A DNA stretch of 22,702 nt, taken from a virus. A program made the position numbers and the translations under genes. Below, in pieces: positions 1 through 22,702 of this stretch (position 1 is the stretch's first letter; each line of letters starts with the position of its first letter). The notes under the pieces were generated by a model. That model made no database searches, was not told the DNA's origin, and saw nothing but the letters and a program-made list of their open reading frames with translations. The stretch is from the IMG/VR virus record IMGVR_UViG_3300032282_001255, positions 1 to 22,702 of that record. One strand, 5' to 3'.

Positions 1-189
1 ATCATACGAACCTAAAGATCCATGAATGAAATATACACCAGGATTTTTTTCTGCATTTAGATGTTTGTAGATACGGCTCATCCTATTTACGATATCTTGC
101 AATCGCGTTACTTCTGCATTGAGGCGAGCGTTTTCCTTAGCAACAGCTTCAGCAAACTGTTCGAGTGGCATTTCAAGATTATCAGTCAT
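1..189 (-). CDS. Partial phage protein with coiled-coil start
   Basis: The first 63 residues of a protein whose 3' part runs off the left edge. It starts at ATG 189, one base after the TGA of the metallophosphoesterase gene, so it is the next gene of the same transcript. The N-terminal 45 residues are rich in Glu, Ala, Leu and Asn (EQFAEAVAKENARLNAEV) and look like a helical, probably coiled-coil segment. It ends in a less charged stretch (GVYFIHGSLGSYD). No family is recognised and the function is unknown. Confidence 0.7.
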   Translation of the reverse strand, partial: MTDNLEMPLEQFAEAVAKENARLNAEVTRLQDIVNRMSRIYKHLNAEKNPGVYFIHGSLGSYD

Positions 190-190
190 T

Positions 191-871
191 TCAAATCTCC
201 ACAATCTTCGGAGCATAACGCCAGTAATCGTCACGCTCATTCTTGTAGCCGCGTGGATGACATATAACGCGAGTATCACCAATCATGTAGTCAAAGTCGT
301 CGTGAGTATGCCCGTGAATCCAAAGCTTCGGTGGCTTTTTCATATTGAGGATCTGCTTCTCAAGATCGTTGGCAAAACACACATTGTGCGGATCGTTCAT
401 GTAGCGTTCATGCACAGACCGCATCGTAGGCGCATGGTGCGACACAATGATATCTGCATCCATACCAAACAGGAAATGCTTGTGCATTTCGTGGCACTCA
501 ATCATAGACTCGTGTGTCAGGTCTGAGATATAGTAGGAATCAATCAAACCTTTCTTGTATGTGTACCAAGCAAGATTGTCTTGAACATCAGTCCAGAGAG
601 TAGCACCAGCAATGCGAACGCCATTAACCTCGCGCAGGATCGTGTGATACTTGGCGTCAGAGAAAGTCGTGTGGAAGTAATCGTGATTGCCGTTGATAGA
701 CAACATGTGATCGTAGTGTTTCTGTGTGAACCGATTACGAGAATCTGCGTCCTCGCAGATATCGCCGGCACAGATATAGAACACGTCTTTCTCAGGCTCA
801 AAGTCCCAAGGCGTTTCTTCCGTCTTCACAGTCTTGTACATGTGAAGGTCTGACATAATACCAATTTTCAT
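191..871 (-). CDS. Calcineurin-like metallophosphoesterase
   Basis: A 226-residue member of the calcineurin-like phosphoesterase superfamily, two-metal enzymes that hydrolyse phosphomonoesters or diesters. All core motifs are visible: DLH at 8-10, GD at 36-37, GNHD at 61-64, SHHAP at 144-148 and HGHTH at 186-190. No signal peptide, so it should act in the cytoplasm. The substrate cannot be read from the sequence; phage homologues are often annotated simply as phosphoesterases. ATG 871 is preferred over ATG 877. It forms an ATGA overlap with the upstream stop and has GGA 8 bases before it, whereas ATG 877 has GGA only 2 bases away. A promoter at 911-939, inside the preceding gene, should transcribe it independently. 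Confidence 0.9.
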   Translation of the reverse strand: MKIGIMSDLHMYKTVKTEETPWDFEPEKDVFYICAGDICEDADSRNRFTQKHYDHMLSINGNHDYFHTTFSDAKYHTILREVNGVRIAGATLWTDVQDNLAWYTYKKGLIDSYYISDLTHESMIECHEMHKHFLFGMDADIIVSHHAPTMRSVHERYMNDPHNVCFANDLEKQILNMKKPPKLWIHGHTHDDFDYMIGDTRVICHPRGYKNERDDYWRYAPKIVEI

Positions 872-1107
872 AGCCATATTCCGTAGTGTTGAGCAAGACC
901 CATTAGATATATTATACTCACTATCATCTGAATTGTCAAGAGCGAATATTTACGCCAAATCAAACCAACGACGAACCACCCGAAGTTTCCCGCGAGTGAT
1001 AGCCAAACATTCAGTGGATAAATATTCCAAGCAGTAAGGGCTACACCAACAATGAGAATTGCGGTGGAGCCCCATTCGACGATGAACTCGACTCTCTTGC
1101 TTACCAA
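868..1107 (-). CDS. Small membrane protein, about three helices
   Basis: A 79-residue hydrophobic protein. Three probable membrane segments lie at about 14-30, 33-50 and 57-73, with Trp and Tyr at the boundaries and a basic pair (WRKY) in the last loop. The start is TTG 1107: an in-frame stop lies two codons upstream and AGGAG sits 10 bases before the TTG. It overlaps the stop of the previous gene (TTGGTAA) and its own stop overlaps the metallophosphoesterase start. The gene's 3' third contains a consensus promoter. The function is unknown; phage inner-membrane peptides of this size often act in host takeover or superinfection exclusion, but nothing here proves that. Confidence 0.75.
   Translation of the reverse strand: MVSKRVEFIVEWGSTAILIVGVALTAWNIYPLNVWLSLAGNFGWFVVGLIWRKYSLLTIQMIVSIIYLMGLAQHYGIWL
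911..939 (-). promoter_or_regulatory. Consensus sigma70-type promoter P1
   Basis: TTGACA at 939-934, 17-bp spacer, TATAAT at 916-911: a perfect match in both boxes. It lies inside the coding sequence of the small membrane protein, and the -10 box ends 39 bases before the start codon of the metallophosphoesterase, which it should drive. Confidence 0.85.
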
Positions 1108-1259
1108 TGTCTAATAACTCCTGCAATGATAAAGCAGTTCGTCACTATGTACGACACAACGATAAGAGTGCGGATAAGAGCTACCTTATCCGACTCCCAA
1201 TCAGTAATGCCTTCTTTTCTGCCGAGAGCTTTGGCCCATAGACGCCAAAATCTAGTCAA
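1101..1259 (-). CDS. One-helix membrane peptide, 52 aa
   Basis: A short protein with a charged, Trp-rich amphipathic N-terminus (FWRLWAKALGRKEG), an acidic middle, and one membrane helix at about 30-48, ending IIAGVIRHW. The pattern matches a family of small phage proteins I have met in T4-like phages of aquatic bacteria, with no known function. The start is TTG 1259: an in-frame TAG lies shortly upstream, GGA is 9 bases before, and the start overlaps the stop of the preceding gene by 8 bases. It overlaps the next gene by 7 bases (TTGGTAA). The reading frame fills the space between its neighbours exactly. Confidence 0.75.
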   Translation of the reverse strand: MTRFWRLWAKALGRKEGITDWESDKVALIRTLIVVSYIVTNCFIIAGVIRHW

Positions 1260-1356
1260 GACGCTCGTTCCAGTATTCTACGATATCAGCCCAAAGATCT
1301 GGGAAATAACCATTGGCGAGCATGTCGTTATATACCATCTGTTCGAACTCAGTCAT
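1252..1356 (-). CDS. Acidic 34-aa phage peptide
   Basis: A 34-residue acidic, aromatic-rich peptide (MTEFEQMVYND at the start, WADIVEYWNERLD at the end). ATG 1356 has AAGGAG 9 bases upstream and overlaps the stop of the previous gene by 8 bases; its own stop overlaps the next start by 8. It is supported by ribosome site and packing rather than homology. No function can be assigned. Confidence 0.65.
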   Translation of the reverse strand: MTEFEQMVYNDMLANGYFPDLWADIVEYWNERLD

Positions 1357-1606
1357 TGTTAAAGAACTCCTTCTGCTCATCGGGGGTCATATGATACTGA
1401 AGCACACGCTTCATTGCCTTGCGTGTGCGACGGAAATCCTGAAGATCTTGCTTCTGCCACAACTCCAGCCTTCCTGTCGACTTAACCTTATGCTTCAGAT
1501 CGCGAATCTGATCAGTGAGATCGTTGAAGGTAATCTTAAGGCTTTCTAGAACAATCTTGTCTGCTAGCTCATAGGTGATATCAATATGCATCTTGATCCC
1601 AGTCAT
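1349..1606 (-). CDS. Small basic helical phage protein
   Basis: An 85-residue protein, predicted mostly helical, with a charged central region (DLTDQIRDLKHKVK) followed by a basic stretch (RRTRKAMKR). It starts at ATG 1606, directly after the TGA of the upstream gene, with AAGGA 7 bases before it. A second ATG at 1591 (MHIDITYELADKIV) is possible but less well placed. Similar short proteins occur in T4-like phages; the role is unknown. Confidence 0.75.
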   Translation of the reverse strand: MTGIKMHIDITYELADKIVLESLKITFNDLTDQIRDLKHKVKSTGRLELWQKQDLQDFRRTRKAMKRVLQYHMTPDEQKEFFNND

Positions 1607-2077
1607 TCACTTATCCTTCATATGGGTATAACAGGTATGACGGTATCCGCCGTCTTCGGTAGGCCAACCGCAGCTGGTTACTTCGTAGCATCCTGGCTCG
1701 TCACAACAATTCAGGACTTCTTTTAGTTCCTTGAAATGATATTCACGCATATCTTCGCGACCCTTTTCAAATGCTCCCTTGAGCATATGCCTAGCATTTG
1801 GCAAAGCCTCAGCATCAAACTCGTTGCTGATGAATAGTCCATCACTACACAGCGGCGCATAAGCATCAGGTCCAAAGCCAAGACGCTCGTAAATTAGATA
1901 GCGATACGAGCCACCTTCTTTGCCGTGATCTGCGATGTGCTTCATCACCCAACGAGTAACTGCGAGCTTCATATCATAATCGCAGGTTTCTGCGAGTTTG
2001 TCAAGATCGTTTTCACGCTCAGCCATTAGATCACCTATCTTTTTGAAGTCTTCCCACATATCATCTTTATCGTTCAT
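1607..2077 (-). CDS. Hypothetical protein with C-terminal zinc-site
   Basis: A 156-residue protein. Residues 1-50 are helical and charged; the middle (55-115) is unassigned. The last 33 residues carry a metal-binding pattern: C125-x4-C130-x5-C136, then C149-x2-H152, with TPT-like spacing (CGWPTEDGG) between. This treble-clef-like tail is common in small phage proteins and suggests binding of a structural zinc ion. The start ATG 2077 overlaps the upstream TGA as ATGA. The molecular role is unknown; nucleic-acid or protein binding is only a guess from the zinc motif. Confidence 0.8.
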   Translation of the reverse strand: MNDKDDMWEDFKKIGDLMAERENDLDKLAETCDYDMKLAVTRWVMKHIADHGKEGGSYRYLIYERLGFGPDAYAPLCSDGLFISNEFDAEALPNARHMLKGAFEKGREDMREYHFKELKEVLNCCDEPGCYEVTSCGWPTEDGGYRHTCYTHMKDK

Positions 2078-2283
2078 GATATCATATCCACTATTCGATT
2101 GGTCTGTTCATCGACTATACGAACGCGAGCGGCTCTGTTTGGTCGCGAGAACCTTGATTTAGCAGCATACCCACGAGGCACATATGTCTGAGGATCATTC
2201 TGAACAGAACCTTCACATGTTGCCCAATTTACAACAACAGAACCAGCAAGATCCACCAACATATATTCAATGCGGACTGTCAT
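2074..2283 (-). CDS. Hypothetical phage protein, 69 aa
   Basis: A small protein with an N-terminal beta-type segment (MTVRIEYMLVDLAGSVVVNW) and an Arg-rich middle (AAKSRFSRPNRAARVRIV). ATG 2283 has AGGAG 9 bases upstream; there is one base between the previous stop and this start. It ends in an ATGA overlap with the zinc-site protein gene. No recognised family. Confidence 0.7.
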   Translation of the reverse strand: MTVRIEYMLVDLAGSVVVNWATCEGSVQNDPQTYVPRGYAAKSRFSRPNRAARVRIVDEQTNRIVDMIS

Positions 2284-2284
2284 A

Positions 2285-2569
2285 TCAAAACTCCTTCCAT
2301 ATGTAGCTTGAGTTCTTAGTCTTGAACTTTACGGTCCAGAAACCTTCATCATTGACAGACTCTTCAGTGATCTCGGTAATCGGTGTGGTCTGCCAGTAAT
2401 CTGACGCGGAGTATGTACGACCATACGGCGAGCCGACGCGAACACCGTAACCAACCATAGGGTAGTCGGCATTCTTTACAGCCGTGCCGCTCTCAGCGTC
2501 AAGGATTTCACACATAGGCCCGGAGTCACCAGCACCATCTTTGTCACGCACCAACGAATATCTAGGCAT
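2285..2569 (-). CDS. Hypothetical phage protein, 94 aa
   Basis: A 94-residue soluble protein beginning MPRYSLVRDKDGAG, with a Gly/Tyr/Ser-rich centre and a C-terminus ending in WKEF. The reading frame stays open upstream, but the start is placed at ATG 2569: it sits in a TGATG stop-start overlap with the preceding gene and has GGA in range. No family is recognised. Confidence 0.7.
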   Translation of the reverse strand: MPRYSLVRDKDGAGDSGPMCEILDAESGTAVKNADYPMVGYGVRVGSPYGRTYSASDYWQTTPITEITEESVNDEGFWTVKFKTKNSSYIWKEF

Positions 2570-2883
2570 CAGTCTAATCCAAAATGATCTTTGATTGCTA
2601 CCGACACAGGAAATGTCCTGCACTTATATTGCGATTCTTCGCCAAGTCTGATACACTCCTCAGCGACCAACTTGATAAGCTTCATAACATCATCGGAAAT
2701 ATCCACACCTTCGCGCCAGCGAGAAAGTATCTCATCTCCATTAACGCGAAAGCCAGCTTGAGTAATGATCTCGTGTAAACGCTCTTCGGTAATCAACGGT
2801 TCTCTCCTTGGACCCCACGGTGAAAAATCTTCATATTCATCTAGTGGGCCATCATCAAATGGATTATATCCTCCGAATGGCAT
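2569..2883 (-). CDS. Phage protein of the IKDHFG family, paralogue 1
   Basis: A 104-residue acidic protein. The N-terminal 25 residues are Pro/Gly/Asp-rich and probably disordered. The rest has an N-terminal helix (ITEERLHEIITQAGF), a central helix around LIKLVAEECIRLGEE and a C-terminal IKDHFGLD. These elements recur in the adjacent downstream-coordinate gene (2883-3116), so the two look like diverged duplicates of a small family that is common in phages. The function is unknown. It starts in a TAATG overlap with its paralogue and has GGAG 7 bases before ATG 2883. Confidence 0.75.
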   Translation of the reverse strand: MPFGGYNPFDDGPLDEYEDFSPWGPRREPLITEERLHEIITQAGFRVNGDEILSRWREGVDISDDVMKLIKLVAEECIRLGEESQYKCRTFPVSVAIKDHFGLD

Positions 2884-3116
2884 TAGTCAACTCCAAAGTG
2901 ATCTTTAATCTGTTTAGCAATCCAAGGAGCCTGTGGTGCCATTTCTAATCCTGTATCATATTCTATCATACAAATTCCAACACACTCTTGGATGATAAGC
3001 TCGGCAAAAGCTTCAACTTCATCATTGATTGCATCAAAGGAATCAGCGTAGAAATTTCCATCTTCGGTTAAGAAACCAGCTTCTTCAGCGAGTTTTAGGA
3101 TTCTCTCATTCATCAT
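2883..3116 (-). CDS. Phage protein of the IKDHFG family, paralogue 2
   Basis: A 77-residue protein built as an N-terminal helix (NERILKLAEEAGF), a short loop, a helix ending FAELIIQECVGIC and a C-terminal IKDHFGVD. This is the typical, compact form of the small phage family to which the neighbouring 104-residue protein also belongs. The start is ATG 3116 or ATG 3113; the purine-rich AGGAAGGA upstream suits either. It overlaps the end of the membrane peptide gene at 3106-3225 in another frame. The role is unknown. Confidence 0.75.
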   Translation of the reverse strand: MMNERILKLAEEAGFLTEDGNFYADSFDAINDEVEAFAELIIQECVGICMIEYDTGLEMAPQAPWIAKQIKDHFGVD

Positions 3117-3225
3117 CTTTTTCCTTCCTAAACATGCTGAGGATCAGTAGCCACATCCAGATGATGGCTGCAACTGCCATGGAACATAGTAGCACGCCAA
3201 CGAGGATACCGAGAATAGCCATCAT
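3106..3225 (-). CDS. One-helix membrane peptide, 39 aa
   Basis: A 39-residue hydrophobic peptide with one long membrane helix at about 3-32 and a short charged tail (FRKEKDDE). It begins with tandem ATGs at 3225/3222; ATG 3225 forms an ATGA overlap with the stop of the SWIM-protein gene, and GGGA lies 6-7 bases before it. Its last codons overlap the start of the next gene by 11 bases. Found from spacing and hydrophobicity; the function is unknown. Confidence 0.65.
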   Translation of the reverse strand: MMAILGILVGVLLCSMAVAAIIWMWLLILSMFRKEKDDE

Positions 3226-3599
3226 TTGCATTCCCTTACATGCTTGCAGTCTTTACGAAAGCCGAAGCCAACGCAGGTGCAGCTCCAATGCGAACCATCA
3301 CAAGTCACAGTGTACGACGATCCGGGCTTTGAACCCTTGACGATGAAAGTCTTTGATGTTGGCGTGACAGTAGCACCCTCGAACTCAGCACGATAGAATG
3401 TGGTCCTAGCCTTCTCTATCACGCGCACGGGAAACTTGGCATCACCCGTAGACAGGCAGAAAACATCAGGACCAAAGCCTTTGAGATTGGGCACGATGGT
3501 GCCAGTGTACTCGTTCCATTCGCGAATAACGCCATTAGCATACGCTTTGACATTACGAGCATCGCGAACCATAACAGTTACCACTTCACCGACTTTCAT
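3222..3599 (-). CDS. Small SWIM zinc-finger protein
   Basis: A 125-residue protein. The first 60 residues look like a small beta barrel (alternating hydrophobic strands, VGEVVTVMVRDA and GTIVPNLKGFGPDVF). The C-terminus has C107-T-C109-x8-C118-K-H120, which fits the SWIM zinc-finger pattern CxCxnCxH. SWIM fingers usually mediate DNA or protein binding and normally sit in larger proteins, so such a short stand-alone form is unusual. ATG 3599 is chosen over an upstream TTG at 3605 because AGGGG lies 7 bases before the ATG. It is the first gene after promoter P2. Confidence 0.75.
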   Translation of the reverse strand: MKVGEVVTVMVRDARNVKAYANGVIREWNEYTGTIVPNLKGFGPDVFCLSTGDAKFPVRVIEKARTTFYRAEFEGATVTPTSKTFIVKGSKPGSSYTVTCDGSHWSCTCVGFGFRKDCKHVRECK

Positions 3600-3622
3600 G
3601 CCCAATCCCCTATCTATGACTT

Positions 3623-3651
3623 ATTATAGCTCATACAGTCGTAGGTGTCAA
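3623..3651 (-). promoter_or_regulatory. Consensus sigma70-type promoter P2
   Basis: TTGACA at 3651-3646, 17-bp spacer, TATAAT at 3628-3623. Both hexamers are perfect. The -35 box includes the TGA stop (3650-3648) of the DUF5664 gene. The -10 box ends 23 bases before the SWIM-protein start, giving a leader of roughly 17 bases that holds only the ribosome site. Confidence 0.88.
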
Positions 3652-4094
3652 GACGCGATATTGCTGTGGTCGTCTGTTGCGACCTTCGCTTCGGTCCAGG
3701 TGTAGGTCTGAACGGGAACAGCTTCAGCAACAGCATTAGCCACAGCCTTTTCTGCCAACTCCTGAAACGCTTCAGAGTAGATAGTATCATGCTCATACAG
3801 GAACATGAGGCAACACATTGCGTGGGCTAGATGACCACGCCCAGTTTCACGGTCGTTTGCTTCACCCATCTTCCAGGACCAAAGATGGCGCTGAAGAGCG
3901 TCGAAGTACCTACGCTTCGCGTCGGGCACATGAATCCAGTTATCGCGCTCGTACTTTTGCGCGCCAAGAGTAAGCACGTCTACTGTAGCCATAAGAGCAT
4001 AAGCGGGAAGCAAACCATACTCCAGCTTATCACCATCGAACTTGCGCCCACCAGTCGTAGCATTCTGGGAAGCCTTTACTGCGTCATCAATCAT
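3648..4094 (-). CDS. DUF5664-type dATP/dGTP diphosphohydrolase
   Basis: A 148-residue protein. Residues about 16-105 match the DUF5664 (dGTP_diPhyd N-terminal) family: GRKFDGDKLEYGLLP, the GAQKYERDNW segment, then RHLWSWKMGEANDRETG and HLAHAMCCLMFL. These carry the conserved acidic and His residues expected of all-alpha NTP pyrophosphohydrolases. Family members in phages hydrolyse purine dNTPs to dNMP and pyrophosphate, for instance to adjust the pool in phages with modified genomes. The C-terminal 40 residues are Ala/Val/Glu-rich and unassigned. The start ATG 4094 has GGAG upstream and an ATGA overlap. Exact substrate specificity is not visible. Confidence 0.8.
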   Translation of the reverse strand: MIDDAVKASQNATTGGRKFDGDKLEYGLLPAYALMATVDVLTLGAQKYERDNWIHVPDAKRRYFDALQRHLWSWKMGEANDRETGRGHLAHAMCCLMFLYEHDTIYSEAFQELAEKAVANAVAEAVPVQTYTWTEAKVATDDHSNIAS

Positions 4095-4327
4095 TTCACT
4101 TTCTCCTCATTTGAAATCACAACAAACTCATCGGCTATGCGATAGAAATGCTCAGCCATTTTACGCGAACCATACGACTCTTTCCAGGCGTATGTTACAG
4201 TATCAAAGGTCGTCTGAAGAACCAGCTTGGTGGCTTTACGCTCATCCATTCCTCCTTCTTTCAGACGATCTATTTCTGCGAACAAGAAATCTAGGTATCT
4301 CATTCGCACAAATGCTTCTTCATTCAT
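4091..4327 (-). CDS. Small helical phage protein, 78 aa
   Basis: A 78-residue charged, predicted all-helical protein (FVRMRYLDFLFAEIDRLKEGG, then KMAEHFYRIADEFVV). It lies in the same short operon as the DUF5664 enzyme, with ATGA overlaps at both ends. The ribosome site is weak, so translation is probably coupled to the upstream gene. No family is recognised. Confidence 0.7.
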   Translation of the reverse strand: MNEEAFVRMRYLDFLFAEIDRLKEGGMDERKATKLVLQTTFDTVTYAWKESYGSRKMAEHFYRIADEFVVISNEEKVK

Positions 4328-4572
4328 GCGGGTATGTCCATATCTAGGAACTTCAGTTCCAAGAACTTGCGAAAGTTCTCAGGCGTATCTGTTATATATG
4401 ACTGACGAATGAGCCAGAGAATGCGATCACTATTTGTTTCGCGAACTTTCTCTTCATCTTTATCAAGCACCACGTATCCGCGATACTCCAGTTCATTAAT
4501 AAGATCTTCGCTATCGAAGTCTTCGATTTCAACGTCTACGTCTACGTCAACAGTTACGGTCTTACGCCCCAT
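4324..4572 (-). CDS. Acidic phage protein with DVDVDV N-terminus
   Basis: An 82-residue acidic protein. It opens with a basic start and an alternating Val/Asp strand (TVTVDVDVDVEIEDF), continues with a helix (SEDLINELEYRGYVVL) and ends in a charged helical region (LWLIRQSYI...FRKFLELKFLD). The ELEYRGYVV segment is a pattern I associate with small phage proteins of unknown function. ATG 4572 is chosen: AAGGA sits about 8 bases upstream and it overlaps the previous gene by 11 bases. The frame stays open further upstream, but those codons belong to the neighbour's frame. Confidence 0.7.
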   Translation of the reverse strand: MGRKTVTVDVDVDVEIEDFDSEDLINELEYRGYVVLDKDEEKVRETNSDRILWLIRQSYITDTPENFRKFLELKFLDMDIPA

Positions 4573-5047
4573 CGTTAGATTCCTTCTCTTCGTCTTCCCA
4601 GTCAGCCATAGAATCGCTGATAGAGAAACACTCGTCAATATCAGCGGGGATAGTTTCCTTCACCCATTCCGAATCGCCAGTGATTTCATAGTAGTCATCG
4701 TTACCGTCTTCATACTTGCCGCAGAATCCCATTCCGGACTCGTAGTAATATGCTTCGACAGTAAAGCCAAGTGTTTCGAGGTGCGTATAGAAACCGACAG
4801 GAGGAGCCCACGCAGAATCGAACCATACGTCTAGCGATCCTTCGCTGAGGTTATCCAGCGCATCGCTATTCTCGATATCCCACTTCGTACCCCAATTCTC
4901 AGCGCACCATCCATATTCCCACTCGCCTCCAGGCGGTGACATGAACGTGAACATCGGGTTCTTATCTACGAACGCTTGCGCGAGACGCACGAGTTCGGCT
5001 TGATTCTCATGACCAAAGGTCGCGACATTTGAACACCAATTAGGCAT
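4562..5047 (-). CDS. Api92/YubB-like ferredoxin-fold protein
   Basis: A 161-residue protein starting MPNWCSN, the hallmark of the DUF1281/Api92-YubB family, which adopts a ferredoxin-like fold. Further family features are W-x-WGTKWD (WCAENWGTKWDI) and the SAWAPP segment. These proteins are widespread on phages and plasmids, and their function is not established. The C-terminal 30 residues are strongly acidic. The start overlaps the stop region of the 58-residue gene upstream by 8 bases. Confidence 0.85.
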   Translation of the reverse strand: MPNWCSNVATFGHENQAELVRLAQAFVDKNPMFTFMSPPGGEWEYGWCAENWGTKWDIENSDALDNLSEGSLDVWFDSAWAPPVGFYTHLETLGFTVEAYYYESGMGFCGKYEDGNDDYYEITGDSEWVKETIPADIDECFSISDSMADWEDEEKESNDGA

Positions 5048-5216
5048 TTTCCGACTCCACTTCCTCGACCCAGTTATCAGCGCGGATCCAGCGCTCGTTC
5101 GTGTTTATATAGCGGATGCGCGCCTTAGCTTCCTCGTACGAGTCGAAAACTTCGGTCACATACTCGGTAGGTTCACCGATTTCACGGTGCGTCACATTGA
5201 TACGATATGCGGTCAT
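5040..5216 (-). CDS. Small phage protein, 58 aa
   Basis: A 58-residue protein: N-terminal beta strands (AYRINVTHREIG, EYVTEVFDSY), then a helix (EEAKARIRYINTN) and an acidic tail with two Trp residues. The pattern resembles small phage domains of the form 'strand-strand-helix' but I cannot name a family. It starts in a TAATG overlap with the HNH gene (ATG 5216) and ends 8 bases inside the Api92-like gene. The open frame exactly fills this interval. Confidence 0.7.
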   Translation of the reverse strand: MTAYRINVTHREIGEPTEYVTEVFDSYEEAKARIRYINTNERWIRADNWVEEVESENA

Positions 5217-5677
5217 TATGCAGCCCTCTTATGCGCTTGATACTTTTCAGCATTTTCTTTACAAGTAACCCACTCTAGATTTGATGGGTGGAAATTAGAC
5301 TTATCATGGTCTATGTGATTAACATACATGTTTTGATGAACAAGAGCTTTCACGCTATCATGAGTCTTATCCCAAATTTTTTGTTTGATGCCTTCGGGTT
5401 TAGGCTTTTCTACATACGTTTCACACACAAGTCGATGAACTCGTATAGAAGTAGGCTTATCATTAACCCTGCAATTTACTGCGGGATACATCATCTCAGG
5501 CATACGCCGTGTTCCGACAAGATTACGTGCCATTTCTTTAAGATACCATCCGCGACTCATTTTATCACTGAGCACGCGACCATCTTCGAGCACGAAGTAT
5601 CCTGGGATAATTTCGCCATTGTACACGGCTTGCTTATAACGAACGCCCTGAAATTCGCCAACAAAAGGACCAACCAT
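5216..5677 (-). CDS. HNH homing endonuclease, NUMOD4-like N-terminus
   Basis: A 153-residue endonuclease of the HNH_3 type. Near the N-terminus, GYFVLEDGRVLSDK resembles a NUMOD4 DNA-recognition module. The catalytic part reads IRVHRLVCETYV, then VNHIDHDKSNFHPSNLEWVTCKENAEK, giving the H...N-H...N...N residues of the beta-beta-alpha metal fold. Such free-standing enzymes cut related genomes at specific sites and so spread themselves. It sits between two small genes of the operon with no intron visible. ATG 5677 has AAGGA 8 bases upstream. Confidence 0.88.
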   Translation of the reverse strand: MVGPFVGEFQGVRYKQAVYNGEIIPGYFVLEDGRVLSDKMSRGWYLKEMARNLVGTRRMPEMMYPAVNCRVNDKPTSIRVHRLVCETYVEKPKPEGIKQKIWDKTHDSVKALVHQNMYVNHIDHDKSNFHPSNLEWVTCKENAEKYQAHKRAA

Positions 5678-5688
5678 GATATATATCC

Positions 5689-5955
5689 TTACTTGCGGAA
5701 GAGATAGGAATAAGCCAACGAACCACTCACGCTCGCGCGAACCTTGCGCTCACCGTTCGGTTCATCGTACGCAGTCAGACAGAACCCGCCGGTAGAAAAC
5801 GAGTTGGTCTTGTGCATGTAGGTGTATGCCATAGAAACCATGAAAGACTTGAAATCTTCCCATGAATTATAATCCAGGTTCTCCGAACCCATCGAAGGAT
5901 TCATCACGAACACAGCTTGAGCGGTCTTGTCAAAGTCATACTCGTCGATATTCAT
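5689..5955 (-). CDS. Hypothetical phage protein, 88 aa
   Basis: An 88-residue soluble protein with a helical N-terminal half (DKTAQAVFVMNPSMG, then NSWEDFKSFMVSMAYTYM) and a likely beta hairpin at the end (GGFCLTAYDEP, VRASVSGSLAYSYLF). It is translated by ATGA coupling from the upstream gene, with AGGA 9 bases before ATG 5955. It is the last gene before the HNH insertion. No family is recognised. Confidence 0.7.
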   Translation of the reverse strand: MNIDEYDFDKTAQAVFVMNPSMGSENLDYNSWEDFKSFMVSMAYTYMHKTNSFSTGGFCLTAYDEPNGERKVRASVSGSLAYSYLFRK

Positions 5956-6203
5956 TGAGCAGCTTCCTCTTGTTCCATACGGTTATAGGTTTCGTCGAAA
6001 TAGTTTCGAGCGACCGTACGAGCGTAGTCCTGATTTCCGCCACGAGCGTTGAAATCCATGAAAGTCTCGACAAGCGCCCAAGCGCCGGGACGAACCTCGC
6101 TAAACACTTCGAACGTGGCAGAACCGTTCCAACGCACAGCCATATCCAACCACTCGTCGTGGGCTACGATAAAGCCATCATTGAGCATACGATGAAATTC
6201 CAT
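5952..6203 (-). CDS. Hypothetical phage protein, 83 aa
   Basis: An 83-residue protein (MEFHRMLNDGFIVAHDEW at the start), with a mixed alpha/beta look and an acidic Gln-rich end. ATG 6203 has an excellent AAGGAGG 5 bases upstream. The frame stays open far upstream, but that extension has the low-complexity Ser-rich composition of a shadow of the neighbouring gene and is left out. No function is assigned. Confidence 0.72.
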   Translation of the reverse strand: MEFHRMLNDGFIVAHDEWLDMAVRWNGSATFEVFSEVRPGAWALVETFMDFNARGGNQDYARTVARNYFDETYNRMEQEEAAQ

Positions 6204-6213
6204 AATAACCTCC

Positions 6214-6465
6214 TTAGAGCAGATCGTAGATTTCGCCATCGGCGTGGCGGAACAGAACTTCTTCCATTTCGTCGCTGTCGATGAACGACACGGTAAACTC
6301 ACCAAGGATACAGATACCGAAATCGCCGAACTCGCCGATAAGGTCGCCTTCGTCGGCACCGGCAAAGCCCTGGAGCTCGCCAGCGGAAATCTGACGGAAA
6401 TCGACGGTATCGAGCAAGATTTGGGCATCGTTAACGGTACGTGGCACAGAGATAGAGATTTGCAT
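6214..6465 (-). CDS. Acidic phage protein, 83 aa
   Basis: An acidic 83-residue protein (MQISISVPRTVNDAQ..., later GADEGDLIGEFGDFGI). ATG 6465 is chosen over ATGs at 6483 and 6480: AAGGA lies 6-7 bases before it, and the promoter just upstream would start transcription near 6483, leaving no leader for the earlier codons. It is the first gene of the small unit driven by promoter P3. The family is unknown. Confidence 0.72.
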   Translation of the reverse strand: MQISISVPRTVNDAQILLDTVDFRQISAGELQGFAGADEGDLIGEFGDFGICILGEFTVSFIDSDEMEEVLFRHADGEIYDLL

Positions 6466-6489
6466 TGGACTTCCTTTCATCATTAGGTT

Positions 6490-6518
6490 ATTCTAGCACG
6501 AAGGCGGGTGATTGTCAA
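6490..6518 (-). promoter_or_regulatory. Sigma70-type promoter P3
   Basis: TTGACA at 6518-6513, 17-bp spacer, TAGAAT at 6495-6490. The -35 is preceded by GGGGC, as in P5 and P10, and contains the TGA stop of the upstream gene (6517-6515). The -10 box ends 24 bases before ATG 6465. Confidence 0.85.
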
Positions 6519-6736
6519 GCCCCTGAAAGCGTGGCGTCAGAAGTAAATCTGACGCTGCCACCGAAATCCTCGGCGATGAGGTAGAAATCGTACTCGACGA
6601 TCGGGTCGGTGCTAGGATAGGCGCTGACATAAGCCTCCGCCTCAGCCCGAGTATCGAAAGTCGCGAGGGCGTCGGGAAGCTCGTCGGAACCGTAGAACGT
6701 ACCGTAAACTGTGAAGGCTTTTAGAAATGCTGTCAT
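6515..6736 (-). CDS. Small phage protein, 73 aa
   Basis: A 73-residue protein. It opens with strands (FTVYGTFYGSDELP), followed by an Ala-rich helix (TRAEAEAYVSAYPSTDP) and two further strands, an arrangement like that of the 58-residue protein at 5040-5216. ATG 6736 has AGGAG 7 bases upstream. Its stop codon lies inside the -35 box of P3. The function is unknown. Confidence 0.72.
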   Translation of the reverse strand: MTAFLKAFTVYGTFYGSDELPDALATFDTRAEAEAYVSAYPSTDPIVEYDFYLIAEDFGGSVRFTSDATLSGA

Positions 6737-6749
6737 TGTGAAGCTCCTG

Positions 6750-6809
6750 TTAGCGAAGGGAAACGTAAGGGATTTCGTAATCGTCGGTTGTGGGGGTCTC
6801 AGAATTCAT
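6750..6809 (-). CDS. Possible 19-aa microprotein
   Basis: A tiny frame (starts MNSETPTTDDYEIP) that begins in an ATGA overlap with the membrane peptide gene before it, with GAGGAG 8 bases upstream, and ends 13 bases before the next start codon. It has the ribosome site and coupling of a real gene and would otherwise leave a 70-base gap in a tightly packed operon. The peptide is acidic, Thr-rich and of unknown function. It could also be non-coding leader. Confidence 0.4.
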   Translation of the reverse strand: MNSETPTTDDYEIPYVSLR

Positions 6810-6925
6810 TTACCGAACTCCTCGACCATGCGCTTGGCGACGTAGGCGGAACCCATACGAACACCGACACAGAACGAAATGAACGCGACGACTACGATAA
6901 CGGCGGTGAAGGTGGCGTATTCCAT
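6806..6925 (-). CDS. One-helix membrane peptide, 39 aa
   Basis: A 39-residue peptide with one N-terminal membrane helix (about 5-24, ending CVGVRMG) and a basic/acidic tail (AKRMVEEFGK). ATG 6925 has AGGAG 9 bases upstream and lies 39 bases after the -10 box of promoter P4. It is the first gene of a short unit. The function is unknown. Confidence 0.65.
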   Translation of the reverse strand: MEYATFTAVIVVVAFISFCVGVRMGSAYVAKRMVEEFGK

Positions 6926-6964
6926 ATTGCGAAGCTCCTGCTCTGTCAACTCAACTTATACCCT

Positions 6965-6993
6965 ATCATACCGCGAATATTCGTAGTTGTCAA
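6965..6993 (-). promoter_or_regulatory. Sigma70-type promoter P4 with palindromic spacer
   Basis: TTGACA at 6993-6988, 17-bp spacer, TATGAT at 6970-6965. The spacer contains the perfect palindrome CGAATATTCG at 6974-6983, a possible operator. The promoter lies just after the hairpin at 7007-7033, so it restarts transcription for the genes at 6925 and below. Confidence 0.85.
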
Positions 6994-7006
6994 GGCCCCC
7001 AAACAG

Positions 7007-7033
7007 AAATACCGCCCTTTTGGAGCGGTATTT
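7007..7033 (-). terminator. Intrinsic terminator hairpin
   Basis: A 9-bp perfect stem (AAATACCGC paired with GCGGTATTT, 7025-7033 with 7007-7015) closes a 9-base loop. On the minus strand it is followed by the T-rich CTGTTT. It lies 15 bases after the stop of the gene at 7048-7323 and just before promoter P4. The U-run is imperfect; the opposite strand also has T residues beside the stem, but no gene points that way. Confidence 0.65.
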
Positions 7034-7047
7034 TTGTAATTTTCTTG

Positions 7048-7323
7048 TTACAGACGTAACAGTTTTCTAACGGTACGTAACTCGTTTGTGGCGGTTCGTA
7101 AATCGAAATCGACATGATTTTGGTGGAACTTTACTTTACCCTCGATTTTATTTATTACGGCCATTACTTGGAATTTGGTAGTAAAATCAGCGGCTTGAAG
7201 TAAACGCTTGGCTTCGATTAAATCTAAACTATACTCGACCCATTTTATAGTAGGGTTGAACTTAGCCGCGCCGCCTTTATACTTTTTGGCTGGGGTATTA
7301 TACTTGAGAAATAGCTTTGACAT
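7048..7323 (-). CDS. Basic phage protein in its own transcription unit
   Basis: A 91-residue basic protein. The N-terminus is Lys-rich (LFLKYNTPAKKYKGGAAKF); the rest is mainly helical and ends RTVRKLLRL. ATG 7323 has TAGGAG 9 bases upstream. Promoter P5 sits immediately before it and a terminator-like hairpin immediately after, so the gene appears to be a monocistronic unit among operons. The high charge would suit nucleic-acid binding, but no motif proves it and no family is recognised. Confidence 0.75.
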   Translation of the reverse strand: MSKLFLKYNTPAKKYKGGAAKFNPTIKWVEYSLDLIEAKRLLQAADFTTKFQVMAVINKIEGKVKFHQNHVDFDLRTATNELRTVRKLLRL

Positions 7324-7349
7324 TTTAGCGTTCTCCTAGCTTACCCCTT

Positions 7350-7378
7350 ATTCTAGCTCGGCTAGGGCTAATTGTCAA
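7350..7378 (-). promoter_or_regulatory. Sigma70-type promoter P5 with inverted repeat
   Basis: TTGACA at 7378-7373, 17-bp spacer, TAGAAT at 7355-7350. The -35 box includes the TGA stop of the upstream gene (7377-7375) and is preceded by GGGGC. An inverted repeat, CTAGC-tcg-GCTAG (7353-7365), runs from the spacer into the -10 box and could bind a repressor. The -10 box ends 26 bases before ATG 7323. Confidence 0.85.
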
Positions 7379-7752
7379 GCCCCTTTTTCTTGCTTGACCG
7401 TTGCTTTATCTTCGTGGGTGAACTCGAACCGTAGCCCAAACGCCTTGATAACATGCTCGTGCGCCATGACGCGCAGTTCTTCAATGCTAGTCGTCTGCCC
7501 TAGGAACTTGTTGTTGTTCTTGAACCAACCATAATACAGACCGTCTTCCTTGATGATGTTGACAGGAATGAAGGCTTTATCAGCGTCATCGAAATCGAGC
7601 ATGTCGTCCGACGAAATAGATCCAACAACTTCCGGACCGTCTGGATTGATGTTAAAATATTTGCGCATGAGGAATCGTGCTACGAAAATTCCAGCCATCC
7701 AACTGGATGCTACGAGTACGATGTTGGCGAAATAGACTACGGGGTGATCCAT
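7375..7752 (-). CDS. N-terminally membrane-anchored phage protein
   Basis: A 125-residue protein. It has one membrane helix at about 5-28 followed by the basic boundary FLMRKYF, so by the positive-inside rule the C-terminal 95 residues should be cytoplasmic. The soluble part is acidic first (SSDDMLDFDDADKAF), then has a strand-turn-strand (LYYGWFKNNNKFLGQT) and a helix (IEELRVMAHEHVIKAF). ATG 7752 has AAGGA upstream. It lies directly downstream of the glycosyltransferase gene in the same operon. The function is unknown. Confidence 0.75.
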   Translation of the reverse strand: MDHPVVYFANIVLVASSWMAGIFVARFLMRKYFNINPDGPEVVGSISSDDMLDFDDADKAFIPVNIIKEDGLYYGWFKNNNKFLGQTTSIEELRVMAHEHVIKAFGLRFEFTHEDKATVKQEKGA

Positions 7753-7761
7753 GTGATTTCC

Positions 7762-8598
7762 TTATGCGAAGAACGAGTCGAGATTGCTAGTGAACTGGGA
7801 ACTCTCGTATGCCTTTTTCCACTGGATACGGACTTCCTTGCGATTTTCCATTCCCATCTTACCCCATGCACCTTCCTTCTCAACCACATCAACGAACTGC
7901 GGGAAATATCTCTGCAACTCATACGCAGCTTGCTCTTGGAGTTCCTGGTTGCGGAACGTGGAGTTACCACCAGCGGAGTTGTGATTGTAGTTGAAAAAGT
8001 ATTTATAGATGATGGCGTTCTTGAATCCCTTCGTCAGCATTGACAATGTGATCCAGTAGTCCTCATAGAGCTTGATGCTCTTGTTCTGCTGATACATCCC
8101 GTCGAAGCGAATCCCTTCGCGCTCCATCCAGTCGGTGCGAAGCCCATATGTCGCATAAGCGCGACCCACTTCCTTGATGTCCTCCTCCACGTGATTGTTT
8201 CCACCGCGAGCAGAAAAGCCGACTTGCATATACTCGTCGAGCATACTGTCGACCAAAGCATACATCCTCATCCATTCTGCTTCCTCCATCCCGTTGAACT
8301 GCTTGAGTTCTTCGTTACGCCAGCCAAACGTAGCAAGATCATCAATGAACCAGACTTTTCCTTTACCTACTTCAGGGCTATCAATGCAGCGCTGCCTAAT
8401 ATCAGCAATGCCATCGATATCAATGGGATTAGGAATAATACGGATGCTGTCAGCAATATGAGAGCGAAGCTCGGAAACCCTATCCTCTCGCGTGAAAACA
8501 TAGACGTTCTCGTGGAGCGCCTTGGGAATTTGAAAAACGGCACGTTGGCTATCCTCGCGCATGAAGGTTGTGATGATAATCTTAAGGGGTGAAGTCAT
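7762..8598 (-). CDS. TAGT-like GT-A glycosyltransferase
   Basis: A 278-residue protein with a GT-A look. It begins with a strand (LKIIITTFMRED) and has GIADIRQRCID at 63-73, KVWFIDDLATF at 81-91 with the acidic pair D86-D87 in the place of the metal-binding DxD, SARGGNN at 129-135, and an EDYWITLSMLTKGF segment at 179-192. This order matches the TET-associated glycosyltransferase (TAGT) family of phages as I know it, whose members can modify hydroxymethylated pyrimidines in DNA. Three genes upstream lies a TET/JBP oxygenase, which supports the reading. ATG 8598 has AAGGA 7 bases before it and overlaps the HAD gene by 17 bases. Donor and acceptor are not visible; another glycan or protein target is possible. 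Confidence 0.72.
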   Translation of the reverse strand: MTSPLKIIITTFMREDSQRAVFQIPKALHENVYVFTREDRVSELRSHIADSIRIIPNPIDIDGIADIRQRCIDSPEVGKGKVWFIDDLATFGWRNEELKQFNGMEEAEWMRMYALVDSMLDEYMQVGFSARGGNNHVEEDIKEVGRAYATYGLRTDWMEREGIRFDGMYQQNKSIKLYEDYWITLSMLTKGFKNAIIYKYFFNYNHNSAGGNSTFRNQELQEQAAYELQRYFPQFVDVVEKEGAWGKMGMENRKEVRIQWKKAYESSQFTSNLDSFFA

Positions 8599-8974
8599 TT
8601 TGGAATCCTTCGAGTGTCATGGCTTTATCGTCGATATACCACATGCCATATGGCTTACCGAACACGAGTTGGTCGAATGGAATTTTGTTGCGGTCAAGCC
8701 AATCTACGGTGATTTGACCGAGCTTGTTGACGCATGTCTCAATATCATTTAGCTGAGAGCGCATATGCCGCGCAGTTAGAATGGTGATATACCATCCGTT
8801 CTTATGACACTCGCGCAGCTTTTCTACGATTGGAGTGTTTGGCATAGTGGAAGCATAGCGAGTGCGTGAATCCCCGATAGATACGTCAGCGAAACTGAGC
8901 GTATCATCGAGGTCGAACACTAGGCTTTTATCAAACAAATCTGCTGTCTGCGGACGCCTTACGATACAGTGCAT
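8582..8974 (-). CDS. HAD-superfamily phosphatase
   Basis: A 130-residue HAD hydrolase with all four motifs: DLDDT at 21-25 (nucleophile D21, acid/base D23), T67 in ILTARH, K107 in GKPYG, and IDDKA at 114-118. No cap domain is present, so it is a compact, capless enzyme of the type found in sugar- or polyol-phosphate pathways of capsule loci. Here it follows a nucleotidyltransferase-kinase gene. ATG 8974 has AGGAAG 6 bases upstream, which fixes a 44-base overlap with the previous gene. Promoter P6, inside that gene, ends 41 bases upstream. It may dephosphorylate an intermediate of the same pathway. Confidence 0.85.
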   Translation of the reverse strand: MHCIVRRPQTADLFDKSLVFDLDDTLSFADVSIGDSRTRYASTMPNTPIVEKLRECHKNGWYITILTARHMRSQLNDIETCVNKLGQITVDWLDRNKIPFDQLVFGKPYGMWYIDDKAMTLEGFQNDFTP

Positions 8975-10526
8975 AGAAAACTTCCTGATTGGTCTTGTTA
9001 TGTGAATGAAGTGGTATCATACTCAAAAACAGAGACGCTGTCAAGAACAAAGTTAGACGCCAAACTTTATCACCATATTTGGCTATAAACGCAGTCTTGT
9101 AAGCTTCACGCGCAGCTTCTTTGCCAGCATCAAAGATGATGATATCTTCGCCTTTCTTGACATACAGCTCGGCGTCGATATAGTCGTAGGGATAATAGGC
9201 GGAGTGTGTAAGTTTGGCTAGGTCGTACAGAATGTTGCCATACGCATCACCACGAGGGTCGATGAGCTTTATCTGCTTGCTGCCAGGATGATAGAAAATA
9301 TTCGAGAAACAGAAATCGCCATGCGACAATGAGTCAGACCAATGAACAAGAGCTTCTTCATCTTCCTTCATTTCATCGAACTTGCGCAGAAACTCACGCG
9401 CATGGTCGAGGTCAAACTCAGGGTTCTCTTCCTCAATCATAGAGAATCGTTCCCAGTTCTTTTCAGACATCTTATTGAAGAACTGTGAATAAACACCTGG
9501 CTTATAGTAGAACCTGAACTTATCCAAGATATCAAACAGCTTAGTGTAGATTTCCGTCCAGAAGATTGGGTCAGACTCGATATACAGATAAAGCTCACGC
9601 AGCGTGGGACTATCAATACGCTCCATCGTGTATGTAGGACGTCCGCTTTCTACGCTACCATATGGTTTCTTTTCAAGGATACGCGGAGTCAGCAACTTGA
9701 TAGGAGTCGGAAGATTTTCATACCAGTTCATCTCAGCATGAATCTTAGCTGGTTGCATGATAGAAGACTTGGTGATAGTCGTTCCCTTATCAGTAGCATG
9801 AACCTGATTGAACTCGCGTGAGTTCTTAATGCCTCGATTTTCAAGATACTCTTGCAACGTACCAAAGTCTTTGATACTGATTTCCTTAATCTGAATCTCT
9901 TCCTTTGTCGTATAACGTGTCATGGCATACGAAATCTGAATCTCACCATCGCGCACGCGAGCGCTGTAGATTGATTCATGCAACGACTCACGCAAGAGCG
10001 CACCATTTGCAAAATAGTAAACTCCGCTCACGGCAAGATTCGTTGGAGGCTTTTCCTCAGGCTTATCATGAAACGCTCTGATACGATTATCATCTATTTC
10101 AGCCATGCACCAGCGATTCCAGTCAGGAACTTTCTGTACGCTAATCCAAGATACAGAACCATTCGCGAACCACATATCAGGAACTGTCTTGACGATGATA
10201 TCACTCAACAGAACAAGAACTGGCTCGTTGATAGTTTCAGGAACACCACAGTAGATAGATACGGCAGGACCACCATTTCCAATATGAACATAGTCTTCGA
10301 AACGTATCCTATCATCGTCAGGAAAATACATCTTCACAATTTCAATGATGCGATGACCCTGATGACCCGTAACGATTGTGACGATACGAGCACCAGCTTC
10401 AAGCGCGAAACGGATGTTATGAACGATGATAGGAATTTCTTGATACGGCAGGACGCACTTAGGATAGTTCTTACCGAGTTCGTTGAAACGAACGCCGAGT
10501 CCTGCCGCAGGAATCACACAATGCAT
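8931..10526 (-). CDS. Nucleotidyltransferase-kinase fusion (LicC/APH-like)
   Basis: A 531-residue two-domain protein. Residues 1-235 form a sugar-phosphate nucleotidyltransferase domain: AAGLGVRF at 7-14, PK at 22-23, and a metal-site-like LLSD at 106-109. After a linker, residues about 260-500 form an aminoglycoside/choline-kinase-type domain with HGDFCFSN at 402-409 (catalytic D404, N409) and LIDPRG at 421-426 in place of the metal-binding IDxE. One protein could thus phosphorylate a small alcohol, amine or sugar and activate a phosphate with CTP, GTP or UTP. Similar sets occur in bacterial capsule loci. AAGGAG sits 7 bases before ATG 10526. The true substrate is unknown. Confidence 0.82.
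   Translation of the reverse strand: MHCVIPAAGLGVRFNELGKNYPKCVLPYQEIPIIVHNIRFALEAGARIVTIVTGHQGHRIIEIVKMYFPDDDRIRFEDYVHIGNGGPAVSIYCGVPETINEPVLVLLSDIIVKTVPDMWFANGSVSWISVQKVPDWNRWCMAEIDDNRIRAFHDKPEEKPPTNLAVSGVYYFANGALLRESLHESIYSARVRDGEIQISYAMTRYTTKEEIQIKEISIKDFGTLQEYLENRGIKNSREFNQVHATDKGTTITKSSIMQPAKIHAEMNWYENLPTPIKLLTPRILEKKPYGSVESGRPTYTMERIDSPTLRELYLYIESDPIFWTEIYTKLFDILDKFRFYYKPGVYSQFFNKMSEKNWERFSMIEEENPEFDLDHAREFLRKFDEMKEDEEALVHWSDSLSHGDFCFSNIFYHPGSKQIKLIDPRGDAYGNILYDLAKLTHSAYYPYDYIDAELYVKKGEDIIIFDAGKEAAREAYKTAFIAKYGDKVWRLTLFLTASLFLSMIPLHSHNKTNQEVFYALYRKASADSRFV
9016..9044 (-). promoter_or_regulatory. Sigma70-type promoter P6
   Basis: TTGACA at 9044-9039, 17-bp spacer, TATGAT at 9021-9016. 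It lies inside the 3' end of the nucleotidyltransferase-kinase gene, and its -10 box ends 41 bases before the HAD start. It would give the HAD, glycosyltransferase and membrane-anchored genes separate expression. Confidence 0.82.
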
Positions 10527-10540
10527 ATTATATCTCCTTC

Positions 10541-11926
10541 TTAGAAAGTTTGCTCGAGACCCATCTTATTTAGAACCTCGTTCGCCTCTGCTAAGAATCC
10601 ATTATGACCAAGATAATTCGCCCACTCTTCTGTATCCCACATGCTAGGGGATACGCCGTTCCAACTTTCGTGCCACAACGGATGCTCTTTGTTATCGCGA
10701 CGCATATACACGAACTCGCGACGACATTCTTCATACTTACGCGAACCACAGCTGAGCATCGACTCACGGAAATACATAACCACGCTCATACGCTCGAAAC
10801 CTTCTTCGTAGTCGAACGCAGGTGAATTGCTGTGAATGCGATGAGCATTCATCATAATCAAGTCTCCAGCACGAATATCAGCAGCAACCCTAAACTCGGG
10901 AAAACATAGATAGAATCCCTGATATTGCTTACCATTATCAAGAACAAGCAGATTACTAAAGCCACGTGGATTATTTGCCGTTTCATAGCTCTCACACAAA
11001 TCACCAACGTCTCTATGAGCAGCAGTACGGAAATCGCGATTGATAGTTAGAGTCGTATAGACTGTGTTACCGATACGCCAATCTTCACCGAGTTGCTCCA
11101 TAGCTGCCGCTTGACCAGCCCAACGATTAGGAACTTCACGCTTGAATACTTCATTAGCAGCTTCGAACAGAGCAATAGACGCTTCGTACTTATCCTTATG
11201 ATTCGCTTGCCATCCAGTCTCACGACAGAAAGGAATACGAGGATATCTATCCATGAAACCGCCAACACCTGAACGCACACCATTAGCATACGTTGTGTCA
11301 GAAATCATATCGAACAGAACATGATGAGCTGCTTGACGACGCTCGTTCGCATCCTTAGTAGAAACATCAGCATACCATTTGTCGAAGTCAAAGTCAAGAG
11401 TCTTATTGACAATCCAGATAGCGCCCGCACGAACGTCGCCTCTATCTTTGTTTCCACCAGCACCACGACCTTGCAGCGGAGTATCTGGCGTCTTATCGTA
11501 GATATCTTGTAACATATCTTGGTCGTCGATTGAACGAGGTGAACCTTGAGCAAGATATTGTAGAACTGCCTTTTCACGTTCAGTCACCCAACGACGAGAA
11601 CCTTCACCGTCAGGCAATTTCTGAAAAGCAGTATCGCGTTCAGCTCCAGCAGCTAGACCACGATTATCAGACATCATAGCACCACTACGCAAATGCGTGT
11701 AGGCTGCATCAGTCATTTCTTTAGGAAACACATTCTTGCGGAACTTGCATAGCAAATTCTTTTCGCTATGCTCTTCACCCATCAGAATCTGCAATGGCGT
11801 CAATGGTTCGTAGACGTCTGTGTCTTCAGTAAGAACTAGGTCATAACAATCATGGTCTAGAAATTTGCCTAGCGTATAATTGAGTTCGTTCAGCTGTGAA
11901 TGCTCGAGATAAATTTGCTTTACCAT
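10541..11926 (-). CDS. TET/JBP-family 2OG-Fe(II) dioxygenase
   Basis: A 461-residue protein whose residues about 285-395 match the Tet_JBP domain: TVYTTLTINRDFRTAAHRD with iron ligands H304 and D306, the GFSNLLVLDNG segment, GFYLCFPEFRVAADIRAGD, then MMNAHRIHSNSP with the distal ligand H365, and R379 (ERMSVVMYFRE) placed to bind 2-oxoglutarate. TET/JBP enzymes oxidise the methyl group of thymine or 5-methylcytosine in DNA; phage members take part in base hypermodification. The N-terminal 280 residues are not assigned and might hold a DNA-binding part. AAGGAG lies 5 bases before ATG 11926. It is flanked by a CST-I-like protein and the nucleotidyltransferase-kinase gene. Confidence 0.82.
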   Translation of the reverse strand: MVKQIYLEHSQLNELNYTLGKFLDHDCYDLVLTEDTDVYEPLTPLQILMGEEHSEKNLLCKFRKNVFPKEMTDAAYTHLRSGAMMSDNRGLAAGAERDTAFQKLPDGEGSRRWVTEREKAVLQYLAQGSPRSIDDQDMLQDIYDKTPDTPLQGRGAGGNKDRGDVRAGAIWIVNKTLDFDFDKWYADVSTKDANERRQAAHHVLFDMISDTTYANGVRSGVGGFMDRYPRIPFCRETGWQANHKDKYEASIALFEAANEVFKREVPNRWAGQAAAMEQLGEDWRIGNTVYTTLTINRDFRTAAHRDVGDLCESYETANNPRGFSNLLVLDNGKQYQGFYLCFPEFRVAADIRAGDLIMMNAHRIHSNSPAFDYEEGFERMSVVMYFRESMLSCGSRKYEECRREFVYMRRDNKEHPLWHESWNGVSPSMWDTEEWANYLGHNGFLAEANEVLNKMGLEQTF

Positions 11927-11955
11927 GATAACTCCTTCTTCTAAATTCTACAGGC

Positions 11956-12534
11956 CTATGTATGCTTTAGAAGATTCTCATAAGTGTTGATAAACACATT
12001 TTTACCATATACTGGATTAAGTGTCAAGTCATTTGGGAAAATAAAAATGAAATCTACCTCAGGATGCTGATTGACTAGCCACTGAACATAACGAATACGC
12101 CCAGGATTGTCATTCGCGCTCGCGCGAGTTTCCATACCGTAGTTATTTGAGCCATGATAGATATTGGACACAGACTTATTAGCATCGCTAATCATAAAGT
12201 CAAAGCCGATACAAATCAGCTGGTCGAAATCCATCTTGATTGCTTCGCGCATAGCATTGACGCCAGCATTACTACGCGGGCGTCCAGGATTACATGAAGC
12301 TGGTTCCCAGCGCTCATCGATCGGCGGAAAGATAACACGTTTCGAAGGAAAATCAGAACCTTCGATTTCTGTCATGATACCATCGTCAATAGCAACAAGA
12401 TAATCAGGAATAGAGTGATCAGGAAAATCTCGATAGAGCGCATTGCATCCAAAGATAGTCCCGTAAGGTTTCAGCCTCGTGAGGTCAAACGACTTACGAG
12501 ACGTACCATTGCCGATGATAAACCCTGTATTCAT
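11956..12534 (-). CDS. CST-I/DUF115-like putative glycosyltransferase
   Basis: A 192-residue Rossmann-like protein. It begins with IIGNGTSRKSFDLTRLK (residues 6-22) and GCNALYRDF (29-37), as in the GNGPS...L...RCN opening of GT42 sialyltransferases and the DUF115/MptE-like group. Later it has SNAGVNAMREAI and LICIGFDFMI, matching the middle of that fold, and an NIYHGSNNYG segment. Such proteins are common in phages, where they are usually unannotated. It may transfer a sugar or bind a nucleotide; the catalytic residues are not proven. Start in an ATGA overlap (ATG 12534). As a direct neighbour of the TET gene it could be part of the modification locus. Confidence 0.6.
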   Translation of the reverse strand: MNTGFIIGNGTSRKSFDLTRLKPYGTIFGCNALYRDFPDHSIPDYLVAIDDGIMTEIEGSDFPSKRVIFPPIDERWEPASCNPGRPRSNAGVNAMREAIKMDFDQLICIGFDFMISDANKSVSNIYHGSNNYGMETRASANDNPGRIRYVQWLVNQHPEVDFIFIFPNDLTLNPVYGKNVFINTYENLLKHT

Positions 12535-12998
12535 TTCTTCGCCTTTGCCGCCTTAGTTGTCTTCTCTTCCACCCAATGACCAGCAAGATTAGGGAAAGCT
12601 TCCCTAACTGCTTCCATACTAATCTTAAGCTGCTTGTTCTTCATGCGTAGAATCATCTTAGCATCACGCGGATCTACTGACTCAAGCACCTGAATGAAAA
12701 GCTGCTCGCGCTTGAGCGTTTTTACTGTGCGACCTTCATCGGTGTCTACGAAATAGATTAGCTTCTTGCATTCAGAATAGAACTTTTCTTCCTGATCAGC
12801 TGCTTCGAACAGAGGAGTATACGGAGGATCGGTTTCGGGAAGCAACCACTTGCATCCAGGGTCCATACCATAACCGAGCACAATCTTTAGTGCATACGAA
12901 GAATGCAGATTGAGAAAGTCAACCTGTCGTTCTACAGTCGTCTGAGCCTCAATCTTTTCGATAATTGTTGCCATACATTTTCTTGAATCAAGCGCCAT
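12531..12998 (-). CDS. Conserved T4-like phage protein (DUF6433-like)
   Basis: A 155-residue protein of a family I recognise from T4-like phages of aquatic bacteria, probably DUF6433. Its core, from GMDPGCKWLLPETDPPY through KLIYFVDTD to KMILRMKNKQL, is well preserved, and the tail is Lys/Ala-rich. The function is unknown. ATG 12998 has GGAG 7 bases upstream; the downstream ATG 12974 (MATIIEKIE) is a possible shorter start with a weaker site. It overlaps the previous gene by 11 bases. Confidence 0.72.
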   Translation of the reverse strand: MALDSRKCMATIIEKIEAQTTVERQVDFLNLHSSYALKIVLGYGMDPGCKWLLPETDPPYTPLFEAADQEEKFYSECKKLIYFVDTDEGRTVKTLKREQLFIQVLESVDPRDAKMILRMKNKQLKISMEAVREAFPNLAGHWVEEKTTKAAKAKK

Positions 12999-13305
12999 CG
13001 TCAATCTCCATTTCTTGTGAATCGTAGTCGATATAGTTTATATATGAAAATTTCTTGTCGTCATCCCACTTCGCAAGATAATCATTGTCTTCGTTGAAAA
13101 TCTTGAGATACTCATCGCGACTGATTTCGTAGTGAGCAATGATAGGTGATGGTTCCAAGTGTTTCTGACTGAACTCATGGAACTCAAAATTATCCTGTTG
13201 CATAATGACTTCGTCGAGCGCGTGATCAATGTCGTCTTCTACTTCGATGACATAGCGCATACGATACTGCGAAAGCACTTCAACCATAACAAGTTTCTTA
13301 GTCAT
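12988..13305 (-). CDS. Hypothetical acidic phage protein, 105 aa
   Basis: A 105-residue acidic protein. Its first 50 residues (LVMVEVLSQYRMRYVIEVE, then DHALDEVIMQQDNFEFHEFSQ) resemble a small phage family of strand-strand-helix proteins of unknown function. The C-terminus is rich in Asp and Tyr. It starts in a TAATG overlap with the MazG gene. Confidence 0.72.
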   Translation of the reverse strand: MTKKLVMVEVLSQYRMRYVIEVEDDIDHALDEVIMQQDNFEFHEFSQKHLEPSPIIAHYEISRDEYLKIFNEDNDYLAKWDDDKKFSYINYIDYDSQEMEIDDGA

Positions 13306-13715
13306 TAGATATCGCCTTCCTTACGATTTTCAGAGTAGAATGCATCGAACGTGCCGCCAGGATATCTAGCCTGAAGCTTATCCACATTTCCTGCGATTAC
13401 TTCATTCGGGTCAATCTGCAACGCATTGCACGCATTAGTCCAATACCAAATCACGTCGCCGAGTTCCTTGATTAGATGCTGACGAGTTTCCTCAGTGTAC
13501 GGCTTGCCCTGGAACAACACCTTCTTGATGATTTCTTGGGCTTCGCCTGCTTCACTGGTCATGCCAATCATAGCCGTAAGCAACAGAGGCACATTGATGA
13601 TATTATCCCTATCATAGTGTATAGTCTTCACTCTGTCAAGAAATTCCGCACACACGCGACTCTCTTTGCTAGTCACAGCCATAACAAACTGAGCATACTT
13701 AGCCATATCAATCAT
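13305..13715 (-). CDS. mazG: MazG-like nucleotide pyrophosphohydrolase
   Basis: A 136-residue MazG-type enzyme. The metal-binding ExxE...ExxD pattern is visible: E55-A-G-E58 (SEAGEAQEIIKK) and E84-L-G-D87 (ELGDVIWYW). These enzymes split NTPs or dNTPs to the monophosphate and pyrophosphate. In phages they are thought to adjust nucleotide or ppGpp pools during infection. ATG 13715 lies in an ATGA overlap. Promoter P7 lies inside this gene, upstream of the catalytic region, so a shorter product beginning near GTG codon 42 is conceivable. Confidence 0.87.
   Translation of the reverse strand: MIDMAKYAQFVMAVTSKESRVCAEFLDRVKTIHYDRDNIINVPLLLTAMIGMTSEAGEAQEIIKKVLFQGKPYTEETRQHLIKELGDVIWYWTNACNALQIDPNEVIAGNVDKLQARYPGGTFDAFYSENRKEGDI
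13611..13639 (-). promoter_or_regulatory. Sigma70-type promoter P7, inside mazG
   Basis: TTGACA at 13639-13634, 17-bp spacer, TATGAT at 13616-13611. It is the only one of the ten promoters without an annotated start codon within about 40 bases. The next gene begins about 300 bases downstream. It could boost the genes from 13305 to the TET locus, or express a truncated MazG. Confidence 0.78.
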
Positions 13716-14011
13716 TCTTCAAGTTCTCCAGTAGGAATTGGTATTTGTGTTACGTTTAAATCACTCATGTCACGTTGGATCACAGGAAGCGGAATCCACT
13801 CAGGTGAACCTTGGCGCTTATATTGAATCTCATGACGAATGACGTCCCATTTCTGCTTATCTGCAGTGGTCCACCCCCAATAGTTTACTGCACGGATATC
13901 AATAACAGAATTATCGAGTTTCGTCTTAAGACTACGAAGCTCTTTTTCCATCGTAGCAAGTTCGCGCTCGATACGATTTCTATCCCATGACCAACTATCT
14001 TCACTCATCAT
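13712..14011 (-). CDS. Hypothetical phage protein with coiled-coil start
   Basis: A 99-residue protein. Residues 10-35 form a probable coiled coil (RNRIERELATMEKELRSLK); the rest contains a Trp-rich segment (NYWGWTTADKQKWDVI) and a Pro-rich end. It starts at tandem ATGs 14011/14008, which overlap the stop of the previous gene. The function is unknown. Confidence 0.7.
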   Translation of the reverse strand: MMSEDSWSWDRNRIERELATMEKELRSLKTKLDNSVIDIRAVNYWGWTTADKQKWDVIRHEIQYKRQGSPEWIPLPVIQRDMSDLNVTQIPIPTGELEE

Positions 14012-14211
14012 CGCACCTTCTTAGTGTAGATTTTACTCCAGCAATCATAGTCTTTATTGCCGTCAGCCATACAGTGATCGTACATGCGCGCAAGATTATC
14101 TGCATATCGCTTATCTTCTTGATATGCGCCGTACAGACCCAACGAAACGAACAAAATAACAGCCGTGAAAATAGCAATCAATGTATGATCAAAACCCCAG
14201 TTTTTAAACAT
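14008..14211 (-). CDS. Small one-helix membrane protein, 67 aa
   Basis: A 67-residue protein with one membrane helix at about 9-29 (LIAIFTAVILFVSLGLYGAY) and a polar C-terminal part containing two Cys residues (DHCMADGNKDYDCWSK). The cysteines might form a disulfide if this part faces the periplasm. The start ATG 14211 shares its A with the RNase H stop (TGATG). The role is unknown. Confidence 0.72.
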   Translation of the reverse strand: MFKNWGFDHTLIAIFTAVILFVSLGLYGAYQEDKRYADNLARMYDHCMADGNKDYDCWSKIYTKKVR

Positions 14212-15077
14212 CAGAATTCTCCGATAGCTTCAGTTAGAGTACGCAAACGATTCTTGATGAAGTAGTTAAGAATCATACTGCGCGGTAGTCTTTCATAGTT
14301 TTCGTACGCCTCAACGATTTCTTTCTGTAGATCCTGAGGAATATAGTCGAAGTCAACCATGACACGATTACGCTCATAGTTCGACAGCATCCCTGGAGTC
14401 GTACAGTATGTAGCATATTCCATCAGCGTCCATTCCTCCAGCTTCTTTTTAGGAAGAGGTTTCTGGCGCTTACCCTCTACGACAAACGTATCATCATCGG
14501 AAAGGAAGTTAGGCACACCGTCACCAGCATCACCTTGTAGAATATGATACTGCTTGAACCGAGCAGGATTCACATCAGGCGTGATGAACTTTTTCATGAC
14601 TGGACTATACTGAGTGATGTTGCCGTATTGCTGCAACTGCATGAAGTCCTTATCACCTGATACGATAAGGATGCGTTCGGCTGTGTTAAGGAATGAGCCA
14701 CGAGCATTACAGATAGAACCAATAATATCATCAGCTTCTGCTTTCTCGAAACGCAGTGTGACGTATGGCATATTATCACGCATCTCATCGCGAATCTTGT
14801 TCAGCGAAGTGAAGATAACATTCCAATCGTGCGGTGACTTATCGCGGGACTTTCTACGAGCAGCCTTGTAGTGAGGGAATACGTCACGACGCCAATACGA
14901 GTAACCATCGCAACAGATTACGAGATCACCATACTCGTCACCGAACTTTTTCTTATACAATCGTAGGCTCGACAAGACCATATGGCGAACCATTTCCTCA
15001 TCGAGCTGCTTTTCATTATTAGCCAATTGCATCATGATATTGGAAATCATGACTTGACTGAAATCTACGAGGATCAT
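14211..15077 (-). CDS. rnh: T4-type RNase H, 5'-3' exonuclease
   Basis: A 288-residue member of the FEN-1/T4 RNase H family, which removes RNA primers from Okazaki fragments and trims flaps. The conserved acidic sites are visible: LVDFS (D5), CCDG (D57), EADD at 114-117, SGDKD at 140-144 and QGDAGDGVPN at 181-190, the last belonging to the helix-hairpin region. The central basic helical arch (YWRRDVFPHYKAARRKSRDK) is typical. ATG 15077 is chosen: GGAG lies 6 bases before it, whereas ATG 15089 has no ribosome site and would lie almost at the transcription start. It is the first gene after promoter P8 and the clearest replication gene here. Confidence 0.92.
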   Translation of the reverse strand: MILVDFSQVMISNIMMQLANNEKQLDEEMVRHMVLSSLRLYKKKFGDEYGDLVICCDGYSYWRRDVFPHYKAARRKSRDKSPHDWNVIFTSLNKIRDEMRDNMPYVTLRFEKAEADDIIGSICNARGSFLNTAERILIVSGDKDFMQLQQYGNITQYSPVMKKFITPDVNPARFKQYHILQGDAGDGVPNFLSDDDTFVVEGKRQKPLPKKKLEEWTLMEYATYCTTPGMLSNYERNRVMVDFDYIPQDLQKEIVEAYENYERLPRSMILNYFIKNRLRTLTEAIGEF

Positions 15078-15099
15078 ACCAAACTCCATTTCATAACAT

Positions 15100-15128
15100 A
15101 TAGTACCACGTCAGCGACGAGATGTCAA
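15100..15128 (-). promoter_or_regulatory. Sigma70-type promoter P8
   Basis: TTGACA at 15128-15123, 17-bp spacer, TACTAT at 15105-15100. The -35 box includes the TGA stop of the upstream gene (15127-15125). The -10 box ends 22 bases before the RNase H start. It is the likely source of the transcript that runs through RNase H, mazG and on to the TET locus. Confidence 0.82.
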
Positions 15129-15511
15129 GCTGGATCTGGTTCGAACTCATCATCGTCATTATCATGCGCGAACTTCACACACTTATCCACGATCTCCTGG
15201 AACGGATGAAATATATCATACGTGGCGTACAACGTAGAACGCACAGTCTCGACTACAAAGCCAAAGTTCTTATCGAACACCTTCGTCTGAATATCAAAGC
15301 CTTCTTCATGAAACTCAGAAAGGAGATGAAGGGCTAACTCGTGTACGAACTCATCGACGTATTTACGATCAGCCTCTTCATTCTTTTCTGCTTCCTCGAT
15401 AGGAACTAGGCGTAGTCTTGTCGTGGGGAATGGAATGATGTTGTCTTCACTTGATTGCTCTGAGGATGACGATTGCTCTGAGGATGACGGTGAATTCGTT
15501 GACTCGTCCAT
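15125..15511 (-). CDS. Conserved T4-like phage protein, Ser-rich start
   Basis: A 128-residue protein. Residues 1-30 are a low-complexity Ser/Glu/Gln tract encoded by an 18-bp tandem repeat (SSEQSS twice). The remainder (NIIPFPTTRLR, EEADRKYVDEFVHELALHLLSEFHEEGFDI, later HPFQEIVDKCVKFAHDND) matches a conserved family in T4-like phages of aquatic bacteria. The function is unknown. The start is ATG 15511 or GTG 15520; neither has a strong ribosome site, so translation may depend on the overlapping upstream gene. Confidence 0.7.
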   Translation of the reverse strand: MDESTNSPSSSEQSSSSEQSSEDNIIPFPTTRLRLVPIEEAEKNEEADRKYVDEFVHELALHLLSEFHEEGFDIQTKVFDKNFGFVVETVRSTLYATYDIFHPFQEIVDKCVKFAHDNDDDEFEPDPA

Positions 15512-16628
15512 TCGGTGCACTTGCTTTCGTTGTTACGGAGTTGAAACTGCGCTCAGCGCTTTTGGATGTGCTAGTGATGATGCTTGGCAGAACGTCTGCT
15601 GGCTTACGCAGTTTCTTCTGCAATGACGCTTCAGTGAAGTTCTGAAGAGTAGTCCCCTTCAGTGATAAGCCTCCCTCACCCGCGACATAGTGCGAAAGGA
15701 CGTTGTATTTAGTGTTGAATGTCCAGAGCTCAGTTGCACCCACAAGCTTGGCTGGATCAATAGATACGATCTTGAGCGCCGTATCTTCTTTCTGATATTG
15801 GATCTTGGATACGACTTTATCAGCAGACTTTGGTTTAGCCACACGAGGCTTACGAACGACAGACTTGCGTTTATTGGATACGATAGACTTGCAGTCGTTA
15901 ATCATGCCTTCGTACATAGCGATACGACGCTGAATCTGCTTCTTGGTCATATGCTCATAGGCTTCACGGAGTTGGAGGTCTCCGTTACGACCCTTACCCA
16001 GCAGAGCAAGATGCAACTCATCACAGATAGGCTGATAGTAGTCGGCAATAGCCTTAGCTTGATTAGGCTTAGCCTGACGAGTATCTTTAAGCCATGAGTA
16101 GAAATTCGCTGACCATTCCTCGTCTGGATTATGGTCAATCATTTCCTCGATGTCACCAATAAGGCTATCAGCAGGATTCTTTATGAAGACGACCTTAGCC
16201 GCCGCAGCTTTCTTTTCTTCTTCGGTGATCGCGACACCAGACTCAACAAGTTTCACCAAGTGATCATTAAGCTGGGCGCGAAGCTTTTCGTGCTCCAAGC
16301 CCATAGACAGCATACGCGCAACCTTACACATGGTAAAGTTGAGTTTCCAGTCGACGTTCTTGCCAACCATATTCATAGCGGCTTTAGACATGCCATTCTC
16401 AAGCATGTAGACCATGAGATACTCACGCGCCCACTTAGCGTCGAGGAAATAGTTGTACCAGTTATAAGCCGCCGCAATCTTGGACGAGAGTTCGCTTTCG
16501 TTGAGGAACTCCTGCCCATCCCAGCTCGGCTCTTCGCCCAAATACTTGGCGTCGAGGCCGCGTGGCGTAAATGCAGGCTTTTTCTTTACAGGACCAGTTT
16601 TCAGCAGATTCTTAGATGCTCTTGCCAT
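15447..16628 (-). CDS. Conserved T4-like phage protein, 393 aa
   Basis: A 393-residue soluble protein of a family seen in T4-like phages of marine and freshwater bacteria. It has a basic N-terminus, a helical central part with many Lys and Ala residues, a basic linker (NKRKSVVRKPRVAKPKSAD), then a C-terminal domain (KIVSIDPAKLVGATELW, FNTKYNVLSHYVA, LSLKGTTLQNFTE). No catalytic motif is recognised; a DNA-binding or structural role is possible but unproven. ATG 16628 has AAGGG 8 bases upstream; ATG 16634 is too close to it. The last residues (VILRAIVILRAIK) come from a tandem duplication. Confidence 0.75.
   Translation of the reverse strand: MARASKNLLKTGPVKKKPAFTPRGLDAKYLGEEPSWDGQEFLNESELSSKIAAAYNWYNYFLDAKWAREYLMVYMLENGMSKAAMNMVGKNVDWKLNFTMCKVARMLSMGLEHEKLRAQLNDHLVKLVESGVAITEEEKKAAAAKVVFIKNPADSLIGDIEEMIDHNPDEEWSANFYSWLKDTRQAKPNQAKAIADYYQPICDELHLALLGKGRNGDLQLREAYEHMTKKQIQRRIAMYEGMINDCKSIVSNKRKSVVRKPRVAKPKSADKVVSKIQYQKEDTALKIVSIDPAKLVGATELWTFNTKYNVLSHYVAGEGGLSLKGTTLQNFTEASLQKKLRKPADVLPSIITSTSKSAERSFNSVTTKASAPNGRVNEFTVILRAIVILRAIK
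15453..15488. repeat. Two perfect 18-bp tandem copies
   Basis: GATTGCTCTGAGGATGAC occurs at 15453-15470 and again at 15471-15488. It lies where two genes overlap in different frames. As 18 is divisible by three, both frames are kept: one protein gains VILRAI, the other gains six residues of its Ser/Glu/Gln tract. Confidence 0.95.
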
Positions 16629-16653
16629 TCGCATATCCCTTCATCATTAGGCC

Positions 16654-16682
16654 ATATTACGTCATCACGGACCGATTGTCAA
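16654..16682 (-). promoter_or_regulatory. Sigma70-type promoter P9
   Basis: TTGACA at 16682-16677, 17-bp spacer, TAATAT at 16659-16654. It begins 3 bases after the stop of the GT4 gene and its -10 box ends 25 bases before ATG 16628 of the 393-residue gene. Confidence 0.82.
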
Positions 16683-16685
16683 GAC

Positions 16686-17672
16686 CTATTTCTTGTCGCC
16701 AAGAGACAGCAAGAAATCTTTCCATTGCGTCGCGCGCATATCCCAGTTGTAGAAGGTATCGAAATAGCCTTTCTGGAAACTGATACGCCTCTGATTGAAA
16801 TCTGCCCAGTATTCCTTGATAACCATACCCAAGACGCCAGCAAAAATATTGGCGTGCTGATTGTTATCTTCAGTCCAGCCATACATCACAGCAAAGTTGG
16901 CGCAAGTCTCAGGAAGCGCAGCGAAACTCGGACAAACCACATTACAACCAGCGCTCATAGCTTCAATCACTGAAATACCAGAAGTCTCAGGCCAGATGCT
17001 AGGATAGGCGTAGATATGCGCTTTCTTCAAAGCTTCACGAATAACGCTATTCGGTTGCCATCCATGATAGGTCATGTTAGGATGATTGCGAACTCGTTCG
17101 AAAAGAGGTTCATAAGGTTCGTCGCGAGCAGGCCAACCATAGATACCGAACGAAGAATAGACATCAAGATGAAATTCTACGCCTTGCTTAGCTAGGAATT
17201 CACAGACCGGAATAAGAAGTTCCAATCCGCGATGAGGTGTCGTGTGATAGATAATATTGATTATGCCTTTAGGCTTTTCATGTTCCTCGATAGGAACAAT
17301 AGCATTAGGCATAACAATTCCCTTGGAATATGGGACATCAAGAGCCAAGTTATATGTTGATTGCTGATAGTTCGAAACGAACACAAGCTTTTCAAAACGA
17401 TCTAGCGAAGCCTTTTTCTTAAGATGCTCAGACTCAGGATCATCCCACGTATCATGCAACCAAAGGATATTGCGCTTACTAGTATCTACCTCGCGCACGC
17501 GTGAACAGATAAGATTGAACTTATCCAAAAGTGCTGCTGGTACTCGCTGCTTGAGGCCAGCAACCATTTGCTCTGTTCCACCCTGTGAACCGATATGCTC
17601 ATAGGTTCCATTTGTAGCAGGATCAATAGAGGGAGCAGCAGATTCTTTGATTCCAGTGATATTCAGTTTCAT
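16686..17672 (-). CDS. GT4-family glycosyltransferase
   Basis: A 328-residue GT-B-type glycosyltransferase of family GT4. Early GGTEQMVAGL (31-40) is the usual glycine-rich N-domain motif. The C-terminal domain has IYHTTPHRGLELL (141-153) and the EX7E motif at E229 and E237 (PETSGISVIEAMSAGCNVV), which binds the nucleotide-sugar donor. Members are retaining enzymes acting on glycans, lipids or proteins. ATG 17672 has GGAG 6 bases upstream and lies one base after the stop of the exported binding protein. The frame stays open a few codons upstream, but without support. A role in virion, cell-surface or DNA glycosylation cannot be told apart here. Confidence 0.88.
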   Translation of the reverse strand: MKLNITGIKESAAPSIDPATNGTYEHIGSQGGTEQMVAGLKQRVPAALLDKFNLICSRVREVDTSKRNILWLHDTWDDPESEHLKKKASLDRFEKLVFVSNYQQSTYNLALDVPYSKGIVMPNAIVPIEEHEKPKGIINIIYHTTPHRGLELLIPVCEFLAKQGVEFHLDVYSSFGIYGWPARDEPYEPLFERVRNHPNMTYHGWQPNSVIREALKKAHIYAYPSIWPETSGISVIEAMSAGCNVVCPSFAALPETCANFAVMYGWTEDNNQHANIFAGVLGMVIKEYWADFNQRRISFQKGYFDTFYNWDMRATQWKDFLLSLGDKK

Positions 17673-17673
17673 G

Positions 17674-18576
17674 TTATTCTCCAGATAAGACAATCATCTT
17701 ATATTCATTGTCGATAGATGTTCTGATATTTGTTTCATTGAAGCAAGCGATTCTTTTACCGAATTTATTTTCATCAGCGCAAATTGTTTCAACATACGTT
17801 TTGAATTCTTTAGCGAATTCGGGTTGGTTCTTGTATACAGAAAAGAATGTGCTAGATTCGATGAACATACCTTCGATGTTCTTTTCTTTGGTTGTTGGAA
17901 TATTAGAATAAGATTCTAATCTCTTATCACTGACTGTCGCTAAAGGCTTTAGTGAAGGCATGTCTGGCATACTAAACACAGTAAAATCTGCCTCGCCACG
18001 AGTAACAGAAGCGAGAATATCGCCAATCGGACCATACTTTAACAGAGTCAGGTTGTCTAACTTATAGTGCTTCTTAAATTGATTGATAAGATATATATTG
18101 GTACGAGCATTCACATTAGAAGCGACAAAAGCTTCTTTCTTGTTTCGTATCGACTCAACCAATTCTTCAACCGAATTGAACGGTGAATCTGGTCGTACGA
18201 AAATAGCGGCAGGAAAGCTAAACAACCCCCCAGCGAAAACGAAATCATTTTCATCCCAATTTCGCTTACTGCCATTTTCAATCTTACCGAAAGTGAAATC
18301 GCTTATAGAAGAAACCATCAGAATCTTAGTTCCTGATCTAGCTTTCTGTAGTCCCAATGCATAGGCAGCTTCGCCTCCAGCTCCAGGAATATTAGAATAC
18401 CTGAACTGATACTTATTCTGAACTTTATTCAGCGCATCGGTTGCATTGATGATATCTCGCCCCATATAGGAAGCGGGAGAAAATCTGGTAACAACTTCGA
18501 TTTGTTCTTGAGCATTTGCCGTATTCATAGTCACCACCATTCCCATGATCATAAGGATTCTATATAAAGTTTTCAT
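17674..18576 (-). CDS. Exported TctC/Bug-like solute-binding protein
   Basis: A 300-residue protein with a clear signal peptide (basic MKTLYR, hydrophobic core, cleavage likely after MNTANA at residue 22). The mature part resembles TctC/Bug receptors of tripartite tricarboxylate transporters: VVTRFSPASYMGRDI, SNIPGAGGEAAYALGLQKA, a central ...IFVRPDSPFNSVEELVESI, and a late YGPIGDILASVTRGEADFTV. Such proteins bind carboxylates or other small molecules in the periplasm and hand them to membrane partners, which are absent here. It is unusual for a phage and probably a host-derived auxiliary gene. Its ligand is unknown. It starts in a TAATG overlap. Confidence 0.75.
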   Translation of the reverse strand: MKTLYRILMIMGMVVTMNTANAQEQIEVVTRFSPASYMGRDIINATDALNKVQNKYQFRYSNIPGAGGEAAYALGLQKARSGTKILMVSSISDFTFGKIENGSKRNWDENDFVFAGGLFSFPAAIFVRPDSPFNSVEELVESIRNKKEAFVASNVNARTNIYLINQFKKHYKLDNLTLLKYGPIGDILASVTRGEADFTVFSMPDMPSLKPLATVSDKRLESYSNIPTTKEKNIEGMFIESSTFFSVYKNQPEFAKEFKTYVETICADENKFGKRIACFNETNIRTSIDNEYKMIVLSGE

Positions 18577-18830
18577 TAGCCTCGTTCCAAGTTTGCGTCA
18601 GTGATAGAATCGATTCGAAAAGAACGCCATCCATGAGACTCAACATCCCATACAGCAAGAACGTCAGGATTATCCTTAGTCGTAATCTCAGTATCACCCA
18701 TCAAAGGCGGAAGATACTGTTCCTGCAACGTGCAAAGCATAGCACGAGGCGAACCATCTTTCTTGATGAATGTAACCGCAATCACGCTCTTACGAGCAGC
18801 TTCACGAATCTGTTCTTTAGTATATAGCAT
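18576..18830 (-). CDS. DUF2693/WYL_2-like small phage protein
   Basis: An 84-residue protein. The pattern VIAVTFIKKDGSPRAMLCTL...YLPP, followed by VLAVWDVESHGWRSFRIDSI, fits DUF2693 (WYL_2), a small Sm-like beta fold found in many T4-like phages. The function is not established; a ligand- or nucleic-acid-binding role has been proposed for WYL-type folds. ATG 18830 has AGGA about 9 bases upstream. Confidence 0.82.
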   Translation of the reverse strand: MLYTKEQIREAARKSVIAVTFIKKDGSPRAMLCTLQEQYLPPLMGDTEITTKDNPDVLAVWDVESHGWRSFRIDSITDANLERG

Positions 18831-18841
18831 GTTAGATCTTC

Positions 18842-19057
18842 CTATATAAGTTCAAGTTCTTCGAAAGGAACGCAACAAAGAGTTCCAGGTTCATTATCGA
18901 ATTCTACGAAACAATCAGTGTCTCCTAGAGATTCTATGAATTCTTCCATTTCGAGAAGATACGACGCGTCTTGAATCGTACCGAGACGACCGTTATGAGA
19001 AACCCTATCTCCAGGCGACACATCCCCATCATGGGCTATACTTCCTGTTCCAAACAT
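18842..19057 (-). CDS. Small acidic phage protein, KOW/SH3-like
   Basis: A 71-residue protein with SPGDRVSHNGRLGTIQDA near the N-terminus and FVEFDNEP...CVPFEELELI at the end, an arrangement like a small beta barrel of KOW/SH3 type. ATG 19057 is chosen because AGGAG lies 9 bases before it; ATG 19063 is too close. The function is unknown. Confidence 0.68.
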   Translation of the reverse strand: MFGTGSIAHDGDVSPGDRVSHNGRLGTIQDASYLLEMEEFIESLGDTDCFVEFDNEPGTLCCVPFEELELI

Positions 19058-19069
19058 TTTCATACTCTC

Positions 19070-19465
19070 CTATATTTTTTTTCCGAGATACTTAGCATCA
19101 GTGCCGTCAGTGATATATTGTGTGGCACCTTTATTGTAGGCTGGAGCTACGCGCATAGCCTTTTCTTCGATAGCCTTGATAGTAGCAGCAGACTCTTCTG
19201 AGCCACGCTTCCACTTGTGGTCGTTGAGCTTATCACGCTTGGCGGCAATACCACCAGGAATGACATTAGCCATAGGTGCTGCGTTTGATTCTACTGCAAG
19301 GCTATATGTGAACTTCTTGGGCTTAGACTTAGTGGCTGTGAAGTAGCCTACTCGCTCAAGAAGCTCATTGGTCTTACGCTGAGACTCAATCATGCCCTGA
19401 GTGGGCTTACGAGCCTTACGCTTACGCATATTCGTGGTAGTGTAGTAGATTGGTAAAATAGCCAT
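19070..19465 (-). CDS. Basic phage protein, 131 aa
   Basis: A 131-residue very basic protein, with MRKRKARKPTQGMIESQRK near the start and AMRVAPAYNKGATQYITDGTD at the end. The end motif recurs in small phage proteins of unknown function. ATG 19465 has GAGGGG 6 bases upstream and lies 24 bases after the -10 box of P10, as the first gene of that unit. The high Lys/Arg content suggests binding to nucleic acid, but this is not shown. Confidence 0.72.
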   Translation of the reverse strand: MAILPIYYTTTNMRKRKARKPTQGMIESQRKTNELLERVGYFTATKSKPKKFTYSLAVESNAAPMANVIPGGIAAKRDKLNDHKWKRGSEESAATIKAIEEKAMRVAPAYNKGATQYITDGTDAKYLGKKI

Positions 19466-19489
19466 AGTTGACCCCTCATCACAGTACCA

Positions 19490-19518
19490 ATTATAGGCCA
19501 GTGTGAGTCAATTGTCAA
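19490..19518 (-). promoter_or_regulatory. Consensus sigma70-type promoter P10
   Basis: TTGACA at 19518-19513, 17-bp spacer, TATAAT at 19495-19490. Both boxes are perfect and the -35 is preceded by GGGGC. It drives the unit from 19465 through the exported binding protein and GT4 glycosyltransferase. Confidence 0.88.
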
Positions 19519-19528
19519 GCCCCTATTT

Positions 19529-20122
19529 TCAGCTCATTTCGACCCAGCCAGTCATGATGTATTTCGTATTGCTGATTGGCGGATTGCCACGATGAGTATG
19601 CGTAAAGCCAGCCGGCCAAAGAATGAGTCTGCCTTGTTTGGCTTTGACACGTTTCGGGTAATACAGAAACTCGGTTTCACCGCCTTCATCAACGTCATTC
19701 AGATACAGAATGAAAGTGAGTACACGGCGCATCAGATTTGGGTCGCCGTCTTCACAGTGCCAAACGTGATATCCGCCACCCACCTCTGTTTTCTGTGTCT
19801 TAGTTAATCTTATTGACATGTGTGCAATACCAGAATTGAGGATACCATATTCTTCTGAATATATGGGATACACCGTAGACCAGAAACGTTCATTGAACAT
19901 TTTAGAAGGAGCCATATCAGATACGTCTAATTCCATACCAGAAAGAACATCGGAGAAATAGAATTGATCGTCTTTCTTAACAGTCGAATTAGCGCCTTCT
20001 TTTTGACGACTCATAGTGAATCCAGCTCTATCCATCCGATTGAACGAATCGATGAATGACTGACATTCTTGGGCTGTAAACAAATTGTCGTATTGAAGAA
20101 CGAAATTTTCGATAGTCATCAT
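19529..20122 (-). CDS. Prolyl-4-hydroxylase-like 2OG-Fe(II) oxygenase
   Basis: A 197-residue enzyme of the P4H-like 2-oxoglutarate oxygenase group. The iron site is H122-x-E124 (GGYHVWHCEDG, with Glu rather than the more common Asp) and distal H175 (AGFTHTHRGNPP). K187 (NTKYIMTGW) is placed to bind 2-oxoglutarate. The RRVLTFILYLNDVDEGGETEF core is strongly conserved in phage members. These hydroxylate protein side chains or other substrates; the phage targets are generally unknown. Tandem ATGs overlap the upstream stop (ATG 20122). Confidence 0.9.
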   Translation of the reverse strand: MMTIENFVLQYDNLFTAQECQSFIDSFNRMDRAGFTMSRQKEGANSTVKKDDQFYFSDVLSGMELDVSDMAPSKMFNERFWSTVYPIYSEEYGILNSGIAHMSIRLTKTQKTEVGGGYHVWHCEDGDPNLMRRVLTFILYLNDVDEGGETEFLYYPKRVKAKQGRLILWPAGFTHTHRGNPPISNTKYIMTGWVEMS

Positions 20123-20592
20123 GATGATAAAATTTCCTTGAGTCTGTCTGCGGCGTATGATGCTGCGAATGCTTCTGGTTTAACTTTCGGTGCGAATCCG
20201 CACATACCACGGATGTATCCAGTTGCTTGTTGGATAACGCATGATGATCCATGCAGTTCATCGGGATTGATATCCAAATGAACCTCAACGTGCCTATCGC
20301 CGATAGCTTCGAATAATTCGAGATACATGGCAGAAGCCTTATAGACTTCGTTCATAAGGCGATAAGCAGGACGATCATGTCGTTTGTCGAAATCACGTTC
20401 GGTCATTACGTTTCCAAACACCTTACATCCACGAGAACCATCGATATGGATGACAATAGCAACTGTGTAGTCGGCATACCAGTGATTATCTTTTCCGCGA
20501 TAGCGTTCGGAATCAGCGCCGATATAGATACAAGTTAATTCGGATGTGTTCTGAATGAAATCACGGACTTCATCGATGTTAAACTCTTTCAT
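20119..20592 (-). CDS. YkuK-like (DUF458) RNase H-fold protein
   Basis: A 157-residue protein matching the DUF458/YkuK family, which has an RNase H-like fold. Family stretches include CIYIGADSERY near 21-31, YTVAIVIHIDG, VEVHLDINPDELHGSSCVIQQATGYI and VKPEAFAASYAAD at the end, with conserved acidic residues. Its biochemical role is not established; a nuclease or nucleic-acid function is inferred from the fold. ATG 20592 overlaps the PP-loop gene by 14 bases and has only a weak ribosome site, so translation is probably coupled. Confidence 0.85.
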   Translation of the reverse strand: MKEFNIDEVRDFIQNTSELTCIYIGADSERYRGKDNHWYADYTVAIVIHIDGSRGCKVFGNVMTERDFDKRHDRPAYRLMNEVYKASAMYLELFEAIGDRHVEVHLDINPDELHGSSCVIQQATGYIRGMCGFAPKVKPEAFAASYAADRLKEILSS

Positions 20593-21778
20593 GACAGATA
20601 TTACCTATAAAGTGATGTTTTGATGTTATTATCTTATTCAGATATCGAGGAGGAATCTTCGAATATTTTTTTAAGATATTCCTATTCCATTCATTAGCAG
20701 AATCTGCTAAGAACGTTTTGCCTGTGAGGGCATTTGCTAGAGTGATTTCTGGTTTAGCTATGCCTATTTTAGGCAAATTAATTTTGTTCCAATATGCGTA
20801 TATGAATTTGCATAATTCTCTTTCGAAGAACGGATTCACTCCTCCGTATTTTTTACCGACGCTTATCTTTTTACTCGATTCATTGTCGGTATATTTTTTG
20901 TAGAAAACAAGATCAGTTTCTAAAGCTCTTTTCAGAACGTGAGATTGTTTGATAGGAATCAGCGGTGCATCTTTTGACCAGAAGAATTCTTCGTTGGTGA
21001 AAATGCGATCGATGAATTTATCGTTGTGCATCTTCGAATTATAATAGCACCAATCACCAAAGAAAAAGTAGAATTTATTATCCACAATTGTTGTCTGTGG
21101 TTTTTCGTTCCCTGATATGAAAGCCACTTTATTGTTTTTGGTTAAAGCAGGTTCATTGTGTAATAGATTACTCAATTGAGTCCAGGGATATGTCATTGTA
21201 GGGCAGTTAGTGAGAACAGTTCTTGGATTTAGATTTTCTGGGCTGACTCCTTTCGTAGCAGAATGCTTCATGAAGTCGTCCGATATATCATACACGCTTA
21301 TTTTAGTATTTGGGCTTTTCTGTTTGATATATTCTAGCTCAGGAATAACACTCAAACGGAACTCCAAAAAGTGAGCTAGACTTTTATCCGCATATAGTGT
21401 CGTTTCATCAATCTTCGATATAGCCTTTTCGTAATTAACGACTTGTACTTCATCTAAGAAAATTCCGTTTTCTATGAATGTATGTAACACCTCCATAGAA
21501 TCGCTGCCACCAGAAAATGCAAGAATAAGATAATCATACGATTCACGCAACTGCTGCGCGCGCATACGGTACAGTTGCGGCAACGAAAACGGAGGTTCTA
21601 TTGTCCAATCAATGTCATTGAAAATATGATCATTGAAATAGAATCTTATCAAACCGCTGAAATCGTTCTCAATGTACATACGGTCGAAGATATCCATGCG
21701 ATTAACATAGGCATCATTCTTATACAAATAGAACCCGTTATGAAGTTCTGGCGAACTGGCTTTAGAAATGATTTTCAA
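20579..21778 (-). CDS. PP-loop ATP pyrophosphatase
   Basis: A 399-residue protein with a PP-loop, SGGSDS at 89-94 (YLILAFSGGSDSMEVLHTF), as in asparagine synthetase, QueC and related enzymes that adenylate a carboxyl or carbonyl group. N-terminal residues 1-75 do not look like a class II glutaminase domain, so an ammonia source would have to come from elsewhere. The gene is visibly richer in A and T than the rest of the window, suggesting recent acquisition. The start is TTG 21778, which shares bases with the stop of the upstream oxygenase gene. The substrate is unknown. It is sandwiched between oxygenase genes. Confidence 0.8.
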   Translation of the reverse strand: MKIISKASSPELHNGFYLYKNDAYVNRMDIFDRMYIENDFSGLIRFYFNDHIFNDIDWTIEPPFSLPQLYRMRAQQLRESYDYLILAFSGGSDSMEVLHTFIENGIFLDEVQVVNYEKAISKIDETTLYADKSLAHFLEFRLSVIPELEYIKQKSPNTKISVYDISDDFMKHSATKGVSPENLNPRTVLTNCPTMTYPWTQLSNLLHNEPALTKNNKVAFISGNEKPQTTIVDNKFYFFFGDWCYYNSKMHNDKFIDRIFTNEEFFWSKDAPLIPIKQSHVLKRALETDLVFYKKYTDNESSKKISVGKKYGGVNPFFERELCKFIYAYWNKINLPKIGIAKPEITLANALTGKTFLADSANEWNRNILKKYSKIPPRYLNKIITSKHHFIGNICHERV

Positions 21779-22353
21779 TATCGGTACAACTCTTCCTTGA
21801 GGTGAACATTACCTGCTAGTGCTATTCTGTTTTTGTCGCTCTTATTCACATTGATAGAATGCAATAGCCATCCAGGAAATAGTATCATGTTACCATTCTT
21901 GGGGTGAAACTCGTGAAGATTAAACTGTTTCATCTGATCAGGATGAACCCAACCTAATCCGCTTCTGGGATCTAAGAATTGTAATCCGCCAGTCAGTTCA
22001 TCCACGCTGACGTAATAAACGAAAGCAATGGACGTTTGTCTGTGGTTATGAAAATGAACAGGATAATTGGGGTGATGTACATTCAACCATGCTTTCTTCA
22101 AATCAAAATCGCTGGCTGATAATTGTAGATCAAATATGTCGTTTACATAAGAGGCGCAATTTTCTAATACAGTATTGCATATCACGTCTATGGCATTTAT
22201 TTGACCACGATGATCTAATAGATTTTTGCCAGAACGCGATCCGTTCGCATTATGCTCTGAGTCGAAATTAGCTAGAATTTCTTTGTTGATTTCTTCATGA
22301 TTAGGAACGTCAAACACATGTACGTGCGTGGGGAACAAGACCATCTTTTGCAT
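21775..22353 (-). CDS. Putative 2OG-Fe(II) oxygenase (PF13759-like)
   Basis: A 192-residue oxygenase of the double-stranded beta-helix fold common in T4-like phages. Core features: NVHHPNYPVHFHNHRQTS, with H102 and H104 as candidate iron ligands, GGLQFLDPR, then GNMILFPGWLLHSINVN with distal H165, and R176 (DKNRIALAGN) placed to bind 2-oxoglutarate. The reaction is probably a hydroxylation, with the substrate unknown. ATG 22353 has GAGG 7 bases upstream; the frame's upstream codons lack a ribosome site and run towards the tRNA. Confidence 0.85.
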   Translation of the reverse strand: MQKMVLFPTHVHVFDVPNHEEINKEILANFDSEHNANGSRSGKNLLDHRGQINAIDVICNTVLENCASYVNDIFDLQLSASDFDLKKAWLNVHHPNYPVHFHNHRQTSIAFVYYVSVDELTGGLQFLDPRSGLGWVHPDQMKQFNLHEFHPKNGNMILFPGWLLHSINVNKSDKNRIALAGNVHLKEELYRY

Positions 22354-22371
22354 AATATATCCTCTAAATAA

Positions 22372-22445
22372 TGGCACCGGTACTAGGAGTCGAACCCAGG
22401 CTTTTAGTTTTGGAGACCAACGTGCTACCGTAACACTTTACCGAT
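22372..22445 (-). tRNA. tRNA-Trp (CCA)
   Basis: A 74-base cloverleaf with encoded CCA. The acceptor pairs ATCGGTA with TACCGGT (one T-G pair). The anticodon stem TTGGT/ACTAA holds the loop CTCCAAA, so the anticodon is CCA for tryptophan. The T arm is CTGGG-TTCGACT-CCTAG. Position 8, nearly always T, is A here, and the acceptor and T stems contain wobble pairs, which might mean a diverged but functional tRNA. It lies 13 bases from tRNA-Ser and just before the oxygenase gene. Confidence 0.88.
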
Positions 22446-22458
22446 ATGCTTTATTTAG

Positions 22459-22548
22459 TGGCGGAGAGTGTGAGATTCGAACTCACGGAACCCGTTAAGG
22501 TTCGCTCATTTAGCAAACGAGTGCTTTAGGCCACTCAGCCAACTCTCC
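22459..22548 (-). tRNA. tRNA-Ser (GCU)
   Basis: A 90-base class II tRNA with encoded CCA. The acceptor pairs GGAGAGT with ACTCTCC, discriminator G. The anticodon stem CTCGT/ATGAG holds loop TTGCTAA, anticodon GCT, reading AGC and AGT serine codons. The long variable arm (GAACCTTAACGGGTTC) is typical of serine tRNA. Its first 14 bases overlap the end of the upstream coding sequence. Confidence 0.93.
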
Positions 22549-22702
22549 ATAACCTATTCACAAAATCTAATAGCAACTGGTGATGTTTACCATCGTGCCA
22601 ATATCCATCAAGATACTGATAAGGACTCTCATACCAAAATTCCTCGCTCTCAGGATGGCAACCAATCAGACCAAGATTGCCTTGAATGATTGCCATCGGT
22701 TC
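22535..22702 (-). CDS. Partial class I glutamine-amidotransferase-like protein
   Basis: The last 55 residues of a gene that enters from the right edge. GLIGCHPESEEFWYE (about 11-25) matches the His-Glu part of the class I glutamine amidotransferase triad (HPE), followed by WHDGKHHQLLLDFVNRL, as in stand-alone phage amidotransferase-like proteins. The Cys nucleophile would be outside the window. The coding end overlaps tRNA-Ser by 14 bases, and the final residues are encoded by the tRNA's acceptor and D-arm bases. Function is inferred only from the C-terminal motif. Confidence 0.62.
   Translation of the reverse strand, partial: EPMAIIQGNLGLIGCHPESEEFWYESPYQYLDGYWHDGKHHQLLLDFVNRLWRVG

Follow-up and report, generated by a model that had tools for sequence, protein, structure and literature searches.

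Five genes lying side by side on the minus strand at positions 7,762 to 12,534 of the window, by which we mean the whole 22,702-nucleotide stretch of viral DNA analyzed here, probably constitute a cassette for post-replicative hypermodification of DNA bases. A preliminary description of the sequence had proposed a candidate locus of this kind, and the proposal is confirmed: the genes lie at the coordinates given there, profile matches and catalytic motifs are found, and the five-gene order is kept in 18 metagenomic loci, which argues that the arrangement is not due to chance. The core idea of that description, that the phage oxidizes a base, makes an activated donor and attaches it, is supported by independent comparative evidence, namely the exchange of cassettes behind a constant TET gene, the reuse of the donor-enzyme pair beside thymidylate-synthase-fold and GT-B genes, the RB69 homologues proposed to make an arabinose donor, and the restriction-resistant DNA reported for phage DLP6, which carries the same set. 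The window is a fragment of a genome, and neither a methyltransferase nor a polymerase gene was found within its 22.7 kb.

The five genes and their flanks

Table 1. Positions of the genes and sites discussed in the text, numbered along the window.
Feature	Positions	Strand	Basis or remark
125-aa protein with N-terminal hydrophobic stretch	7375..7752	-	constant boundary of exchangeable cassette
TAGT-like GT-A transferase, 278 aa; predicted donor-to-DNA attachment	7762..8598	-	phrog_842, PF20691, D86/D87
C-terminal tail SNLDSFFA of the TAGT-like protein, putative binder of the sliding clamp	7765..7788	-	like gp43 tails of relatives
HAD phosphatase, EcbF/BcbF-like, 130 aa; predicted donor synthesis	8582..8974	-	TIGR01689, PDB 1xpj, motifs
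RmlA/GalU-like nucleotidyltransferase + APH-like small-molecule kinase fusion, 531 aa; predicted donor synthesis	8931..10526	-	PF00483, motifs
TET/JBP-family 2-oxoglutarate/Fe(II) DNA oxygenase, 461 aa	10541..11926	-	PF12851, invariant ligands
Iron ligand H365 codon	10832..10834	-	invariant in 12 homologues
H304-x-D306 iron-ligand codons	11009..11017	-	invariant in 12 homologues
Conserved Rossmann-like protein, 192 aa	11956..12534	-	adjoins TET in phage group whichever cassette follows

In a Pfam profile search the 461-aa protein matched Tet_JBP (PF12851) with E=8.7e-14 and 51.5 bits, above the cut-off of 34.9, and it matched phrog_24024 at 1.7e-101. It has both the HxD...H iron triad and the 2OG-binding arginine (R379), and the ligands H304, D306 and H365 that had been named beforehand are, like R379, invariant in the 12 homologues. 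The 278-aa product had been described as a TAGT-like GT-A protein. This protein matched phrog_842 (beta-glucosyl-HMC-alpha-glucosyltransferase) at 7.6e-41 and carries the GT-A acidic metal/nucleotide motif IDD, with D86 and D87 invariant across 17 aligned proteins; however, its match to the Pfam TAGT profile PF20691 (E=1.6e-4, 22.1 bits), which is full-length (profile positions 2-203 of 205), falls below the cut-off of 27.5. The TAGT of a sister cassette scored 52.3 bits against PF20691, above the cut-off. When the window-type and sister-type TAGT alignments, both shallow, were compared profile to profile, the probability was only 27%, and homology of the two types thus rests on their shared Pfam and PHROG matches.

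The nucleotidyltransferase-kinase fusion and the HAD phosphatase that had been placed between the TET and TAGT genes are indeed present, with intact catalytic motifs. The 531-aa fusion matched NTP_transferase (PF00483) at 1.9e-9 and contains a GLGVRF motif, and its better matches are to the sugar-1-phosphate nucleotidyltransferases RmlA/GalU. Its C-terminal APH-like kinase part matched PF01636 below the cut-off (E=0.0043), and the kinase motifs HGDxxxxN (HGDFCFSN) and IDPRG are intact; a PDB profile search bearing on the kinase substrate returned weak APH-like matches only, and the C-terminal half of the predicted structure (mean pLDDT 57) was left out of the fold search as unreliable. The 130-aa HAD protein, which has the DxDxT, TAR and DD motifs, matched PDB 1xpj at 1.9e-15 and the capsule-phosphatase subfamily EcbF/BcbF (TIGR01689) at 3.4e-16, the latter below the cut-off. 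Relatives of the fusion are co-located with a HAD gene in 77 of 80 bacterial loci, and bacterial relatives are located among capsule/LPS genes.

The gene upstream of TET had been called CST-I/DUF115-like, and a CST-II sialyltransferase is among the weak fold matches of the 192-aa model (TMq 0.48, prob 0.80; mean pLDDT 77), but the fold search returned nothing at E<=0.001, Pfam gave no match, and the PHROG is one of unknown function. The 125-aa protein at the other boundary is not claimed as a modification enzyme.

Cassette exchange and polymerase-type tails

Between the constant TET gene and the constant 125-aa gene, six loci have a GalE-like epimerase with one or two TAGTs in place of the cassette, and one locus has a set comprising an ADDT-like (amino-acid:DNA-transferase-like) gene and a P-loop kinase. 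Where a locus extends far enough, cassette A, B or C is followed by the 125-aa gene, and the TET tree requires two cassette changes. Neither this exchange nor the tails treated below had been noticed in the preliminary description. A homologue of the ADDT-like gene occurs in L231. In other, unrelated phages the HAD and nucleotidyltransferase-kinase genes also neighbor thymidylate-synthase-fold enzymes and a GT-B transferase; one of these phages additionally has dCMP-deaminase-like and C5-methyltransferase genes. Phages differing naturally only in their decoration cassette could help to establish which ornament defeats which bacterial defense, and the series could supply new DNA-modifying enzymes and donors.

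The TAGT-like protein is the only likely gene product of the window with a polymerase-type C-terminal tail; the window TET ends in GLEQTF and has none. With regular expressions shaped partly on the first genomes, such tails were detected on 32 of 37 TAGTs and 25 of 44 TETs, compared with 12 of 921 other ORFs, and on none of the donor enzymes (HAD, 0/44; nucleotidyltransferase-kinase, 0/44). The tails of TET, TAGT and other DNA-acting modifiers match that of the DNA polymerase of their own phage. The only three ORFs with an FF tail in G032 and in G027 are the polymerase and two modifiers, and the same holds for the acidic-W tail in G038; where the polymerase ends in LDDW or IDDW instead of LEDFF, the modifier tails are likewise of the acidic-W type.

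The likeness of the TAGT tail to the clamp tail of polymerases suggests a putative clamp binder and decoration of the DNA while it is being copied. It is improbable, in our judgment, that these tails are a coincidence or some other sorting signal. Such a reading would accommodate the window TET and the many relatives that have no tail, as well as the partial shaping of the expressions on the first genomes. T4 alpha-GT, tried as a positive control, proved to have no gp43-like tail, although it binds gp45, the sliding clamp, in vitro (PMC13216743). The motif was therefore calibrated against gp43 and gp55 alone. The tails nevertheless resemble the ends of T4 gp43 (SLDFLFG) and gp55 (SLDFLYE), and they follow the polymerase when LEDFF changes to LDDW or IDDW. 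We lean towards replisome-tethered decoration in T4-like phages, where DNA-acting modifiers may copy and co-evolve with the polymerase clamp peptide while the chemical ornament would change as donor/transferase cassettes are swapped behind a constant TET. The enzymes that, on balance, would be tethered are TET, TAGT, the GT-B transferase, some methyltransferases and the ADDT-like enzymes. Newly copied DNA might thus be decorated by modifying enzymes that ride the clamp of the polymerase.

Proposed pathway, acceptor base and donor

From the predicted activities we infer a pathway in which TET would oxidize a 5-methylpyrimidine in phage DNA to a 5-hydroxymethylpyrimidine; its substrate would most likely be 5-methylcytosine, produced by a C5-methyltransferase whose gene would lie in another part of the phage genome, though thymine is possible. 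The HAD phosphatase, the APH-type kinase and the nucleotidyltransferase would take a host sugar phosphate through sugar and sugar-1-phosphate to an NDP-sugar, and the TAGT-like enzyme would move the sugar onto the hydroxymethyl group. A putative clamp-binding tail, presumably common to TAGT and the phage DNA polymerase, may keep the transferase at the replication fork, and the likely benefit would be protection against restriction and related defenses. The donor route is analogous in logic to bacterial MupP-AmgK-MurU sugar salvage, where a HAD phosphatase, an APH-type anomeric kinase and a nucleotidyltransferase act in series; that pathway serves cell-wall recycling, and the likeness is one of pathway logic.

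If the acceptor were thymine, which is already a 5-methylpyrimidine, the same pathway would employ a JBP-like TET to make 5-hydroxymethyluracil for glycosylation by TAGT, giving a base-J-like genome with no need of a methyltransferase. Profile and protein searches found no C5-methyltransferase (PF00145) in the four complete TET phages DLP6, Cr30, C48C1 and S-CBWM1, and the substrate may therefore be thymine; N4/N6 methyltransferases, as an alternative substrate-maker, were absent from the TET phages without the C5 enzyme. However, both near-complete closest relatives of the window (G001 and G002) have a C5-methyltransferase with intact motifs, and characterized phage TETs are said, in the 2021 work of Burke, to act on 5mC, so that we consider thymine a somewhat unlikely acceptor. 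No thymidylate synthase/dCMP hydroxymethylase (PF00303) was found in G001 or G002, and a 155-kb record with a C5-methyltransferase has no TET. Dinucleotide odds in the window, G001, G002 and DLP6 gave no CpG or GpC depletion as a footprint of methylation. A dATP/dGTP diphosphohydrolase raised the question of a Z genome, which was rejected upon finding PurZ absent in ten records.

The donor might instead be a nucleotide-activated alcohol or amine, leaving a non-sugar group on the DNA, as LicA/LicC-type kinase-nucleotidyltransferase pairs make CDP-choline and the structural matches include CTP:phosphocholine cytidylyltransferase (1jyk). The RmlA/GalU enzymes match better, the bacterial relatives lie among capsule/LPS genes, homologues occur in RB69, a phage with arabinosylated DNA, and TAGT is a glycosyltransferase family; we judge a non-sugar donor quite unlikely. 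The bacterial surface-polysaccharide clusters from which the HAD and nucleotidyltransferase-kinase genes derive could also point to decoration of polysaccharide on the host surface, or of a virion protein, with TET an unrelated neighbor, and such genes do occur in phage genomes. This is very improbable, given that polymerase-type tails are found on the transferases and not on the donor enzymes, that the transferase belongs to a DNA-glucosyltransferase family, that the donor pair recurs with thymidylate-synthase-fold enzymes or TET in unrelated phages, and that an ADDT-like DNA-modification gene is among the exchanged cassettes. Modification of DNA with a sugar remains the preferred reading.

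Relation to known systems

TET/TAGT hypermodification is of an already known kind, and what is added here is the donor module, the exchangeable cassettes and the polymerase-type tails. In the 2013 work of Iyer and the 2021 work of Burke, phage TET/JBP hypermodification reportedly combines TET, a C5-methyltransferase and a transferase; the TAGT family is PF20691. The present locus shares with it TET and a TAGT-type transferase, with the methyltransferase in the nearest near-complete relatives; it differs in a donor module within the same gene run, by which the phage would make its own nucleotide sugar, in the cassettes and tails, and in its T4-like genome. T-even hmC glucosylation (gp42, alpha-GT, beta-GT, T6 TAGT) has the 5-hydroxymethyl handle in common with the proposed pathway, and T6 TAGT is in the PHROG/Pfam family that the window protein matches, for Pfam below the cut-off. 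Unlike the window system, T4 draws on host UDP-glucose and a nucleotide-level hydroxymethylase, and its alpha-GT lacks a gp43-like tail.

RB69 has distant homologues of the HAD phosphatase (25%, 9e-9) and the kinase (28%, 3e-6), with a weaker match to the nucleotidyltransferase half (E=0.007), and in RB69/Mosigvirus these are proposed to make the arabinose donor for arabinosylated DNA. In RB69-type phages, however, arabinose is attached to 5-hydroxy-dC, which is formed at the nucleotide level (PMC13390438), and their cluster has an arabinose-5-phosphate isomerase and a GT-B-like transferase, TET having no part in the described pathway. Among 14 records the arabinose-5-phosphate (SIS) isomerase was found in RB69 only, and the window set is therefore not classed as an arabinosylation system.

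The preliminary description knew of no described T4-like system with the exact gene set; two other phages share it, Stenotrophomonas phage DLP6 and the Synechococcus phage S-CBWM1, with its genes wrongly named or unnamed. The isolate DLP6, also T4-like, has TET, nucleotidyltransferase-kinase, HAD and TAGT genes side by side, and its DNA is on record as resistant to restriction (PMC8228603). It differs from the window in gene order, in that no C5-methyltransferase was found in its genome, and in having tails on both TET and TAGT. Several misnamed genes among the relatives can now be relabeled: the 'SNF2 repair protein', as in DLP6, is a TET, and 'ModA' is a donor enzyme.

Candidate modification genes of the window

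The window, a 22,702-base IMG/VR viral fragment, derives, by its T4 RNase H and MazG neighbours, from a T4-like phage. The five genes described in it beforehand were all recovered at their positions on the minus strand (see table), and in the last three each end overlaps the next start. The 461-aa protein scored above the Pfam cut-off as the TET/JBP oxygenase that it had been proposed to be, and its residues H304, D306, H365 and R379 are invariant across 12 homologues with identity as low as 27%. The nucleotidyltransferase-kinase (NTase-kinase) fusion and the HAD phosphatase were likewise confirmed, the 531-aa protein joining an RmlA/GalU-like nucleotidyltransferase to an APH-like kinase whose catalytic motifs are intact, and the 130-aa protein being a capsule-type HAD phosphatase. 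The TAGT-like assignment of the 278-aa protein was borne out in part; it has a full-length TAGT match and matches the PHROG beta-glucosyl-HMC-alpha-glucosyltransferase family (7.6e-41), but its Pfam score lies under the cut-off. The T6 enzyme of that name belongs to PF20691/TAGT, with a GT-A fold, according to a 2026 study (PMC13216743).

Close relatives of the TET were retrieved with their surroundings from 26 IMG/VR loci. In 18 of these, some on near-duplicate contigs, the NTase-kinase follows TET; contig permitting, HAD and the TAGT-like gene come next, and then a constant 125-aa gene. The five-gene set is a conserved unit. Stenotrophomonas phage DLP6, an isolate, has these enzymes in a different order (TET 40%, NTase-kinase 33%, HAD 39%, TAGT 44%), and Synechococcus phage S-CBWM1 has them in another order, with nucleotidyltransferase and kinase unfused. 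Eighteen restriction enzymes were tried on DLP6 DNA (PMC5349666), and a review lists this DNA as restriction-resistant (PMC8228603). In the DLP6 locus (L028; AAY80_029, AAY80_030), the TET is named SNF2 DNA repair protein and the NTase-kinase is named ModA in the paper, both likely misannotations.

Coordinates of features in the window and in other fetched loci
Feature	Sequence	Coordinates	Strand
Five-gene set	window	7762-12534	-
dATP/dGTP diphosphohydrolase (PF18909, 1.9e-30)	window	3648-4094	-
GT4-type glycosyltransferase	window	16686-17693	-
TctC-like solute-binding protein (PF03401, 9.3e-6)	window	17674-18576	-
2OG-Fe(II) oxygenase	window	19529-20122	-
2OG-Fe(II) oxygenase	window	21775-22377	-
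TET, TAGT, HAD, NTase-kinase, ADDT-like, P-loop kinase, second TAGT-like	L231, single phage	3416-9774	
Genes near TET	L030, phage C48C1	7899-11346	
Genes near TET	L029, phage Cr30	10994-14441	
Kinase, HAD, two TAGT-like genes, consecutive	L179, Clostridial MAG contig	8001-11034	
HAD homologue (RB69p051)	L276, phage RB69	709-1095	

Exchangeable cassettes and the putative donor pair

The cassette behind TET is exchangeable. A GalE-like epimerase with one or two TAGTs fills the gap between TET and the 125-aa gene in six loci (one ends before the TAGTs), and one locus has a third cassette, consisting of a protein of 255 aa that matches no family, an amino acid:DNA transferase (ADDT)-like protein recognised by its similarity to the Cr30 ADDT, and a P-loop kinase. 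Homologues of the third-cassette proteins in L231 gave a weak ADDT match and a P-loop nucleotide kinase 3 match above the cut-off. Other genes near TET in more distant phages hint at further ornaments: C48C1 has a UDP-galactopyranose mutase there, and Cr30 an ADDT together with a TAGT-like protein and a gene annotated as inositol-1-phosphate synthase. On the TET tree the cassette types require two changes, and a single origin of each type is disfavoured, though not by fully supported branches.

The NTase-kinase profile matched 52 viral loci. Outside the window's group these fall mainly into two settings, one with TET and TAGT (L220-L232 in part, L238, L239), the other with a thymidylate-synthase-fold (TS) enzyme and a GT-B-like transferase (L211-L217 in part, L229, L241 and Enterococcus phage 9183); L215 additionally has a dCMP-deaminase-like gene and a C5-methyltransferase gene. 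The donor pair of HAD and NTase-kinase travels with DNA-modification genes. In bacteria the same HAD adjoins the NTase-kinase in 77 of 80 loci, amid polysaccharide genes (WavE, GT1, GT2, flippases, NeuB), which makes the module look like a sugar-activation unit acquired from surface-glycan synthesis. The Clostridial contig in the table may be a prophage or a bacterial cluster. Phages that pair TET with TAGT were known before, as were phages that make a sugar donor for their DNA; the combination of TET and TAGT with a donor module in one exchangeable cassette is new.

Polymerase-type tails on DNA-acting enzymes

T4 gp43 and gp55 end in SLDFLFG and SLDFLYE, the peptides through which they bind the sliding clamp gp45. 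Ends of this kind are found on the gp43 polymerases of the near-complete closest relatives G001 (SLEDFFS) and G002 (TLEDFF) and of DLP6 (TLDSFFA), and on many TETs (e.g. SLEDFFA). In the window only the TAGT carries one (SNLDSFFA), the TET ending GLEQTF. In loci counts that include near-duplicates, the tail was present in 32/37 TAGTs, 25/44 TETs and 12/921 other ORFs, and in 0/44 HADs, 0/44 NTase-kinases, 0/5 epimerases and 0/8 TS-like proteins; L231 has it on four of its seven listed proteins. In whole-record scans exactly three proteins had it in each of two records: G032 (57 ORFs), where they are the polymerase, TET and TAGT, and G027 (135 ORFs), where they are the polymerase, a GT-B transferase and a C5-methyltransferase.

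In two T4-like phages, G028 (L257-L267) and G038 (L274-L275), the GT-B transferase and the methyltransferase end in an acidic-W tail, and the polymerases, looked up after these modifier tails had been noticed, end not in LEDFF but in LDDW or IDDW; the GT-B transferase shows the same tail change as the polymerase. These three proteins are the only ones with acidic-W tails in G038 and account for three of four in G028. The probability that both modifiers turn up by chance is 5e-5 to 1e-3 per record; the product, about 4e-15, overstates the case because the first genomes had served to shape the regular expressions and the ORF sets contain spurious ORFs. More weight falls on the observation that tail type changes together with the polymerase. 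In vitro, gp45 is bound by T4 alpha-GT and not by beta-GT, and the same study found that this interaction does not set the alpha/beta proportions (PMC13216743). The binding is a precedent for tethering, although alpha-GT lacks a gp43-like tail. The limitation of polymerase-type tails to DNA-acting enzymes is new; no published description of such tails on modifiers was found in a literature search that covered few subscription journals.

Proposed pathway, acceptor and sugar

In the most probable scheme, TET would form 5-hydroxymethyl groups in newly made DNA, the HAD, kinase and nucleotidyltransferase would together make an NDP-sugar as the putative donor, and a clamp-held TAGT would move its sugar onto the hydroxymethyl groups. 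Oxidation of thymine instead of 5mC is a live alternative, since a C5-methyltransferase was not found in DLP6, Cr30, C48C1 or S-CBWM1. However, G001 and G002 each have a single C5-methyltransferase gene, its motifs intact, and lack a PF00303 enzyme, which favours 5mC. One 155-kb record has a C5-methyltransferase and no TET.

Arabinosylation of RB69 DNA is proven. RB69 has homologues of the HAD and the kinase, whereas the nucleotidyltransferase in its kinase gene matches weakly; the RB69 authors proposed this gene for UDP-arabinose synthesis. RB69 is set apart by a sugar isomerase, the like of which was not found in 13 other records, so the window's system probably uses a sugar other than that of RB69 or draws on the host pool. 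The RB69 HAD homologue is annotated as phosphoheptose isomerase, likely a misannotation.

Among the window's other genes, the diphosphohydrolase belongs to a family known in 2-aminoadenine phages; a PurZ-type protein (PF00709) is absent from ten related records. The phage-encoded TctC-like periplasmic protein has an apparent signal peptide and scores just below the cut-off. Between the two additional oxygenases lie an RNase H-like protein and one of 399 aa, whose PP-loop match is weak and for which PHROG gave no hit. The GT4-type gene has no tie to the cassette; its product is 70-81% conserved across sister loci, and DLP6 (49%), Cr30 and the Sinorhizobium phages phiM12/phiN3 encode relatives.
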